A DNA stretch of 64,000 bases from positions 3,644,400 to 3,708,399 of the forward strand of contig NZ_CP076718.1 of assembly GCF_011682235.2 (NCBI RefSeq), read 5' to 3'. This document shows, piece after piece, positions 1 through 64,000 of the stretch. The notes under the pieces are model-generated. The model searched no databases and was not told the origin of the DNA. It saw only the letters and a program-made list of their open reading frames with translations. How positions within the stretch are numbered: position 1 is the first letter of the stretch; every line of letters begins with the position of its first letter. A program made the translations under genes and the position numbers. Source of the stretch: Rhodocaloribacter litoris (GTDB taxonomy: Bacteria > Bacteroidota > Rhodothermia > Rhodothermales > ISCAR-4553).

Positions 1-1
1 G

Positions 2-883
2 CAGCGTGGCGAGGTCGTCCGCTTCTTCCTGACCAATGCCTCGAACACGCGGACCTTCAACCTCTCCTTCGGTGACCTGCCCGTCAAGGTCGTCGGCTCG
101 GACGTGGGCAAGTACGAACGGGAGGTGTGGGCGGAGAGCGTCGTCATCGCCCCGGCGGAGCGGTACATCGTCGAGGTGCGGTTCCCCGAGCCGGGCACGG
201 TGCCGATGCTCAACCGCGTGCAGGCCGTCCACCATCGCCTCGGCCGGTTCGTCCCGGAGGTGGACACGCTCGCCCGCGTGCAGGTCGGCATCCGGCCGGC
301 GACGCCCGATTACACCGCCACGTTCGAGCGGCTCCGCGAGCATGCCGACGTGGCCGCCGACCTGGCGGCCTACCGCGCGGCCTTCGACCGTCCCGTCGAT
401 CACACGCTGATCCTGACGCTGGAAGTGCAGGACCTGCCGCTGCCCGTCCGCCAGCTCATGCGCCTGGACGCCGTCTATGCCAATCCCGTCGAATGGAGCG
501 AAACGATGCCCGTGATGAACTGGATCGCCACGGGCCGGGAAGTCCGATGGCTCCTGCGCGACCCCGCCACGGGCCGGGAAAACATGGATATCGACTGGCG
601 CTTTCAACGGGGGGACGTCGTGAAGCTTCGCCTCATCAACGACCGGAACGCTTTCCATGCGATGCAGCATCCGGTCCACCTGCACGGCCAGCGTTTTCTC
701 GTGCTCTCCGTCGGCGGCGTGCCGAACGACAACCTCGTCTGGAAAGACACGGTGCTCCTGCCCGCCGGCGCTACGGCGGATATTCTGGTGGACATGTCGA
801 ATCCGGGCGACTGGATGCTTCACTGCCACATTGCCGAACACCTGGAGTCGGGGATGAAGATGGTGTTTTCGGTGGAAGAATAG
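2..883 (+). CDS. Multicopper oxidase, C-terminal part (5' truncated by window)
   Basis: The reading frame is open from the first bases of the window, so only the last 293 residues are seen and the true start lies upstream. The final cupredoxin domain carries the copper signatures HPVHLHGQRF (about 670-700) and HCHIAEHLESGM (about 820-860). These supply the type 1 Cys, His and axial Met ligands and the type 2/3 His ligands. Multicopper oxidases couple one-electron oxidation of a substrate (metal ions or phenolics) to reduction of O2 to water, usually in the periplasm. The substrate cannot be told from this part. The first two cupredoxin domains should lie outside the window. A strong hairpin follows the stop codon. 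Confidence 0.9.
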   Translation, partial: QRGEVVRFFLTNASNTRTFNLSFGDLPVKVVGSDVGKYEREVWAESVVIAPAERYIVEVRFPEPGTVPMLNRVQAVHHRLGRFVPEVDTLARVQVGIRPATPDYTATFERLREHADVAADLAAYRAAFDRPVDHTLILTLEVQDLPLPVRQLMRLDAVYANPVEWSETMPVMNWIATGREVRWLLRDPATGRENMDIDWRFQRGDVVKLRLINDRNAFHAMQHPVHLHGQRFLVLSVGGVPNDNLVWKDTVLLPAGATADILVDMSNPGDWMLHCHIAEHLESGMKMVFSVEE

Positions 884-887
884 CGTC

Positions 888-925
888 CCCGGGCCTCCCG
901 GTGCGTACCCGCCGGGAGGCCCGGG
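888..925 (+). terminator. Strong GC hairpin after multicopper oxidase
   Basis: A 14-bp perfect inverted repeat (888-901 against 912-925) has a 10-nt loop and sits just past the oxidase stop. There is no T-tract, so it may be a Rho-independent-like or mRNA-stabilising hairpin and not a classical terminator. It separates the oxidase from the next gene on the same strand. Confidence 0.5.
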
Positions 926-960
926 CCCGCCTGCCCGTCTCACCCAACCTGCTTCGAACC

Positions 961-2373
961 ATGCGCCCGCTTTTGCTGACCCTGCTCGCCCTCCTCGCCT
1001 GCCTGCCGGCGACGGCACAGCGCCCCGGCTTTTCCGACGAGGTGCGCCGTTTCATCCGCGTGGAAGCGCCCGTGGTGGTGCTGCGCGACGTCAAGCTCAT
1101 CGACGGCACCGGTGCTCCGGCCCGGATGCACCAGACCATCGTCGTCGAGGGGGACCGGATCGCGGCCGTCGGGCCGGTGGAGGAGGTGAGGGTGCCGGAG
1201 GGAGCGGCGGTGCTGGAACTGGCGGGGCATACGGTCTTTCCGGGCTTTGTCGGGTTGCACAACCACACGTTCTACACGACGGCCTCGCGGCGCGTCCAGC
1301 TCAATTACAGCGCCCCCGTGCTGTACCTGGCCTCCGGCGTCACGACGATCCGCACCACGGGCAGCTATGCCCCCTACAGCGAGATCAACCTGAAACGTTC
1401 CATCGAGGCCGGTGAGATGGTCGGGCCGCGAATGTTCATCACCGGGCCGTACCTCACCGGGGGGGAAGGGATGACGTACATGACGCGGCTTTCCGGGCCG
1501 GAGGACGCCCGGCGCGTCGTGCGCTACTGGGCCGAGGAAGGCGTCGACTGGTTCAAAGCCTACACGCTCATCACCCGCGACGAGCTGGCCGCCGCCATCG
1601 ACGAGGCGCACCGGCACGGCCTGAAAGTGACCGGCCACCTCTGTTCCGTCTCGTTCACCGAGGCCGTTGAACTCGGCATCGACAACCTGGAGCACGGCTT
1701 CTTCACCAACACGGACTACGACGACGACAAGCCCGCCGACCGGTGCCCCGATGACTTCCGCGAATCCCTGCTGGAGGTCGACCTCGACGGCGAGGCCGTG
1801 CGGGAGACGTTTCGTGTGATGATCGAGCACGATGTGCCGATGACGTCGACGCTGGCCGTCTACGAGCTGATCGTCCCGGATCGGCCGCCCCTCGAACAGC
1901 GGGTGCTCGATGCGATGGCCCCGGAGGTGCGCGAGGAATACCTGGCCACACGCGAGCGGATCAGGGAACGGGGCGGCGACTTCTGGGCGCGGCTCTTCAA
2001 GAAGGCGCAGGCGTACGAGTACCGCTTCGTGCGGGCCGGCGGCACGCTCGCCGCCGGCGTCGACCCCACCGGCATCGGCGGCGCCCTGCCGGGCTACGGC
2101 GACCAGCGCAACTTCGAGCTGCTCGTCGAGGCCGGCTTCACGCCCGTCGAGGTCGTGCAGATCATGAGTGCCAACGGGGCAAAGGTGCTGGGCATCGACG
2201 AGAAGGTGGGCACGGTCACCCCCGGCAAGCAGGCGGACCTCATCGTCATCGACGGGGATCCGGAAACCGACCCGGCCCAGATCCGCAACGTCACGCTGGT
2301 GTTCAAGGCCGGCGTCGGCTACGACGCGGCGAAGCTGATCGAATCGGTGCGGGGCCTCGTGGGTATCCGGTAG
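961..2373 (+). CDS. Secreted amidohydrolase-family metal hydrolase
   Basis: This is a 470-residue amidohydrolase-superfamily protein (imidazolonepropionase/prolidase-like subgroup). The ATG at 961 begins a clear signal peptide (Leu/Ala-rich, ending ATAQ). In-frame sequence upstream runs into the preceding gene and is not coding. Metal-site motifs occur in family order: HNH (HxH) near residue 100, a Lys in FKAY, His in TGH, His in LEHG and Asp in AGVDP. An N-terminal composite beta domain (VVLRDVKLIDGTG) and a C-terminal one (PGKQADLIVIDGDP) flank the barrel. It probably hydrolyses a cyclic amide or peptide-like bond in the periplasm. The substrate is unknown. Confidence 0.88.
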   Translation: MRPLLLTLLALLACLPATAQRPGFSDEVRRFIRVEAPVVVLRDVKLIDGTGAPARMHQTIVVEGDRIAAVGPVEEVRVPEGAAVLELAGHTVFPGFVGLHNHTFYTTASRRVQLNYSAPVLYLASGVTTIRTTGSYAPYSEINLKRSIEAGEMVGPRMFITGPYLTGGEGMTYMTRLSGPEDARRVVRYWAEEGVDWFKAYTLITRDELAAAIDEAHRHGLKVTGHLCSVSFTEAVELGIDNLEHGFFTNTDYDDDKPADRCPDDFRESLLEVDLDGEAVRETFRVMIEHDVPMTSTLAVYELIVPDRPPLEQRVLDAMAPEVREEYLATRERIRERGGDFWARLFKKAQAYEYRFVRAGGTLAAGVDPTGIGGALPGYGDQRNFELLVEAGFTPVEVVQIMSANGAKVLGIDEKVGTVTPGKQADLIVIDGDPETDPAQIRNVTLVFKAGVGYDAAKLIESVRGLVGIR

Positions 2374-2529
2374 CCGGCGGGTGCGGGCCGTGGAGATGGG
2401 AACCCTGCGAACCCCGCCGGAGGGGAACCCCCCGGACGTGGCGAGGTGGGTGGGGATCCCGCGCCGGGGTGTACTGCGGCCCGAGGTTTGATTTGCGCGC
2501 GGTGTTGTGCTTAGCTTAGCACGTGTAGA

Positions 2530-2615
2530 GCCGGGATGGCGGAATCGGTAGACGCAACGGACTTAAAATCCGTTGGGGCCTGTGCCCCGTGCGGGTTCGA
2601 GCCCCGCTCCCGGCA
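2530..2615 (+). tRNA. tRNA-Leu (anticodon UAA)
   Basis: The full cloverleaf is visible. The acceptor pairs GCCGGGA with TCCCGGC and is followed by discriminator A. The D-arm contains GGCGGAATCGGTAGACGC, the anticodon loop reads CTTAAAA with TAA as anticodon, a long class II variable arm follows, and the T-loop is GGTTCGAGCC. CCA is not encoded. An imperfect inverted repeat GTGCT...AGCAC lies just upstream. Confidence 0.96.
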
Positions 2616-2680
2616 CCCTGCCAGCAAGGGCGGTCTCGCGCACGATGCCGGGGCCGCCCTCGTCGCTCGGGGCAACGGGG

Positions 2681-3343
2681 TTAGCCCCGGTCGGAGGCAA
2701 AATGGGCCTCGATGTCGGTGAGCTTCTGGACGCGGGCGGCATGACGCCCCCCTTCGAAGGGCGTTTCCAGGAAGACCTGGACGATCCGTTTGCAGACCTC
2801 GATGCCGAGCGTGCGGCTGCCGAGCGTGAGCACGTTGGCGTCGTTGTGGGCACGGGCGTTCCAGGCGGTGAACTCGTTGTAGGCGCAGGCGGCGCGGATG
2901 CCCGGCACCTTGTTGCAGACCATCGCCGAGCCGAGGCCGGCGCCGTCGATCATGATGCCGAAGTCCGCCTGGCCGAAGGTGACGGCCCGGGCCACGGCAA
3001 AGGCGAAGTCCGGGTAGTCGCAGTTCTGTTCGCTGTCGGTGCCCACGTCGAGGACCTGCCAGCCGAGCGTTTGGAGGAAGGGGTGGAGAAGGCGCTTGTA
3101 GGCGAAGCCACCGTGGTCGCTGCCCAGGGCCACCCGGTGGGTGCGCTCCGGCGTGGGGGACGGGTGTTCGCAGGCGCACGTGCGGGCGGCCGGTTCCGTC
3201 ACGACGAAAGCGAGGCCGCGCGCACGTGCCGTGTCGCGGGCCAGGGGGGTGATGAGGGCGTCCGGCGGTACGGCGAGCGTTTGCTGCCCCGCCCGTACGG
3301 CTTCGAGCACCCGGGCTTCGGTGATGAGGGTTTTCCTGGGCAT
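2681..3343 (-). CDS. RpiB/LacAB-family sugar-phosphate isomerase with N-terminal extension and altered active site
   Basis: This 220-residue protein has residues 70-215 aligning by eye with ribose-5-phosphate isomerase B. Conserved parts are SDHGG (76-79), CDYPDFA (108-114), NKVPGIRA, RAHNDAN with the ring-opening His (166), and EGGRH. The residue matching the catalytic Cys of E. coli RpiB is Asp133 (IDGAG in place of ICGTG), and the nearby Thr is Ala. An extra 65-residue N-terminal segment (VPPDALITPLARD) precedes the domain and contains a Cys-x-Cys pair. RpiB normally interconverts ribose-5-phosphate and ribulose-5-phosphate. This version is more likely a related isomerase with another substrate or mechanism. 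The gene stands alone between tRNA-Leu and an envelope operon on the same strand. Confidence 0.85.
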   Translation of the reverse strand: MPRKTLITEARVLEAVRAGQQTLAVPPDALITPLARDTARARGLAFVVTEPAARTCACEHPSPTPERTHRVALGSDHGGFAYKRLLHPFLQTLGWQVLDVGTDSEQNCDYPDFAFAVARAVTFGQADFGIMIDGAGLGSAMVCNKVPGIRAACAYNEFTAWNARAHNDANVLTLGSRTLGIEVCKRIVQVFLETPFEGGRHAARVQKLTDIEAHFASDRG

Positions 3344-3491
3344 GTGCAGAAGCTACGAGCACCGGCCGGAGGATTCAAGCCGCGTCCGGTGTGTACCTGC
3401 CGGGCAGCCGCAGAGGCCCGAAAGGCGATAGGCCGTCGTCCATCGAATCCCGCAATCCGGACGCCCGTCCCCGCTTCGTGTCCTTCCGGGT

Positions 3492-4685
3492 TCAGCGACG
3501 GGCGAGCCAGGCCAGGGGATCGACGGGCCGGCCGTCGTGAAAGAGGCCGAAGAAGAGGCCCTCGCCTTTGGGTTCGGCGTCGGTGCCGGAGCGGCCGAGG
3601 AGTTGTCCCGCCCGGACCTGTTCGCCTTCGCCCACGTTGATCAGGGCGAAGTTGCCGTAGACGCTGTGGTACTGGCCGTGCTCGACGATCATGTAGCGGC
3701 CGATGTCCGGCATGACGTCGATGCTGATGACGGTGCCGTCGAAGACGGCGCGTACCTCGGCCATGGGCGGCGTGGCGATGACGATGCCGGGGTTGGGGGT
3801 GGTGGTGCCGTAGACAGGATGCACCTTTTCGCCGAAGGGCTCGACGACCGGGCCGGCGGCCGGCCACGGAAGGTTGCCCTTGTTCTGGAGGAAGGAGCCG
3901 GAGAGGCGCACGAAGGCGGCACCGGCGGCGCTGCCGGAGGTGCGGCGCCGGGCGGCTTCCTCGGCGATGAGGGCCTGGATGCGGGTGGCCAGTTGCGAGG
4001 CCAGCGTCTTCTTTTCCTGGAGTGAGGCTTCGAGCGAGAGGCGTTGCTTGCGTAGCTCCTCGGCCACGCGCCGGCGCTGCTGTTTCTGGCGGGCCAGCTT
4101 CTGCTGCTCGTCCGCCGCGGCCCGCAGCAGCAGGTCGGTGTGCTCGACCTTTTCCTGCAGGGCCAGGCGTTGCTGTTCCATCTCGGCGGAGGCCTCGCGG
4201 ATCGTGGCGAGCTGGCGCCGGCGCTGCTCGGCAAACCGGTGGAGGTAGCGCACCCGGATCAGCATCTGGTTGATCGACTCCGCCGCCAGGATGAGGGCCA
4301 GGTCGTGCAGGCGACCGTACTTGTAGGCATGGGTGGCCCGCTGGCGGTATTCGCTCCGCAGCCCGGCGATCGCCGTTTCGAGCCCGGCCAGCGAGGCCTG
4401 CAGCGAGTCGCGCTCATGGCGGAGCTCTTCCAGGCGGATCTGGTAGTTGCGGACGAGTTCTTCGCGCAGTGTGATCTGGCGGTCGAGCGCCTGCAACGTC
4501 TTCAGCGTGGCCTCTTCGGCCTCGCTCGTCTCGGCCAGCCGGGCCTCGTCCCGGGCGATCTGGGCCTGTAGCTCCTGCAGGCGCCGCTCCGTTGCCGTGC
4601 GGTCGCCGGCGATGTCCTGGGCCGCCGCCGGCAGGCAGGCCAGGAGTACGAGCAGGAGGGCCGGAAGGCGCATGGCGGGCATCAT
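3492..4685 (-). CDS. EnvC-like murein hydrolase activator (coiled coil plus degenerate M23)
   Basis: The 397-residue protein has a signal peptide (LPALLLVLLACLPAAAQ), a long coiled coil (about 25-260, rich in Glu/Gln/Arg heptads) and a C-terminal LytM/M23 domain (about 270-397). The M23 zinc ligands look lost: NPGIVI replaces the usual HxGxD, and FFGLF replaces the last HxH. This resembles EnvC-type activators, which are non-catalytic and switch on amidases at the division septum. Its start overlaps the stop of the upstream DUF4292 gene by 4 bp (ATGA), so translation is probably coupled. ATGs at 4682 and 4673 are alternative starts. Confidence 0.85.
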   Translation of the reverse strand: MMPAMRLPALLLVLLACLPAAAQDIAGDRTATERRLQELQAQIARDEARLAETSEAEEATLKTLQALDRQITLREELVRNYQIRLEELRHERDSLQASLAGLETAIAGLRSEYRQRATHAYKYGRLHDLALILAAESINQMLIRVRYLHRFAEQRRRQLATIREASAEMEQQRLALQEKVEHTDLLLRAAADEQQKLARQKQQRRRVAEELRKQRLSLEASLQEKKTLASQLATRIQALIAEEAARRRTSGSAAGAAFVRLSGSFLQNKGNLPWPAAGPVVEPFGEKVHPVYGTTTPNPGIVIATPPMAEVRAVFDGTVISIDVMPDIGRYMIVEHGQYHSVYGNFALINVGEGEQVRAGQLLGRSGTDAEPKGEGLFFGLFHDGRPVDPLAWLARR

Positions 4686-5464
4686 TCGGAGGCAGGAACC
4701 GGGATGCGCCGGGCGGACGCATCCACCTTCAGGGTGAAGGGTTGCAGCGGGGGGTTCAGGGTGAGGGTGCGATAATACAGGGCGGCAAAGACGTCGTCCG
4801 GAGGGCGACGGTAGACGATCCGGCGCGGCATGTAGAGGGCGCCGAACCGTTCGAACTCGGCGTAGACACGGTCCTCAAGGATCGTGCCCGAAGCCGACCG
4901 TACTTCATGCCGGATGACGCGCCAGACGGCCGGGTCCACCACGTAGGCGATCCGGCCTTCCGGTTCGGAGAGGTAATAGTAGCGTTCATCGGCCCGGACC
5001 TGCCAGGAGATGTCGGGATCGGGGACCAGGAGGCCGAGCAGGGCGGCGAAACGGTCGCCGGTCGTCACGGGTGCCGGGAGGAAGTCGCCGGCACGGTCGA
5101 CCGGCCCGTAGAGGAGCTGGTTGTTGAGACGGTCGTAGACGAAGAAGCTGTCCGGTGTGAGGAGGGCCTGTCCGGCTTCGATGCCGAAGGTTCCCCGGAT
5201 GCGCAGGAGGAGCGAGTCGTCGCGACGGTGTTGCATTTCGGCCGTGAAGCTTCCGCCCTGTGCCGGGGTGCGCACCGAGATGCTTGCCGTGGCCCGGAAG
5301 GCGACGAGGGTATCCGGGGAGAGGCGCAGGTTGGCCAGGATCTGGGCCGCGGTGTGGTTGGGGAAGGTGCCGGGCAGGGGGGCGTGTGGAGGACGCGTAC
5401 CGGCACAGCCGGCCCCGAGCAGCAGGGTGGTCAGCAGCAGGGAGGAAAGGGGCAGGGTCCGCAT
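4682..5464 (-). CDS. DUF4292-type lipoprotein
   Basis: A 260-residue protein starts at the ATG at 5464 with a lipoprotein signal (LLLTTLLLGAGC). It is an outer-membrane lipoprotein-carrier-like fold of the DUF4292 kind, with beta-strand-rich sequence such as the segment around ADERYYYLSEPEGRIAYVVD. In this phylum DUF4292 genes commonly sit between a TPR gene and an M23/EnvC-like gene, exactly as here. The likely place of action is the periplasm or outer membrane, perhaps in lipoprotein or envelope biogenesis. The precise role is not established. In-frame sequence upstream of 5464 overlaps the TPR gene and is not coding. Confidence 0.82.
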   Translation of the reverse strand: MRTLPLSSLLLTTLLLGAGCAGTRPPHAPLPGTFPNHTAAQILANLRLSPDTLVAFRATASISVRTPAQGGSFTAEMQHRRDDSLLLRIRGTFGIEAGQALLTPDSFFVYDRLNNQLLYGPVDRAGDFLPAPVTTGDRFAALLGLLVPDPDISWQVRADERYYYLSEPEGRIAYVVDPAVWRVIRHEVRSASGTILEDRVYAEFERFGALYMPRRIVYRRPPDDVFAALYYRTLTLNPPLQPFTLKVDASARRIPVPASE

Positions 5465-5489
5465 GGAGGAGGGCCGCCGTATCGAGGGG

Positions 5490-7217
5490 TCACTGTTCCT
5501 GGAGCTTGGCCTGGAGGGCCGCCCGGCCGGGGTGCAGTTCCAGGGCTTTCTGCCAGAAGGCGCGGGCGTCGGCGGTGCGTCCCAGGCGGGCGAGCAGGTC
5601 GCCGTAGTGTTCGTAGACGGTGGCGTCGGCCCGGCCGGTGGCGACGGCCCGGGCGAGCCGGCGTTCGGCCTCATCCAGCCGGCCGAGCTGGAGGTAAACC
5701 CGGCCAAGGGTGCCCAGGAAGGAAGGATTTTCCGGTGCCAGGTCCACGGCTTCGGTGGCCGGGGGCAGGGCCTGTTCCGGGGCGTGCCGGTGTTCGAGGA
5801 GGTAGGTGGCATACAGGTTCAGGACGGCGGGCCGGTGCGGGGCAAGGTGCCGGGCGCGGGCGAAGAGGCTGTCGATCCGGGCGGCAGGGGCGGACGGATC
5901 GGCCTGGCGGGCGAGCGCGAGCCCGAGCCCGGCCATCAGGTCGGCCTGCAGGCCGGGGTCCGGCGCCGTTTCTTCCTGCAGGAGGGAGAGGGCTTCTTCG
6001 AAATGGGTCCGGGCGATCTTTTCCTGCTGAAGGCGAAGGTGGGCGAAGGCAGCGGTGTGGAGGAGTTCGAGGTTGCCGGGGAAGAGGAGGAGGGCTTCTT
6101 CGGCCAGGTCGGCGGCGCGGTGCGCCCGGCCGGCCTGCAGGGTGGCGGCGGCGGCGCGGGTCCACAGGTCGAGGCGGCGGGGGGTGAGGCGGGCCGCCCG
6201 GGTGAGCCGGTCGGCGGCCTCGGCATAGGCGCCCGTGTCGAAGTCGAGGTTGCCGAGGGCTTCGAGGGCGCCGGCGTGGCCGGGGTCGAGTTCGAGGGCC
6301 TGCAGGAGGAGGTGACGGGCGGCCCGTGCCGCCTCCGGGTCGGCGCCGGCGCGTTCGAGGAAGGGCGTCGCCTGGGCCACACGCTGGCCGGCGGAGGCGG
6401 GGGCCGCCCCTGTGGCCTGTTCGACAAGGGCACGGGCCCGCTCCTCCTCGCCCATCGCCCGGTAGACATGGGCCAGGGCCAGGATGAGCTCGACGTCGCC
6501 GGGGCGACGGGCCAGCAGGGTTTCGTAGAGTGTGGCCGCCTCCGCCGCCCGTTCCTGCCGTACATACAACTCGGCCAGCATCTGCAGGTAGTCGGGCCGG
6601 TTCGGTTCGCGGGCGAGGAGGCGCTGGAGCGTCGTCTCCAGCCCGTCGTTGTCGCCCAGTCGCCGGTAGAGTTGCAGCATCTGGTCGAGGAGGCCGGGCA
6701 CGTCGCCGGTCAGTTCATGCAGGCGTTCGAGCGCGGCCAGCGCGGCCTCATAGTGGCCGCGACCGGCCTGCAGGTGGGCCAGGGTTTGCAGCGCCGGGAG
6801 GTAATCCGGGTGTACGGCGAGCAGGGCCTCGTAGGCGGCCACAGCCCGGGCCGTATCGCCCGCGGCCAGGTGCAGGCGTGCGACCTGCTCGTGGTAGTGC
6901 ACGTTGTCCGGGGCCCGTGCCCGTGCCTGCTCGGCATAAAAGAGGGCGGAGGGCAGGTCGTCCAGGGCGGCATAGGCGTCGGCCAGGGCGGACAGGATCG
7001 CCGGCTCGTTCGGCCGGAGGCGCAGGGCCTCCTGGAAGAGCTGCAGGGCCGCCTCGTGGTCTTCCAGGTAGGCGCGGGTCATCCCCCGCACGAAGAGCTG
7101 TTCGGCCCGGACCTCGTCGCGGCCGGGGACGGGCGCCGGCGTCTGTCCGGCCGCCGCCCCCCCGAGCAGCCCGAACGCGGCGGCACAGGTTGCGACGGCA
7201 ACCGGTAGGCGACGCAT
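5490..7217 (-). CDS. Secreted tetratricopeptide-repeat protein
   Basis: This 575-residue protein is built almost entirely from TPR units, roughly a dozen or more. Repeated signatures include A..LY..A, EA...ALRLRP, PGDVELILALAHVYRAMG and LAPENPSFLGTLGRVYLQLG. The ATG at 7217 precedes a plausible signal peptide (LPVAVATCAAAFGLLGG). An ATG at 7283 in the same frame would add 22 residues. TPR proteins are scaffolds for protein complexes. Being first in a TPR / DUF4292 / EnvC-like cluster (25-bp gap to the next gene) suggests a role in envelope assembly. No catalytic motif is seen. Confidence 0.88.
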   Translation of the reverse strand: MRRLPVAVATCAAAFGLLGGAAAGQTPAPVPGRDEVRAEQLFVRGMTRAYLEDHEAALQLFQEALRLRPNEPAILSALADAYAALDDLPSALFYAEQARARAPDNVHYHEQVARLHLAAGDTARAVAAYEALLAVHPDYLPALQTLAHLQAGRGHYEAALAALERLHELTGDVPGLLDQMLQLYRRLGDNDGLETTLQRLLAREPNRPDYLQMLAELYVRQERAAEAATLYETLLARRPGDVELILALAHVYRAMGEEERARALVEQATGAAPASAGQRVAQATPFLERAGADPEAARAARHLLLQALELDPGHAGALEALGNLDFDTGAYAEAADRLTRAARLTPRRLDLWTRAAAATLQAGRAHRAADLAEEALLLFPGNLELLHTAAFAHLRLQQEKIARTHFEEALSLLQEETAPDPGLQADLMAGLGLALARQADPSAPAARIDSLFARARHLAPHRPAVLNLYATYLLEHRHAPEQALPPATEAVDLAPENPSFLGTLGRVYLQLGRLDEAERRLARAVATGRADATVYEHYGDLLARLGRTADARAFWQKALELHPGRAALQAKLQEQ

Positions 7218-7531
7218 CAGGCCGCATGGGGCGGCCGGCGTCGCAGGTCGCCGGGACGCCGGAGCTGAGCGAAGGAGCCGCATATCAAACAAAAACTGCA
7301 ACGGGATGTACCGGTGGCGGGGCCCTGCTGAGAACGAGAACCGGGAGCGGAGGTTTCGGCACCGGCCGGGGACGAGAACGGGCATTTCACCGTGCCGGTT
7401 GACTCTTTGCACGGCCGGAAGTACTCTCTAGCGAAGGGAAACGGTGCCGGAACGGGGGGTGTTCGGGACGGTGGGATGCCCCGGCCGGTGCCCGGAGGCT
7501 TGTCACAAGTACGCGGAGAGGTGCGGTTCCT
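7218..7531. other. 314-bp divergent intergenic region
   Basis: This region lies between the TPR gene (minus) and the GCS2-CBS gene (plus). It must hold promoters for both. I see no clear sigma70 consensus, RNA structure or ORF. The stretch 7218-7283 could code the N-terminus of the TPR protein if the upstream ATG is used. Confidence 0.5.
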
Positions 7532-9499
7532 ATGGGCACGCAAGAGGTCAAATTCCACCAGGATGCCGCGGCCATGCGCCGTTTCACCCGGCACCTGATC
7601 CAGGATGTGCAGGCGCTCGAATACATGTTGCAGGAGAACCTGTTCGAGACGGGCGTCCGGCGTGTCGGGGCCGAACAGGAGCTGTTTCTGGTGGACGAGC
7701 GCTTCCAGCCCGCGCCGGTGGCGAAAGAGATCCTCGATCTGAACACCGACCCGCGCCTGGGTACGGAGCTGACCCGGTTCAACCTCGAGTACAACCTGCA
7801 GCCGTACGTCTTCACGGGCGACTGCCTCCGCCGAATCGAGCACGAGATCAACGAGATGTTGCAATACGTGCGCTCCCTCAGCCGGCAGGTCGGCGCCGAG
7901 GTGGTGCTCGTGGGCATCCTGCCCACGGTCCATCTGTCGGACCTGGGGCTCGACAACATGGCGCCCATGCCGCGCTACTTCGCTCTGAACGACGCCATCA
8001 TGCGGCTGCGCGGCGGCCGTCCCGCCCAGTACCAGATCCGCGGCGTCGACGAACTCTTCTTCCAGCACGACAACATCCTCGTCGAGGGCTGCAACACGAG
8101 CTTCCAGACGCATTTTCAGGTGTCCCCCGAGGCGTTTCCCCACTGCTACAACATCGCCCAGCTGATCGCCGCGCCGTGCCTGGCGGCCGCCACCAACTCG
8201 CCCGTGCTCTTCGGCAAGCGCCTCTGGCGCGAGACGCGCATTGCGCTGTTCCAGCAGGCCGTCGATACGCGCAGCAGTAACCTCTACCTGCGGGAGATGA
8301 GCCCCCGCGTGCATTTCGGCACGGACTGGTGCCGCGAGTCGGTTACGGAGATCTACAAGGAAGACATCGCCCGCTTCCGGGTGCTGCTGATCACCGAGCA
8401 GCACGAGGATCCGTTCCAGCAGCTGGACCGGGGCGAGGTGCCGAACCTGCGTGCCTTGCAGGTGCACAACAGCACCGTTTACCGCTGGAACCGCGCCTGT
8501 TACGGCATCACCGACGGCAAGCCCCACCTGCGCATCGAGAACCGCATTCTGCCCTCCGGCCCGACGGTCGTGGACGAGGTGGCCAATGCGGCGTTCTGGT
8601 TCGGGCTGGTACAGGGGCTGAGCAAGAAATACCAGGACATCCCGTCGCTGATGGACTTCGATTTCGCCAAGAGCAACTTCGTCGCGGCGGCACGTCTGGG
8701 GCTGGCCGCGCAGCTCGTCTGGCTGCACGGAGAGCAGGTGCCCGCGCCCGAGCTCATCTGCGACGAACTGCTGCCGGTGGCCCGTGAAGGCCTGGCCGAG
8801 GCCGGCATCGACGCCGCAGACATCGACCGCTACCTCGGCGTCATCGAGGAACGGGTCGAGAGCCAGCAGACCGGCTCGGTGTGGCAGATCCACTCGCTCG
8901 CCCTGATGAAACGCCAGGGGACGACCCGCGCCGAGCGCCTCTCGGCCCTCGTCGAGAAGATGATCGAGGCCCAGCAGGAAGGCAAGCCGGCGCATACGTG
9001 GCCCCTGGCCACCTTCGATGCCGGGAGCACCTCACAACGCATGGCCGGGACGCGCGTCGAGCACTTCATGTCCACCGACCTGTTCACGGTCCACGAGGAG
9101 GAACTGGTCGAGTTCGTGGCGGTGCTGATGGACTGGCGGCGGATCCGGCACGTGGTCGTCGAGGACAACGACCACCGCCTGGTGGGCCTGGTGACGCATC
9201 GCCGCCTGCTGCGCTACCTGGCCGAAAGCAGCGCCCTCTCCACCGAGCAACCGCGGGACGTGCCCGTCCGCGACATCATGATCCGCAACCCGATCTCGGT
9301 CACCCCGGAGACACGGACCGTCGAGGCCATCCGGCTGATGCGCCAGCACGGGATCGGCGCGCTGCCGGTGGTGCGGGACGGGCAACTCGTCGGCATCATC
9401 ACCGAGGCCGATTTCATCCGTATCGCCGGGCAACTCATCGACGAGAGCCTGCGCGCCGACGAGGCCGGGACGGTGGAGCGTGAACAGGCCTCCTCCTGA
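7532..9499 (+). CDS. Glutamate-cysteine ligase (GCS2)-like protein fused to tandem CBS domains
   Basis: The 655-residue protein has two parts. Residues about 15-480 resemble the GCS2/carboxylate-amine ligase family, with RVGAEQELFLVDE near residue 45, the NLQPYVFTG region and HLRIENRILPSGPT around 330. Residues about 510-635 form a pair of CBS domains (MSTDLFTVHEEELVEF and IMIRNPISVTPETRTVEAIRLM), which usually bind adenine nucleotides. GCS2 enzymes join glutamate to cysteine, or other amino acids to amines, using ATP. The CBS pair suggests energy-state control. The start is ATG 7532, and the 314-bp divergent gap upstream must carry the promoter. The product and true substrate are not established. 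Confidence 0.85.
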   Translation: MGTQEVKFHQDAAAMRRFTRHLIQDVQALEYMLQENLFETGVRRVGAEQELFLVDERFQPAPVAKEILDLNTDPRLGTELTRFNLEYNLQPYVFTGDCLRRIEHEINEMLQYVRSLSRQVGAEVVLVGILPTVHLSDLGLDNMAPMPRYFALNDAIMRLRGGRPAQYQIRGVDELFFQHDNILVEGCNTSFQTHFQVSPEAFPHCYNIAQLIAAPCLAAATNSPVLFGKRLWRETRIALFQQAVDTRSSNLYLREMSPRVHFGTDWCRESVTEIYKEDIARFRVLLITEQHEDPFQQLDRGEVPNLRALQVHNSTVYRWNRACYGITDGKPHLRIENRILPSGPTVVDEVANAAFWFGLVQGLSKKYQDIPSLMDFDFAKSNFVAAARLGLAAQLVWLHGEQVPAPELICDELLPVAREGLAEAGIDAADIDRYLGVIEERVESQQTGSVWQIHSLALMKRQGTTRAERLSALVEKMIEAQQEGKPAHTWPLATFDAGSTSQRMAGTRVEHFMSTDLFTVHEEELVEFVAVLMDWRRIRHVVVEDNDHRLVGLVTHRRLLRYLAESSALSTEQPRDVPVRDIMIRNPISVTPETRTVEAIRLMRQHGIGALPVVRDGQLVGIITEADFIRIAGQLIDESLRADEAGTVEREQASS

Positions 9500-9513
9500 T
9501 CCCGCCGGTGGGG

Positions 9514-9960
9514 TCAGAAACGATCGTCTTCCTCGTCCGGCTCGTCGGCCAGGTCGTCGGCCAGATCCTCCGGGTCGAGGGCTTCTTCGGACTCCTCTTC
9601 CTCCTCGTCCGTGATCTCGACGAGCAGGTCGTCCATCTCGCCCGCCGGGGTGTCTTCGTCATCGTCGTCGACGGACGGGGCGGGGGGAGACGCCAGCACG
9701 GCCGCGTTGGCCGAGAGCACGTAGACCGTGCCCAGGTAGTGCTGCTTCTCTGTGGGCTCCACGATGCCTTCCTCCACCAGGCGGCGTGCGATCTTGTAGG
9801 GGCAGACCTCGTACCCCTTGGACGGTTTGAAAAAGTTGGCGTTGCGCCGCTCTTTTCCAATGATCAGCACGTAGCCGTTCAGGAGCTTCGAACGGGCGTG
9901 GCTGGCCCATTTTTCCCGGGTAACCGTCGGGCTGATACGATCCGGACTACCTGTTTCCAT
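9514..9960 (-). CDS. Hypothetical protein with basic core and very acidic C-terminal tail
   Basis: I do not recognise a family for this 148-residue protein. The N-terminal two-thirds looks folded and basic (KWASHARSKLLNGYVLIIGKE, PSKGYEVCPYKIARRLVEEG, YLGTVYVL). After about residue 90 the sequence becomes almost wholly Asp/Glu (DDDDEDTP, EITDEEEEESEE, ending DEEDDRF). The ATG at 9960 is preferred, and in-frame sequence upstream is not convincing. The gene converges on the GCS2-CBS gene with 14 bp between stops. An acidic tail can act as a nucleic-acid mimic or solubility tail, but no function is assigned. Confidence 0.7.
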   Translation of the reverse strand: METGSPDRISPTVTREKWASHARSKLLNGYVLIIGKERRNANFFKPSKGYEVCPYKIARRLVEEGIVEPTEKQHYLGTVYVLSANAAVLASPPAPSVDDDDEDTPAGEMDDLLVEITDEEEEESEEALDPEDLADDLADEPDEEDDRF

Positions 9961-10183
9961 ACCGATCAAGCATAGTTTGGATGTGCAACGGGCGTGTGGC
10001 CGGGCCGCGGCTGCCGGCACGCCGACAGCGGGGAAATCGGATGCCGGTTCGGGAGATTAAGCGGGGGTCCGAAAAACCTGGTCGTGGGCCGGCCTGCTGC
10101 GGTGCCCGCAGCGTACGAGCGACCGCCCCGGCGGTTTCTCAAAATAATGACGAGGCGTTATGAATGAAACCTCCGGCCCGGAT

Positions 10184-11056
10184 TCACGGGGCCCGGTTGA
10201 CGGTCCAGTCGTAGACGAAGCGGACGTCCGGGCGGCTGCGGATCGCAGCGGCGCTCCGGCCTGCGAGGAGGGCCTTGAAGGCGGCGTAGTCGGGGCGGTC
10301 CGGGGACATGAACGACAGCAGGTAGTCGCCGGCGGGCCGGCCGGTGGCGTCGAAGTCGCTGCCGAACCAGTCGAGGAGGGCCGAGAGGACGAACCCGTCC
10401 CCCTCGCGCCGGAAGTGTTTCGGGTCGTTCGTGAAGTCGCGCATGGCCGCATCGAGCTCCCGGTCGACGTTTTCGGCGGTGAAGGCGCGCCTTCGGAGGC
10501 GGGGGCAGGAGACGGCCGCGCAGTTGAGCCCGACGTGGATGCGAGGATCGAGGCGGGCCAGGCGGAAGGGGGCCAGGCGTTCTTCGAAGCGCTCGCCCCG
10601 CAGGATGACGTGTTCGATCTCGTCGAGCGTGACGCCCGTGCCGGCGGTGCGGTAGGGCGTCCGGAAGAACCGCTCGGCCAGGCCGTCGGCCATGATGTCC
10701 CGCACCGCCGGTGTCTCGACGATGTTTTGCAGCATCTGCACGTTGTAGGCGTTGAGCCAGAAGGCCAGGCGGGCTTCCTGCGAGAGCAGGCGCGTGGCGT
10801 CGAAGTCTTCGACGGCTTTGAGTACCCGGCGGAAGTCCCGGTTGAGCGGCCCGCGCAGCAGGTCGTAGCGGACGAGCCCGTCGCCGGTGACCACCTGTTC
10901 CAGCAGCGATGTCAGGCTGGCCTCGTAGTCCCCGGCCGGGGGCACGTCCCCGGCCCGGCTCTCGGCCGGCACGTCGTCCGGCAGGCGGCGAACCTCCTGG
11001 AACTCGCACGCGGTGAGGAGCAGCAAGAGCGAGAGCAACAGCGACATGGGTCTCAT
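10184..11056 (-). CDS. DUF547 lipoprotein
   Basis: This 290-residue protein opens with a lipoprotein signal (LLLSLLLLLTAC). It has DUF547 hallmarks: RLAFWLNAYNVQMLQNIV, then GVTLDEIEHVILRG, and the conserved IHVGLNCAAVSCPRLR. DUF547 has a thiol-protease-like conserved Cys/His arrangement, but its activity is not settled. It is likely anchored in the periplasm or outer membrane. The start at 11056 is chosen because the signal peptide begins there; an ATG lies three codons on. Its 5' upstream region was hit by the ISAs1 element, whose end lies 77 bp from the start, so its original promoter may be displaced. Confidence 0.85.
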   Translation of the reverse strand: MRPMSLLLSLLLLLTACEFQEVRRLPDDVPAESRAGDVPPAGDYEASLTSLLEQVVTGDGLVRYDLLRGPLNRDFRRVLKAVEDFDATRLLSQEARLAFWLNAYNVQMLQNIVETPAVRDIMADGLAERFFRTPYRTAGTGVTLDEIEHVILRGERFEERLAPFRLARLDPRIHVGLNCAAVSCPRLRRRAFTAENVDRELDAAMRDFTNDPKHFRREGDGFVLSALLDWFGSDFDATGRPAGDYLLSFMSPDRPDYAAFKALLAGRSAAAIRSRPDVRFVYDWTVNRAP

Positions 11057-11123
11057 CTGATCGGGAGAAACAGCGGGACAGGCAACGATAAGACGCAGCA
11101 TCCGGGTTGGTGTTACAGCGCCG

Positions 11124-11133
11124 CTCGGATGCC
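11124..11133. repeat. Target-site duplication, left copy (CTCGGATGCC)
   Basis: A 10-bp direct repeat abuts the left end of the ISAs1 element and is identical to 12365-12374. The size fits the 8-10 bp duplications made by this family. Confidence 0.93.
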
Positions 11134-12364
11134 CAGGGCGAGCGCATTCTAAAATAGGCTAGTGTTAATGGCCTGGGATGTCGTAAGCTGTGCCGGTTCG
11201 TCAGCCGTTCCAGTTTGCTCCCCTCCGTTCATGTCTGAGACCTGCTTTATTCGCTATTTTGACCACCTTGAGGACCCCCGACGCGATCAGGGCAAACGCC
11301 ACCGGCTCGAGCACGTGCTCGTGATCGCCCTCTGTGCCGTTGTTGCCGGTGCTGAGGGCTGGGATGACATCGCCACGTTCGCCCAGGCCAAAGTCTCCTG
11401 GCTGACCCAACGGCTCGACCTCAAACATGGCACGCCCTCGGGCGACACCTTCCGCCGCGTCCTGGCCGCCATCTGCCCGGAGGCCTTCGCCCGCGGCTTC
11501 GTACGCTGGGTGGAGGCGCTGGCCCAACAGACGGCCGGCGAGGTCATTGCCATCGATGGCAAGACGCTGCGCCGCAGTTACGACAAAGACGACCCGAAGG
11601 CCGCCCTGCACATGATCTCGGCCTGGGCGTGTGAGCAGCATCTGGTGCTGGCGCAAGAGAAGGTCTCGGCCAAGAGCAATGAGATTACCGCGATTCCGGC
11701 GCTTCTGGAGGTGTTGGACCTCGAAGGCTGCATTGTGACGCTCGATGCGATGGGCACGCAGACCGAGATTGCCGAAGCGATCTGCGCGCAGGGGGCGGAC
11801 TACGTGTTGGCCCTGAAGGGCAACCAGGGCCTGCTCCACCGTGAGGTGCGGGCCTACTTCGAGCAGGGGCGCACGCGGCACTGGCGGGCGATGCCGGTCG
11901 CCTACGCGGAGCGCTGTGACCTGGGGCACGGGCGCAAGGAAGTGCGTCGGCTGTGGATCTCGACCGATGTGGCCTGGGTGCCCAAGGCCGAGGCGTGGCG
12001 TGACCTGAACAGCCTCGTGATGGTCGAACACGAGCGCCACACGCAGCAGGGCGTGAGTCTGGAGCGCCGCTTCTACATCAGCAGCCTCGCGACCACAGCG
12101 GAGCAGATGCTGGATATCATCCGGAGTCACTGGGGCATTGAGAATCAGCTGCACTGGGTGCTCGATGTGGTGTTTCGGGAGGATGAGAGCCGTATTCGGC
12201 GCGATCACGGGGGGCAGAACATGGCGGTGGTGCGGCAGCTAGCGCTCAACCTGTTGCGCAAGGACGAAACGAAGCGGTTGAGTCTGCGCATGAAGCGAAA
12301 ACGGGCCGGTTGGGACGATGCCTTCCTGGCGCAGATCGTCGGAATTTAGAATGCGCTCGCCCTG
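11134..12364 (+). mobile_element. Intact ISAs1-family insertion sequence, 1231 bp
   Basis: The element is bounded by perfect 20-bp terminal inverted repeats beginning CAGGGCGAGCGCATTCTAAA (left end 11134-11153, right end 12345-12364). It is flanked by identical 10-bp direct repeats. It carries one transposase ORF whose stop codon lies inside the right inverted repeat. Both the length and the CAGGG terminus are typical of ISAs1. It has inserted between the DUF547 lipoprotein gene (minus) and the AcuI-like gene (plus). Perfect ends and an open ORF suggest a recent and potentially active copy. Confidence 0.95.
11231..12349 (+). CDS. ISAs1-family transposase
   Basis: This 372-residue transposase has an N-terminal DDE_Tnp_1-associated domain (FIRYFDHLEDPRRDQGKRHR, then VVAGAEGWDDI). 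A DDE nuclease core follows: VIAIDGKTLRRSYD (first Asp), VTLDAMGTQTEIAEAI (second Asp) and HWGIENQLHWVLDVVFREDES (catalytic Glu). The final motif is diagnostic of the ISAs1/H-repeat group. The ATG at 11231 starts the conserved MSETCF-type N-terminus. The stop lies in the right inverted repeat. No frameshift or internal stop is seen. Confidence 0.95.
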   Translation: MSETCFIRYFDHLEDPRRDQGKRHRLEHVLVIALCAVVAGAEGWDDIATFAQAKVSWLTQRLDLKHGTPSGDTFRRVLAAICPEAFARGFVRWVEALAQQTAGEVIAIDGKTLRRSYDKDDPKAALHMISAWACEQHLVLAQEKVSAKSNEITAIPALLEVLDLEGCIVTLDAMGTQTEIAEAICAQGADYVLALKGNQGLLHREVRAYFEQGRTRHWRAMPVAYAERCDLGHGRKEVRRLWISTDVAWVPKAEAWRDLNSLVMVEHERHTQQGVSLERRFYISSLATTAEQMLDIIRSHWGIENQLHWVLDVVFREDESRIRRDHGGQNMAVVRQLALNLLRKDETKRLSLRMKRKRAGWDDAFLAQIVGI

Positions 12365-12374
12365 CTCGGATGCC
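12365..12374. repeat. Target-site duplication, right copy (CTCGGATGCC)
   Basis: This 10-bp repeat is identical to 11124-11133 and sits directly after the right inverted repeat of the ISAs1 element. Confidence 0.93.
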
Positions 12375-12442
12375 GTGCACCGGCATATTCGCTTCCTGTG
12401 CCTTATTTTTCCCGTCCCCTTGGATCAACCCGTCCTGCCGCG

Positions 12443-13438
12443 ATGCGCTTCGATGCCCTGGTACTGGAAAAGACCCCGGAGGGGGTGAAGGCCTCCGTAC
12501 AGGCCCTCGATGAAACACGGTTGCCGGAGGGCGACGTGCTGGTCGAGGTGCTGTATTCGAGCGTCAACTACAAGGATGCGCTGGCCGTCACGGGCCGGGG
12601 CAAGATCATCCGGGGCGACTACCCGTTCGTGCCGGGGATCGACCTGGTGGGCCGGGTGCTCGCCTCCGAGTCGCCCGCGTGGAAGCCGGGCGACCTGGTC
12701 CTCTGCACCGGCTGGGGGATCGGGGAGAACACCTGGGGCGGCTACAGCCGGCGGCAGCGCCTGCGGTCGGAGTGGCTCGTGCCGCTGCCGGAAGGGCTCA
12801 CCCCGCTGGAGGCGATGGTCATCGGCACGGCGGGCTTCACGGCGATGCTCTCGGCGATGGCGCTCGCGGACCACGGCGTGACGCCGGACCGGGGCGAGGT
12901 GGTGGTGACGGGCGCCTCGGGCGGCGTGGGCAGCATGGCCGTGGCGATCCTCGCCGGGCGTGGCTACCGGGTCGTCGCCTCCACCGGCAAGGCCGCCGCG
13001 CACGATTACCTGGCCGCCCTGGGGGCCGCCCGCTTCCTCCCGCGTGAGGAGCTGGGCGCCGGGCCGCACCGCCCGCTCGACTCGGCCCGATGGGCCGGCG
13101 CCGTCGACGCGGTCGGCGGGGCGACGCTGGCCGCCGTCATCAGCCAGACCGGCCGCCACGGCTGCATCGCGGCCTGTGGGCTCGCCGGCGGGCACGAACT
13201 GCACACCACCGTCTTCCCGTTCATCCTGCGCGGCGTCACATTACAGGGTATCGACTCGAACACCTGCCCCGGGCCCGTCCGGCGCCGGGCCTGGGAGAAC
13301 CTGGCCCGGGAACTCTCGAAAGAAGCGCTCCAGCGCATGACCAGCCGGATGATCCCGCTCGAAGCCGTCCCGGAGGCCAGTGAGGAAATCCTCGCCGGGC
13401 GCGTGCAGGGCCGCATCGTCGTGGATCTCTCCGCCTGA
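12443..13438 (+). CDS. Acrylyl-CoA reductase/YhdH-family NADPH quinone oxidoreductase
   Basis: The 331-residue protein is a medium-chain dehydrogenase/reductase of the AcuI/YhdH type. Visible features are the catalytic-domain opening SSVNYKDALAVTGRGKII, PFVPGIDLVGRV, the nucleotide-binding VVVTGASGGVGSMAVAIL, and the late LQGIDSNTCPGPVRRRAW motif. It lacks the zinc ligands of alcohol dehydrogenases. Family members reduce acryloyl-CoA (detoxification in DMSP or propionate metabolism) or quinones with NADPH. Start 12443 (MRFDALV) matches the family N-terminus. The ISAs1 element ends 79 bp upstream, so the native promoter may be interrupted or replaced. Confidence 0.88.
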   Translation: MRFDALVLEKTPEGVKASVQALDETRLPEGDVLVEVLYSSVNYKDALAVTGRGKIIRGDYPFVPGIDLVGRVLASESPAWKPGDLVLCTGWGIGENTWGGYSRRQRLRSEWLVPLPEGLTPLEAMVIGTAGFTAMLSAMALADHGVTPDRGEVVVTGASGGVGSMAVAILAGRGYRVVASTGKAAAHDYLAALGAARFLPREELGAGPHRPLDSARWAGAVDAVGGATLAAVISQTGRHGCIAACGLAGGHELHTTVFPFILRGVTLQGIDSNTCPGPVRRRAWENLARELSKEALQRMTSRMIPLEAVPEASEEILAGRVQGRIVVDLSA

Positions 13439-13446
13439 CCCGTTCC

Positions 13447-14937
13447 TCACAGCCCGTAGAGCGTGCCGTATTTCTCCCGGACGTAGGCGAGCCAGGGTGC
13501 CGGGTCGAGCGCCTTCCCGGTGACGTCCTGCAGGAGTTCGGGGGCGGTCCGGGCCCGTCCGTGCCGGTGGATCTTCTCGCGTAGCCAGCCGAGGAGCGCG
13601 TCGAAGCGGCCGGCGGCGATCTGGTCATCCAGGTCCGGTAGGTCATGCCGGATGCGCTCGAAGAGCTGGGCGGAGATCAGGTTGCCCAGGGCGTACGTGG
13701 GGAAGTAGCCCAGCGTGCCGAGCGACCAGTGGATGTCCTGCAGGGCCCCGTCGGCGTCGGTGTCCGGGCGCAGGCCGAGGTACGACTCCATCCGGTCGTT
13801 CCACGCGGAAGGCACGTCGCGCACGGTCAGGTCGCCTTCGAGGAGGGCCAGCTCCAGCTCGAAGCGGAGCATGATGTGCAGGTTGTACGTCACCTCATCC
13901 GCCTCTACCCGGATCAGCGACGGCGTCACCCGGTTAACGGCACGGTGGAAGGCATCGAGCGTCACGTCGCCCAGGTTTTCGGGGAAGACGGCCTGCAGGC
14001 GAGGAAAATAGTGCTGCCAGAAGGGCCGGCTGCGGCCGACGAGGTTCTCCCAGAGGCGGGACTGCGACTCGTGCATGCCGAGCGAGGTCCCGCCGGCGAG
14101 GGGCGTGCGGTCGAGCGCCGGGTCGACGCCCTGCTCGTAGAGGGCGTGGCCGGCCTCGTGCAGCGTTCCGAAGAATGCCGTGTTGAAAAAATGCTCGTCG
14201 AGCCGCGTGGTGATGCGGACGTCGTGGACGGAAAAGGTCGTGGAGAAGGGGTGGGCGGAGCGGTCCTGCCGGCCCCGGTGGAAGTCGTACCCGAGGTCCC
14301 GCAGAACGGCCAGGCCGAAGTCCCACTGCTTCTGCGGGTCGTAGCGCCGGTGGAGGAAGGCGTCGTCGGGGGCGGGGCGCTCGGCGATGGCGCGGACGAG
14401 CGGGAGGAGGGCTTCCCGTAGCCCGGCGAACACCCGGGCGACCTCGGCCGTCCTGGTGCCCGGCTCGAATTCATCCAGCAGGGCATCGTAGGGATGTTCG
14501 TCGTAGCCCAGCGCGTCCGCCTTCTCGCGGTTGAGCCGAACGATCGTTTCCAGGTGCGGGGCGAAGGTGGCGAACGTGTTCGTCTCCCGCGCTTCCCGCC
14601 AGGCCTCACGGGCCAGGGCGGCGGCATGCGCCAGTTCGGCCACCAGGCGGGCCGGAAGGCGGCGAGCGCGCTCATAGTCCCGTCGCGTCACCCGGAGGAG
14701 GGCTGCGTCGAGGCCGGCACCCTGCTCGTCGAGGGTCTCGGCGGCTCGGTCGAGCAGGTCGCCGGTCGTGTCGGCCGTGAAGAGTTCATGCGAGAGCCGG
14801 CGCAGCGTGGTGAGCTGGGCCGCTCGCACCTCGGCGGCGTCCGCCGGCATGTACGTCTCCTGGTCCCATTCGAGCACGGCCGCCGCCGCGTTGAGGTCGG
14901 CGATGTGGGCCAGGCGGGTTTTCAGCGCGTCGAGCAT
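13447..14937 (-). CDS. M32 family carboxypeptidase (carboxypeptidase Taq)
   Basis: This 496-residue protein is the usual size for M32. It shows the zinc site HEAGH in GTLHEAGHALYEQG, with the third ligand Glu expected in the following HESQSRLWEN stretch. Other family motifs are AVLEWDQETYMP at the N-terminus, RVEADEVTYNLHIMLRFELE, and GYFPTYALGNLISAQLF at the C-terminus. M32 enzymes are cytosolic metallocarboxypeptidases that remove C-terminal residues. The ATG at 14937 (MLDALKTRLAHIADL) fits the family start. The longer in-frame extension is antisense-type GC-rich sequence overlapping the next gene. Confidence 0.94.
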   Translation of the reverse strand: MLDALKTRLAHIADLNAAAAVLEWDQETYMPADAAEVRAAQLTTLRRLSHELFTADTTGDLLDRAAETLDEQGAGLDAALLRVTRRDYERARRLPARLVAELAHAAALAREAWREARETNTFATFAPHLETIVRLNREKADALGYDEHPYDALLDEFEPGTRTAEVARVFAGLREALLPLVRAIAERPAPDDAFLHRRYDPQKQWDFGLAVLRDLGYDFHRGRQDRSAHPFSTTFSVHDVRITTRLDEHFFNTAFFGTLHEAGHALYEQGVDPALDRTPLAGGTSLGMHESQSRLWENLVGRSRPFWQHYFPRLQAVFPENLGDVTLDAFHRAVNRVTPSLIRVEADEVTYNLHIMLRFELELALLEGDLTVRDVPSAWNDRMESYLGLRPDTDADGALQDIHWSLGTLGYFPTYALGNLISAQLFERIRHDLPDLDDQIAAGRFDALLGWLREKIHRHGRARTAPELLQDVTGKALDPAPWLAYVREKYGTLYGL

Positions 14938-14996
14938 CGGTTCGGGTTGAAGGTTTGTACAGGGTAGGGTGGAGGAGAATGGACCATGACGAGGGT

Positions 14997-16490
14997 TCAG
15001 TGCAGGTCCGGGGGGGTGAGCCGGCGCTCGACCAGGTCGAAGAGGCCCTGCACGGCGAGGGCCAGCAGGGCGGCGGGGATGGCGCCTTCGAGGATCAGGC
15101 CCACGTCGTCTAGCCGGATGCCTGTCAGGATGGGCTGTCCGTAGCCGCCTGCCCCGATGAGCGCGCCGAGGGTGGCCGTGCCCACGTTGATCACCGCCGC
15201 CGTCTTGATGCCGGCCAGGATCGACCGCGCGGCCAGCGGCAATTCCACGTGCCGGAGCCGTGCCGCCGGCGTCAGCCCCAGCGCGTGCGCCGACTCGATC
15301 AGCGGGACCGGGATATCGTTCAGCCCGGCGTGCGTGTTCCGCACGATGGGCAGCAGGCTGTAGAGGAACAGCGCCACCATCGCCGGCACACCGCCGATGC
15401 CCAGCAGCGGAATCATGAACACCAGCAACGCCAGCGACGGGATCGTGTAGATGATCCCGACGACGGCCAGGATCCCCTGTCCGAGACGGGGGAATTTGGC
15501 CGCCGCGATGCCGAGCGGGATCGCCACCAGCACCGCGGCCAGGAGTGAGACGGCCACCAGCAGGAGGTGCTCCCTGGTGTGCCGCCACAGGCGCGTCCAC
15601 CGCGTCTCCCGGGCCACCCGGACAACCTCCCCGCTCGCAAGGACCGTGTTGACGAAATCCGCCGCCACGCGGGCCTCGGAGCGGCCGTCGAGCCGGACGC
15701 TTGCGTTCATCCGCACCATGGTGGATTCGGGCAGGGCGCCGGCCAGGCGTTCGAGCAGGCGGATGAAGTCCGGGGTGCGGCGGGCCAGGTCGTCCCGGTA
15801 GAGGTAGACGGCCTGGTAGTCGGGAAAGTGGTGCAGGTCGTCTTCGAGGGGGAGCAGGTCGTAATGGGCGATCTCGGCGTCGGTCGTGTAGAGGTCGATG
15901 ACATCGAGGGCGCCGGAGGCGATGCCGCGATAGGCGAGGTCGTGGTCGAGGCCGCGGACGTCGGTCTGAGGCAGGCCGTAGCGGTCGCGGAGGGCCGGCC
16001 AGCCGTCGGCCCGGTCCATGAACTCGTTGCTGAAGCCGAAGCGGAGCCGGGGGTGGGCGCGCAGGTCGGAGATCGTGCGGATACCCAGGTTTCGGGCGCG
16101 GGCACGGCGCATGCCCAGGGCATACGTGTTGTTGAAGCCGAGCGGCGGCGTCATCCGCACGCCCAGGGCGGCCAGCGTGTCGGCCAGGGCACCGGCCGAC
16201 ACGTCCCGTCCGGCCAGGATCTCCTGCAGGATCGTGCCGGTGTACTCCGGGTACACGTCGATTTCCCCGGAACGTAGGGCGTTCCAGAGCAGCCGGGTGC
16301 CGCCCAGCTGGGTATGCATCACGACCGGATGACCGGCCTGCCGGGCCAGGTGCCCGGCGATCTCGGCCAGGATCACGTTCTCGGTGAACACCTTCGACCC
16401 GATGTGCACGGTTTCCGGCTGGCCCCGGACAGGGGCCGGCATCAGGCTGTGCGCCAGGACGAGCAAGACGAGCGCGGGACCGGCCTTCAT
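14997..16490 (-). CDS. Osmoprotectant ABC transporter: substrate-binding domain fused to permease
   Basis: The 497-residue fusion has an N-terminal signal peptide and an OpuBC/OpuCC-like binding domain (about 20-290). That domain shows VHIGSKVFTENVILAEI, the YPEYTGTILQEIL motif and RFGFSNEFMDRADGW. A BPD_transp_1 permease domain follows (about 305-497) with five or six membrane segments and the EAA-type loop ESAHALGLTPAARLRHVELPLA. Such systems import quaternary amines such as glycine betaine. The start is ATG 16490; a GTG at 16499 is possible. The ATPase gene lies 19 bp upstream on the same strand. Confidence 0.92.
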   Translation of the reverse strand: MKAGPALVLLVLAHSLMPAPVRGQPETVHIGSKVFTENVILAEIAGHLARQAGHPVVMHTQLGGTRLLWNALRSGEIDVYPEYTGTILQEILAGRDVSAGALADTLAALGVRMTPPLGFNNTYALGMRRARARNLGIRTISDLRAHPRLRFGFSNEFMDRADGWPALRDRYGLPQTDVRGLDHDLAYRGIASGALDVIDLYTTDAEIAHYDLLPLEDDLHHFPDYQAVYLYRDDLARRTPDFIRLLERLAGALPESTMVRMNASVRLDGRSEARVAADFVNTVLASGEVVRVARETRWTRLWRHTREHLLLVAVSLLAAVLVAIPLGIAAAKFPRLGQGILAVVGIIYTIPSLALLVFMIPLLGIGGVPAMVALFLYSLLPIVRNTHAGLNDIPVPLIESAHALGLTPAARLRHVELPLAARSILAGIKTAAVINVGTATLGALIGAGGYGQPILTGIRLDDVGLILEGAIPAALLALAVQGLFDLVERRLTPPDLH

Positions 16491-16509
16491 CACGGGCACG
16501 TCCGGTGGT

Positions 16510-17247
16510 TCAAGGGGCCAGGTGCAGGGTGCGCTGTGCGTTCACGAACGCCTCGACGAACGGCTCCGCCGGTGCCTCGACCAGGTCGCGGAAGGGACCC
16601 TGTTGCACGATGCGCCCGGCCCGGAGCAGCACCACCGTGTCGCCGAAGAAAGCCGCCTCGGCCAGGTCGTGCGTGACGAGGACCACCGTCTTCTCGAGCT
16701 GCCGGAAAATCGCGCGCAGGTCGTCCTGGAGGCCGGCCCGGATCATCGGGTCGAGCGCGCCGAGCGGTTCGTCGAGCAGGAGCACGTCCGGGTCGAGCAG
16801 GAGCGCGCGCATGAGCCCGACGCGCTGGCGCTGGCCGCCGGAAAGACGCTCCGGATAGGCGTCGAGACGGTCGAGGGGCAGGTGCACCAGGTCGGCCAGG
16901 GTACGCACCCGCCGGTCGATCCAGGCGGCATCGCGTCCGAGGTGCCGGGCCAGGAGCGTCACGTTCTCGCGGGCGGTCAGATGGGGAAAGAGGCCGCCCT
17001 CCTGGATCACGTACCCCATGCGGTGGCGAAGGGGACGGACGTTCTCCGGGGTCAACGGTGTCCCCTGAAACAGCACCGTGCCCGTTGTGGGACGCACCAG
17101 CCCGATCATCAGTCGCAGCAGGGTGGACTTGCCGCAACCGCTCGGCCCGATGAACACCGTGGTCCGGCCCGGCGCCAGCGTGAGGTTGGTCGGATGGAGT
17201 GCCACGGTTTGCCCGTAGCGCTTCGAGACGTTCTTCAGGGTCAGCAT
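16510..17247 (-). CDS. Osmoprotectant ABC transporter ATP-binding protein
   Basis: This 245-residue ATPase of the OpuCA/ProV type has Walker [10 protein letters not shown], the signature LSGGQRQRVGLMRALL, Walker B VLLLDEPLGALD and the switch His in VLVTHDLAEA. It lacks the C-terminal CBS domains of many ProV/OpuCA proteins, being shorter by about 100 residues or more. It energises uptake by the fused binding-protein/permease encoded 19 bp downstream. The start is ATG 17247 (MLTLKNVSKRYGQ). The 160-bp gap to tRNA-Thr upstream carries divergent promoters. Confidence 0.93.
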   Translation of the reverse strand: MLTLKNVSKRYGQTVALHPTNLTLAPGRTTVFIGPSGCGKSTLLRLMIGLVRPTTGTVLFQGTPLTPENVRPLRHRMGYVIQEGGLFPHLTARENVTLLARHLGRDAAWIDRRVRTLADLVHLPLDRLDAYPERLSGGQRQRVGLMRALLLDPDVLLLDEPLGALDPMIRAGLQDDLRAIFRQLEKTVVLVTHDLAEAAFFGDTVVLLRAGRIVQQGPFRDLVEAPAEPFVEAFVNAQRTLHLAP

Positions 17248-17362
17248 GCAGCCTCTTAAGCAGCCGGCCCATCCGGGTTTCGAAGAAGACCGGTGCGGGT
17301 GAAGAAATAATGAGTACAGGCGGTGAAGCTCGCGTTCGTTCCCCGCGCCGGGATCCCGGACC

Positions 17363-17391
17363 TTGCTCCGGCGTGAGAGAGGCCGTAAATT
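17363..17391 (+). promoter_or_regulatory. Sigma70-like promoter for tRNA-Thr
   Basis: TTGCTC (17363-17368), a 17-nt spacer and TAAATT (17386-17391) lie about 20 bp before the tRNA 5' end. This is the expected spacing for a tRNA leader. Confidence 0.6.
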
Positions 17392-17410
17392 GAAGATCTC
17401 TGATGTACAG

Positions 17411-17483
17411 GCCAACGTAGCTCAGCAGGTAGAGCAGCTCACTCGTAATGAGCAGGTCGCCGGTTCGAGTCCGGCCGTTGGCT
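17411..17483 (+). tRNA. tRNA-Thr (anticodon CGU)
   Basis: A standard 73-nt cloverleaf: acceptor GCCAACG pairs with CGTTGGC, discriminator T, D-arm GCTCAGCAGGTAGAGC, anticodon stem GCTCA/TGAGC with loop CTCGTAA giving anticodon CGT, and T-loop TTCGAGT. CCA is not encoded. Confidence 0.96.
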
Positions 17484-17491
17484 CGCAGCAA

Positions 17492-17528
17492 AACGCCTCC
17501 GACGCACGGCCGGAGGCGTTCTTTTTTT
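17492..17528 (+). terminator. Intrinsic terminator of tRNA-Thr
   Basis: A perfect 10-bp stem (AACGCCTCCG 17492-17501 against CGGAGGCGTT 17511-17520) with a 9-nt loop is followed by CTTTTTTT. It is a classical Rho-independent terminator 8 nt after the tRNA. Confidence 0.92.
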
Positions 17529-17564
17529 CCGGGTGCCCGCTGAATCTGCACCCCTAGCCGGTCT

Positions 17565-18111
17565 GTCAACCAACTTCAGGGCGATTATGCCGCGGCGGAG
17601 TCGCTCCATACGGCGTCGATCGCCCTGCACCGTGCCGCGCCCGATCCCGACCGGGAGGAATTCGCCGCCAGCCTCAACAACCTGGCGCTGGTCTACACCA
17701 ATTTCGGCAAGTACGAAGCCGCCGATTCGCTCTATCAACGAGGTGCTGGACGTGCTCGCCCAACTGTATGGGGAGGTGCATCCCCATATCGCCACGACCC
17801 TCCGGAACAGAGCCATCCTGCAGAAGCAGTCCGGAAACATGGCGGAGTCCGAAGCGCTGTTCCGCGAAGCCCTGGCGATGCACATCGAACTGCAGGGGGA
17901 GGACCACCTGGAGGTGGCACGGAGCCGCAGCCTCCTTGCCGAAGCGCTCATCCAGACCGGGCAGTTCCCCGAGGCCGAGTCGCTTCTGCTGGCCGCCCGC
18001 GCCCGCTTTGAAGCCGACGGGGAAACGGCATGGACGCAACGGGCCTACGAGGCCCTCCGCACCCTCTACCGGGCATGGGGGAAGACGCCCACGGCGATCC
18101 TGCGGGATTAA
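17565..18111 (+). pseudogene. 5'-truncated, frameshifted TPR protein remnant
   Basis: Two overlapping frames together encode kinesin-light-chain-type TPR repeats. In the first (codons in phase with 17577) one reads QGDYAAAESLHTASIALH and SLNNLALVYTNFGKYEAADS up to about 17735. The match then continues in the next frame from about 17737 as VLDVLAQLYGEVHPH, GNMAESEALFREALAMH and TGQFPEAESLLLAAR, ending at TAA 18111. One extra base near 17735 (CAACGAGGTGCTGG) explains the shift. No start codon, signal peptide or N-terminal half is present. The remnant begins about 40 bp after the tRNA-Thr terminator. In this phylum such repeats often form the C-terminal tail of Ser/Thr kinases or sensory proteins. 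Confidence 0.8.
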
Positions 18112-18212
18112 ATGGTGTGATCGGATCGGGGGCGTGTAACCAGGTCTGCGAGGTCGCGTAAGGCCAGAGCATGTATCGTAATCGTGTTTCACCTTTACCT
18201 CTGGAAAACGCA

Positions 18213-18644
18213 ATGATTCCTCCGCGGTCCCTGATGCGAACAGCCGTTTTCATCCTCGCCCTGGTGCTTCTGACGGGATGTGCCAGCACGGGCGTATTCA
18301 ACGCCGCCAACCTGACCAACGTGGAGCTTTCGGGGGACAACTACCGGGTGGTGGCCACGAACGTGTACGGTGAAGCCTCGGCGGCCTATCTGCTCGGCTT
18401 CAGCGTCGCACAGCGCGGGGAGATGCAGACCCTGGCGCTGATCCCGCTCGGCGGCAACCGCCTGCTCTACAAGGCCGCGCTGGAAAACCTGTGGCAGCGT
18501 TTTGCCGAGACGCATGGCCGCGTCGAGGGGCGGAGCCTGGCGCTGGTCAATGTGCGCTTCGATGCCGACGCGCAAAACGTGCTTTTCCTCTACACGAAGC
18601 CGACGATCTCCGTACGCGCCGACGTCGTCGAATTCATCCGGTGA
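18213..18644 (+). CDS. Small lipoprotein, DUF6567-like
   Basis: This 143-residue protein has a lipoprotein signal peptide (VFILALVLLTGC). The mature domain has features like the DUF6567 family (LTNVELSGDNYRVVATNVYGEASAAYLLG, then LLYKAALENLW). It contains a small-residue-rich central helix. It is probably anchored to the outer membrane on the periplasmic side. The start at 18213 is chosen from several in-frame ATGs (18171, 18213, 18234); 18234 begins right at the signal peptide. No function is established. It follows the TPR remnant on the same strand. Confidence 0.72.
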   Translation: MIPPRSLMRTAVFILALVLLTGCASTGVFNAANLTNVELSGDNYRVVATNVYGEASAAYLLGFSVAQRGEMQTLALIPLGGNRLLYKAALENLWQRFAETHGRVEGRSLALVNVRFDADAQNVLFLYTKPTISVRADVVEFIR

Positions 18645-18751
18645 CGAAGGCCGGACCGGCAGGGCACCCCGGAGCCGGTTCCGCTTCATCCCTTCATGCC
18701 CGGACCCCTCCGGTATTGCCCGGAGGCGTTTCTCCTTTCCGCGTTTCCTCC

Positions 18752-18793
18752 TTGACAGAAGGCCGGTGTGTCTCATAAATTTAGGAGTCCTAA
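18752..18793 (+). promoter_or_regulatory. Promoter with palindromic operator TTAGGAGTCCTAA
   Basis: TTGACA (18752-18757), an 18-nt spacer and TAAATT (18776-18781) form a near-consensus sigma70 promoter. The -10 runs directly into the perfect palindrome TTAGGA-G-TCCTAA (18781-18793). The half-site with its flank, AATTTAGGAGT, recurs at the promoter of the nearby MarR gene (20233-20243, minus strand). This makes it a likely operator for that regulator. Confidence 0.7.
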
Positions 18794-18819
18794 TAAAAAT
18801 CAACCCGACCTGTTTCGCC

Positions 18820-19560
18820 ATGCGTCGCACGTATCCGCGTTTGCTCATGATGATCGGCCTCGTCGCCTTCACTGCTCACGAACCGGTGTTTGCCCAGCCG
18901 GCCCTCGATCCGCCGGCGGCGACCGCCGACCTCGACCTCACGGCCGTGCGGGTGCGCCACCTGACCGACCTGGGGGTGCTCGTTTTCGAGCAGGAAGTGG
19001 CCGGGACGGCCGGGGCGACGGTGCCCGAAGCCGCCGGCCGGCTCGACGGGGCGCCTGTTCTCGGCTACGTCTTCCCGACCACCCTGGCCCCGGAGGACGT
19101 GGGCTTTGCCCCGGGCGAAGGGGTGGTGGCGCTCGCCGCCACGTCGCACCCGGATTTCGACGACACGCCCCTCTGGGACGAGAACGGCGACCGGATTTAC
19201 GACAACGACGGCCGGATCTACCACACGCACTGGGTGGTGCTCATCCCCGATGAGCGGGTGCCCGGAGGGCTGGCCGTGAAGGAGACGAAGCGGGTTCAGG
19301 AGGACCTCCCGCCCACGGCACCCGGCATGCCGATGTACCTGGATTCCCCGGGGTTCGCCGTGCTGCTGCGGGGTAAGGTGCTCCGGATTCCCGTGCCGGT
19401 GGACCGCGTCGGCGGGCGGACGGACTTCCGGTTCGACGGGGTAACGGCCTATATGCAGGTCAACCAGTCCGATCCGAACCGGCCGCTGCTCGGGGTTTAC
19501 CGGGTGTACGAGGTACTCTCGGGCGACCTCAGCCTGCCTTACGCCATCACGCAGGAGTGA
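18820..19560 (+). CDS. Secreted protein of unknown function, probable MarR target
   Basis: The 246-residue protein has a signal peptide (LLMMIGLVAFTAHEPVFA), so it should be periplasmic or secreted. I do not recognise the family. Visible features are a V-rich domain with TDLGVLVFEQEV, a conserved-looking acidic/His patch FDDTPLWDENGDRIYDND followed by RIYHTHWVVL, and a C-terminal YRVYEVLSGDL. The Asp/Asn-rich stretch DENGDRIYDNDGR is reminiscent of a calcium-binding loop. The ATG at 18820 follows a strong promoter with a palindromic operator. It converges on the MarR gene with a 21-bp gap, and the shared operator suggests MarR controls it. Confidence 0.75.
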   Translation: MRRTYPRLLMMIGLVAFTAHEPVFAQPALDPPAATADLDLTAVRVRHLTDLGVLVFEQEVAGTAGATVPEAAGRLDGAPVLGYVFPTTLAPEDVGFAPGEGVVALAATSHPDFDDTPLWDENGDRIYDNDGRIYHTHWVVLIPDERVPGGLAVKETKRVQEDLPPTAPGMPMYLDSPGFAVLLRGKVLRIPVPVDRVGGRTDFRFDGVTAYMQVNQSDPNRPLLGVYRVYEVLSGDLSLPYAITQE

Positions 19561-19581
19561 GCCCGGTTGCCGGGATGCGTG

Positions 19582-20211
19582 TCAGCCGGAAGCCGGCTCG
19601 TGCTCGGGGCAGTCGAGGCGGAGCTGGTGGAGGCGGAGCGGCCGGTCCAGCAGACGGCAGTGGTGGGGCGCGTCCGGATCGTCGTGGCGGTCCGGTGCGA
19701 AGAAGCGGCACGTGAGGCACATCCGCGCCACGGTGATCACCCCGGCGTCGTGAAGATGGGCGATGAGGTTCATGAGGAAGCGCATCACCGGCAGCTTTTC
19801 GGCGTCGGTGTAGCCGGCGAGGTACGCCTGCAGGGCGCCGGCCCAGCCGGCAAGACGGCCGGCGGTCTCCCGGCCGGCCGGTGTCAACGCGAGGAGGCGG
19901 GCACGCCGGTCGTCCGGGTCCGGGACCCGCGAGAGGAGCCCTTTCGCCGCCAGCGTGCGCACGGCGTCGCTGACCGTGGCAGGGGTCAGGTCGAACCGCC
20001 GGGCGAGGTCCCCGATCCGGCACGTCCCGCCGGGAAGGAAGCGCAGGTAGACGAGGAACTGGATCTGGATCGGGCTCAGCCCGGTCTCGGTGGCGACTTC
20101 CCACAGCAGGACCCGGAACGCCTGGCTCAGGCGCTCCAGCGCCGCCACGATCTTGGCGTCGACGTGCTCGTGCTGCGCTTCGGGGTCGAAGGGAGAGAAG
20201 GTTCCCGGCAT
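19582..20211 (-). CDS. MarR-family regulator with C-terminal Cys/His cluster
   Basis: A 209-residue winged-helix repressor. The helix-turn-helix lies at about 64-88 (CRIGDLARRFDLTPATVSDAVRTL), with the wing PDPDDRRARLLALTPAG following. Unlike standard MarR proteins (about 140-150 residues) it has a tail with Cys165, Cys168, Cys185 and Cys201 plus His183/184 and His204. This arrangement could bind zinc or an iron-sulfur cluster, or sense redox state. The tail motif ends LRLDCPEH. Its own promoter carries the same AATTTAGGAGT box as the convergent gene at 18820, implying autoregulation. The inducer is unknown. Confidence 0.88.
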   Translation of the reverse strand: MPGTFSPFDPEAQHEHVDAKIVAALERLSQAFRVLLWEVATETGLSPIQIQFLVYLRFLPGGTCRIGDLARRFDLTPATVSDAVRTLAAKGLLSRVPDPDDRRARLLALTPAGRETAGRLAGWAGALQAYLAGYTDAEKLPVMRFLMNLIAHLHDAGVITVARMCLTCRFFAPDRHDDPDAPHHCRLLDRPLRLHQLRLDCPEHEPASG

Positions 20212-20232
20212 GCCGTTTTCGAATTGATTTGC

Positions 20233-20267
20233 ACTCCTAAATTAATGAATCGGCCTGCGGGGGGCAA
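20233..20267 (-). promoter_or_regulatory. MarR gene promoter with AATTTAGGAGT operator half-site
   Basis: On the minus strand, TTGCCC (20262-20267), a 17-nt spacer and TAATTT (20239-20244) form a promoter. The -10 overlaps AATTTAGGAGT (20233-20243), which matches the left part of the operator at 18778-18788. The placement at -10 is the same in both promoters, which is what repression by one protein would need. Confidence 0.6.
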
Positions 20268-20357
20268 GGGAGGCATGCGATGCCGGAGTATGACCGGTTC
20301 CCGGAGGCCGGCAGGCCTGATCGGCAAAAAAATCTCCGGAACCCGTAACGTCCCCCG

Positions 20358-20383
20358 GTTATATAACACAATGGTTATACAAC
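20358..20383 (+). promoter_or_regulatory. Candidate ArsR operator/promoter of mer operon
   Basis: A perfect palindrome GTTATATAAC (20358-20367) is followed 16 bp later by the near copy GTTATACAAC (20374-20383). They form an AT-rich island in GC-rich DNA just before the ArsR gene. Its position and symmetry fit an ArsR/SmtB-type operator overlapping the -10 region. Confidence 0.6.
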
Positions 20384-20410
20384 GGTATGTCACACCAGCG
20401 AGCTGGAGCC

Positions 20411-20818
20411 ATGGGAAGCCGGGAGGTCAACGACCGTACCTGTATTCGCAAGCAGGTCGATCCGCGGAAGCTCGAACACCTCCGTCAGGAGGCCTACGCC
20501 AACGATCATCTGGTGGCGCTGGCGGCGTTCATGTCCGCCGCGAGCAACGAGACGCGGCTGCGGATGCTTTACGTGCTCTGGCGGGCCGGGGAGCTCTGCG
20601 TGTGCGACCTGGCCGACGTCTTCGAGATCACCCAGCCGGCCGTCTCGCGTCACCTGAAGATCCTGCGCGAGAAGGCGCTCGTCGAGGCGCGGCGTGATGC
20701 GCAGACGATCTACTACCGGGTCTGCACCGACAACCCGTTCGCCCGGCTGCTCGTCGGTTTTTTCGAAGCCCGCGAAGCCGATCGTATCACCCTCAACCTG
20801 AAGGACCTTTTGCCATGA
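20411..20818 (+). CDS. ArsR/SmtB-family metalloregulator of the mer operon
   Basis: This 135-residue repressor has the ArsR winged helix. The alpha-3 metal motif ELCVCDL supplies Cys63 and Cys65, and TCIRKQ near the N-terminus supplies Cys11. The recognition helix is ITQPAVSRHLKILREKALV. These three cysteines could form a thiolate site for Hg(II), As(III), Cd(II) or Pb(II). Its 3' end overlaps the MerT-MerP start by 4 bp (ATGA), so it is first in the operon. Start 20411 has GGAG upstream; 20387 is an in-frame alternative that would lie within the likely promoter. In this operon ArsR takes the place of the usual MerR. Confidence 0.9.
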   Translation: MGSREVNDRTCIRKQVDPRKLEHLRQEAYANDHLVALAAFMSAASNETRLRMLYVLWRAGELCVCDLADVFEITQPAVSRHLKILREKALVEARRDAQTIYYRVCTDNPFARLLVGFFEAREADRITLNLKDLLP

Positions 20819-21414
20819 GTGACGAAAATCGGAAGACCACGTGGGGCCTTGCGGCGGCCCTTGGTGCGGCCGTGGCCGCCTCGGCCTGCTGCACCCTCCC
20901 GCTGCTGCTGGTGGCCCTGGGTGTCGGCGGGGCCTGGATTGGCACCCTGACGGCCCTGGAGCCTTACCGACCGGTCTTTATCGTGCTGGCGCTCGGGGCC
21001 CTCGGCTATGCCGGCTACCGGGAGTGGCGCATGAGCCGGGGGCCGGATTGCGACTGTGAGGTGTCGATGCAGGACCGGTTGCGCCGGACCCTGCTCGGCC
21101 TGGGGCTTGTGGCCGTGCTCGGGCTGATCGCCTCACCCTGGATCATCGGTGCCGTGGCCGATACCGGTAGCGTGGCTGCAGCGAGCACGCAGACCGAACA
21201 GGTGGTGCTCGAGGTCGAAGGGATGACGTGCGCCGCGTGCAACGTGACCGTCCAGAAGGCACTCACCAACCTGGACGGGGTGAAAGAAGCCCGGGTGACC
21301 TTCACACCGCCGCAGGCCGTTGTCACCTACGACCCGTCCCGCGTGACCGTGGACGACCTGGTCCGTGCCACCACGAACGTGGGTTATCCCTCGAAACCCA
21401 AACAAGGAGCCTGA
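20815..21414 (+). CDS. MerT-MerP fusion mercury transporter
   Basis: This 199-residue protein fuses a MerT-like membrane domain to a MerP-like domain. MerT part: three transmembrane segments, the vicinal Cys25-Cys26 pair in TM1 (ASACCTLP), and a cytoplasmic DCDC pair near residue 80. The heavy-metal-associated domain (about 132-195) has GMTCAACNVTVQKAL. MerT moves Hg(II) across the inner membrane to MerA. The fused domain probably collects or hands over the ion. It overlaps the ArsR stop by 4 bp. The next gene starts 1 bp after its stop codon. Confidence 0.92.
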   Translation: MSDENRKTTWGLAAALGAAVAASACCTLPLLLVALGVGGAWIGTLTALEPYRPVFIVLALGALGYAGYREWRMSRGPDCDCEVSMQDRLRRTLLGLGLVAVLGLIASPWIIGAVADTGSVAAASTQTEQVVLEVEGMTCAACNVTVQKALTNLDGVKEARVTFTPPQAVVTYDPSRVTVDDLVRATTNVGYPSKPKQGA

Positions 21415-21415
21415 C

Positions 21416-21784
21416 ATGAACACGAGCAGAGGACGTCGCCGGGTGCTTCCGGGCGGCCTCGCGGCGGCCGTGGTGGCGCTCTGTTGCGTCGTGCCGTTGC
21501 CGGGCCTGATCCCGGCCGCCCGGCCGGCGGTGCCTGCCGAAGCGGGTCTCAAGGTGGCGGTCTTCTCCATCGAAAGCCCGTTCTGCAGCGGCTGTGTCGC
21601 GGGTCTGAAAGCCACCGTAGGTGAGCTTGAAGGGGTGAAAGAGGTGGCGGTGGACGTGGAAAACCACCGGTTGATCGTCACCTTCGACGAAGCCGGGCGG
21701 ACGGTCGAGGCGTTGCAGCAGGCCATCGTCGAAGCGACTTCCTTCAAGATCCGGCTCATCGAGGTCCGGAAAGCAACGGGCTGA
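21416..21784 (+). CDS. Periplasmic MerP-like heavy-metal-associated protein
   Basis: A 122-residue secreted protein with signal peptide (GGLAAAVVALCCVVPL) and one HMA-type domain. The metal site reads SPFCSGCVAGLK instead of the usual GMTCxxC. Ferredoxin-like strands follow (VKEVAVDVENHRLIVTFDEAGRTVEAL). It would bind Hg(II) outside the inner membrane and pass it to the MerT-MerP fusion. ATG 21416 is used with AAGGAG upstream. It lies between the transporter and merA, so the operon has a second MerP-type domain in addition to the fused one. Confidence 0.88.
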   Translation: MNTSRGRRRVLPGGLAAAVVALCCVVPLPGLIPAARPAVPAEAGLKVAVFSIESPFCSGCVAGLKATVGELEGVKEVAVDVENHRLIVTFDEAGRTVEALQQAIVEATSFKIRLIEVRKATG

Positions 21785-21832
21785 TATCGGGCCAGGAATC
21801 TTGCATACCATGCACCGGGAATCTTTCATACC

Positions 21833-23500
21833 ATGCAACAGACGATCGTACTCGAGATCAAGGAGATGACGTGCAGCGGGTGTGCGCGTCACGTCACAAA
21901 GGCCCTGCAAGGCGTTTCGGGGGTGGAGGGGGTGATGCTGCCGGGCTGGGAGGCCGGCCGGGCGCAGGTGCGCGTGGCGGCGGGCGTCACGCCGGAGCGG
22001 CTCGTGGAGGCCGTCGCGCAGGCCGGGTACCGGGCGGGCGTGGTGGACGTCCGGGCAGCGGGGCGTCCGCCCGCGCCGGCGTCGCAGGGCGACGGGGCGT
22101 CGACCTACGACCTCGCCATCCTCGGCGGCGGGTCGGCGGCCTTCGCGGCGGCGCTCAAGGCCTCCGAGCTGGGGGGGCGCGTCGTGATCGTCAACGACGG
22201 GTTGCCGATCGGCGGGACGTGTGTCAACGTCGGCTGTGTGCCGTCGAAGGCGCTCATCCGTGCCGCCGAGCAGGTCCATCGCGCCGCGCGTTCGCCGTTC
22301 GATGGCATTGCCACCACGGCCCGCGTCGCCGACTTTGCCGCCGTCACCGGGCAGGTCCGCACGCTGGTGCAGGCGCTCCGGCAGCACAAATACGTGGACG
22401 TGGCGGCGGCCGACCCGAACGTCACGATCCTCGAAGGCCGGGGGCGGCTGGCGGCTCCCGGCGTGGTCGAGGTGAACGGGCGGGTGCTCCGGGCGAAGAA
22501 CGTGCTCATTGCCACCGGGGCCCGGACGGCCGTGCCGCCGATCCCCGGCCTGGACACGGTCGAGGTGCTCACGAACGAGACGGTCTTCGGGCTGGACACC
22601 CTGCCGGCGCACCTGATCGTCATCGGCGGCGGGTACATCGGAGTGGAGACGGCCCAGGCCTTCCGCCGCCTCGGCAGCGAGGTGACGGTCGTCGACCTGC
22701 TGCCCCGCATCCTCGACCTGGCCGGTGAGGAGCTGTCCGGGGGCCTGCAGGCGTATCTGGAAGCGGAAGGGATCCGGTTCGTGCTCGAAGCCCGGGTGCA
22801 GCAGGTGCGCCGCGAGGGAGCCGGCGTGCTCGTCGCCGTCGAGACCGGCGGGCGGCGGCACGAACTCCGGGGCAGCCACCTGTTTCTGGCCACCGGGCGG
22901 CGGGGCAACACGGAGGACCTCGGCCTCGAAGCGCTCGGCATCGCGACCGACCGCGCGGGCTTCCTGCAGGTAGACGATTCCCTGCGGACCGCCGTGCCGA
23001 CCGTCTTCGGTGCGGGCGACGTCATCGGCGGCGAGATGTTCGTCTACACGGCGGCCTATGAGGGCAGCCTGGCGGCCGAGAACGCCCTGAAGGGCTATCA
23101 CCTCCGGCGCGACTACACGGCGCTGCCCTGGGTGGTCTTCACCGATCCGCAGGTGGCCGGGGTGGGGATGGACGAGAGGGAGGCCGGGGCGGCCGGTCTC
23201 CCGTACGAGGTCGCCCGGTTGCCGCTCGACCAGGTGCCCCGTGCGCTGGCCGCCCGCGACACGCGCGGGTTCGTCAAGCTCATCCGCCATGCCGAGACGG
23301 ATGTGCTGCTGGGGGCCCGCATCCTGGCGCCCGAGGGGGGCGAGCTGCTCATGGAGCTGGCCCTGGCCGTCAGGTACGGCATCCCCGTGCGGGAGCTGGC
23401 CGCGGCGTTCCATCCGTACCTGACCCTGTCCGAGGCCGTCAAGCTGGCGGCCATCACCTTCGGCAAGGACGTCAGCAAGCTGAGTTGTTGTGCGGCGTGA
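21833..23500 (+). CDS. merA: Mercuric reductase MerA with N-terminal HMA domain
   Basis: The 555-residue flavoenzyme reduces Hg(II) to Hg(0) with NADPH in the cytoplasm. An N-terminal HMA domain (residues 1-70) has MTCSGC (Cys14, Cys17). The pyridine nucleotide-disulfide oxidoreductase core follows, with FAD-binding ILGGGSAAFAAALKA, the redox pair Cys130/Cys135 in GGTCVNVGCVPSK, NADPH-binding VIGGGYIGVETAQAF and FAD-binding FGAGDV. The C-terminal vicinal Cys552-Cys553 pair (KLSCCAA) is specific to MerA. It is the last gene of the arsR-merTP-merP-merA operon. The 48-bp gap before it contains a direct repeat of sequence around TTGCATACCATGCA / TTTCATACCATGCA. Confidence 0.97.
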   Translation: MQQTIVLEIKEMTCSGCARHVTKALQGVSGVEGVMLPGWEAGRAQVRVAAGVTPERLVEAVAQAGYRAGVVDVRAAGRPPAPASQGDGASTYDLAILGGGSAAFAAALKASELGGRVVIVNDGLPIGGTCVNVGCVPSKALIRAAEQVHRAARSPFDGIATTARVADFAAVTGQVRTLVQALRQHKYVDVAAADPNVTILEGRGRLAAPGVVEVNGRVLRAKNVLIATGARTAVPPIPGLDTVEVLTNETVFGLDTLPAHLIVIGGGYIGVETAQAFRRLGSEVTVVDLLPRILDLAGEELSGGLQAYLEAEGIRFVLEARVQQVRREGAGVLVAVETGGRRHELRGSHLFLATGRRGNTEDLGLEALGIATDRAGFLQVDDSLRTAVPTVFGAGDVIGGEMFVYTAAYEGSLAAENALKGYHLRRDYTALPWVVFTDPQVAGVGMDEREAGAAGLPYEVARLPLDQVPRALAARDTRGFVKLIRHAETDVLLGARILAPEGGELLMELALAVRYGIPVRELAAAFHPYLTLSEAVKLAAITFGKDVSKLSCCAA

Positions 23501-23513
23501 GCACGTACGGGGC

Positions 23514-25127
23514 TCAATCGCCGTCGCCTGTGGGCCGCTGGAGGATGAAGGGTGCGTTGACCGGGTTGGCGTCCACGCCCTGCTTCGACGCCGCGACCAT
23601 GCGCGCGACTTCCTCCATCAGCCGCGCGTTTTCGATGACGATCCCGTCTTTGATCGTGTGGACGATGCCGCGCGTGCGGTACATGTTGCCGTCCTCGTCG
23701 AGGGTGAGGGCCCCGAAAGCGTAGAGAAAGCGGAGGTTGTACAGCGGGCTGCCGTCCACGATGAGGAGGTCGGCGAGGAAGCCGGGGCGCACGAGGCCGA
23801 GATCGGGTTGGCGGAGCGTTCGGGCGCTGTTGTAGGTGGCGGCCTTGAGCACTTCGAGGGTGTGCAGGCCCGTCTCGCGCAGCAGTTGCAGCTCGCGGAC
23901 GTTGGAGAAGCCGGGGGTGGCCCAGATGTAGTTGTCGTCGGTGCCGTAAGCGACGCGGCCTCCGCGTTTGTTGAACGCAAAGATGAGCTCGCCCCACAGA
24001 TCGAAGGCGTAGCTCCAGTAGTACTCGTCGTCCGAGGTCCAGTCGTAATGATAGGAGCCGTGGTAGGCCGGGTTGGGGAGGTTCCAGTTGATGAGCGCCT
24101 GGTGGGTGTATTTTTCGTGCCAGGGCAGGCTCTGGGCCCGGAGGATATCCCGGTTGGCCTCGTAGACGACGCGTGTGGGGAGCATCGTCACCCCGTAGGC
24201 GACGAGCGAGTCGGCGACTTCGGTGAGGAGACGTTCCCGGTTGGCTTCCAGCCATACCTTGCCTGCGTGACGGAAGCGGGCGTTTTCGTCGTTGTAGTTG
24301 TAGTCCCGCGGGAAGTCTTGCACGCTGCGGTCGAGCGAGGATTCGGCATAGGCGTAATGATGCTCGATCATGGTGACGCCGGCCCGTGCGGCATCGACGG
24401 CGTTGGTGACGGCAGCCGTGCTCGGCGGAATGTGGTACGTGGTGATGCCGCCGGCCGCTTCGACGGCCCGGCACACCGCCGCCAGCAGCGCGGGGTTCCA
24501 CCCCAGCGGGCCGACGCTCGTCACGTGCATGCCCTGTGCACGCATCTCACGGGCGATCTGCGGGGCGTTGGCGGGGTCTTCGAGGAAGGCGCGGTCGTGG
24601 CCGGTCTTGTCGCCCCAGCTCCAGATCGGAAACATGCGGGGTGCCAGGATCTCGTTGCGTGCGCTGAGGCGGGCCTGTTCCATCGCCGCATCGAGGCCGC
24701 GGTCGGGGGCGGGCACCATCGTCGTGACCCCGTGGGCCAGTTTCAGGTAGTACACATACTCGAGCGGCATCGGCTCTTGCCGCAGGTGCATGTGCAGGTC
24801 GATCATGCCCGGCATCACGTACATGCCTTCGGCGTCGATGACCCGGTCGCCGGTGGGACGTTCGAGCGCGCCCCGGCGCTCGAGGGTCACCGGGTCCAGG
24901 GGGATCATGTCGGCGATGCGGTTGCCCTCGATGATGAGGTCATAGGGACCGACCGGCGGGCCGCCGTGGCCGGGGATGACCATGGCACCCCGGATGACGA
25001 GGCGGTCGTAGGGGCCTTCGGCCAGGTCGCCGTAGGTGCGGGGCTGGGCGGACAGGAAGCGCGGGACGAGCAGGAGCAGCAACAGGACGACGCAGCCGCT
25101 CGTCCGGGCGGTCTGGGGACGGTACAT
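23514..25127 (-). CDS. Secreted amidohydrolase-family protein
   Basis: This 537-residue protein has a signal peptide (GCVVLLLLLLVPRFLSAQ) and an amidohydrolase barrel. Visible metal-site motifs are IDLHMHL (HxH) near residue 120, IEHHYAYAE (His) and VAYGTDDNYIW (Asp). The flanking composite domain is visible in RLVIRGAMVIPGHGGPPVGPYDLIIEGNRIADMI and PGFLADLLIVDGSPL. It is larger than the amidohydrolase at 961-2373 and only distantly like it. The substrate is unknown. It converges on merA with a 13-bp gap. Start 25127 places the signal peptide correctly; the longer in-frame extension is not supported. Confidence 0.87.
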   Translation of the reverse strand: MYRPQTARTSGCVVLLLLLLVPRFLSAQPRTYGDLAEGPYDRLVIRGAMVIPGHGGPPVGPYDLIIEGNRIADMIPLDPVTLERRGALERPTGDRVIDAEGMYVMPGMIDLHMHLRQEPMPLEYVYYLKLAHGVTTMVPAPDRGLDAAMEQARLSARNEILAPRMFPIWSWGDKTGHDRAFLEDPANAPQIAREMRAQGMHVTSVGPLGWNPALLAAVCRAVEAAGGITTYHIPPSTAAVTNAVDAARAGVTMIEHHYAYAESSLDRSVQDFPRDYNYNDENARFRHAGKVWLEANRERLLTEVADSLVAYGVTMLPTRVVYEANRDILRAQSLPWHEKYTHQALINWNLPNPAYHGSYHYDWTSDDEYYWSYAFDLWGELIFAFNKRGGRVAYGTDDNYIWATPGFSNVRELQLLRETGLHTLEVLKAATYNSARTLRQPDLGLVRPGFLADLLIVDGSPLYNLRFLYAFGALTLDEDGNMYRTRGIVHTIKDGIVIENARLMEEVARMVAASKQGVDANPVNAPFILQRPTGDGD

Positions 25128-25223
25128 GACGGCGTGCAGGCGGGTGGGTGAAGGGGAGCCGGCCCGGGCAATATAGGCGATGCCGGGCACGTGCTCAACC
25201 GCCGCCTGCACGGGGGAAAAGGG

Positions 25224-25688
25224 TCAGCGTGCGGGAATGTGCGCGAAGACGGAGGTGTTACCGTGGGCGTCGAAGGTGAGCACGTCATAGGCCTCCGCAT
25301 ACGCCCCTTCCATGCCGGGCGAGCCCATCGGCATGCCGGGCACGGCCAGCCCGGTCACCGCCGGGCGTGCTTCGAGCAGCCGCTTCACCTGTTCGGCCGG
25401 CACGTGCCCCTCGACGACGTAGCCGTCCACCAGCGCCGTGTGGCACGAGGCCAGGCGCTGCGACACGCCGTACTGCGCCTTCACGGGAGAGACGTCCCGC
25501 ACATCGTGCGTCTCCACGGTGAAACCGGCCGCCCGCATGTGATCGACCCATTTGCTGCAGCACCCGCACGTCGGCGACTTGTAGACGACCATCTTCGGCA
25601 GTTCGGCACGGCCGTTGAGCGAGAAGGCGAGACCCAGCACGGCGACGAGCGCCACGCCGCTCAGCCCGGCGATAAGCTTCTTGTTCAT
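25224..25688 (-). CDS. DUF411 periplasmic metal-binding protein
   Basis: This 154-residue protein has an N-terminal signal/anchor (LIAGLSGVALVAVLGLAFSL) and a DUF411 domain. Its metal motif is YKSPTCGCCSKWVDHM, followed by QRLASCHTALVDGYVVEGHVPA and GLAVPGMPMGSPGME. DUF411 proteins are typically found with copper or silver resistance genes and bind metal in the periplasm. Here it lies between an amidohydrolase and the FTR1-cytochrome fusion on the same strand, 64 bp downstream of the latter. Start 25688 is the ATG that opens the signal sequence. Confidence 0.9.
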   Translation of the reverse strand: MNKKLIAGLSGVALVAVLGLAFSLNGRAELPKMVVYKSPTCGCCSKWVDHMRAAGFTVETHDVRDVSPVKAQYGVSQRLASCHTALVDGYVVEGHVPAEQVKRLLEARPAVTGLAVPGMPMGSPGMEGAYAEAYDVLTFDAHGNTSVFAHIPAR

Positions 25689-25752
25689 GATGCGCGGTGA
25701 TGTTGACGGAGAACCGTACACCGTATGGTCCAGGCCGCGGAATGTTTCGGGC

Positions 25753-27708
25753 TCATGCGGTCCGGGAAGCGGGCCGGTGCAGCCGGGGCAGGGTATAGAT
25801 CAGCACCACGACCGCCGCGATGAGGAGCTGGGCGATCAGGGTCTCGATCGTCGGGAAGAGGCCCAGCAGGTCGGCGCGCCAGGGCAACGGCGACGGGGTA
25901 ACCGAGAGCCAGCCCGTCTCCTGAAAGGCATGAATGGCTTTCCCGGCGAGGATCACCGAGAGCACGCCCATCGCCAGGGAGGAATACTTGAACAGCGTGC
26001 GCACGGGGAGACGGGCCGAGGCACGCAGGGCGATGAACGCGAGCACCAGCACGCCGGCGATGGCGAGCACGGCCCCTCCGGCGACGGCCGCCTTGCTGCC
26101 CGGCCCTTCCTGCAGCGTCAACGCCGAGAGGAACAGCACCGACTCGAAGGCCTCGCGGAAGACGGCCATGAAGGCGATGGCCGCCAGCCCGAACAGGTTA
26201 CTTCCCTGCAAGGCGGTCTGGATCCGCGTTTCGATGAAGGCCTTCCACCTGTGGATTTCCGTCTTGCTGTGCAGCCAGAAGCCGGCATAGAGCAACACGC
26301 CGACGGCCAGCAGGGCGATGCCGCCTTCCATGGCCTCGCGCTGCGTGGCTCCGAACCGGATGACCAGGTCCGAGAAGAACCAGGCGAGCACGCCGACGCC
26401 GACGGCGGCCAGCCATCCGGCATGAACCCAGCGGGCGGCGTGGCGCTGGCCGGCGGCGCGGAGCACGCTCAGGATGGCCAGGATGATCAGAAACGCTTCG
26501 AGGCCTTCGCGCAGCAGGATGGAGGCGGCCATGAAGAAAGCGAACCAGGGCGACGAAGGACGCCGGTCCAGCACGTCGCGGGCCTCGGCCAGCACGGCGT
26601 GGGCTTCGGCGACGGCCGCCCGGGCCTCGCCGGCGGGGGCGCTCGCCTGCAGGGTGTTGCGCACGGCCATCATCTGCCGTTCGAGCCGGGCGGTGAGGGC
26701 CGGGGCGTTCGCCCGGAGCGACGGTTCGACGGGCTCCACGCCTTCGAGGTAGGCACGGACGGCCAGCCCCCGCGCGGCCCCGGGGTCCCCCTTCAGGAAG
26801 GCGGCCAGCGCCTCGTCGAGCAGTTGCCCGGCGCGGCTGAGGGCGTCCTGGCGGGTCGGCGGGGGCGCCGTGCGCAGGGCGGCGACGGCCCGGGGCGGAT
26901 CCGCCACACCGGCTTCGGCGAGCACGGCGGCCAGGTCGGCGTCGTTGAGCGAGGCCACCTGTTCGAGCGTCACGTGCGCACGGAGCGCGGCCAGGCCGGC
27001 CGTTGCGGCCGCGCCGGGGTGCTCGCGGGCCGCCTTCATCGACTTGACGAAGAACGCCAGCGCCCACACCTGCTCGTCCGTCAGATCCGGGTAGGGGGCC
27101 ATGGCCGTGCCCTCGACGCCGAGCCGGATGGTGTTGTAGGCCTGGAAGGGGGAGAGGGAGGCGACGCGCACGCCGGTGGCGAAGGGGGTCGGGGCGGGTT
27201 CGAGGCCGGCGGCGGCCGGGCCGTTTCCGTCGCCGCGGTCGCCGTGGCAGGCGGCACAGCGTTCGGCGTAGAGCGCGGCGCCCGCGGCCGGGTCCGGCCA
27301 CCGGGCCGGCGCCACCGGGAGCCCCACATGGCGGATCACCCCGGCCCGGAGGTCCCGTGCGGTCCGGGCCACCGCTTCCGGGTCGGCTTTGGTCGCCACC
27401 AGCGCCGCCAGCCGTGTGCTTGCCCCGTAGAGGGCCGAGTCGGCCGGCAGGTGGCCTTCCTGCACCAGTGCGTCGAGGAGCCGGCGGGCCGTAAGGGCGA
27501 ATTCCTCCATCTCGGCGTACTCGTCCGCGTTCACGATCACCCCGGCCTCGACGGCTTCGGGGTAGTCCTGGGCCATGTAGTCGAGCACGTGTACGAGGGT
27601 GCGGGCGGCATCGGGCGCCTGGGCAAAGGCGGGCAGGACCGGCAGGCACAACAGGGCCAGCAAGGCCCTCACGGGGGCGGCCGGCAGGCTGGAAGGAAAA
27701 CCGGGCAT
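25753..27708 (-). CDS. Cytochrome c-FTR1 fusion iron permease
   Basis: The 651-residue protein is exported and has several domains. It begins with a signal peptide (1-30) and a helical region. A cytochrome c domain follows with CAACH (151-155) and a likely Met203 ligand (GTAMAPY). Another helical, Ala-rich region precedes a seven-helix FTR1 permease (about 388-650). The permease bears both REXXE iron motifs, REGLE (400-404) and REAFE (518-522). FTR1 moves Fe(III) after oxidation of Fe(II). The heme domain could take the electron that a multicopper oxidase accepts in the yeast Fet3-Ftr1 system. It is probably first in an operon with DUF411. A palindrome lies 60 bp upstream. Confidence 0.92.
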   Translation of the reverse strand: MPGFPSSLPAAPVRALLALLCLPVLPAFAQAPDAARTLVHVLDYMAQDYPEAVEAGVIVNADEYAEMEEFALTARRLLDALVQEGHLPADSALYGASTRLAALVATKADPEAVARTARDLRAGVIRHVGLPVAPARWPDPAAGAALYAERCAACHGDRGDGNGPAAAGLEPAPTPFATGVRVASLSPFQAYNTIRLGVEGTAMAPYPDLTDEQVWALAFFVKSMKAAREHPGAAATAGLAALRAHVTLEQVASLNDADLAAVLAEAGVADPPRAVAALRTAPPPTRQDALSRAGQLLDEALAAFLKGDPGAARGLAVRAYLEGVEPVEPSLRANAPALTARLERQMMAVRNTLQASAPAGEARAAVAEAHAVLAEARDVLDRRPSSPWFAFFMAASILLREGLEAFLIILAILSVLRAAGQRHAARWVHAGWLAAVGVGVLAWFFSDLVIRFGATQREAMEGGIALLAVGVLLYAGFWLHSKTEIHRWKAFIETRIQTALQGSNLFGLAAIAFMAVFREAFESVLFLSALTLQEGPGSKAAVAGGAVLAIAGVLVLAFIALRASARLPVRTLFKYSSLAMGVLSVILAGKAIHAFQETGWLSVTPSPLPWRADLLGLFPTIETLIAQLLIAAVVVLIYTLPRLHRPASRTA

Positions 27709-27767
27709 GAATTCGTTCGGGATGGGTGCGGCTCGAAACGGACGGGCAAACCCCTTGCCCTGTAATT

Positions 27768-27780
27768 TAGACTTAATCTA
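27768..27780 (-). promoter_or_regulatory. Candidate iron-regulator site upstream of FTR1 fusion
   Basis: An inverted repeat TAGA-CTTAA-TCTA (27768-27780) lies 60 bp before the FTR1 gene in an AT-rich patch of otherwise GC-rich DNA. Its form resembles DtxR/IdeR or MntR-type operators, which are palindromes built on TTAG/CTAA. No biochemical identity can be claimed. Confidence 0.35.
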
Positions 27781-27836
27781 CTCAAGAGGGGCGCAAGGTT
27801 TCAAGCCGGAGGGAAAGGTTGTGTGAAAGGCGGGGG

Positions 27837-28760
27837 TCAGGCGGGCGTGGCCACCGGCGTTTCCTGTTCCAGCGCACCGGCCAGCTGCCGGTCCGCCCGT
27901 TTTTGCCAGCGGAAGACGAGCAGGAGCAGGATCGTGTTCAGCACCAGAATCTCGAAGGCGAAGAAGACGTAGAGGTTGCCCAGCAGCACGGCGGCGTAGA
28001 GGACGATCATCCGGGTGTTCGTCGTGAGGGCGTTGTAGTACTTGAGCAGCGGCTTGTTCAGCGCCCGGTACTGCCGGCGCAGCCAGTCGGGGAAGTGCGT
28101 GCCGAAGCGTTCCCGGGCCCGCCGCTGCAGCGCGATGGAGTGCCCGCACCAGCGTTCCTGGCGGGTGGTGTAGGTGATGTAGGCCCGCATGAGCAGCTTT
28201 TCGAAGAAGTGCTTCGACCACCGGAGCCGGGCATACTCGCGGCGCAGGGCGGAGGATTTTTCCAGTTCCGCTTTCTGGGGGTTGACGACGAAGAACAGGT
28301 AGGCGTTGCGGTAGAAATCGGCCAGGGTGGACTGGTAGGAATGGGTGATGCCGGCGACGGCGGCGATGAGGAAGACCCAGCCGGTGCCGGCTTCGGCAAC
28401 CAGGCGCAGCCCGAGGTGCAGGTAGAGGCTCGTGAACTTGGCATTGTCCGAGATGCCGTCGAGCATACGACCCAGGCGGGAGCGCATGTCGGCCATGCGG
28501 GCGAGCTGCCCGTCCGCTCCGTCCAGGGCCTGGCCGAGCATCCAGAGAAAGATGCCAAGGAGGTTCAGCCGCAGGTCCTGGTAGTAGAAGAAGTGCCCGG
28601 CCAGCACGCCGACGGCCATGCCGATGAGGGTGACCTGGTTGGGCGTCATCCGCAGGCGGTGTGCCAGCACGGCCAGGGCATAGCCCCAGGGGCGGTACAG
28701 GTAGATGTCGACGATTTCTTCTACGTCGCGTGCCTTGTAGGTGTCTTCGATGCGCCCCAT
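27837..28760 (-). CDS. CDP-alcohol phosphatidyltransferase-family membrane protein
   Basis: A 307-residue integral membrane enzyme. The diagnostic motif is DGADGQLARMADMRSRLGRM followed by LDGISD, matching D-x2-DG-x2-AR-x8-G-x3-D-x3-D. Several hydrophobic segments surround it (LIGMAVGVLAGHFFYY, GWVFLIAAVAGI, MIVLYAAVLLGNLYVFFAF). The family transfers a phosphoalcohol from a CDP-linked donor to an acceptor alcohol, as in phospholipid or polyol-phosphate synthesis. The acceptor here is unknown. The unusually long stretch between the motif and the last helices could form a cytosolic loop. Start 28760 (MGRIEDTYKARDVEE) is preferred over the upstream in-frame start at 28850. Confidence 0.88.
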   Translation of the reverse strand: MGRIEDTYKARDVEEIVDIYLYRPWGYALAVLAHRLRMTPNQVTLIGMAVGVLAGHFFYYQDLRLNLLGIFLWMLGQALDGADGQLARMADMRSRLGRMLDGISDNAKFTSLYLHLGLRLVAEAGTGWVFLIAAVAGITHSYQSTLADFYRNAYLFFVVNPQKAELEKSSALRREYARLRWSKHFFEKLLMRAYITYTTRQERWCGHSIALQRRARERFGTHFPDWLRRQYRALNKPLLKYYNALTTNTRMIVLYAAVLLGNLYVFFAFEILVLNTILLLLVFRWQKRADRQLAGALEQETPVATPA

Positions 28761-28968
28761 GATGGATGCGGGCAGGTTGTGGCGACAGGCGTTCCGGGGG
28801 GAACCCGGCGGGGTCACGGGCGGGCCGGTCGCAGGGACGGAACGTGTCAAAAATACCGCGCCCGGTGGTTAATTGCTCTGCCTTAGACGCGCCGACCCCG
28901 CAACAAGTCACGCACCGTCGTTGTATTTTCGGGAAAAACGGGAGCCGGGAGCCTGCGAAGGGATGATC

Positions 28969-29313
28969 ATGGGAAACGTCGAAGTCGTTGCGCCGCCGAA
29001 GGAGAAGAAGCGGAAAAAGCGAAAGGAAGCGACGGAAACGCTCCATATTCCGCAGTATCACGTCGTGCTGCTCGATGACGACGATCACACCTACGAATAC
29101 GTCATTGAGATGCTGATGGCGCTTTTCGGTCATTCGATGAGCACGGCCTTCCGGATGGCCTGTGAGGTGGATCTGAAGGGGCGGGTCATCGTGGAGACGA
29201 CGCACCGGGAGCGGGCCGAACTCAAGCGTGATCAGATCCATGCCTACGGGGCGGACTGGCGCATCCCGCACTGCAGGGGATCGATGTCGGCGCTCGTCGA
29301 ACCGGCCGGGTGA
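28969..29313 (+). CDS. clpS: ATP-dependent Clp protease adaptor ClpS
   Basis: This 114-residue protein has a lysine-rich N-terminal tail (PPKEKKRKKRKE) and the ClpS core. The core reads YHVVLLDDDDHTYEYVIEMLMALFGHS, with the conserved acidic patch and His, then AFRMACEVDLKGRVIVETTHRERAELKRDQIHAYG. ClpS binds N-end-rule substrates and delivers them to ClpA/ClpC. AAGGGATGATC precedes the ATG at 28969; an ATG at 28963 is too close to that sequence. The gene stands alone and is divergent from the phosphatidyltransferase gene. No clp gene is adjacent. Confidence 0.93.
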   Translation: MGNVEVVAPPKEKKRKKRKEATETLHIPQYHVVLLDDDDHTYEYVIEMLMALFGHSMSTAFRMACEVDLKGRVIVETTHRERAELKRDQIHAYGADWRIPHCRGSMSALVEPAG

Positions 29314-29424
29314 AGGGGCAAGGCGGCTTTTTTTCGGAAAACGGGTCGGTTATCTTTCGGGGAATCGGGTTCCCGTTTCGGGGGGCCCGCGAGACCGTTT
29401 CGTTTTCTATCCCCGGAGGTTGCC

Positions 29425-30903
29425 ATGCGACCGGTTCATTGCAACGTGTACGCGGCGCTCTTTGGTTGCGCGCTGTTTCTCTTCTGCGGCTTCGTGCCCG
29501 TCGTGCGGGCGCAGGAAGGAGCCGGACCCCGGGCCACCGTGCTGGAGGAGGTGGAGGCGCTGGTGCCGGAGATCCGCCGGCTTTCGATGGCGCTCTGGTC
29601 CTATGCGGAGACGGCCCTTGTCGAGCACCGTTCCGCCGGGGCCCTGATCGACGTGCTGGCACGGGAGGGGTTTACCGTCGAGCGCGGGGTGGCCGGCATG
29701 CCCACGGCCTTCGTGGCGACCTACGGGCAGGGGGCACCCGTCATCGGCATCCTGGCCGAGTACGATGCGTTGCCCGGGGTGGGGAACGCGCCCGTCCCCG
29801 AGCGCCGGGCACGCGAGGACGGGGTGGACCGCGGGCACGGGTGCGGGCACAACCTCTTCGGAGCGGGGTCGGTCGGGGCGGCCCTCGCGCTCAAGCGGGC
29901 CATGGCGGCCCACGGCCTGCCGGGCACGGTGCGGCTCTACGGCACGCCCGCCGAGGAGACGGTCGTCGGCAAGGTCTACATGGCCAAGGCCGGGCTCTTC
30001 GACGATCTCGATGCCGCCCTCGAATGGCACCCCGGCACGGAGACGGCCGTGCGCAACCAGCCGGGGCGGGCCATGAACAACTTCACGGTGGAGTTCTTCG
30101 GCCAGGCCGCGCACGGGGCTTCCGACCCCTGGAACGGGCGCAGCGCCCTGGATGCCGTCGAGCTGATGAACCACGGCGTCAACCTGATGCGGGAGCACGT
30201 CTATCCCGAGACCCGCATCCACTACGTCATCACCGACGGCGGCGGGGCCCCCAACGTGGTGCCCGAGTACGCCCGGGTGTGGTACTATGTACGCGACATC
30301 AACCGGGAGCGCGTCGAGCGCTTCTATGACTGGATCCTGAAGATCGCCGAAGGTGCCGCGCTGGCCACCCGCACCGAGCACCGGGTTTTCCTGACCACCG
30401 GCGTGCATGAATACAACCTGAACCGCCCCCTGCAGGAGGCGCTGCAGCGCAACCTGGAACGGGTGGGGCCGCCGGTCTTTACGGAGGAGGAACAGGATTT
30501 TGCACGCCGGCTCCAGCGCTTCCTCGGCGTGCAGGAGGACGGGTTCCGCACGGAGATCAAACCGCTGGCCGACGCCCCGGAGCCGCCGAGCGGCGGTTCC
30601 ACCGACGTGGCCGAGGTGAGCTACATCACCCCGACGGCCGGCTTCAGCGTGACCACCGCCGCCGCCAACATCCCGTGGCATAGCTGGGCGGCAACGGCCT
30701 GTCATGGCACCGAAGCCGGGGTCAAAGGCGCCGTCGTCGCGGCCCGGGTCATCGCCCTGACCGGCGTCGACCTGTTGACCGACGCCGGTCTCCGCACCCG
30801 GGCCCGGGACTTCTTCCGCGAAAAGACCGGTGGGAAACCCTACCAGCCGCCCATTCCGAAGGACCAGCCCCCGCCACTCCCGGAAACCACCGGCGGGGAC
30901 TGA
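29425..30903 (+). CDS. Secreted M20 amidohydrolase, AbgB-like
   Basis: The 492-residue protein has a signal peptide (LFGCALFLFCGFVPVVRAQ) and an M20D metallopeptidase fold. Metal-site residues are visible in GILAEYDALPG, HGCGHNLFGAGSVGAAL, GTPAEETVVGK and WHPGTE. A dimerisation domain includes GQAAHGASDPWNGRSALDAVELM. The late stretch FSVTTAAANIPWHSWAATACHGTEAGVKGA is characteristic of the AbgB (p-aminobenzoyl-glutamate hydrolase subunit B) subgroup. It would hydrolyse an N-acyl amino acid or dipeptide outside the cytoplasm. CCCCGGAGG lies 7 bp before the ATG at 29425. No AbgA partner is adjacent. Confidence 0.9.
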   Translation: MRPVHCNVYAALFGCALFLFCGFVPVVRAQEGAGPRATVLEEVEALVPEIRRLSMALWSYAETALVEHRSAGALIDVLAREGFTVERGVAGMPTAFVATYGQGAPVIGILAEYDALPGVGNAPVPERRAREDGVDRGHGCGHNLFGAGSVGAALALKRAMAAHGLPGTVRLYGTPAEETVVGKVYMAKAGLFDDLDAALEWHPGTETAVRNQPGRAMNNFTVEFFGQAAHGASDPWNGRSALDAVELMNHGVNLMREHVYPETRIHYVITDGGGAPNVVPEYARVWYYVRDINRERVERFYDWILKIAEGAALATRTEHRVFLTTGVHEYNLNRPLQEALQRNLERVGPPVFTEEEQDFARRLQRFLGVQEDGFRTEIKPLADAPEPPSGGSTDVAEVSYITPTAGFSVTTAAANIPWHSWAATACHGTEAGVKGAVVAARVIALTGVDLLTDAGLRTRARDFFREKTGGKPYQPPIPKDQPPPLPETTGGD

Positions 30904-30911
30904 GGCGCGCA

Positions 30912-30946
30912 CAACGGGGCACAGGTTGCCCTCGGAGCCCCGTTGC
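30912..30946. terminator. Possible bidirectional terminator hairpin
   Basis: A 9-bp inverted repeat (CAACGGGGC against GCCCCGTTG) lies between the converging M20 peptidase and histidine kinase genes. There is no T-tract, so a role in termination is only suggested by position. Confidence 0.4.
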
Positions 30947-30953
30947 GATGCGA

Positions 30954-32498
30954 TCACCCGTCGCCGGCCCGTTCCGGGCGGGGCAGGGTGAAGCGCACGG
31001 TGCATCCGTCGCCTGTTCCCGAGGAGTCGATCCAGACGCGGCCCCCGTGCACCTCGACGATGCGTTTGACCAGCGCCAGCCCGATGCCCGTTCCCTCGGT
31101 CTTGTTGTCCAGCCGCTCGAAGAGGCCGAAGACCTTTTCGTGATACTGCGGCGGGATGCCGGGGCCGTTGTCGCGGACGAAGACCTCCACCCGGTTCCCG
31201 TGCGTCGCGCCGCCGATCTCGATGACGGGATGCGCTCCCTCGCCGGCGTACTTGACGGCGTTCTCGATCAGGTTTTGCAGCACGTCGACGAGGCGGGTGC
31301 GGTCCCCGTAGACCTCCGGCAGGTCGGGTGCGATGCGGACTTCGACCCCGCGCGCCCGGATCTGCCCCGTGACCCGCTCGACGGCCTCGTTGACCAGACT
31401 CGTCAGGGGGATGGCCTCGGGCGGGTTGGTGATGCGCCCGACCCGTGAGAGGGTAAGCAGGTCGTCGAGCAGGCGCTGCATGGTTTCGGTTGCGTTCTGG
31501 ATATGCCGGATGTCCTCCCGGACCTGGTCCAGGTCCCCGGCCAGGCTGTCCTCTTCGAGCAGGCCGAGAAAGCCCCGGATGGTGAAGAGGGGGCTCTTGA
31601 GGTCGTGCGAGACGGTGTAGGTGAAGCGTTCCAGTTCCCGGTTCTTGGCCTCCAGCTCGGCGATGAGGTGTTCGCGCTCGGCCTCCGCCTGTTTGCGCTC
31701 GGTAATGTCCGTGGCCAGGCCGCGAACGCCTACGGGATGACCGTCCTGCAGGATGACCCGGCTGGAGGTGCGGATGTGCCGGCACGATCCGTCCCGCAGC
31801 ACGACGCGAAACTCGTACGGCTCGAGGTGGCCGGCCAGCGTGCGTTCGAAGCTCTCCTGGAGGCCCGCGAGGTCGTCCGGGTGGATCAACTCGGTGAAGG
31901 AGCGGCCCACGAGGTCGCCGGCGGTATAGCCGGACATGCGCTCGATGGCCGGGCTCACGTACGTGAAGCGCCCTTCGGCGTCGAGCTGAAAGATGACCTC
32001 GTTGATCTCCTCGACCAGGTGCCGGTACTGGTCTTTCTGGTCGAGGAGGTGTTCTTCGGCATGCACCCGTTCGGTCACGTCCCGCAGGACGACCAGGACG
32101 GCCGGCTCCCCCTCCAGCGTGATGGGGACGCCCTTGACCTCCCCCAGGAACGTCGATCCGTCCAGCCGGCGCAGCCGCTCGACGGTGAAGGGCACCGCTT
32201 CCCGCCGGTGGAGTTTCCGGAGGCGTTCCCGAACCAGCTCACGCGATTCGCGGTCTACGAAGTCCCATACGGAGCGGCCCAGCACGTCTTCCGGGGAGCC
32301 GGCGCCCAGGAGCCGGAGCCCCGCCGGGTTGATGAAGACGAACGTTTCCTCCCGGTGTACGGCCATCGGGATCGGCGCCTGCTCGATGAGGGTTCGGTAG
32401 AGCGCCTCGCGTGCCTGGAGCCGGTCGAGGCGTTGCTGCAGGCGGTGCATCTGCTCCTGCAGGGCGTCGAGGGAAAAGGGGGTGTCGTGCTCGCTCAT
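30954..32498 (-). CDS. PAS-domain sensor histidine kinase (soluble)
   Basis: This 514-residue kinase has no transmembrane segment. An N-terminal coiled coil is followed by two PAS/PAC units (about 30-145 and 155-270), with ATDITERKQAEAE ending the second. The HisKA domain has phospho-acceptor His298 in TVSHDLKSPL. The ATPase shows the N box QNLIENAVKYAG, G1 VRDNGPGIP and G2 GTGIGLALVKRIVEVHGG. It would sense a cytoplasmic signal and phosphorylate a response regulator, which is not found nearby. Start 32498 (MSEHD) is chosen; 32519 is possible. An HPt protein gene lies 102 bp upstream on the same strand. Confidence 0.93.
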   Translation of the reverse strand: MSEHDTPFSLDALQEQMHRLQQRLDRLQAREALYRTLIEQAPIPMAVHREETFVFINPAGLRLLGAGSPEDVLGRSVWDFVDRESRELVRERLRKLHRREAVPFTVERLRRLDGSTFLGEVKGVPITLEGEPAVLVVLRDVTERVHAEEHLLDQKDQYRHLVEEINEVIFQLDAEGRFTYVSPAIERMSGYTAGDLVGRSFTELIHPDDLAGLQESFERTLAGHLEPYEFRVVLRDGSCRHIRTSSRVILQDGHPVGVRGLATDITERKQAEAEREHLIAELEAKNRELERFTYTVSHDLKSPLFTIRGFLGLLEEDSLAGDLDQVREDIRHIQNATETMQRLLDDLLTLSRVGRITNPPEAIPLTSLVNEAVERVTGQIRARGVEVRIAPDLPEVYGDRTRLVDVLQNLIENAVKYAGEGAHPVIEIGGATHGNRVEVFVRDNGPGIPPQYHEKVFGLFERLDNKTEGTGIGLALVKRIVEVHGGRVWIDSSGTGDGCTVRFTLPRPERAGDG

Positions 32499-32600
32499 GG
32501 CGGGGTGATGGGTCCGCATCGGTCCGTATGCTACGCCTTACGGTGTGCCGGCGTGCCGGGAGACCCCGATCGGTATGAAAACTACGAAAAGATCGGGGGG

Positions 32601-33029
32601 TCACGTCGACGCGATGCCGCCGTGCCGCAACGTGTGCATCAGGGCGGTGAGGGTGGCGGCCGCGCGTGCGTATTCCCGGGCGATCATCGAGACGTAGTGA
32701 TCCAGGTCCGGGGTGTAGAAACCTTTCCGGGCGTCTTGCTCCAGCGTCAGGCACAGCCGGCTCATCCGGCTCAGGCCGATGAGCTGCGTGCTGGATTTGA
32801 GCGAATGGGCGCCCGCATGCAGCGCTTCCGTATCCTGCCGTGCCAGCGCCTGCTCCAGCGCCGCGATCAGTTCCGGGGTCGTCGTCAGGTAGCTTTCGAT
32901 CAGGTCCGCCAGGAAGGCGGGATCCGCGGCTTCGAGATCGAGCAGGTGTTGCAGGACGGCCTGCCGGAGCGTCTCGTCGATGGGGAAGGACGCCCGGGCG
33001 TCTGCCGGATGTTCGTTTGATCGGGACAC
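32601..33029 (-). CDS. Histidine phosphotransfer (HPt) domain protein
   Basis: The 142-residue protein is a single HPt four-helix bundle with phospho-accepting His75 in HAGAHSLKSSTQLIG. HPt proteins shuttle phosphoryl groups between response regulator receivers in multistep relays. The start is GTG 33029. It sits 102 bp upstream of a soluble PAS histidine kinase on the same strand. That kinase has no receiver domain, so at least one further relay partner must be encoded elsewhere. Confidence 0.92.
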   Translation of the reverse strand: MSRSNEHPADARASFPIDETLRQAVLQHLLDLEAADPAFLADLIESYLTTTPELIAALEQALARQDTEALHAGAHSLKSSTQLIGLSRMSRLCLTLEQDARKGFYTPDLDHYVSMIAREYARAAATLTALMHTLRHGGIAST

Positions 33030-33089
33030 GATACGTCTGAGGCTGGAAACTGGGGGTTCAACCAGGATTATCGGCGGTTTGGGATTACT

Positions 33090-34037
33090 TTAAAAGCCGG
33101 GCAACGAGGCCGCTTTGGTGAGGAGGGTGTCGAAGGGCACCCAGCGGGCCGACAGGCGGTAGCCGGCCCCCACGAAGCCGAAGCCATTCCGCACGTTCGA
33201 CATCACGCCCGGTTGCACGAGCAGCTCCGGGTCGAACACGCCGCCGGGCGGATCCCAGGCTTCGTTGGCCGCAATCATCCGAACCTGCACCTCGATGATC
33301 TTGATGAGGTTGCGCGGGTCGAGCAGGTATTGTTCCTTCAGCAGCTCCAGGATGATCCGTGTGTCCCGGGCGACGTTGAGCTGGATCAGCCAGCCGTCCG
33401 GGGTACGTTGCTGGGCTCCCTGGTAGGAGAACGTGGCCTTGTCGCGCCGGATGTCGGACACCGTACGGAAGACGAAGGTATAGACGACCTCGATCCGGAT
33501 CAGGTTCGGTACCTGGCCGGCGACGTGCACGGGGAAGAGGGGAGGCGTGGAGAGGCTGCGTTCCGGGAGCACCAGCTCGCTGCGCGGGGGCACGGTCACC
33601 GTCACGTCGGTGGTGGCGCCGTCGGACCGGGTGACCTCGATCCGGTAGGTGTGACCGAACGAGGCGGTGAAGGGGGCCCAGAAGACGTGGGCGAACTCCC
33701 CGTTTGGCTCCCGCAGGAGCGAGTCCTGCCAGCGGCGTTCTTCGCCGGCGGTCAGGTCGAGGGAGCGGAAGCGGGCATCGAGCGGCCCGGCCCGGCCGGG
33801 TTCGAGCACGCCTTCGATGGGGAAGACCCGGACCCACTGGGTGTCGAGCTGGGGGGTGAGCACGCCGAAGAGGGTGAAGGGCCGGTCGGTGCCCAGCACG
33901 GCGACCACGTCTTCCTCGCATCCCGGAGCCAGCAGGCTCAGGGCGAGGAGCGCAGGCAGGAGCAGGGCGGATCCGCACCGGCGGGGCGCCTGCCGTGCCC
34001 GGCGGTCGTCACGGCGGGACGCGGACGGGCAGGTCAT
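33090..34037 (-). CDS. DUF4249-like lipoprotein partner of TonB receptor
   Basis: This 315-residue protein has an N-terminal lipobox-like sequence (LLALSLLAPGC) after a basic leader. Its beta-rich body includes RPFTLFGVLTPQLDTQWVRVFPIEG and HTYRIEVTRSDGATTDVTVTVPP, with spacing like DUF4249 proteins. Its start overlaps the stop of the upstream TonB receptor gene by 4 bp (ATGA), so the two are translationally coupled. In Bacteroidota-type genomes such pairs often act together at the outer membrane, the lipoprotein helping capture the receptor's ligand. The ligand here is unknown. The family call is by resemblance only. Confidence 0.72.
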   Translation of the reverse strand: MTCPSASRRDDRRARQAPRRCGSALLLPALLALSLLAPGCEEDVVAVLGTDRPFTLFGVLTPQLDTQWVRVFPIEGVLEPGRAGPLDARFRSLDLTAGEERRWQDSLLREPNGEFAHVFWAPFTASFGHTYRIEVTRSDGATTDVTVTVPPRSELVLPERSLSTPPLFPVHVAGQVPNLIRIEVVYTFVFRTVSDIRRDKATFSYQGAQQRTPDGWLIQLNVARDTRIILELLKEQYLLDPRNLIKIIEVQVRMIAANEAWDPPGGVFDPELLVQPGVMSNVRNGFGFVGAGYRLSARWVPFDTLLTKAASLPGF

Positions 34038-36358
34038 TCGTAGGCGAGCTTGAGTCCGACGGAGGGAAAGAGCGGGAGCTGATCGGCCCGGCGCAGCGTG
34101 AACACGTCGAGGAAGAAGATGTTACGGCGGTCGTAGACGTTGATGAGGCTGCCCTGCAGCGTCAGCCGGGCCGGGCCGAGCGGCAGGCTTTTCTCGACGG
34201 AGAGGTCGAGGCGGTGGTAGGTGGGCAGGCGGGCGTTGAACGGGCGGGCGTAGATGACCCGGCGTGAACCGGGCCGCTCGGCGACGCTCGTGACGTCGTC
34301 GACGAGGACGAAGCCGTCGAAGCCGATGGCCTGGCTGAAGGGGAGCCCGGAGCCGAAGGCCCACCGGAGGCTCACCTCCACGCCGCCGAGGGTGAAGGCG
34401 GCCAGGGCGTTGACCTGGTGGCGGCGGTCATGGGGGGGATGGAAGGCCAGCGTTTCCGTGCCGTACCAGAGAATCAGGCTGGCCTGGCGGGCCTCATAGC
34501 GGGTATGGGCATAGCCGTAGGTGAGGTAGCCGTAGAAGCGGGGGGTGCGTACCTCCAGGCGGGCGTCGAAGCCGAACGTACGTCCTTCGGCCGGTTGCAG
34601 GTTGGTCGTGAAGCGCGGGAAGGCGGTCCACTCGGCGATGAAGAGGTTCGTGAGGTCCTTGTAGAAGCCTTCGAGGGAGAGTTCGAGCCAGGGGGCGGGG
34701 GTGAGGCGGTAGCCGAGCAGGCCGTGCCGGGCCCGTGGGGCAAGGCCGGCACGCACGTCCTCCAGGTCGGTGCGCGGGCGGGGGACGTTCGTCCAGGCGG
34801 TGAAGACGCTGGCGGCGTCGCGGCGGTCGTTGAGGCCCAGCACGGCCTGGTGGTAGAGGCCGGCGGCCAGGCTCACCTGGTGCGGGCCGCGCGCCCAGAT
34901 CAGCCGGAGGCGCGGCTCCAGGAACGGGCTGAAGCGCACGTCGAAGAACTGGACGCGCAAGCCGGGGCGGAGACGCCAGCCGCCGGCCAGGTGCAGTTCC
35001 GGCTCCACGTAGACGGCCGCGTGCTCCAGCCGCTCCCGGCGCTCCTCGATGTTCTGATAGAGCCCGCCCAGGCGGCTCCGGAGCCGGACGATCCGGAAAG
35101 AGAGCCCGGCATCCACGTTCGACACGTCGCCGAAGAAGGTGGCATCGGCGGCGACGTGCAGGTTCTCGATCCGGGAGGCACGGACGGGCTCCTCCCCCGG
35201 CAAGCCGAGTTCGGTGGGCAGGCGCGAGTAGGAGAGGCGGGCATCGAGCATCAGCGGGGAGACCCCGGGCAGGCTCACCAGGCGGAGTCCCAGGCCCAGG
35301 TTGTTCCATCGTACCTCTTCCGGGGGCAGGTCCCCGCTGTCCTCGTCCAGCGCGCCCCGGTCGTGGGTGCGGATGAAGAGCGCCGAGAGCCGGCTCGAAC
35401 GTCCCAGATGGCCGTGCACCTTGGCGAAGACGTCGCCGAAGTCGAAGGGTAGGGGGCGCCCTACCAGGGGCTCGGCCCCCTCTTCCACGAGCGACTGCCG
35501 TGCCGAGAGCAGAAAGGAGAAGCGATCCCGGACCAGCGGGCCTTCGAGGAGGGCGGCCGTCACGAACGGCGAGAGCGTCACCGCGCCGGCGAAGGCCCGG
35601 TTGTTGCCGTTACGGGTGCTGACGTCGATCACCGACGAGATGCGCTCGCCGAACCGGCTTCCGTAGCCGCCCGCGTAGATGTCCGTTCGGCTGATGATGT
35701 CGGCGGGGAAGGCAGAGTAGAAACCGAGGATGTGGAAGGGCTGGTAGAGCAGGACGCCGTCGATCTGAACGAGGTTCTGGGAGGGTTCGCCGCCCCGGAT
35801 GAAGAGCTGCCCGCCCCGGTCGCCGAGGGTGACGATACCGGGCAGGGCGGTCAGCAGGCCGGCCAGGTCGCCGGAGAGGTCGGGGGCCGGGATCAGCTCG
35901 ATGTCGCGCGGGCGGACGGTCTGCTGCCCGGCCGTCAGGTTGGCCGCACCCGTGGTGCGCTCCGTCTCGACGACCACCTCGTCCATCGCGGCTTCGCCCG
36001 GCACGAGCGACAGGTTCAGCCGCCGCCGCTCGCCGGGACGCAGCAGCAGGGTGTCCCGCAGGGTCCGGTAGCCGATGAAGGACACCTGCAGGAGATACCG
36101 GCCAGGCGCGAGGTTCGGGATGAGGTAGAGGCCGTCGCGGTTGGTGACGGCTCCCTTGAAGGCCCCGCCGGCGTCCTGAAGGGCCACGTTGACCAGCTCG
36201 ATCGGCTGCCCGTCCGTGGCGTCGGTGACGAAGCCGCTCAGGACGGCGGGCTGGCCCCGAACGGCCGGCACGAGCAGGCACCCGAGCAGGCCGGCCACCC
36301 ATAGCCCCCTCCCGCCGGGGAGGACGGATCCGATGCGGGCAAACCGGCGAAACACCAT
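34034..36358 (-). CDS. TonB-dependent receptor with carboxypeptidase-D-like N-terminal domain
   Basis: The 774-residue outer-membrane receptor has a signal peptide (VAGLLGCLLVPAVRGQ). A CarboxypepD_reg-like domain (about 38-118) shows LSGFVTDATDGQPIELVNVAL and LLQVSFIGYRTL. The plug (about 125-235) contains DLAGLLTALPGIVTLGDRG, LFIRGGEPSQNLVQIDGV and GGYGSRFGERISSVIDV. A 22-strand barrel region ends with FPSVGLKLAYE. Such receptors import a ligand by TonB energy; FIRGGEP-type plugs occur in the FecA/CirA-related group. The ligand is not predictable. It is operonic with the DUF4249-like gene (4-bp overlap). Confidence 0.92.
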   Translation of the reverse strand: MVFRRFARIGSVLPGGRGLWVAGLLGCLLVPAVRGQPAVLSGFVTDATDGQPIELVNVALQDAGGAFKGAVTNRDGLYLIPNLAPGRYLLQVSFIGYRTLRDTLLLRPGERRRLNLSLVPGEAAMDEVVVETERTTGAANLTAGQQTVRPRDIELIPAPDLSGDLAGLLTALPGIVTLGDRGGQLFIRGGEPSQNLVQIDGVLLYQPFHILGFYSAFPADIISRTDIYAGGYGSRFGERISSVIDVSTRNGNNRAFAGAVTLSPFVTAALLEGPLVRDRFSFLLSARQSLVEEGAEPLVGRPLPFDFGDVFAKVHGHLGRSSRLSALFIRTHDRGALDEDSGDLPPEEVRWNNLGLGLRLVSLPGVSPLMLDARLSYSRLPTELGLPGEEPVRASRIENLHVAADATFFGDVSNVDAGLSFRIVRLRSRLGGLYQNIEERRERLEHAAVYVEPELHLAGGWRLRPGLRVQFFDVRFSPFLEPRLRLIWARGPHQVSLAAGLYHQAVLGLNDRRDAASVFTAWTNVPRPRTDLEDVRAGLAPRARHGLLGYRLTPAPWLELSLEGFYKDLTNLFIAEWTAFPRFTTNLQPAEGRTFGFDARLEVRTPRFYGYLTYGYAHTRYEARQASLILWYGTETLAFHPPHDRRHQVNALAAFTLGGVEVSLRWAFGSGLPFSQAIGFDGFVLVDDVTSVAERPGSRRVIYARPFNARLPTYHRLDLSVEKSLPLGPARLTLQGSLINVYDRRNIFFLDVFTLRRADQLPLFPSVGLKLAYE

Positions 36359-36455
36359 CGGGTGAGACGGTTGGGATGGTACGACGACACCACAAGGTAG
36401 GATCGCCGCTGCGCCGGGACGAGGGCAAAAGCGGGTGCCGTCTGGCCGAAAGCCG

Positions 36456-37379
36456 TCAGGGGGCTTCTTGCCGTGCCTCCCGGATGGCCTGTTCGAACGC
36501 CTCGAGGGGCTGGACCCCGCTGAGGAACCGCCCGTTCACGAAAAAGCCCGGCGTGCCCGTGACCCCGAGCTCGATTCCCAGGTTCATCTCGGCCTGGACC
36601 TGCCGGGCGGCGGCGGCATGGGCGTCCGAGGTGGTGTCCTCGGCACAGGTGGACCAGGCTGCCAGGTCGATCCCCGTGCCGGAGAGCACTTCCTTGCTCC
36701 GGCTCAGGACGTTCTCCGGGGTGATCGTCTGCTGGTTGTCGAAATAGAAGTCGTGCAGCGTCCAGAACGCCCCGGTGCTTTGCCCGGCCGCACACGTGGC
36801 CGCGATGGCGGCCGGCCGGGCCCAGGCGTGGAAATCCAGCGGGAAGTGGGCATAGACCAGGCGCACCTCGTCCGGATACTTCGCCAGCACCTCCTCGACG
36901 GTACCGGTGGCCCGGGCACAGTACGGGCACTGGAAGTCGGAGAACTCGACGATGGTCACGGGGGCCTCCGGGTTGCCCCGCACCGGGTAGTGTTTCGCCG
37001 CCGCCAGCAGGGTTTCGTGGGTGGCCTGACGCGCCCGGGCCTCGGCTTCAGCGATCTCTTCGGCGGACCGGCTCACGTCGAAGGGGCCGGCGGCAATGAG
37101 GTAGAGATACCGGTCGTCGGTCGAGACGAGAAACCGCTGTTCCTGGCGGCCCCGCTGGGTCATGAAGGTGAAGGCGCCCTCGTCGAAGCCGGGTAATTCG
37201 CTCGGCGCCAGATCGCCCATCTGCGGGTCCAGCCGCTTCAACTGCGGGATCTGGTGGGTCAGGTTGGCCAGAATGCGGGCCTTGCGGTCCCCCTGGACGT
37301 CCGGCGTCTGGCCGTTCACCTGCGGGTTACAACCGATCAGTACGGCCGCCAGGGAAAGCAGCGTGATAAGATTTTTCAT
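36456..37379 (-). CDS. DsbA-family thioredoxin-fold lipoprotein
   Basis: This 307-residue protein has a lipoprotein signal (LSLAAVLIGC, Cys17). A roughly 110-residue N-terminal domain is followed by a DsbA-like thioredoxin domain. The active site is CPYC (Cys151, Cys154) in VEFSDFQCPYCARA, with cis-Pro in GVTGTPGFFVNGR. It is likely a periplasmic disulfide oxidase or isomerase, similar to BdbD/DsbA-like proteins. The N-terminal half resembles no family I can name and may recognise the substrate. It sits alone, divergent from the M28 peptidase gene. Confidence 0.9.
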   Translation of the reverse strand: MKNLITLLSLAAVLIGCNPQVNGQTPDVQGDRKARILANLTHQIPQLKRLDPQMGDLAPSELPGFDEGAFTFMTQRGRQEQRFLVSTDDRYLYLIAAGPFDVSRSAEEIAEAEARARQATHETLLAAAKHYPVRGNPEAPVTIVEFSDFQCPYCARATGTVEEVLAKYPDEVRLVYAHFPLDFHAWARPAAIAATCAAGQSTGAFWTLHDFYFDNQQTITPENVLSRSKEVLSGTGIDLAAWSTCAEDTTSDAHAAAARQVQAEMNLGIELGVTGTPGFFVNGRFLSGVQPLEAFEQAIREARQEAP

Positions 37380-37572
37380 CAAAGGAACGGAGTGTGTACG
37401 GGGTGGGACGAGGGGCCGTCTGCGGCCGGGCGGAATGCCGCCGGGCGGGACGGCCGTGCTTCGTTAACCCGCTGCCCCATGGCCGGGGTTCCGATTGCCG
37501 GGCCCGGCAAACCTTTTTCTTCGTTTCGAGTTAGGAGGGCACGGCCTGGTGGAAGACAAGGGGAGGAGTCTC

Positions 37573-38511
37573 ATGCAGCGAGCGTTTTTCGTCCTTGTGG
37601 TGGGGATGCTGGCTTTTGCCCCGCCGGGGCAGGCGAGGGCCCAGGCGTGCTTCGAGCGGGCGGCGCTGCTCGGTCATGCGGCGCGCCTGGCCGATGACCG
37701 CTATGAAGGCCGGGCCACGGGGACCGGCGGGGGGCGTGCCGCCCGCGACTACATCCGGGACACCTATGGAAAACTCGGGCTGAAAGCCTTCGGGACGTAC
37801 GTCCGGCCCTTCACCTTCACCGCGCGAGACGGCCGGGACGTCGAAGGGTTCAACGTGGTCGGTTTCATACCCGGCACCGAGCGCCCCGACCTCTTTCTCG
37901 TGGTGACGGCGCACTTCGATCACCTGGGCATCGTGGACGGTCAGATCTATAACGGTGCGGACGACAACGCCTCCGGGGTGGCCGCGCTGCTGGCCGCCGC
38001 CGCCTGTTTCACGGCACAGCCGCCCCGGCACTCGATCCTTTTCGCAGCCCTCGACGCCGAGGAGCAGGGCCTCCGGGGGGCCGAAGCCTTTCTCGCCGAA
38101 CCGCCCGTGCCGCGCGACCGGATCGTGCTCAACGTCAACCTCGACATGGTCGGCCGGGGCGACAAAAACGAGCTGTTCGCCAGCGGCACCTACCACTACC
38201 CCTTCCTGAAAACCTTTCTGGAACCCGTCGGGGCACGGAGCGCCGTGCGGCTTCGCTTCGGGCACGACCGCCCCGAAGACGGCCACGACGACTGGACGTT
38301 CGCCTCCGATCACGGCGTCTTTCACCGGCACGGCATCCCCTACGTCTACTTCGGCGTCGAAGACCATCCCGACTACCACAAGCCGACGGACGATTTCGAG
38401 GCCATCCCGCAGGATTTCTTCGTGAACGCGGTCGCCACCATCGTCGATGCCCTCCGCACCTTCGACGTCCGGCTCGGGGAGGTGCGCCGGCACGCGCTCG
38501 GTGCCGAGTGA
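37573..38511 (+). CDS. Secreted M28 family metallopeptidase
   Basis: The 312-residue protein has a signal peptide (FFVLVVGMLAFAPPGQARA) and an M28 aminopeptidase fold. Zinc-site motifs are visible: TAHFDHLGI (His), NGADDNASGVAALL (bridging Asp), DAEEQGLRGA (catalytic Glu and ligand), NVNLDMVGRG (Asp) and DHPDYHKPTDD (final His). It should release N-terminal amino acids from peptides in the periplasm. GGGAGGAG precedes the ATG at 37573. The MOSC gene follows only 6 bp after the stop, so both are likely in one transcript. Confidence 0.94.
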   Translation: MQRAFFVLVVGMLAFAPPGQARAQACFERAALLGHAARLADDRYEGRATGTGGGRAARDYIRDTYGKLGLKAFGTYVRPFTFTARDGRDVEGFNVVGFIPGTERPDLFLVVTAHFDHLGIVDGQIYNGADDNASGVAALLAAAACFTAQPPRHSILFAALDAEEQGLRGAEAFLAEPPVPRDRIVLNVNLDMVGRGDKNELFASGTYHYPFLKTFLEPVGARSAVRLRFGHDRPEDGHDDWTFASDHGVFHRHGIPYVYFGVEDHPDYHKPTDDFEAIPQDFFVNAVATIVDALRTFDVRLGEVRRHALGAE

Positions 38512-38517
38512 GCCCTC

Positions 38518-39321
38518 ATGTTGCAGGTCAGCGCGCTCTTCGTCTATCCGATCAAGTCGACCCGGGGCCGGGCGCTCCGGCAGGCGACGGTCGAGCCGTG
38601 CGGGCTCGCCGGCGACCGGCGCTGGATGCTGGTGAATGCCGGCGGTACGGCGGTGACGCAACGGGAGGCGCCACGCCTGGCCCTCGTCGAGGCCCTGCCG
38701 GAGCCGGACGGCCTGCGTGTGGTGATCCCCGGCCGGGATCCGTGCTTCGTCCCCCGGCCACCGCGCGAGGCGGCACGCGTGACGGTGCGCATCTGGGGCG
38801 ACCGCGTCCCGGCCGCCCCGGCCCCCGGCGACGTGCACGCCGCGTTCTCGGCGTTTCTCGGGCGGCCGGTCCGGCTCGTCCACCTGCCCGGGGACGTGGT
38901 GCGCCCGGTCGACCCCGCCTATGCCGTCGGGGCAGACCGGGTCAGCTTCGCCGACGGCTTTCCCCTGCTGCTGGCTTCCGAAGCCTCGCTGGCCGAGCTG
39001 AACCGCCGCCTGCCCGACCCCCTGCCCATGGACCGCTTCCGGCCCAACCTGGTGGTTGCGGGAGGACGCCCTTTCGAGGAAGACACGTGGAAGAAGATTC
39101 GTGCCGGTGAGGTCACGTTTCACGTCGTCAAACCGTGTGCGCGGTGTGTGGTCACGACCATCGACCAGCAGACGGGCCTCCGGGGCAAGGAGCCGCTGCG
39201 CACCCTGGCCACGTTCCGCCGCCGGGAGGGCAAGGTGCTCTTCGGGCAAAACCTCATTCCCGAGGGGCCCGGCGTCGTCCGCGTCGGGGATCGCGTCGAG
39301 GTACTGCACCGCGCCGGGTGA
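38518..39321 (+). CDS. MOSC-domain (YcbX/mARC-like) molybdenum-cofactor protein
   Basis: This 267-residue protein has a MOSC N-terminal beta-barrel (VSALFVYPIKSTRGRALRQATV, GLAGDRRWMLV) and a MOSC domain. The latter shows DRFRPNLVVAGGRPFEEDTWKKI and KPCARCVVTTIDQQTG; the first Cys of that motif is the expected molybdenum ligand. Family members (YcbX, mARC) reduce N-hydroxylated compounds such as N-hydroxylaminopurine. It has no C-terminal ferredoxin domain, so an electron donor must come from elsewhere. It is 6 bp downstream of the M28 gene. A tnpB-type element lies after it. Confidence 0.9.
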   Translation: MLQVSALFVYPIKSTRGRALRQATVEPCGLAGDRRWMLVNAGGTAVTQREAPRLALVEALPEPDGLRVVIPGRDPCFVPRPPREAARVTVRIWGDRVPAAPAPGDVHAAFSAFLGRPVRLVHLPGDVVRPVDPAYAVGADRVSFADGFPLLLASEASLAELNRRLPDPLPMDRFRPNLVVAGGRPFEEDTWKKIRAGEVTFHVVKPCARCVVTTIDQQTGLRGKEPLRTLATFRRREGKVLFGQNLIPEGPGVVRVGDRVEVLHRAG

Positions 39322-39399
39322 AGAAACGGGGGCGCGGGCAATGGTCCGGCCCGGCCCGTTTTATAGAAAAGGGGATGGTTCGGAAGGGGCTATAAAACC

Positions 39400-39415
39400 C
39401 CGGCTTTCAAGCCGG
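39400..39415 (+). repeat. Left-end hairpin of tnpB element
   Basis: The palindrome CCGGCT-TTCA-AGCCGG follows TATAAAACC. This layout is typical of IS200/IS605 left ends. Confidence 0.7.
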
Positions 39416-39509
39416 CGGATAAGGCGATGCGGCGTGTATGGACGCGTCACGCGTCCTACGCCGCGATACATCGCCCCTGGACCCCCTCCGTTTCCCGTGA
39501 GGGAGTTCT

Positions 39510-39529
39510 CCGCCGTCTGTAGACGGCGG
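39510..39529 (+). repeat. Internal hairpin resembling the right end
   Basis: A perfect hairpin CCGCCGTC-TGTA-GACGGCGG follows TTCT. It closely mirrors the right-end hairpin (CTCCCGTC-TTTA-GACGGG) but lies upstream of tnpB. It may be a second left-end structure or a relic of another element end. Confidence 0.65.
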
Positions 39530-39576
39530 TACGGCTGAACGGGAACCTTACAGACACTATGGTAGGTGTTGTAACT

Positions 39577-40740
39577 ATGCCAGAGGTGATGCGAACATAT
39601 CGTTACCGGGCTTACCCGAACGCCGAGCAGAGAGAGAACCTCGCCCGTACGTTCGGCTGTGCCCGATGGGTGTACAACTGGGGCCTTGAACGACGTACCA
39701 ACGCCTACTACGGAGAGGGCAAAAGCCTCACCTACAACAGCCTCGCTGTTGAACTCACGCAGCTCAAGAAACAGGAGGAGACGCGGTGGCTCGGGGAGGT
39801 AAGCGCCGTCGTCTTGCAACAGAGCCTCCGCAACCTCGAACGGGCCTTCACCAACTTCTTCGAGAAGCGGGCGGGCTACCCGTCGTTCAAGCGGAAGAGC
39901 GGGAAACAAAGCGCGACCTACGCCAGCAGCGCCTTCCGCTTTGACCCAAAAGCGATGACGCTCACGCTGGCGAAGCAGAAGACGCCGCTCAAGATCCGAT
40001 GGAGCCGGAAGCCGGAGGGCGAGGTCGTCAAAGTGACGGTCACGCTCGATCCATCGGGTCGCTACCACGTCTGCCTGCACTGCCGGTGCAAGGTAGAGCC
40101 GCTGCCGCCCGCCGATCCGGGCGGAAAGACAGGTAAGAGCGTCGGCGTCGATCTCGGGCTCAATGACGTGGTGGTAACAAGCGAAGGGTTCCACAGTGGC
40201 AACCCGAAGCACCTCCGCCGCGCCTACCGCCGCCTTCGTCGGGTGCAGAAAGCTCTCAGCCGAAAGCAGAAAGGGAGCAACAACTGGGAAAAGCAGCGCC
40301 GAAAAGTGGCGAGGATCCACGCCCGTATCGCTGACCGGCGCAGCGACTTCATCCACAAGCTCACGACCGATCTTGTCAAGAACCACGACGTGATCGCTGT
40401 CGAGAGCCTTGCGGTGAAGAACATGATGAAGAACCGCCATCTCGCCCGCTCCATCTCGGGAGCCGCGTGGGGCGAGATTGTACGCCAACTCGAATACAAG
40501 TGTGAGTGGTACGGGCGTACACTCATCAAGGTGGATCGCTGGTTCCCCTCCTCGAAGCGGTGTAGCGCCTGCGGGCACGTCCGCGAGACGATGTCCCTCG
40601 GCGTGCGTCGCTGGACCTGCGAGGAGTGCGGCACCGAACATCAGCGCGATGAGAACGCGGCGGAGAACATTCTGGCGGTCGGAGCGACCGTGGCAGCCTG
40701 TGGAGACCTGAGTAAGACCAGAGCAGCAGGCGATGTATGA
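39577..40740 (+). CDS. tnpB: TnpB RNA-guided nuclease (OrfB of IS200/IS605)
   Basis: This 387-residue TnpB is full-length and intact. The RuvC catalytic residues are present as Asp192 (VGVDLGLNDV), Glu276 (VIAVESLAVKNM) and Asp358 (EHQRDENAAENIL). The zinc finger has Cys329, Cys332, Cys348 and Cys351 (RCSACG ... CEECG). The N-terminus has the helix-turn-helix-like YRYRAYPNAEQRENLARTFG segment. TnpB proteins use an omega-RNA made from the 3' end of the element to cleave DNA next to a transposon-associated motif. Start 39577 has TAGGTG about 9 bp upstream; 39559 and 39589 are alternatives. Base composition is less GC-rich than its neighbours, fitting transfer. Confidence 0.95.
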   Translation: MPEVMRTYRYRAYPNAEQRENLARTFGCARWVYNWGLERRTNAYYGEGKSLTYNSLAVELTQLKKQEETRWLGEVSAVVLQQSLRNLERAFTNFFEKRAGYPSFKRKSGKQSATYASSAFRFDPKAMTLTLAKQKTPLKIRWSRKPEGEVVKVTVTLDPSGRYHVCLHCRCKVEPLPPADPGGKTGKSVGVDLGLNDVVVTSEGFHSGNPKHLRRAYRRLRRVQKALSRKQKGSNNWEKQRRKVARIHARIADRRSDFIHKLTTDLVKNHDVIAVESLAVKNMMKNRHLARSISGAAWGEIVRQLEYKCEWYGRTLIKVDRWFPSSKRCSACGHVRETMSLGVRRWTCEECGTEHQRDENAAENILAVGATVAACGDLSKTRAAGDV

Positions 40741-40782
40741 TCGCCTATTCAGTTGCATGGCGTCGGTCGATGAAGCAGGAAT

Positions 40783-40804
40783 CTCCCGTCTTTAGACGGG
40801 GGAG
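40783..40804 (+). repeat. Right-end hairpin of tnpB element (omega-RNA 3' scaffold region)
   Basis: The hairpin CTCCCGTC-TTTA-GACGGG(GG)AG lies 43 bp after the tnpB stop. In this family the omega-RNA runs through this region and its guide is the DNA just past the element, here from about 40811 (TTCTTGGTTAAGG). Confidence 0.7.
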
Positions 40805-40897
40805 GCTCAATTCTTGGTTAAGGATCTTTTCAGGAAGCAAGGGTTTTCCTTAAATTTGGCCGCGTGTGTGCGCGCTCCGTGAGCGGAAAGGGCGATC

Positions 40898-40916
40898 TCG
40901 GATCGCCCGTCGTGCA
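40898..40916 (+). other. Hairpin in gap before HNH gene
   Basis: The 253-bp gap 40811-41063 has no ORF I would support. It holds a hairpin (GGGCGAT...ATCGCCC) and, upstream of it, TTAAATTTG (about 40851), which resembles a Bacteroidota-type -7 element (TAnnTTTG) and could be the HNH promoter. Confidence 0.35.
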
Positions 40917-41063
40917 CGTGCGGCATACATCCCGGATCGGATCTAAACAGGGAGGAGACGCCTTCAGGACCCTGCTCGACGACATAGGATCGGGAGCCAT
41001 CGACCGTGTGTCGTGCCGGTTCGTGCTGCGAAGAAGTAAGCAGGCGGGAGGGGAGGTGGCGGC

Positions 41064-41564
41064 ATGAACGGTCATGTGCTCGTGCTCAACCAGGACTACC
41101 GGGCGCTGACGGTTTGCAGCGTGCAGCGGGCGGCGGTGCTCGTCATTCTGCAGAAAGCGGAGCTCGTCGAGGCGATGCCGGAGCGTTACCTGCGCTCGCC
41201 CGGCTTCCGCCTGCCCTGGCCCAGCATCGTCCGCCTGAAGGCCTACGTGTCCGTGCCCTACAAACGCATCCTGCTCACGCGGAAAAACATCCTCCGGCGC
41301 GACCATTTCCGGTGCCAGTACTGCGGGAGCCGGGAGCGCCTGACCATCGACCACATCCTGCCCCGCTCGCGGGGGGGGCCGGACACCTGGGAAAACCTTG
41401 TGGCGGCCTGTGTGCCCTGCAACAACCGGAAGGGGAACCGGACGCCCGAAGAGGCCGGTATGTCGCTGCGGCGCCGGCCGTTCCGCCCCAGCCACGTCAT
41501 GTTCATCCGCGATTACGTCGGCACCGTGGACGAGGCCTGGAAGCCCTATCTCTTCTTGAAATAA
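41064..41564 (+). CDS. HNH endonuclease domain protein
   Basis: This 166-residue protein has a roughly 75-residue N-terminal domain (VLVLNQDYRALTVCSVQRA). A zinc-HNH domain follows: Cys84/Cys87 (CQYCG), Asp96-His97 (TIDHILPRSRGG), the Asn in TWENL (111) and Cys116/Cys119 (CVPCNNRKGN). This architecture is widespread and usually chromosomal in Bacteroidota and cyanobacteria. It is not a typical homing or restriction enzyme, and its target is unknown. GGGAGGGGAGG precedes the ATG. It lies just downstream of the tnpB element, probably by chance. Confidence 0.9.
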   Translation: MNGHVLVLNQDYRALTVCSVQRAAVLVILQKAELVEAMPERYLRSPGFRLPWPSIVRLKAYVSVPYKRILLTRKNILRRDHFRCQYCGSRERLTIDHILPRSRGGPDTWENLVAACVPCNNRKGNRTPEEAGMSLRRRPFRPSHVMFIRDYVGTVDEAWKPYLFLK

Positions 41565-41712
41565 TCGTCGTTTCGGCGGAACGCCCTGCCCGTGAGGCGT
41601 AGCAAGGGACAGGCGATCTGAGAGCGCACGTGCGATTTCAGGTCGCCCGGGGTGCCGGTTGCGTGCGTGGCCGGCCCGGCCGTATGATCCGTTTCCCAGC
41701 CCGGAAGATCCC

Positions 41713-42189
41713 GTGGTTTCCCGTTCTGCGCTGCTCGTGGCCCGGCTGCTCTGGGGCGTGCCCGTCCTGCTGTTCCTGCTGGCCGGCTATCAGGCCAAGG
41801 TGGCCCGTGATCTCCGGCACACCCTGGACGAAGGCATGCCCGCCCGGGCCGAGGTGACCGCCTACCACCGCGTCGACCGGAAGGACGTGACGCATGCCGA
41901 GGTGAGCCTGCGTGTTCGCCTGGCCGGCGGGGCCGTGCTCGAGAAACGGCAGCTCGCCCTGCCCTACTCGCTGGCCTTCCTGGTCGAACGGGACACGCTC
42001 GACGTGCGGGTGTTGCCGGGGGCGGATCAGGAGGTGGTCATCACCGAGATCGCCGCCACGCAGGCCCGCATCGCCCGGATGAACGCGGCGATGAGTTTCG
42101 TCGCGTTCCTGCTCTTCGGCGCCGGGGTCTTCTGGTGGAACCGGTATCTCCGGCGACGGGGCGACCCGGCACGCAGGAGCGCGGCCTGA
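41713..42189 (+). CDS. Small membrane protein, DUF3592-like
   Basis: The 158-residue protein has two membrane segments, one near residues 10-28 (WGVPVLLFLLAGYQA) and one near 130-145 (MSFVAFLLFGAGVFWW). They flank an extracytoplasmic beta-rich domain (AEVTAYHRVDRKDVTHAEVSLRVRL, RDTLDVRVLPGADQEVVI). This is the layout of DUF3592 proteins. The GTG at 41713 with GGAAG upstream is my choice of start; a TTG at 41659 also opens the frame. Function is unknown. It converges on msrP with a 17-bp gap. Confidence 0.7.
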   Translation: MVSRSALLVARLLWGVPVLLFLLAGYQAKVARDLRHTLDEGMPARAEVTAYHRVDRKDVTHAEVSLRVRLAGGAVLEKRQLALPYSLAFLVERDTLDVRVLPGADQEVVITEIAATQARIARMNAAMSFVAFLLFGAGVFWWNRYLRRRGDPARRSAA

Positions 42190-42206
42190 GGGGCGAGGCG
42201 CGCCCT

Positions 42207-43265
42207 TCAACGTGCCATCGGGCGGACGGGTGTCGTCGGCTCGTCGGGATAGAGGTGGCCGACCCACTCGGTGTACCCGTTGAAGAGCTGTGTCGGGACG
42301 CGGCGCACATCGTCCAGGCTCGCCATGAACCGCTCCGAGGCCTGGCTCCAGCGCGGGTGCGGGATGTTCGGGTTGACGTTCGAGAGGAAGCCGTATTCGT
42401 TCGGCTGCAGGTCGTTCCAGAACGTCGGCGGCTGGCGGTCTACGAACTCGATCCGGACGAACGCCTTCGGCCCCTTGTAGCCGTACTTCCAGGGAAGCAC
42501 CAGGCGGAGGGGGGAGCCGTTCTGTTTCGGCAGGGGCTCGCCGTACATGCCGGTGGCGACGAAGGCCAGCTCGTTCACGGCCTCGTCCATCCGGAGCCCT
42601 TCGTAGTACGGCCAGGGATAGAACGATTTCGAGGCGGCCAGGCCGGGCATCTGCTCGGGCCGGTTGAGGCAGACGAACCGGACGTGGGTGGCCTTCGAGA
42701 GCGGCCGGCACTGCTCGATGAGCTTGCGCAACGGGAAACCCGTCCAGGGAATCGTCATCGACCAGGCCTCGACGCAGCGGAAACGATAGAGGCGCTCCTC
42801 CAGGGGCATCCGGCGGATGAGGCCGGCCACATCCAGCGTCAAGGGCTTCTCCACGAGGCCCCGCACCTCCAGCGTCATCGGGAATGGTTCGTAGGCACCC
42901 GTTACCGGCCAGACGTTTTTGAGGTCCGCCGTGTTGTTCTTGAACTCGTAGAAGTTGTTGTACGAGGAGGCGGCGAGGCGGTCGGTGATCCGGCGCTCCG
43001 GTACCGTGAAGCGGGGGTTGCGCGTGGCGGGGAGGCCGTCGCGCGGGGCGCTGGCGGGGATCGTGTCGAGCGGGCCGTCCGGTCCGGGGAGGACGTGGCG
43101 GCGGGCCGGCTCCGAGGTACAGCCCGGAAGGGCGGGACCGGCGACGAGGGCGATGCCGCCCAGGCCCAGTTGCCGGATGAAGGCGCGGCGGTTCCGGTAG
43201 GCCGCCGGGTCGGTCACGTCCCGTTCACGGGCCTGCCAGCCGGGAGGAAGGATCAGATAGGCCAT
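42207..43265 (-). CDS. msrP: Protein-methionine-sulfoxide reductase catalytic subunit MsrP (YedY)
   Basis: This 352-residue molybdoenzyme is exported folded through Tat. The signal has RNRRAFIRQLG (residues 24-34) followed by a hydrophobic stretch. Cys164 in RFRCVEAWSMTIPW is the expected molybdenum ligand. Other conserved parts are NNFYEF, GSPLRLVLPWKYGYKGPKAFVRIEF and PNIPHPRWSQASER. MsrP repairs oxidised methionine in periplasmic proteins with electrons from the membrane heme protein MsrQ. No msrQ gene is adjacent. Start 43265 puts the Tat motif 25 residues in; the long upstream extension is not supported. Confidence 0.95.
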   Translation of the reverse strand: MAYLILPPGWQARERDVTDPAAYRNRRAFIRQLGLGGIALVAGPALPGCTSEPARRHVLPGPDGPLDTIPASAPRDGLPATRNPRFTVPERRITDRLAASSYNNFYEFKNNTADLKNVWPVTGAYEPFPMTLEVRGLVEKPLTLDVAGLIRRMPLEERLYRFRCVEAWSMTIPWTGFPLRKLIEQCRPLSKATHVRFVCLNRPEQMPGLAASKSFYPWPYYEGLRMDEAVNELAFVATGMYGEPLPKQNGSPLRLVLPWKYGYKGPKAFVRIEFVDRQPPTFWNDLQPNEYGFLSNVNPNIPHPRWSQASERFMASLDDVRRVPTQLFNGYTEWVGHLYPDEPTTPVRPMAR

Positions 43266-43471
43266 CGGTGTGCAGGTCGAAGCGGAGGATGGTACGGACG
43301 TGAGGGTAGGACGCACCAGCGGCCTTCTTGTTACCGCCTCGAAGAAGATGTTGTGGAGATTGAAAGGATGGGGATACAGGACCGGCAGGGAGGAAGACCG
43401 GAACGAACCGCCGGCCGGGCGCGGCGTATAGTCCCGTGTCGCCCGTTCCTTGGACGTCTGTTCCACGACTG

Positions 43472-43551
43472 TTGGGGGTGCCCTGTCTCGTGGCAGGGCT
43501 GAGATCATACCCTTGGAACCTGATCCGGATCATACCGGCGTAGGGAAACAG
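43472..43551 (+). promoter_or_regulatory. TPP riboswitch (THI element)
   Basis: The thi-box consensus is clear: GGGGTGCC ... GGCTGAGATCATACCC ... GAACCTGATCCGGATCATACCGGCGTAGGGAAACAG. It binds thiamine pyrophosphate. An intrinsic terminator (43618-43653) follows about 65 bp later and precedes the receptor gene at 43685. This points to control by transcription attenuation, off when TPP is abundant. The rest of the 419-bp gap 43266-43684 has no coding sequence; the promoter should lie upstream of 43472. Confidence 0.97.
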
Positions 43552-43617
43552 GAGCCGTGGTTTTGCCGCGGGGGCACCGGTGTGCCCCTCCGTGTGCGGG
43601 ACCGTTCTGCCGCCAGA

Positions 43618-43653
43618 CCGCCCTCATCAGTCACGATGACGGGCGGTTTTTTC
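43618..43653 (+). terminator. Intrinsic terminator of TPP riboswitch
   Basis: The hairpin CCGCCC-TCATC / GATGA-CGGGCGG with one mismatched/bulged position is followed by TTTTTT. It lies between the TPP aptamer and the TonB receptor start, so it is the likely expression platform. Confidence 0.88.
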
Positions 43654-43684
43654 GTTTTCTCCCCTTCACCATCCCCTTTTTCCC

Positions 43685-46234
43685 ATGTTGACCTACAGGA
43701 GAACTTTGCGGCCGGTACCTGCTGCGTTCTGGATCGCGGGGCTACTGTGCTGGGTGCTGGGGCCGACGGCGGTTCCGGCGCAGCCTGCCACCGTGCACGG
43801 CTTCGTCGCCGACGAGACGGGAAGGCCACTGGCCGGCGCCAGCGCGGTGCTCATGGACGCCGCCACCGGGCAACAGCGCTACGGCACGGCGACCGGGCTC
43901 GACGGTACGTTCCGGCTCGAACGGGTGCGGCCCGGTGCCTACCGCCTCGCCGTCACGTTCGTCGGGTACGCGGCGCACGAGGAGCCGGTCGAGGTGGCCG
44001 GCGGGGCGACGCTCGAGGTTCGCGTCCGGCTGGTGGCCACGGCGATCCCACAGCCCGAGGTGGTCGTGACCGAGACGCGCGCGCGCCCCGGCCTGACCCC
44101 CATCACCTACAGCAACCTGACGGCGCGTGACCTGGAGGTGCAGCCCGCCATGAAGGACCTGCCGGTTCACCTGGCAACGCTGCCCTCGATCACCTACTAT
44201 TCCGAGAACGGCAACGGCATCGGCTATTCGTACCTGCGCATGCGCGGCTTCGACCAGCGCCGCCTGGCTGTGGCGATCAACGGCGTGCCGCAGAACGACC
44301 CGGAGGAGCACAACGTCTTCTGGATCAACTTCTTCGACATCGAAGGTTCGGTCGAAGACATCCAGGTGCAGCGCGGGGCCGCTTCGGCCTTCTATGGCCC
44401 GACGGCCATCGGCGGCGCCATCAACATCGTGGCGATGCCCTACCGGCCCTATCCGTACGCCGAGGTGGAGCTCGGTTACGGCACGTTCGACACGCAGCAG
44501 TACAGTGTGGAGGCCAACACCGGCCTGCTCGCCGACCGCTTCATCGTCTACGGGCGTTTCAGCCGCCTGCGCTCCGACGGCTACCGCGACTGGTCCTGGA
44601 CGCGGTTCACCCGCTTCTTCGCCGGGGTGCGCTACCTGACCGAGAACGCCACGTGGACGCTCCAGGCCTACGGCGGCCCCCAGCGGGACGGCCTCGCTTT
44701 TTCGGGCATCCCCAAGGCCGCCAACAAGGAGGCCCTCCCGGACGGCTCGGGCGGGGTCATCGACCGGCGCTACAACGCCAGCGCCTTCTCCGGCGACGTG
44801 GAGGACTTTCACCAGCCGCACGTCGAACTCCACCACGAGTGGCGCCTGGCCCCGGACTGGCGGCTCAGCCAGGTGGCCTTCTGGATCCGCGGCATCGGCT
44901 ACTTCGACTTCGACGGGTCGTTTCGCTCGGCCAACTACCTTCGCCTTCCCGACGGCTTCGTGCCCGAGGACCAGCGCGACCTGCCGCTGTTCATCGTAAA
45001 ACCCGAGGCCTCGGTGTTCTTCCGCGCTTTTCTGGATCAGTGGCAGCTCGGCTGGATGCCCCGGCTGACACATGCACACGCCGGAGGGGAGACGACCTTC
45101 GGCGCGGAGGCCCGGCTGCACCGCTCGCTCCGCTGGGGCCGCATCCAGGAGGCGACGGGGCTGCCCGCACACCTCGTCGGGCCGGAAAACGATGTGCGGG
45201 TCTATTCCTTCCGCGGGGAGAAAGCCATCGTCTCGGCCTTCGTGAGCCATCGCTTTCGCCCGCACGCACGGCTGGCCGTGCAGGCCGACGCCCAGCTCAC
45301 CTACCGGCACTACCGGATCTACGACGAGGCGTTCTTCGGGAACCGCTTCAAGAAGCCCTACGTGTTCTTCAACCCCCGCCTCGGGGTGACCTTCAATCCG
45401 GAGCGTCCTTTCAGTGCCTATGCGAGTGTGGCGCTGGCCGGCCGCGAGCCGCGCATGAAATCGCTCTACGACGGGGAAGAGGCCGGCGCCGGCTTCACCC
45501 CGCGGTTCGAGCGGCGACCGGACGGCTCGCTCGATGTGGATCGTCCCTTCGTCAAACCCGAGCACCTCGTCGACGTGGAGGCCGGCGTTGCGGTCCGGCG
45601 GCCGCGCTATCGCCTGGCGGCGAACCTCTTCTTCATGGACTTCCGCGACGAGATCGTGCCCAGCGGCGGGCTCGACCAGTTCGGCGTCCCGCGCACCGGC
45701 AACGCCGAGCACACCCGCCACGTCGGCCTCGAGGTGGAGGCGGCGCTACGCCTGGCGCCCGGCCTCGACCTGACGGGCAATGCCACCCTCAGCCGCAACC
45801 GGTTCGTCGCCTTCACCGAGTACGTCGTGCAGGAAGACGGGACGACCGCCGGGCGCGACCGCTCGGGCAACCCGATCGCCGGCTTTCCCGAGCAGACGGC
45901 CAACCTGGGGCTGCGTTACCAGCGCCACGGGCTGACGGCCTCGGTGCACGCCCGCTTCGCCGGCAAGCAGTACGTCGACAATACCGGCGGCCGCCTGCCC
46001 GATGGCACCCGCTCGCCGGAACGGGTGGTGGACCCTTACACGCTCGTGGATGCCTCCTTCCGCTATGCCTTCCCGGAAGGCTCTCCGTTCCGGGGGCTGG
46101 CGCTCGCCTTCGACGTGAACAACGTCTTCGACGGCAAGGTGCTGCTCTTCGGGAACGAAGGGTTCGGCACCCCGCAGTTCTTTCCGGCGGCCACGCGCCA
46201 CGTGTTCGCCGGGCTGACGTATACGCTTCGCTGA
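43685..46234 (+). CDS. TonB-dependent receptor, presumptive thiamine transporter
   Basis: The 849-residue outer-membrane receptor has a signal peptide and a CarboxypepD_reg-like domain (about 35-120; VHGFVADETGRPLAGASAVL). The plug (about 125-235) shows LPVHLATLPSITYYSENGNG, MRGFDQRRLAVAINGVPQND and QRGAASAFYGPTAIGGAINIV. The barrel ends AATRHVFAGLTYTLR. The ligand is inferred as thiamine or a precursor because a TPP riboswitch with terminator controls the gene. The operon ends at a terminator at 46269. No inner-membrane thiamine permease (PnuT) or thiamine pyrophosphokinase gene is adjacent. Confidence 0.93.
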   Translation: MLTYRRTLRPVPAAFWIAGLLCWVLGPTAVPAQPATVHGFVADETGRPLAGASAVLMDAATGQQRYGTATGLDGTFRLERVRPGAYRLAVTFVGYAAHEEPVEVAGGATLEVRVRLVATAIPQPEVVVTETRARPGLTPITYSNLTARDLEVQPAMKDLPVHLATLPSITYYSENGNGIGYSYLRMRGFDQRRLAVAINGVPQNDPEEHNVFWINFFDIEGSVEDIQVQRGAASAFYGPTAIGGAINIVAMPYRPYPYAEVELGYGTFDTQQYSVEANTGLLADRFIVYGRFSRLRSDGYRDWSWTRFTRFFAGVRYLTENATWTLQAYGGPQRDGLAFSGIPKAANKEALPDGSGGVIDRRYNASAFSGDVEDFHQPHVELHHEWRLAPDWRLSQVAFWIRGIGYFDFDGSFRSANYLRLPDGFVPEDQRDLPLFIVKPEASVFFRAFLDQWQLGWMPRLTHAHAGGETTFGAEARLHRSLRWGRIQEATGLPAHLVGPENDVRVYSFRGEKAIVSAFVSHRFRPHARLAVQADAQLTYRHYRIYDEAFFGNRFKKPYVFFNPRLGVTFNPERPFSAYASVALAGREPRMKSLYDGEEAGAGFTPRFERRPDGSLDVDRPFVKPEHLVDVEAGVAVRRPRYRLAANLFFMDFRDEIVPSGGLDQFGVPRTGNAEHTRHVGLEVEAALRLAPGLDLTGNATLSRNRFVAFTEYVVQEDGTTAGRDRSGNPIAGFPEQTANLGLRYQRHGLTASVHARFAGKQYVDNTGGRLPDGTRSPERVVDPYTLVDASFRYAFPEGSPFRGLALAFDVNNVFDGKVLLFGNEGFGTPQFFPAATRHVFAGLTYTLR

Positions 46235-46268
46235 GGAACCGCCGGATCCGTCGAGGTCCCATCGCCAC

Positions 46269-46308
46269 ACGGCCACGGGGGAACGCAGCTTCTCCCGTGG
46301 CCGTTTTT
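46269..46308 (+). terminator. Intrinsic terminator after thiamine TonB receptor
   Basis: A perfect 11-bp stem (ACGGCCACGGG 46269-46279 against CCCGTGGCCGT 46294-46304) is followed by TTTTGT. It ends the riboswitch-controlled transcript. Confidence 0.9.
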
Positions 46309-46349
46309 GTGTGCGCGAGCAACCTGAAGCCATTCCACCGTTGCCTCAC

Positions 46350-46781
46350 ATGCTGGTGCTTCGCAATGCCTATCTCGGCGCCGTCGCCGGGCTGATCGCC
46401 GGCAGCCTGGTGCTCGGGCTCGGCGGCAGGCTCCTGCTGGGGCTGCCCGTCGCCGCGGGTGCGGCGGATGCGTTCGGGGGCACGAGCACGTTCGAGATGG
46501 TCGTGGCCGGTGCGGTCATCGGCATCAGTGCCGGCCTCCTCTACGGGTTCGTGCTGTCGCCGGTGCGCGGGCCCGAGTACCTCAAGGGGGGCATCTTCGG
46601 GCTGCTGGTGATGGGCGCCGTGTTGCTTTTCTACCTCCGGGTGCCGGCCCTGGCCCGCCCGCCGCTCTGGTTCGTCTCGCTGATCGTCCTGGCCCTGCTC
46701 TTTGCCGGATTCGGCGTGGTCCTCGTCGCCTTCGAGCGGTGGCTCCGGCGATGGACGCTGGCCTGGACGGAGGCGGAGTGA
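46350..46781 (+). CDS. Four-helix integral membrane protein of unknown function
   Basis: This 143-residue protein is almost entirely membrane. About four hydrophobic, Gly/Leu-rich segments are seen: AVAGLIAGSLVLGLGGRLLL, VVAGAVIGISAGLLYGFVL, GGIFGLLVMGAVLLFYL and FVSLIVLALLFAGFGVVLV. No catalytic motif is seen and I do not recognise the family. ATG 46350 starts at the membrane segment. The TruC gene follows on the same strand 35 bp after its stop, so the two may be cotranscribed. Confidence 0.68.
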   Translation: MLVLRNAYLGAVAGLIAGSLVLGLGGRLLLGLPVAAGAADAFGGTSTFEMVVAGAVIGISAGLLYGFVLSPVRGPEYLKGGIFGLLVMGAVLLFYLRVPALARPPLWFVSLIVLALLFAGFGVVLVAFERWLRRWTLAWTEAE

Positions 46782-46816
46782 GATCGTCCGTATTGTTGCC
46801 GAAGCAAAAGCCCGTG

Positions 46817-47563
46817 ATGGAGACCAACCTGCCCGATGTGCTCGAAGTGTTGTATCAGGACGAACATTATGTGGCGGTGAACAAGCCGGCGGGGTTGCTG
46901 GTGCATCGGAGCCGGATCGCCCGGGATGCCGACCGGTTCGCGTTACAGATGGTGCGCGACCAGGTCGGGCAGTGGGTCTACCCGGTGCACCGGCTCGACC
47001 GGCCGACCTCCGGGGTGTTGCTCTTCGGCCTGAGTTCCGAGGCGGCGCGGCACCTGGGCCTCGCCCTGGCCGAGCGGACGGTGCGCAAGACCTACCTTGC
47101 CGTCGTCCGGGGCCATCCCGGGCCGCGCGGCCGGGTCGTGCGTCCCCTCAAAGAGCCGCGGGACGAACCCGTCGACGACGCGGAACCGGACGACCGGCAG
47201 TCGCGCCCGGCCGTGACCCTCTACCGCCGGCTCGCCGCCGTCGAGTTGCCGGTGGCCGTCAGCCGTTATCCGACGAGCCGCTATGCCCTGGTGGCCCTGC
47301 GCCCGCGCACGGGCAGGCGGCACCAGCTCCGGCGCCACATGAAGCACATCGCCCACCCCATCATCGGCGACCGCAAGTACGGCGACCCCCGGCACAACCA
47401 GTTCTTCGAGCTGCAGCTCGGGTGCCGCCGGATGCTGCTGCATGCACGCCGCCTGGCTTTCCGCCATCCGTACACCGGAGCCCCGGTGACGATCGAGGCC
47501 GGTCTGGACGACGGCTTCGCGACGGTGCTCGAACGGCTCGGCTGGGGACCGCTTCCATGTTGA
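46817..47563 (+). CDS. truC: tRNA pseudouridine synthase TruC (RluA family)
   Basis: The 248-residue pseudouridine synthase has the catalytic motif YPVHRLDRPTSGVLLFGLS with its Asp. Other RluA signatures are VAVNKPAGLLVHRS, RKTYLAVVRGHP, RPRTGRRHQLRRHMKHIAHPIIGDRKYGD and MLLHARRLAFRHP. TruC modifies U65 of tRNA. The size and the HRLDRPTSGVLLF form match TruC better than RluA/RluD, and no S4 domain is present. The start at 46817 is used; the longer frame overlaps the upstream membrane gene. Confidence 0.88.
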   Translation: METNLPDVLEVLYQDEHYVAVNKPAGLLVHRSRIARDADRFALQMVRDQVGQWVYPVHRLDRPTSGVLLFGLSSEAARHLGLALAERTVRKTYLAVVRGHPGPRGRVVRPLKEPRDEPVDDAEPDDRQSRPAVTLYRRLAAVELPVAVSRYPTSRYALVALRPRTGRRHQLRRHMKHIAHPIIGDRKYGDPRHNQFFELQLGCRRMLLHARRLAFRHPYTGAPVTIEAGLDDGFATVLERLGWGPLPC

Positions 47564-47636
47564 GACGGGCCCCGCCGGGAAACCCGGGTGGAGAGACCGG
47601 GTATCAGCGCACGTGGATTCCAGAGAAAGCCCTGCC

Positions 47637-48575
47637 ATGCGGTCCCTGAACGCGTTCCAGCTACCCCGCTACCGGACAGGCACCCGGTGGCTCGCCATCG
47701 GATGCCTGGGCCTGCTCATGATGGCCGGCTCACGCCCGGCAACGGCGCAGGAGTTCAACTGCCGGGTGAGTGTCAACTACCAGAACCTCACCGGGTCGGA
47801 CTTCTCGTTCCTGCAAGACCTTCAGCAGGCCGTCAGCGAATACCTCAACCAGCGAAGCTGGACCGAAGACCGCTTCCTCGACCACGAACGCATCGACTGT
47901 TCTTTCTCCATCTTCTTCCAGGAGGCCGTGAGCCTCTCCAGCTTTCGCGCCCGGCTCGTCATCGCACTGAGCCGGCCCATCTACGGCACGAGCGGGCAGA
48001 CGAACGTCGTCCAGATCAGCGACGAGAACTGGCGGTTCGACTACACACGCGGCACCCCCCTGATTCATGACATCGACCGCTTCGACCCCCTGACCTCGGT
48101 GCTCGATTTCTACGCGTACCTGCTGCTCGGCTACGACTACGACACCTTCAGCTCGCTCGGCGGGACGAAGTATTTCCAGCAGGCCCGCCTGATCGCCGAG
48201 CTGGCGCGCTCGTCCGGCGCTCCCGGGTGGACCCAGCTCGGCGGAGATCGCAGCCGCGGCGAGTTGATCTCCCAGATCCAGGACCCCCGCTTCCAGCCGC
48301 TTCGCCAGGTCTATTTCGATTATCACTTCAACGGGCTCGACCTCTTCACGTCCGACCCCGACCGGGCCCGCGCCAACATCCTGGGGGTGCTCGAAACCCT
48401 GCGTGAGATCAACCGGGACGTGTCGCGGGCCTACGTGCTCGACCTCTTCTTCTCGACGAAATTCCAGGAGCTGGCGGCGGTCTTCGAGGGATCTTCGCTG
48501 CGTACCCAGGCCTATGACCTGCTGGCCGAGCTGGATCCGTCCCACCTGAACGAGTACAACAAGCTCGTGCAGTGA
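47637..48575 (+). CDS. DUF4835 protein (PorD-like type IX secretion accessory)
   Basis: This 312-residue secreted protein has a signal peptide (LAIGCLGLLMMAGSRPATAQ). Its DUF4835 body starts EFNCRVSVNYQNL, continues RIDCSFSIFFQEAVSLSSFRARLVIAL and SVLDFYAYLLLGYDYDTFSSLGG, and ends DPSHLNEYNKLVQ. In Bacteroidota members of this family are named PorD and linked to the type IX secretion system. No other T9SS gene lies in this window, so a T9SS role is only by family. The stop overlaps the GTG start of the SprT-like gene by 4 bp. Confidence 0.85.
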   Translation: MRSLNAFQLPRYRTGTRWLAIGCLGLLMMAGSRPATAQEFNCRVSVNYQNLTGSDFSFLQDLQQAVSEYLNQRSWTEDRFLDHERIDCSFSIFFQEAVSLSSFRARLVIALSRPIYGTSGQTNVVQISDENWRFDYTRGTPLIHDIDRFDPLTSVLDFYAYLLLGYDYDTFSSLGGTKYFQQARLIAELARSSGAPGWTQLGGDRSRGELISQIQDPRFQPLRQVYFDYHFNGLDLFTSDPDRARANILGVLETLREINRDVSRAYVLDLFFSTKFQELAAVFEGSSLRTQAYDLLAELDPSHLNEYNKLVQ

Positions 48576-49129
48576 CGGTCCGGGCGAGCGGGGCGGCAGG
48601 AGGGCCGGGCGAGGAGGGCCTCGGGGAGGTGGAGGCGGGCGCCCGGCGGTTGATGGGCGAACTCGGCCTCCGGCACCTGGGCGCTTCCCTTTTCAGTCTC
48701 GGCTGGACGTTCGGCTTCGACCGCGCACGCCGCCGGCCCGGCTGCTGCCGGTGGCGGCGGGGCGAGGTGCCCCTGAAACGCATCACCCTGTCGAAGCATT
48801 TTGCGGCGGCGCTGGGATGGGCGGGGATGGAAGCCGTGATGCGGCACGAGATCGCGCACGCGCTGGACTTCGAGACGCGGGGCCGCAGCGGGCACGACGA
48901 TGTGTGGAAGGCCTGGGCCCTGCAGTGCGGGGCCGAGCCGACGCGATGCTACGAGGGCGACGAGCCGGCCGGGGCCGCCGCCCCCTACCAGGGCACCTGC
49001 CCCTCCTGCGGGGCCGTCTATCCTTTCTACCGCCGCCTGAAACGGCCCCGGGCCTGCGGGGCGTGCTGCGACCGGTATAACGGCGGGCGATATGCTGCGG
49101 CCTTTCGGCTCGTGATCCGCAGACGCTAG
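48572..49129 (+). CDS. SprT-like zinc metalloprotein
   Basis: This 185-residue protein has an SprT-like domain. It shows the HExxH site MRHEIAHALDFE, a downstream His in SGHDDVWKAWALQCG and a C-terminal zinc ribbon (TCPSCGAVYPFYRRL ... ACGACCDRY). SprT/Spartan-like proteins are DNA-protein crosslink proteases or related metalloproteins; the bacterial role is poorly known. The start is the GTG at 48572, overlapping the PorD-like stop (GTGA), so translation is probably coupled. The N-terminal 20 residues are Gly/Glu-rich and perhaps disordered. Confidence 0.85.
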   Translation: MTVRASGAAGGPGEEGLGEVEAGARRLMGELGLRHLGASLFSLGWTFGFDRARRRPGCCRWRRGEVPLKRITLSKHFAAALGWAGMEAVMRHEIAHALDFETRGRSGHDDVWKAWALQCGAEPTRCYEGDEPAGAAAPYQGTCPSCGAVYPFYRRLKRPRACGACCDRYNGGRYAAAFRLVIRRR

Positions 49130-49139
49130 AGGACCACCG

Positions 49140-49385
49140 ATGGAGGACTGGATCGACGTCGGCGAGCAGGTGCCCGAAGAGGCGGTGACCGTCTGCATAC
49201 GCCTGCGCGGGCAGGTCCGCACGGGCTATTACCGCATCCGGGACCGCTGGTACTGGATCGGCGACCTGGACCGGTGGCAGATGAACACGTCCCCCTACTG
49301 GGCCGAAGACCGGGCCTGGTATCTGAATACGGAGGAAATCGAGGGCTGGCGCGCAGAGACGGAACCGGCCGGCCCGGCACCGTAG
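49140..49385 (+). CDS. Small Trp/Tyr-rich hypothetical protein
   Basis: An 81-residue ORF starts at ATG 49140, 10 bp after the SprT-like stop, with TAGAGGA as ribosome binding site. It is rich in Trp and Tyr (RDRWYWIGDLDRWQM, YWAEDRAWYLNTEEIEGW) and acidic, with no signal or membrane segment. I do not recognise it. Spacing and codon use suggest a real gene in the same operon. Confidence 0.65.
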   Translation: MEDWIDVGEQVPEEAVTVCIRLRGQVRTGYYRIRDRWYWIGDLDRWQMNTSPYWAEDRAWYLNTEEIEGWRAETEPAGPAP

Positions 49386-49402
49386 ATCCCGGCCGGTACG
49401 CT

Positions 49403-49648
49403 TCACCGGCGTGTGCCGGCCGCGCCTTCGGGGAGCTGGGCGCTGAGCACCTCGATCAGGGCGCGAACCCGGGCCGGGGCATGCATGGCAGACTCCGGCA
49501 GCTCTCCTTCCGAGAGGGCGACGTTGAGCGATTCGAGCGCCACGATCACGGCGCGGATCATGGCGTCGGTACCATCCAGTTCCGCCAGGTCCAGCAGGGC
49601 GTTGACGGCGTCTTCGAAGACGTGAATCAGGGGTGTTTCGCTATGCAT
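49403..49648 (-). CDS. Small hypothetical helical protein
   Basis: An 81-residue ORF starts at ATG 49648 (MHSETPLIHVFEDAVNALL). It is predicted mostly helical (AMIRAVIVALESLNVALSEGELPESA, ARVRALIEVLSAQL). No motif is recognised. It converges on the preceding small gene, with 17 bp between stops. A longer in-frame extension upstream reads through intergenic hairpins and is not supported. Confidence 0.55.
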   Translation of the reverse strand: MHSETPLIHVFEDAVNALLDLAELDGTDAMIRAVIVALESLNVALSEGELPESAMHAPARVRALIEVLSAQLPEGAAGTRR

Positions 49649-49758
49649 GAGGGCACCGGATACTGCCTGCGCAGGGACCGCGTTACGGCCTGTCCTGCGA
49701 AAGGGGAGGCGTGGGTTGGCGATGATTGGGAAAACGATCCGGCAAACGCACATTTCCC

Positions 49759-49831
49759 GCGGCATGCAACGCCGCGGGCGTAGGCCGGATTGCGTTCCGG
49801 GCCTCCAGCGATTGGAGGCCTGGCGATGGTG
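49759..49831. other. Two strong hairpins in gap 49649-49900
   Basis: The gap has no supported gene. It holds two perfect inverted repeats: CCCGCGG...CCGCGGG (49759-49781) and GGCCTCCA-GCGA-TTGGAGGCC (49801-49821). Neither is followed by a T-run. They could be REP-like or RNA structures. Confidence 0.45.
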
Positions 49832-49900
49832 CCTCGTGCGTGTGCCGGAGGACCTCTACGGGCTGCGGACCACGCACGACAGACCGGTTGAAAACGGGGG

Positions 49901-49984
49901 TGCGAAAGGGGGGATTCGAACCCCCACGGGTGTTACCCCACCAGATCCTAAGTCTGGCGCGTCTGCCGATTCCGCCACTTTCGC
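49901..49984 (-). tRNA. tRNA-Leu (anticodon UAG)
   Basis: Minus-strand class II tRNA: acceptor GCGAAAG pairs with CTTTCGC, discriminator A, D-arm GGCGGAATCGGCAGACGC, anticodon loop CTTAGGA giving TAG, long variable arm (TGGGGTAACACCCG), T-loop GGTTCGAATCC. CCA is not encoded. Confidence 0.96.
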
Positions 49985-50173
49985 AAAACGATGTTTAAAT
50001 ATAAGGCGGCTGGGGATGGGGTTCCATGCGCGGGCGTTGAAGAAAAAGCCCGGCACAGGGCGGGGGCGGATCGGTTGCCCCTTGGAACTGCGGGTACGAT
50101 CTTCGGTTAGCCCCCGACCGGTGTGCTCCACAACCGGGAGCGGTCCTGAACCTGTTGACGAATTCCGGTGGTT

Positions 50174-52423
50174 ATGCAACGAAGCGTGGCCTTTCGTCTG
50201 GCTTTCCTGCTTTTCGTGGCCGGTCTGGCGGCCTGTTCGGCACCGAAAGAGACGGCCGTCGTCGTCGAGCGGGTGCCACGCCCCGAAAAGCCTCCTTCCA
50301 CGGAAGACGCCGTCCCGGCGGCCCGCACCCGGACGCCGCTGACCCCGTTTCCGGCCGGCTACGATACGGTGCGTGCCCGCCCGTTCGACAGCGGGAAGAT
50401 GTGGACCTTCGACAACCCGCCGCTCGACTACTTCGCCGGGGCCTACGGCTTTCGGCCGGATAGTGCCTGGCTGGCCCGGGCGCGCCTGGCCGCGCTGCGC
50501 TTCGGGGAGAACTGCTCGGCGGGCTTCGTCTCACCCCACGGCCTGGTGATGACGAACCATCATTGCGCCCGTGAACACGTCTCGGCCGTGAACCGCCCGG
50601 GCGAGGCGCTGCTGGAGAAAGGGTTCTATGCCCGTCGCCTCGAAGACGAACGCCGCGTCGAAGGGCTCTACGTGGATCAGCTCGTAGCCATCGAGGACGT
50701 CACGCGCCGGGTCGGTGCCTCGGAACGCATGGAGCCCCAGATGCGGCAACGCCTGGTCGAGGCCCTGCAGCAGCAGATGACGGCGGCGGCAAAGGCCCGG
50801 GATACGACGCTCCTGGTGCAGATCATCCCGCTCTACAACGGGGGCAAATATTCCGCCTATACGTTCCGTCGCTACCGGGATGTGCGCCTCGTCATGGTTC
50901 CGGAACTGCGCCTCGGCTTCTTTGGCGGCGCTCCGGACAACTTCGCCTATCCCCGCTACACACTCGACGTCGCCTTCTTCCGCGTCTACGATCCCGGGGG
51001 ACGGCCGCTCTCGACCGACAACTACTTCCCGTGGAGCACCGAGGGCGCGAAGGAGGGGGAGGTGGTCTTTGCCATTGGCAACCCGGGCCAGACCAGCCGC
51101 CTCAGCACCGTCAGCCAGCTCAAGTATGAACGGGACTACGGCCTGCCGCAACGCCTGGCCGTGCTCCAGCGCCGGGCCGAAATCCTGGCGGACTACATCC
51201 GCGCCCATCCCGAGGAGGCCGATCGGTACCACCTCCACAATCCGTATTTCTCCATCCTGAACTCCCTGGAGGCGTTTCAGGGGCAACTGGACGGGCTGCG
51301 GGACCCCTACCTGATTGCCCGGCGCACGGCGGCCGAACGGGCCTTGCAGGCCGCCGTCTTCGAGAACGACTCGCTGCGGGCACACTACGGCGACGTCTGG
51401 GAACAGATCGAACTGCTCCAGAAATCGAAGCAGGCCACCTCCGAACAGGCACGCGCCCTCCTGTATTTCGGCAACCCGTCCCTGAGCTCGCACGTCCTCA
51501 CCCGCGCCCTCTACGGTTACGTGCACGACCTGATGCAGCAGCGGGCCTTTCCTCCGGAGCGCATCCAGGCCGTCTACGACGAGGGGATCCGCCTCAAGGA
51601 CTGGCCGCGGGAGCTGGAGGCGGCCTTCGTCGCCCAGCGGCTGAAAGAGTTGCTGGCCTATCTGGGACCGAACGACCCGACGATGAAGAAAATCCTGGGC
51701 GATCAATCGCCGGACAGCGTCGCCGCGCACCTGGTCGCCCGTACGGCCCTGGTCGACTCCGCAGCCTTCCGGGCCATGCTCGACAAACGGTTCCTCCGGA
51801 GCGGCGATCCGGTCGTTCCGCTGATCGAGGCCATCGCACCGCTCTATTTCACCCTGAACCAGCAGCTGGAAAACTTTCAGGAGCGGGAGAAGATGCTCAA
51901 CGGCCGGCTGGCCCGGGCCCGCTTTGCCGTCTTCGGTACCGATTTCCCGCCGGATGCCTCCTTCTCGCTACGCCTCTCCGACGGGGTGGTCCGGGGCTAT
52001 CCCTACAACGGGACGAAGGCCCCGCCCTTCACCACCTTCTACGGCCTCTATGCCCGGCATCATGCGTTCTTCGGGCGGCCGGACTGGATGCTGCCCGAGC
52101 TGTGGCTGGCACCCCACCCGGACTTCGACCCCGAAACGCCGCTGAACCTCGTCTCGACGAACGACATCGCGGGCGGTAGCTCCGGCTCGCCCCTCGTCAA
52201 CCGCGACCTGCAGATCGTAGGGGTGGTCTTCGACGGCAATGCCGAGTCGCTTCCCAACCAGTACCTCTACACGGACGAGCAGGCCCGCACGATCTCCGTC
52301 GATGCGCGCGGTATCCTCGAAGCCCTCGACGACGTCTATGAGGCAGACCGGCTGGTGGCCGAGTTGCGTTCCGGGCGGCTCGTGCCGTCGGAGGCGGAAG
52401 CGGCCCTGCCCGGGCGGGATTAA
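50174..52423 (+). CDS. S46 family dipeptidyl peptidase (DPP7/DPP11-like) lipoprotein
   Basis: The 749-residue serine peptidase has a lipoprotein signal (LLFVAGLAAC, Cys21). Family S46 signatures include SAGFVSPHGLVMTNHHC with catalytic His (about 130), GGAPDNFAYPRYTLDVAFFRVYD with the Asp, and NDIAGGSSGSPLVNRD with the Ser. Helical DPP domain residues lie between. These enzymes release dipeptides from oligopeptides outside the cytoplasm and are common in Bacteroidota. Specificity (hydrophobic or Asp/Glu) depends on one S1 residue I cannot place. ATG 50174 is used. Its stop overlaps that of the next gene. Confidence 0.94.
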   Translation: MQRSVAFRLAFLLFVAGLAACSAPKETAVVVERVPRPEKPPSTEDAVPAARTRTPLTPFPAGYDTVRARPFDSGKMWTFDNPPLDYFAGAYGFRPDSAWLARARLAALRFGENCSAGFVSPHGLVMTNHHCAREHVSAVNRPGEALLEKGFYARRLEDERRVEGLYVDQLVAIEDVTRRVGASERMEPQMRQRLVEALQQQMTAAAKARDTTLLVQIIPLYNGGKYSAYTFRRYRDVRLVMVPELRLGFFGGAPDNFAYPRYTLDVAFFRVYDPGGRPLSTDNYFPWSTEGAKEGEVVFAIGNPGQTSRLSTVSQLKYERDYGLPQRLAVLQRRAEILADYIRAHPEEADRYHLHNPYFSILNSLEAFQGQLDGLRDPYLIARRTAAERALQAAVFENDSLRAHYGDVWEQIELLQKSKQATSEQARALLYFGNPSLSSHVLTRALYGYVHDLMQQRAFPPERIQAVYDEGIRLKDWPRELEAAFVAQRLKELLAYLGPNDPTMKKILGDQSPDSVAAHLVARTALVDSAAFRAMLDKRFLRSGDPVVPLIEAIAPLYFTLNQQLENFQEREKMLNGRLARARFAVFGTDFPPDASFSLRLSDGVVRGYPYNGTKAPPFTTFYGLYARHHAFFGRPDWMLPELWLAPHPDFDPETPLNLVSTNDIAGGSSGSPLVNRDLQIVGVVFDGNAESLPNQYLYTDEQARTISVDARGILEALDDVYEADRLVAELRSGRLVPSEAEAALPGRD

Positions 52424-53355
52424 CCGGCGGCTGCGTGGGCGGCGGCAACGGCTTCGACGACGGCCGGGGTCACCTCTTCGATGGAATGGAGGGCGGCGAA
52501 GCGCCCGGCCCCGTGCCCGCAGGCGACGAGCGGTACCGGGTGGCGGGTATGCGTGCGGGTGCTCAGGTCTTCCAGGTTGCCATGGTCGCTGGTGAGCAGG
52601 AGCAGGTCTTGCGAAGGATCGAAGGTTGCGAGCAGCCCGGACAGGAAGCGGTCGAGGGCCTGCAGGACGGCGGCGGCTTCGTCCGGGTTCTGCCGGTGGC
52701 CGGCCTTGTCGGTCAGGAAGTATTCGAAGAGGACGAGGGCGTGTTGCCGGCCGAGGTGGGCCAGCCGTCGCCCGGCTCCGGCTTCCGAAAGGGGCGGGAC
52801 GTCATGCCCGAGCACGGTACGCCAGGTGATCCCGGTGAGGTCTGCCGTGAGGGCGCGTGCGTGCAGCACGTCGTCCAGGGTGCGGATGCGGAGGCCGGCG
52901 TCCAGGCAGCAGCGGGTCGTCACGGTCCAGCGTCCCCGCTTTTCGGCGGTCTCGAAGAAGCGGGGCGGGTAGGCGTTGACGAAGGCGGCCGGCTCGTCGT
53001 ACGGGAGGCCGAGGCGGGTCAGGCGACGGAAAAGGTTGTGCCGGGCGAGGACGGGTTTGGTCCGGGAGTGGGGGTAGGGGCCGTAGTGGCGGCCGGCCAC
53101 CCGGGCGCAGTTGATGCCGGTGAAAAGGGTGGCCTGCCCCGTGCCGCTCTGCGGAAGTCCCTCCACGCCGAGGGTGGCGTCGAGCGGCCGGAAGACGAGC
53201 GACGGGGTGGCGACGGTCTCCGCCCGGGCGGTCCAGCGCTGCCCGCCGGCAAGGCGTTCGAAGGCGGGCAGGTGGAGCCGGGCCAGCGGGTTGACGGCCG
53301 GGTCGGCCGTGCCCAGGCCGACGCCGTCGAGGAAAACGAAGTAGAGGTGCGGCAT
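52420..53355 (-). CDS. Alkaline-phosphatase-superfamily metalloenzyme (iPGM-like, short)
   Basis: This 311-residue protein has the metal-ligand pattern of cofactor-independent phosphoglycerate mutase and phosphopentomutase. It has LYFVFLDGVGLG (Asp), QSGTGQATLFTGIN (nucleophile Ser/Thr), FEYFLTDKAGH (Asp, His), LLLTSDHGNLED (Asp-His) and RTHTRHPVPLV (His). At 311 residues it lacks the large insert domain of true iPGM (about 510). The substrate is unknown; it may be a phosphatase or mutase. Its stop codon overlaps that of the convergent S46 gene at TTAA. Confidence 0.8.
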   Translation of the reverse strand: MPHLYFVFLDGVGLGTADPAVNPLARLHLPAFERLAGGQRWTARAETVATPSLVFRPLDATLGVEGLPQSGTGQATLFTGINCARVAGRHYGPYPHSRTKPVLARHNLFRRLTRLGLPYDEPAAFVNAYPPRFFETAEKRGRWTVTTRCCLDAGLRIRTLDDVLHARALTADLTGITWRTVLGHDVPPLSEAGAGRRLAHLGRQHALVLFEYFLTDKAGHRQNPDEAAAVLQALDRFLSGLLATFDPSQDLLLLTSDHGNLEDLSTRTHTRHPVPLVACGHGAGRFAALHSIEEVTPAVVEAVAAAHAAAG

Positions 53356-53492
53356 GCGGGTGTGACGGGAAGGGGTGCGGGTTGGAAGTCGGGGGGGAGG
53401 CCGGCAATGCGAGATTGGTCCTGCCCTTCGTGTCTCGCGGCAACCGGTGTTCCGGCTCCGTACCCTGGGGCGTCATCGAGGTGTGGCCGGAG

Positions 53493-54392
53493 CTAGACGC
53501 GGGCGGCCGTCGTGATCCACTCGAAATCGACGTGGCGGTGCAGGCGGTGCAGCGTTTCGGGGGGCGGGTGGTCCGGGTCCGGGATGCCGAAGACGGGGCG
53601 GCCGGCTTCGAGGGCCCACGTCATGGCCGCCCATTCGGGTGTCTGCGGGCGCGGCTCGAAGAAGACGGTGGCGCGTGCCAGCCCGGCGAGCAGCAGGGCC
53701 CGTTCCCGGTCGTCGTGGGGATAGGGGCCGTGATCCGGGGGGAAGGAGGAGCACAGGAGCCCGCCGGCCCGCACGGCGGCGGCGGCGACCGGCCGCATCG
53801 GGGCAGGGAGGCGAGCGAGGCCGCAGGCCGCCACCAGGATCGACGGGTGGGCGCCGGCTCCGCCCGCGGCCAGCTTGTGCACCACGACGTCGAACCCGTG
53901 GTCGATGCCGGCGGCCGGGACGAGCCCGCTCGCGCAGAGGTGCCGGACGAGGGCCTGGGCCGTCTCGAAGACCTCCTGGCGGAGGGGAGGGCGGGCGAAG
54001 AGGGCCACGGCGGGACGCACCAGCAGGGCCGTATCGCCGTAGGCATAGAGCAGGACCGGCCGGAGGCGGCGCGGCAGGTCCGCCAGTCCCGGCGGCCAGG
54101 GTGCTGCCGCCTCCGCACGGGCCGGTGCGAGCAGGGCGATGTGCTTCTCCTGCAAGGCCCGGAGCCGTTCCCCGGCAGCCTCCAGGTGGGGGCGCATGCG
54201 TGCCTCGTCGAACAGGAGGTCCACGAGACCGGCCGCGTTCGGCACTCCCTTCAGGCGGAAGAGCACCTGCTCGCGCGGGCAGCGCCGGAGCGCTTCGTAG
54301 GAGGCAAAGTGCTTCAGCAGCCGCCCGGCCGTCACCCGGCCGACGCCGTCGAGCGACAGCAGCGCAAGGGCGAAGGTAACCGTTTCGGACAT
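53493..54392 (-). CDS. DprA/Smf-like Rossmann protein
   Basis: The 299-residue protein has an N-terminal helix-hairpin-helix (ALLSLDGVGRVTAGRLLKHFASYEAL). A DprA-like Rossmann domain follows (PRRLRPVLLYAYGDTALL, AGIDHGFDVVVHKLAAG, ILVAACGLARLP, GGLLCSSFPPDHGPYPHDDRERALLLAGLARATVFFEP). DprA loads RecA on incoming single-stranded DNA in natural transformation. The classical GSR and GxxxGID motifs are only partly present (AAGIDHG), so this may be a diverged paralogue. The gene lies 137 bp from the iPGM-like gene on the same strand. Confidence 0.75.
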   Translation of the reverse strand: MSETVTFALALLSLDGVGRVTAGRLLKHFASYEALRRCPREQVLFRLKGVPNAAGLVDLLFDEARMRPHLEAAGERLRALQEKHIALLAPARAEAAAPWPPGLADLPRRLRPVLLYAYGDTALLVRPAVALFARPPLRQEVFETAQALVRHLCASGLVPAAGIDHGFDVVVHKLAAGGAGAHPSILVAACGLARLPAPMRPVAAAAVRAGGLLCSSFPPDHGPYPHDDRERALLLAGLARATVFFEPRPQTPEWAAMTWALEAGRPVFGIPDPDHPPPETLHRLHRHVDFEWITTAARV

Positions 54393-54519
54393 AGGGCTTC
54401 GGGATGCGACGCGACGGGTGCCCGGTACACCGAAACGGCACCGGGCTCCGGAACTACTACAAGAAAGGTAGAAAAATCCTTACTTTGTGGCGCGTCGTAG
54501 GCGTTTCAGACAGGTGCTT

Positions 54520-55701
54520 ATGGTACGGGGAACGATCCAGAAGCTGCGCCGGCTGTTCTCCAACGGGGAGAAAGACCAGCCGGAGTTTGCACTGGCGCTC
54601 AGCGGGGGCGGGGCCCGGGCGTCGTACCAGGTCGGGGTGCTGAAGTATATCGCCCGCGCCTTTCCCGAGGCGAACTTCGGCATCCTGACCGGGGTCTCGG
54701 CCGGGGCCATCAACGCCGCACATCTGGCCAACGATCCGAATCCCTTTCCCACCTCCATCGACAACCTCGTCGATAGCTGGAGCAACCTGCTCTCGGAGAA
54801 CGTCTACGCCACCGAATCCAGCCTCAAATTCCTCTGGAACATCGTTCGGGACGTGGAGGAGAACGACCGGCACGGCTGGGTGGACACGTCGCCGCTGCGG
54901 GCCTACCTGGAGGAGAAGCTGCATGCCGAGGACGGCCGGCTCACGCACATCAGCGAGCGCATCCGGCAGGGCTCCCTCAAGGCGGCGGCCATCATCACGA
55001 CGAGCTATTCGACCGGCCAGACGGTCGTCTGGGTGCAGGGGCGAGACATCGAGGCCTGGGAACGGCCGAACCGGGTCGCCATCCGCACGACCCTGACCGT
55101 CGATCACATCATGGCCTCTTCTTCGATCCCTTTTCTTTTTCCGGCCGTCCGCATCGGGGAGGCCTGGTACGGCGACGGCGGCATCCGCCTTTCGGCGCCG
55201 CTGGCGCCGGCCATTCATCTGGGAGCCGACCGCATCCTGGCCGTCTCGACCCGCTATGCCCGGAGCCGGCGCGAGGCCGACGAGCCGAGCGTCATCGGCT
55301 ACCCCCCCACGGCACAGCTCATCGGCATCCTGATGAATGCCATCTTCCTCGACACGCTCGATCAGGACGCCGCCATGCTGGAGCGCGTCAACCGGTTGCT
55401 CGAAGACGTGCCGGAGCGCAGGCGGATGGGCCTGCGCCCCATCCGCCTGCTCCTGCTGCGCCCTTCACAGGACCTCGGCAAGCTCTCCGGCGAATACGAG
55501 CACGACCTGCGCGGGCCGCTGCACCTGCTGGCCCGGGCCTTCAGCAGCGACAAAACCAAAAGCCCGGACTGGCTCAGCATGCTGCTCTTCGACCGGGCCT
55601 ACACCACCCGCCTGATGGAGATCGGCTATGAGGATGCGGCACGGCAACATGACCGCATCGCGGCTTTTCTGGATCGAAAGGCGACCTCTTTTGCCGCTTG
55701 A
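54520..55701 (+). CDS. Patatin-like phospholipase
   Basis: This 393-residue protein has a patatin domain with the oxyanion-hole loop ALSGGGARASYQVGVLK, the nucleophile elbow GVSAG and the catalytic Asp in YGDGGIR. The C-terminal 150 residues (from about LGADRILAVSTRYA) form a helical region typical of bacterial patatin-like proteins. It probably hydrolyses acyl esters of phospholipids or lysolipids. No signal peptide or membrane segment is seen, so it is cytosolic or peripheral. Start 54520 (MVRGTIQKLRRLF) is preferred over the GTG at 54487. Confidence 0.92.
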   Translation: MVRGTIQKLRRLFSNGEKDQPEFALALSGGGARASYQVGVLKYIARAFPEANFGILTGVSAGAINAAHLANDPNPFPTSIDNLVDSWSNLLSENVYATESSLKFLWNIVRDVEENDRHGWVDTSPLRAYLEEKLHAEDGRLTHISERIRQGSLKAAAIITTSYSTGQTVVWVQGRDIEAWERPNRVAIRTTLTVDHIMASSSIPFLFPAVRIGEAWYGDGGIRLSAPLAPAIHLGADRILAVSTRYARSRREADEPSVIGYPPTAQLIGILMNAIFLDTLDQDAAMLERVNRLLEDVPERRRMGLRPIRLLLLRPSQDLGKLSGEYEHDLRGPLHLLARAFSSDKTKSPDWLSMLLFDRAYTTRLMEIGYEDAARQHDRIAAFLDRKATSFAA

Positions 55702-55994
55702 TCGAAGAATTGTTGAAGTTGGTAAGATATTTGTCGTACCGTGGTGCGTTCGGGCCTGAGGAACGGCGGCAGCGGTCGGGCCGGTGCCTGCCGGCGTAGG
55801 GATGGATCAGCATCGGGGCCGACGGCGGCACCGGAGAAAATCGCCTGCGATGCGCTTCTACGCGCGTTTTACGTTGAAAATTGCGTCCTGTCTCGGAGAT
55901 ACGGTATCGGGCAGACCCCTGCCGCCCGGGGGGCCGGTCTGTCGTGCGGCAGGCGGCGACCGGGGGGCGGCAGGGGCCTTGCGGCACCGGCAGG

Positions 55995-56011
55995 CATCTC
56001 AAACTGAGATG
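55995..56011 (+). other. Inverted repeat CATCTCA-AAC-TGAGATG before kinase gene
   Basis: A perfect 7-bp inverted repeat with a 3-nt loop lies within the 337-bp gap 55702-56038, just before the kinase start. The gap otherwise shows an AT-rich patch near 55715-55735 (TTGAAG...) that could be a promoter. No gene is supported. Confidence 0.4.
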
Positions 56012-56038
56012 GGCCGGTGGAGCACGCCTGCAGGGCGT

Positions 56039-57310
56039 ATGCAGGTTTTGATGCGGGCCGGGATGTGGTGTGGGCTGGTGCCGGCAGTGGCCGGGGCGGA
56101 ACGGCTCGCCGGGGTGCAGGGCAGCGCGGAGGAGCTTTTCTACCGGATCGGGTTCTACCTCTTGCTGACCGTGCTGGTGGGGTGGATCACGTGGATGCTC
56201 ACCCGCCGGCGCTATGAGCGCAGGTTGCTGGGCCTGATGCAACGGCTGGCTTTTTTCCGGGCCCTGTGCGACGGCGCTTCCGAGGTGCTGCTCCTGCTCG
56301 ACGGGGCACGCCGGATCCTCGAAGCCGGAGGGACGGTGCCGGCCGTGTTCGGGCGAATTGCCGGGTCTCTGCGCGGGCGCGACTTCGGGGAGATGGTGTC
56401 CCCGGACGACCGGCCCCGGCTTATGGAGGCCCTGCGCCGGGTACGCGAAGGAGCACACCAGCCCCTGGAGGTGACGGTGGCGGATGCCCCCGCCGGCCGG
56501 CTCCACCTGGACCTGAGCCCGGCCGAGGTGGAGGGACGGATCTACTTCGTGGTACGGTGCCGGCCCGTGTCCGAACCGACGGCTTCGCCTGCGCCGCCCG
56601 TCGCCGAGCGGGCGCAGGTGATCTCTTTCCTTTCACAGGTGGGGCACGAGCTCCGCACGCAGCTGACGGGGATCATCGGTTATGCCGACGTGCTCGAGCA
56701 TGAACTGGCCGGGCGTCATCGGGAGGCGGCCCGGCTCATCGGGCGCAGCGGGCAACGGCTGCTGCGTATGGTGAACGAGATGCTCACGCTGGGCCGCCTG
56801 GAGGCCGGCCGCATGGTGCTTGAGCCGCAGGCGTTCGACGTGGCCGCCGAGGTGGTCGAAGAGGTGCAGTTGCTGCTGCACCTCGCCGAGGCGAAAGGAC
56901 TTGGCCTGCACGTTCGCCGGCCCGTTCTGCCGGTGATGGCTACCCTGGACCGGGCCGCCTTCCGGCGCATTCTGGAAAACCTGCTCAGCAACGCCATCAA
57001 GTATACCCGGGAGGGCTACGTCGCCGTCGGCCTGGAGGTGAAGGAAGACCGGCTGTACCTCTCGGTACGGGACACGGGCATCGGCATCAGCCCCGAGTTT
57101 TTGCCCCATGTCTTCGACGAGTTTGCCCGGCAGACGGCCGGAGACAGCGGCGAAGAAGGCACCGGCCTCGGGCTGGCCATCACCCGGCGCCTCGTCGAAC
57201 TGATGGACGGGCGCATCGAGGTCACCAGCCGGCCGGGTGAGGGAACGGAGTTTCTCGTGGAGCTCCCGCTGCACCTGCGCGTTCCACAGGCGCCTCCGGT
57301 CTCCGGTTGA
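56039..57310 (+). CDS. Membrane-anchored PAS-like sensor histidine kinase
   Basis: The 423-residue kinase has one membrane segment (IGFYLLLTVLVGWITWML) and a PAS-like domain (about 65-175). The HisKA has the phospho-acceptor His in FLSQVGHELRTQLTGI. The ATPase domain shows N box ENLLSNAIKYTREG, G1 VRDTGIGISPEF and G2 EEGTGLGLAITRRLVELMDG. No response regulator is adjacent. The start is uncertain. ATG 56039 has AGGG upstream; ATG 56009 lies at the end of an inverted repeat. The frame is open further upstream, but that sequence looks non-coding. Confidence 0.85.
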   Translation: MQVLMRAGMWCGLVPAVAGAERLAGVQGSAEELFYRIGFYLLLTVLVGWITWMLTRRRYERRLLGLMQRLAFFRALCDGASEVLLLLDGARRILEAGGTVPAVFGRIAGSLRGRDFGEMVSPDDRPRLMEALRRVREGAHQPLEVTVADAPAGRLHLDLSPAEVEGRIYFVVRCRPVSEPTASPAPPVAERAQVISFLSQVGHELRTQLTGIIGYADVLEHELAGRHREAARLIGRSGQRLLRMVNEMLTLGRLEAGRMVLEPQAFDVAAEVVEEVQLLLHLAEAKGLGLHVRRPVLPVMATLDRAAFRRILENLLSNAIKYTREGYVAVGLEVKEDRLYLSVRDTGIGISPEFLPHVFDEFARQTAGDSGEEGTGLGLAITRRLVELMDGRIEVTSRPGEGTEFLVELPLHLRVPQAPPVSG

Positions 57311-57331
57311 ACGCGTCTCCTGTGGGAACGC

Positions 57332-57883
57332 TCACACGGCCGCCGGGCCTTCCCCGGAAACGTTGGTTTCGAGGAAAGGGAACAGGGCATACACGTCGAG
57401 TTCCGTCCAGGGCTTCCCGTCGACGAGGACCGGGACCTCGTAGCGTTCGGCATAGTGCACGATGCGGTGGCTCAGCGTCGCGTACTCGGGGAAGAGGTGC
57501 GGGATCTCGAGGTGCCGGGCGTCCGCCCCGATGATGAGCAGGCCCTTGCGGGTCAGCTCCAGCCGCTGCACACAGGACCATTCGAGGCAGGTCTTGCGCC
57601 GGGTGTAGTCGTATCCGACGAGGTGACGGTCCGAGAGCTTGATACACCAGACGACCCGCCGCAGGCGCTGCAGCCGGCGCACGGCGACCACGGCCAGCGT
57701 CAGCCATGAGGAAGTGATCAGGCCGCCCGCAAGCCACGGCGAGACGACCCCGGCCCGTGTCGTCGCCAGCAACATGGCCGTCAGCCCGGCCAGCGTCATG
57801 GTGAGCGCCAGCAACGTGGCGGCTCGCCGGCGCGTGAGAAACTGGACGTCCTCGTTGTCGAAAACTTCGTACCAGTGTGACAT
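57332..57883 (-). CDS. Two-helix membrane protein with PH-like cytosolic domain
   Basis: This 183-residue protein has two hydrophobic segments near the N-terminus (LLALTMTLAGLTAMLLA and WLAGGLITSSWLTLAVVAV). A soluble C-terminal domain follows with short beta strands (VVWCIKLSDRHLVGYDYTRRKTCLEW, VQRLELTRKGLLIIGAD). This layout resembles bacterial PH-like (bPH/YcxB-type) membrane proteins, but that is a weak fold guess. ATGs at 57883 and 57889 are both usable. It converges on the histidine kinase with a 21-bp gap and is divergent from the 2-phosphoglycerate kinase gene. Confidence 0.65.
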   Translation of the reverse strand: MSHWYEVFDNEDVQFLTRRRAATLLALTMTLAGLTAMLLATTRAGVVSPWLAGGLITSSWLTLAVVAVRRLQRLRRVVWCIKLSDRHLVGYDYTRRKTCLEWSCVQRLELTRKGLLIIGADARHLEIPHLFPEYATLSHRIVHYAERYEVPVLVDGKPWTELDVYALFPFLETNVSGEGPAAV

Positions 57884-58100
57884 GACCATCCGGATGCGTC
57901 GGGGGGGGATTATGTTAAAACGGTGTGAACCCAAAAAGTTCGGGTCGCCACAGAAGATTTCGACCGGAACGACCAGGGTTTAAGCGCCGGCGTTCCAGGG
58001 GGTTGGCCGGTTGGATGCCGCCAGCTCTAAAACGACGAGAGACGGGATCCAGGACTCCGGGGTCTCCGTGAAAGCTGGTAACATTTCAATAACACGCACG

Positions 58101-59378
58101 ATGGTGAGGGAGGAACGCCCGCGTCCCATGAAAACCGATGGAAAGCCCCCCAAGCTCTATGTCATCGATCCGGTGGAGGAAAGCCGGGTGCCCTACCTGC
58201 GGGGTATCCTGACGCGTTCGTTGCAGAACGCCGGCCTGTCTTTCGAGGAGGCCTACGACGTGGCGAACGAGGTGCGGGAGACCCTCTGGGCCGAAGCCGA
58301 CATCAAGCTGCGCGGTTCAGAGGCAGACATCACGGCCGACGAGCTCAAGCGCGTCGTGGCCGACTACCTGGAGCGAAAGGGGCTCGCGGCGGTTCGCGAG
58401 CGGTATATGCTCGTCAAGGGCAAGCCCGTCGTGATCCGGATCGAGGACATGGAGGGGCAACCGCAGCCGTTTTCGAAGGGCATCCTGGCCCAGACGCTGG
58501 AGACGTGTGCCCTGCCGGCCGAGCAGAGCTACCAGATCACCACCGAGATCGAGCAGGCGCTGATCCGGTCCGGGCGGACCCGGCTCACCTCGATGGAGCT
58601 GGCGGAGCTGACCTATCGCCACCTGCTCGACCGGGTGGGGCCGGAGGCGGCACATCGTTATCTGGTGTGGATCGAGTTTGCCCGGAGTGGCCGGGCACTG
58701 ATCCTGCTCGTCGGTGGCACCACGGGCAGCGGCAAGAGCACCATCAGCTCGGAGGTGGCCCACCGGCTGAACATCGCTCGCATCCAGTCCACCGACATGC
58801 TGCGCGAGGTGATGCGCCTGATGCTGCCGCAACGGCTCTTGCCCACGCTGCACACCTCGTCTTTCAACGCCTGGCGCGTGCTGCCCACCCGGGGCGAGGA
58901 AGGAACCCCGTTCGAGCCGGACATGATCGACGGCTACCTGACGCAGGCCGAGCAGGTCGGGGTGGGCATCGAAGGGGTGATGAAGCGGGCCGAGCGCGAG
59001 AAGGTGTCGTTGATCCTCGAAGGGGTGCACCTGAACCCGATCCTGCAGCGCCGCCTGATGAAGGTCACCTCGGCGGTGGTGGTGCCGGTGGTGCTGGCGG
59101 TGCTCAAGAAGAAACAGCTGCGGAAACGGCTCCAGGGACGGAGCCAGCAGGTTTCGGGTCGCCGTCTCGAACCCTACCTGGAATATTTTGACGTGATCTG
59201 GCGGCTGCAGAACTTCATGCTGTCCGAAGCGGACCGGCTCCAGGTTCCGATCGTGACCAACGACGACAAGGACGAGACGATTCGTTCGCTGATGGAGATC
59301 ATCTCCGACGCACTGGTACGCGAATACAAGGGGGATCCGGACGAGGTCTTTCGCAACCCCGCCGGGGCGAAGCGTTGA
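58101..59378 (+). CDS. 2-phosphoglycerate kinase homologue with ATP-cone-like repeats
   Basis: The 425-residue protein has two ATP-cone-like modules (about 25-105 and 110-195; PYLRGILTRSLQNAGLSFEEAYDVANEV and PFSKGILAQTLETCALPAEQSYQITTEI). A P-loop kinase domain follows with Walker A GGTTGSGKST (205-214), ARIQSTDMLREVMR, SLILEGVHLNP, and a late VPIVTNDDKDETI. This matches 2-phosphoglycerate kinase, which in methanogens makes 2,3-bisphosphoglycerate for the thermoprotectant cyclic 2,3-diphosphoglycerate. Homologues in bacteria and plants have other or unknown roles. It lies 163 bp upstream of pstS on the same strand. Start 58101 is chosen; 58128 is the alternative. Confidence 0.85.
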   Translation: MVREERPRPMKTDGKPPKLYVIDPVEESRVPYLRGILTRSLQNAGLSFEEAYDVANEVRETLWAEADIKLRGSEADITADELKRVVADYLERKGLAAVRERYMLVKGKPVVIRIEDMEGQPQPFSKGILAQTLETCALPAEQSYQITTEIEQALIRSGRTRLTSMELAELTYRHLLDRVGPEAAHRYLVWIEFARSGRALILLVGGTTGSGKSTISSEVAHRLNIARIQSTDMLREVMRLMLPQRLLPTLHTSSFNAWRVLPTRGEEGTPFEPDMIDGYLTQAEQVGVGIEGVMKRAEREKVSLILEGVHLNPILQRRLMKVTSAVVVPVVLAVLKKKQLRKRLQGRSQQVSGRRLEPYLEYFDVIWRLQNFMLSEADRLQVPIVTNDDKDETIRSLMEIISDALVREYKGDPDEVFRNPAGAKR

Positions 59379-59394
59379 AGGGGAGCGGGCACCG

Positions 59395-59413
59395 TTGATA
59401 ACGATTTGATAAC
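59395..59413 (+). promoter_or_regulatory. Candidate Pho-box direct repeats upstream of pstS
   Basis: Two copies of TTGATAAC start exactly 11 bp apart (59395 and 59406), the spacing bound by PhoB/PhoP-type regulators. A third, imperfect copy TTGATATAAC is at 59441. The site lies 147 bp upstream of pstS in the 163-bp gap. Confidence 0.45.
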
Positions 59414-59541
59414 ATGCCGGCCGTCGTTCTTCGTAGTCCGTTGATATAACGGTGCCGAAAGAATGATAAATTACCGGCATAGCCCTGCGCGTCCGGTGCT
59501 CCAGGGCCGTTCGCAACCCACCAGCTTACGCCATACCGATC

Positions 59542-60621
59542 ATGAACATCCTTTCTACCCGGAAACGCTTCGAAGCAGGTTCGTTTGCTTCCCTGTTCTT
59601 GCTGGTTTGCCTGGTGCTTGCCGGCTGCGGCTCGGGCGACGGGCCGGCCGCCGAGGGGCAACTCAGCGGCAGCGTGGCCGTCGACGGCTCCAGCACGGTC
59701 TACCCGCTGACGGAAGCGGTGGCCGAGGAGTTTATGAAGGTGCATCCCCGCGTGCGTGTGACCGTCGGCGTCAGCGGCACCGGCGGCGGCTTCTCCAAGT
59801 TTCTCCGCCGGGAGACGGACATCAGCAACGCCTCGCGTCCGATCAAGCCGAGCGAGCAGACGCTGGCCGAGCAGAACGGCGTCGGCTACATCGAACTGCC
59901 GGTGGCCTACGACGGCCTGGCCGTGGTAGCGAACCCGCAGAACGACTGGGCCGAGTGCCTGACGGTGGAGGAACTGCGGCGCATCTGGGAGCCGAACAGC
60001 ACCGTCACCAACTGGAACCAGATCCGCCCGTCCTTCCCGGACCGGGAGCTGCACCTCTACGGCGCCGGTACCGACAGCGGCACGTACGACTACTTCACGG
60101 CGGCCATCGTCGGGGAGGAGGGCGCCAGCCGCACGGACTTCACCGCCAGCGAGGACGACAACGTGCTGGTGCAGGGGATCAGCGGCGATGTCAATGCGCT
60201 CGGCTTCATCCCGTATGCCTACTACGAGGAGAACACGGACCGGCTGAAGCTGCTCGGCGTCGACGACGGCAACCCGGACAACGGCGAGGGCTGCATCCTG
60301 CCCGACGCCGAGACGGTGCAGAACGGTACCTACCAGCCGCTGGCCCGCCCGATCTTCATCTACGTCCGGGCGGACCGGGCCGAGGATCCGGCGGTGAAGG
60401 CGTTCGTCGAGTTCTACCTGCAGAACGCCACGCAGCTGGCCCGTGAAGTGGGCTATGTGGCCCTGTCCGACGAGGCGTATGAGCTGGCGCTCGAGCGCTT
60501 CCATCAGGGCGTCACGGGCAGCATCTTCGCCGGCGAGGGGTCGCAGGTGGGCGTCCGCGTGCAGGATCTGCTGCGCATGGAGCGGGCCGCGCAGGAGGAG
60601 GCTCCGGCCGGTGAACAGTAA
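59542..60621 (+). CDS. pstS: Phosphate ABC transporter substrate-binding lipoprotein PstS
   Basis: The 359-residue protein has a lipoprotein signal ([12 protein letters not shown], Cys29). Phosphate-binding motifs are visible: [46 protein letters not shown] and [16 protein letters not shown]. It captures phosphate in the periplasm for PstCA. It is first in pstSCAB-phoU, with pstC starting 12 bp after its stop. It is longer than E. coli PstS and resembles the PstS of Gram-positive/cyanobacterial type. Probable control by phosphate limitation through the repeats upstream is an inference. Confidence 0.95.
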
Positions 60622-60633
60622 GCCCCGATCGTC

Positions 60634-61566
60634 ATGAAGCGTGTCCCATCGGGAAAGGGCGCGGGTTCGTTGTCGTTGCAGGCCAACCTGTACAACAGCC
60701 CGCGGGAGCGGCTCATCAAGTGGGTGCTCGGCCTGTCGGCCGTGCTGACGATCTTCACCACGCTCGGCATCGCCGGCGTGCTGCTGGGCGAGTCGGTGGC
60801 GTTCTTTCAGCAGGTTTCCTTCCGGCAGTTCTTCCTGGATACGGAGTGGACGCCGCAGTTTGCCGACAAGCACTTCGGCATCTGGCCGCTGTTGAGCGGG
60901 ACGCTGCTGGTGACGGTGATCGCGGCGCTGGTGGCGCTGCCGCTGGGGCTCTGTAGCGCCATCTACATCGCGGAGTACGCGCCGGAGCGGGTGCGTCGCA
61001 TCCTCAAACCCGGGCTGGAGCTCCTGGCCGGGGTGCCGACGGTCGTCTACGGGTACTTTGCCCTCACGTTCGTGACGCCGCTGCTGCAACGCGTGCTGCC
61101 GCAGCTCCAGGTGTTCAATGCCCTGAGTGCCGGCATCGTCGTGGGGATCATGATCATCCCGATGGTGGCGTCGCTGAGCGAGGATGCTTTCCGGGCCGTG
61201 CCGCGCGCGCTGGCCGAAGGAGGGTATGCGCTGGGGGCGACCAAGCTGGAGGTGGTCACGCGGATCCAGCTCCCGGCGGCCCTCAGCGGGATCATCGCCA
61301 GCTTCATCCTGGCGCTCAGCCGCGCCATCGGCGAGACGATGATCGTGACGCTGGCGGCCGGGGCCACCCCCCGCCTGACGCTCGACCCCACCGGCTCCAT
61401 CCAGACCATGACGGCCTACATCGTGCAGGTGAGCCTGGGCGACACGCCGCAGGGCACGGTCGTCTACCAGAGCCTCTTTGCCGTCGGGCTCGTGCTGTTC
61501 CTGATCACCCTGGGCATGAACCTCGGCGCCAACGCGGTCATCCGGCGCTTCAAGGAGTCGTACTGA
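60634..61566 (+). CDS. pstC: Phosphate ABC transporter permease PstC
   Basis: This 310-residue permease has six membrane segments, starting [25 protein letters not shown]. The BPD_transp_1 coupling loop is [26 protein letters not shown], followed by [15 protein letters not shown]. With PstA it forms the inner-membrane channel. The ATG at 60634 lies 12 bp after pstS, and pstA begins 1 bp after its stop. Confidence 0.95.
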
Positions 61567-61567
61567 G

Positions 61568-62455
61568 ATGCCTGTCACCGCCACCGAATCCCGGTTCGAT
61601 CTGCGCCTGGCGCAGCGCAAACGCTTCGGCACATTTATGCTGTGCCTGTTCTTCCTGGCCACCGTCTTCGGCCTGCTGGTGTTGCTGACGTTGCTGGTGG
61701 ACGTGACGGTGACGGGGCTCCGGTGGCTGGATGCGGACTTCCTGACCTCGTTTCCGTCGCGCAATCCCGAGGAGGCCGGCATCAAGTCCGCCATCGTCGG
61801 GTCGCTCTGGATGATGGGGCTGACGGCCCTGTTCGCCGTGCCGCTGGGGGTCGGGGCGGCCGTCTACCTGGAGGAGTACGCCCCGCGCGGGTGGTTCCTG
61901 CGGGTGATCCAGGTCAACATCGCCAACCTGGCCGGCATTCCGTCGGTGATCTACGGGATCCTGGGGCTGGGGCTGTTCGTGCGGTTCATGGCGCTGGAAC
62001 GCAGCCTGCTGGCCGGGTCGCTGACGATGGCGCTGTTGATCCTGCCGGTGATCGTCATCGCCACGCAGGAGGCGCTGCGGGCCGTGCCTTCCGGGATCCG
62101 CGAGAGCGCCTATGCGCTGGGGGCCACCCGCTCGCAGGTCATCTGGAGCCATCTCCTGCCCATCGCCACCCCCGGCATCCTCACCGGGGTGATCCTGGCG
62201 CTGAGCCGGGCGCTGGGCGAGACGGCCCCGCTGATCATGATCGGGGCCCTCACGTTCATCGCCTTCCTGCCCGAGTCGGTCATGGACCCGTTCACCGTCC
62301 TGCCCATCCAGATCTTCAACTGGACCACCCGGCCGCAGGCGGCGTTCCAGGAACTGGCCGCGGCCGCCATCATCGTGCTGATGGTCTTCCTCTTCCTGAT
62401 GAACCTCAGCGCGATCCTGCTGCGTAACCACTTCGACAAGAAACGGGCGCTCTGA
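61568..62455 (+). CDS. pstA: Phosphate ABC transporter permease PstA
   Basis: This 295-residue permease has six membrane segments ([19 protein letters not shown] and following). The coupling loop is [26 protein letters not shown], with [18 protein letters not shown] after it. It pairs with PstC. The stop TGA overlaps the start of pstB (TGATG). Start 61568 is the first ATG after pstC. Confidence 0.95.
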
Positions 62456-63318
62456 TGCGCGCCGGCGAGCAAGACGTCATGGAACAGCAGAAAACCGTAT
62501 CTCCGCCCGAAGCGACCCCGGACGACGGGCAGGTGCCGGCCGCCAGCCGGGCCGATCGCCGGAAGCGCGTGCCCGAAGACGTCAAGATCGACGTGCGTGA
62601 CCTGCACTTCTGGTACGGCGACAAACCGGCGCTCAAGGGCATCACGATGCAGATCCGGGCCCGGCGGGTGACCGCCTTCATCGGCCCTTCCGGCTGCGGC
62701 AAGAGCACCCTGCTCCGGTGTTTCAACCGGATGAACGAGCTCATCCCGGGAACCCGCCACGAGGGGCAGGTGCTGCTCGACGGCGCCGACATCTACGAGG
62801 CCGACCCCGTGGTGCTGCGGCGCCGGGTGGGCATGGTGTTCCAGAAGCCCAACCCGTTCCCCAAGTCGATCTATCAGAACATCGCCTGGGGGGCGCGCAT
62901 CAACGGCTACCGGGGCAACATGGATGAGCTGGTGGAGCGCTGCCTGCGGCAGGCGGCGCTCTGGGACGAGGTCAAGGACCGGCTGGGCGACAATGCCTAC
63001 GGCCTCTCCGGGGGGCAACAGCAACGCCTGTGCATCGCACGGGCCCTGGCCGTCGAACCGGATGTGCTGCTCATGGACGAGCCGGCCAGCGCCCTCGACC
63101 CCATCGCCACCAGCAAGCTGGAGGAGACCATCCTCAAGCTCAAGGAGCATTATACGGTCGTCATCGTTACCCATAACATGCAGCAGGCGGCGCGGATCAG
63201 CGACGAGACGGCGTTCTTCTACCTCGGCGAACTCATCGAGATGAACGAAACCGAGGCGCTCTTCACGCATCCCGCCCAGCAGCGCACCGAGGATTACATC
63301 ACCGGCCGCTTCGGCTGA
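62455..63318 (+). CDS. pstB: Phosphate ABC transporter ATP-binding protein PstB
   Basis: The 287-residue ATPase has Walker [12 protein letters not shown], signature [16 protein letters not shown], Walker [17 protein letters not shown] and switch His VTHNMQQA. The PstB-type [12 protein letters not shown] and [20 protein letters not shown] motifs are clear. The N-terminal 40 residues before [14 protein letters not shown] are an extra tail. Start 62455 overlaps the pstA stop; ATG 62476 (MEQQKT) is an alternative start. It powers PstSCA uptake and precedes phoU by 38 bp. Confidence 0.96.
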
Positions 63319-63356
63319 GTCCCGCCGGCACCGGCCCTTTCAAACCGCGACGACCC

Positions 63357-64000
63357 ATGCCCGCTTTTCGCCATCTGGACGAGGAACTCGACACGCTCCG
63401 GGAACAGCTCGACCGCATGATGCACCTGGTCGAAGCCCAGCTCGCCGAGGTGGTCAATGCCCTGCTGGCCTGTAGCCGCACCGGGGCCGAGACGGTGGTG
63501 CGGCAGGACCGGGAGATCGACGCGCTGGAGCTGGCCATCGATCACCAGTGCGAACGCATCCTGGCCCTGCAGCAGCCCGTGGCCGTCGACCTGCGCATGC
63601 TCATCGCGGCTTCCAAGATCAACAAGGACCTCGAGCGCATCGGCGATGAGTGCAAGAACATCGCGCGGGCCATCCCGCACCTCTGTGCCACGCCCGAGGT
63701 GCTCCGGGTCACCAGCTTCGACCAGATGGCCGACGTGGCCCGCTCCATGTTTCGGAAGGTGCAGGATGCCCTCCACCGCCGCGACCGCCTGCTGGCCCGC
63801 CAGGTGATCGCCGAAGACCAGCAGGTGGACCGCCTCTACCTCCAGAACTTCAATGCCCTGGTGGCCTACGGCGCGGCGCATCCCGAACACATGGAGGCCG
63901 TCGCCCACCTCTTCTCGGTCGTCAAGGCGTTCGAGCGCATCGCCGACCACGTCAAGAACATCGGCGAGGACGTCGTCTTCCTGATCGACGCGGTCGATAT
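63357..64000 (+). CDS. phoU: Phosphate-specific transport regulator PhoU (3' end beyond window)
   Basis: The visible 214 residues cover nearly all of a PhoU, which is usually about 220-240 residues. Two repeats of the three-helix PhoU motif are seen. The first has QDREIDALELAIDHQCERIL and SKINKDLERIGDECKNIAR. The second has EDQQVDRLYLQN and FSVVKAFERIADHVKNIGEDVVF. The acidic metal-binding ExxxDxxxN-type residues are present. PhoU links Pst transport to the PhoR/PhoB pathway. The start is ATG 63357. The ORF is open at the window end. No phoR or phoB is in the window. Confidence 0.94.
   Translation, partial: MPAFRHLDEELDTLREQLDRMMHLVEAQLAEVVNALLACSRTGAETVVRQDREIDALELAIDHQCERILALQQPVAVDLRMLIAASKINKDLERIGDECKNIARAIPHLCATPEVLRVTSFDQMADVARSMFRKVQDALHRRDRLLARQVIAEDQQVDRLYLQNFNALVAYGAAHPEHMEAVAHLFSVVKAFERIADHVKNIGEDVVFLIDAVD

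Follow-up and report, generated by a model that had tools for sequence, protein, structure and literature searches.

In a 64,000-nucleotide stretch of the Rhodocaloribacter litoris genome (the window), we found that a gene for a MarR-family regulator and a convergent gene for an exported protein, here called sec, appear to form a widespread module that is not peculiar to this genome, and the other members of the module suggest a link to stress from nitrogen oxides, hydroxylamine or peroxide. We lean towards the reading that the regulator represses its own gene and has, in its C-terminal four-cysteine (Cys4) tail, a site for a metal or an Fe-S cluster, with reactive nitrogen or redox stress lifting the repression. 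The sequence anatomy, the conservation of the operator and the co-inheritance of regulator, operator and target were established directly. The genes and sites of the locus are as follows.

18752-18781, + strand: predicted sec promoter TTGACA-18-TAAATT, from the promoter scan, ending exactly at the start of the box.
18781-18793, + strand: operator TTAGGAGTCCTAA, a perfect palindrome against the predicted -10, its motif kept upstream of homologues.
18820-19560, + strand: sec gene, encoding an exported 246-aa protein that matches no recognised family.
19147-19233, + strand: invariant Asp/His motif, sec residues 110-138, from the alignment; a likely metal site.
19582-20211, - strand: marR gene, encoding a MarR-family regulator of 209 aa, with its start at 20211.
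19585-19743, - strand: C-terminal Cys4 tail, MarR residues 157-209, with Cys 165, 168, 185 and 201.
20228-20240, - strand: putative operator TTAGGAGTGCAAA at the marR promoter, a degenerate palindrome (10/12) within AATTTAGGAGT.

The coordinates and convergent orientation given for this pair in a preliminary description, made from the sequence alone, are right. Just upstream of the operator lies a gene for a small lipoprotein-like DUF6567 protein (18171-18644), which is not conserved alongside the module, and a tetratricopeptide-like stretch, apparently frame-broken, is found at 17533-18111, just after a tRNA-Thr gene (17411-17484).

The palindrome reported earlier at the sec -10 is indeed there: TTAGGAGTCCTAA, whose symmetry centre is its central G, directly abuts the predicted -10 TAAATT. 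An 11-mer, AATTTAGGAGT, is shared by the two promoters (18778-18788 on the + strand and 20233-20243 on the - strand), with 2 copies observed in the window against 0.09 expected. Across all 4,502,320 bases of the genome, AATTTAGGAGT, and even TTTAGGAGT, has just two copies, one at the sec promoter and one at the marR promoter. The matching box reported earlier before marR is thus confirmed; the promoter on that side is a weak consensus match that the promoter scan did not call. No convincing target gene was found at other near-matching sites elsewhere in this genome.

The operator is conserved among relatives. When perfect 13-bp palindromes upstream of homologous genes were counted without bias, with shuffles as control, TTAGGANTCCTAA (TTAGGA-N-TCCTAA) ranked first, with 28 loci against a shuffle maximum of 2. 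A box matching at least 11 of 12 positions lies upstream of sec in 46/83 cases, of a gene for a thioredoxin-like protein in 37/41 and of marR in 33/95, and the reversed control motif was found in none of the same upstream regions. A perfect (12/12) box precedes marR in none of the 95 homologues, and the marR site of the window is likewise imperfect, which suggests weaker autorepression. Exact boxes are concentrated in the module, with 8 of 11 inside it in 20 MarR-bearing Bacteroidota genomes and 10 of 13 in 20 genomes of several phyla; of the three outside it in the cross-phylum set, one is on a short contig and two fall within coding sequence. Across phyla the TTGAC -35 element keeps a conserved spacing to the box, which fits a repressor covering the -10/start region. 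About 15 of the 101 main-branch loci have no box of at least 10/12 near MarR, and this counts against our preferred explanation.

The sec search gave 340 confirmed relatives in bacterial genomes, and the best 80 of these, examined as loci, come from Bacteroidota, Cyanobacteria, Gemmatimonadota, Acidobacteriota, Chloroflexota, Planctomycetota and others. A MarR homologue lies within the fetched flanks of sec in 74 of these best 80 loci. The preliminary description had proposed looking for the gene pair and its box in other genomes; the pair recurs across phyla, and TTAGGANTCCTAA is the top palindrome at its promoters there. The distance matrices of sec and MarR are correlated (r = 0.84; no value above 0.21 arose in 999 permutations), indicating that the two travel together. 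Neither was found in the sampled relatives listed from the window's own order, which suggests horizontal acquisition.

Homologous loci are related and not independent, and the least biased test is a draw of 296 genomes, in which MarR is present in 21, including the window's own. With a box score of at least 10 as threshold, the box was found at a target promoter in 18 of the 20 draw genomes with MarR (the window's own left out) and in 0 of the 22 that carry target families without MarR (P about 5e-10). The shared operator and autoregulation proposed earlier are thus supported by a box that segregates with the regulator across phyla, and the comparison of relatives carrying both genes, in which absence of the box had been named in advance as the outcome that would speak against them, came out strongly in their favour. 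In one genome the only exact box lies 39 bp before a cytochrome P460 gene, and MarR is on another contig. Six sec-bearing draw genomes without MarR count against the preferred explanation. Two loci and five genomes keep sec with MarR and box both absent, and in one of these loci a LysR-type gene stands directly upstream instead.

In 7 homologous loci the regulator belongs to a divergent branch whose recognition helix differs. None of them contains a TTAGGA box; a different palindrome, TATCGANTCGATA, is present at their sec/marR promoters, and the same arrangement is seen in Phaeobacter. That each regulator branch goes with its own operator type is, of the comparative arguments, the strongest one that the MarR protein of the window would read the box, and the binding and repression that we infer have good comparative support. 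Eight loci carry a second-branch Cys4 MarR with TATCGANTCGATA, divergent to the sec family.

The regulator is a clear MarR protein, with Pfam scores of 57 bits for MarR_2 (cut-off 27) and 42.6 bits for MarR (cut-off 24.6). Its model has a pLDDT of 95.8, with the core predicted at high confidence, and the predicted fold resembles ST1710 (Z about 14); wing residues D101 and R103 are invariant among homologues. Besides Cys64, the protein has the four C-terminal cysteines at 165, 168, 185 and 201, exactly as first reported. They are invariant in 96/96 homologues and recur in 12 further plasmid homologues, so that the motif is present in 108/108 proteins examined, including those from Thermus, Deinococcus and Alphaproteobacteria. 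This invariance across phyla lends support to the earlier idea of a cysteine-based sensor, and the Cys4 site is most likely a metal or Fe-S cluster site. Sequence matches to solved MarR proteins do not extend past about residue 156, and structural alignments mostly stop by residue 158, although a few run on to 161-170, which indicates that the Cys4 tail is an added module.

The N-terminus of sec has a hydrophobic signal-like stretch, and signal or lipobox sequences are common across its family. The Asp/His-rich loop HPDFDDTPLWDENGDRIYDNDGRIYHTHW (residues 110-138) had been described as Ca-site-like; the loop is present, but it is better termed a conserved Asp/His metal-site-like motif. In the family alignment H110, D112, D114, D115, D120, E121, H135, H137 and W138 are invariant, and these residues likely form a metal site. 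No usable match to sec was found in Pfam, NCBIfam, PHROGs or PDB. The predicted fold is a beta-sandwich (pLDDT 87.1), for which 2ivf_C, the haem subunit of ethylbenzene dehydrogenase (EB_dh), is the top structural row (Z 6.8, rmsd 4.5, 144 aligned), a background-level resemblance tied with antibody domains. No similarity was found between the sec profile and nine EB_dh sequences; the reading of sec as an EB_dh/CBM9-like haem protein, prompted by that weak structural hint, thus has no profile support and was set aside.

Companion genes bear on the likely signal. Among the genes that follow a box or share its operon are those for cytochrome P460, protoglobin, truncated and single-domain globins, HTHP, catalase, and thioredoxin-like and redoxin proteins; DUF2024 is also among the box-led or neighbouring genes. 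Of the 101 sec or MarR loci, 51 have DUF2024, and 51 have a 78-aa thioredoxin-like CPVC protein. MarR co-occurs with P460 in 7/11 genomes (P 9e-7), with DUF2024 in 10/14 (P 2.5e-10) and with protoglobin in 5/14 (P 0.0015). For example, Thermus plasmids show a P460-MarR arrangement, the MarR homologue of Thermus thermophilus HB27 adjoins a P460 gene, a Shinella plasmid carries MarR-sec-redoxin-MOSC-Rrf2, and a Hymenobacter plasmid carries a catalase-sec-HTHP-protoglobin-DUF2024-(ROF-like)-MarR cluster together with a MOSC gene. The MOSC proteins of the module are nearest to 6-hydroxyaminopurine reductase, and for the Rrf2 neighbour in Deinococcus the nearest is NsrR, though neither match reaches its curated cut-off. 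Cytochrome P460 has known roles in hydroxylamine and NO chemistry (PMC5872139, PMC11928373). Taken together, these companions favour reactive nitrogen species as the signal, and the chief alternative is general redox stress; peroxide-type and thiol proteins are also in the module, so the signal may be broader, which weighs against our preferred explanation.

Small ROF-like proteins recur near marR in nine loci; of two that were tested, one matches PF07073 (modulator of Rho-dependent termination). For the DUF2024 and thioredoxin-like proteins of the module, PDB 2hfq and 2k8s are the only solved relatives, both presumably from Nitrosomonas europaea, an ammonia oxidiser.

The genome of the window lacks DUF2024 and protoglobin; it has no haem target with a box, and its P460-like gene is without one, which also counts against the preferred explanation. 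The circuit here seems to be reduced to two genes.

In the circuit that we favour, MarR would bind TTAGGANTCCTAA-type palindromes over the -10/start region and occlude RNA polymerase, repressing its own gene through the weaker, degenerate site and the convergent gene for the exported, probably metal-binding protein through the strong, perfect one. The four invariant tail cysteines would ligate a metal ion or Fe-S cluster; reactive nitrogen (NO, hydroxylamine or related) or linked redox stress would damage this site, whereupon the DNA would be released and both genes switched on. Elsewhere, the same regulator may control P460, protoglobin, globins, HTHP, thioredoxin-like proteins and DUF2024. 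The cofactor, signal and function of the exported protein in this scheme are our proposals from the comparative evidence. More tentatively, the MarR fold with an NO-reactive Fe-S Cys4 tail could constitute a cross-phylum sensor of nitrogen oxides and hydroxylamine with its own operator, independent of NsrR and, to our knowledge, of other NO sensors. Its regulon might then comprise haem proteins, DUF2024, thioredoxin-like proteins and an unstudied family of exported metalloproteins, which is an equally tentative suggestion.

The most serious rival keeps the circuit and makes Cys4 a zinc site, structural or a thiol switch, that answers peroxide, hypochlorite or electrophiles rather than nitrogen oxides. 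The tail pattern CxxC-x-C-x-C is a common zinc pattern, and the thioredoxin-like CPVC, peroxiredoxin-like, HTHP and catalase neighbours would suit such a site; we nevertheless regard it as less likely than our preferred reading, given the repeated pairing with P460, protoglobin, the MOSC proteins nearest to 6-hydroxyaminopurine reductase and an NsrR-like Rrf2 neighbour. It is far less probable that another transcription factor binds the box and MarR merely co-travels. The case for MarR binding is a comparative one, which leaves some room for this reading, but the box occurs only in genomes with MarR, regulator branch and operator type switch together, and the marR promoter itself carries a site.

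Slimmer still is the chance that MarR is the heavy-metal sensor of the mercury-resistance-type cluster adjoining the pair (20387-23500: an ArsR-type regulator, a MerT-HMA fusion, an HMA protein and a MerA-like reductase). This adjacency and the Cys-rich tail invite the idea, but a mer transporter or mercuric reductase homologue is near 0 of 101 homologous loci, and the cluster has its own ArsR-type gene. Finally, a chance match or general promoter element, as might be imagined from the overlap with the A/T-rich -10 region, is rejected, the box having only two genomic copies, both here, and a palindrome conserved across phyla.

Compared with known systems, the regulator shares with other MarR proteins (MepR, ST1710, SlyA, HpaR) a winged-helix core, a palindromic promoter operator and, as we propose, the control of a local target together with its own gene, but it has an extra 50-residue Cys4 tail, uncovered by most solved relatives, and its own operator TTAGGANTCCTAA. 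MarR proteins bind palindromic operators as homodimers, and a conserved palindrome is what we see here. The thiol-switch proteins OhrR, SarZ and MgrA and the zinc regulators AdcR and ZitR combine a MarR fold with a similar thiol- or metal-based response, and their Cys or metal ligands are placed in the MarR core. This MarR scores far below the cut-offs of the NCBIfam models for OhrR (19.5 bits, cut-off 200) and AdcR/ZitR (26.6 bits, cut-off 175). NsrR, an NO-sensing repressor of the Rrf2 family, would act alike as a Cys-ligated sensor repressing NO-related genes, but it differs in fold and family, and this MarR scores 14.4 bits against the Rrf2 Pfam model (cut-off 30). For the NO-reactive Fe-S cluster of NsrR, the candidate counterpart here is the set of four invariant Cys. 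In literature of partial coverage, nothing relevant was found on the operator sequence or on a MarR with DUF2024, protoglobin, P460/nitric oxide or Fe-S, and the earlier remark that no description of the pair was known agrees with our finding none for regulator, operator and target there.

A regulator-box pair that recurs across phyla beside haem proteins of NO, hydroxylamine and peroxide chemistry has the look of a stress-response circuit not described before. If so, a regulator subfamily would be added that is widespread, seemingly has no name and comes with a defined operator, and a function open to testing would be assigned both to DUF2024 and to a family of exported proteins found in hundreds of genomes. 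Cytochrome P460, protoglobins and several globins would come under one common regulator.
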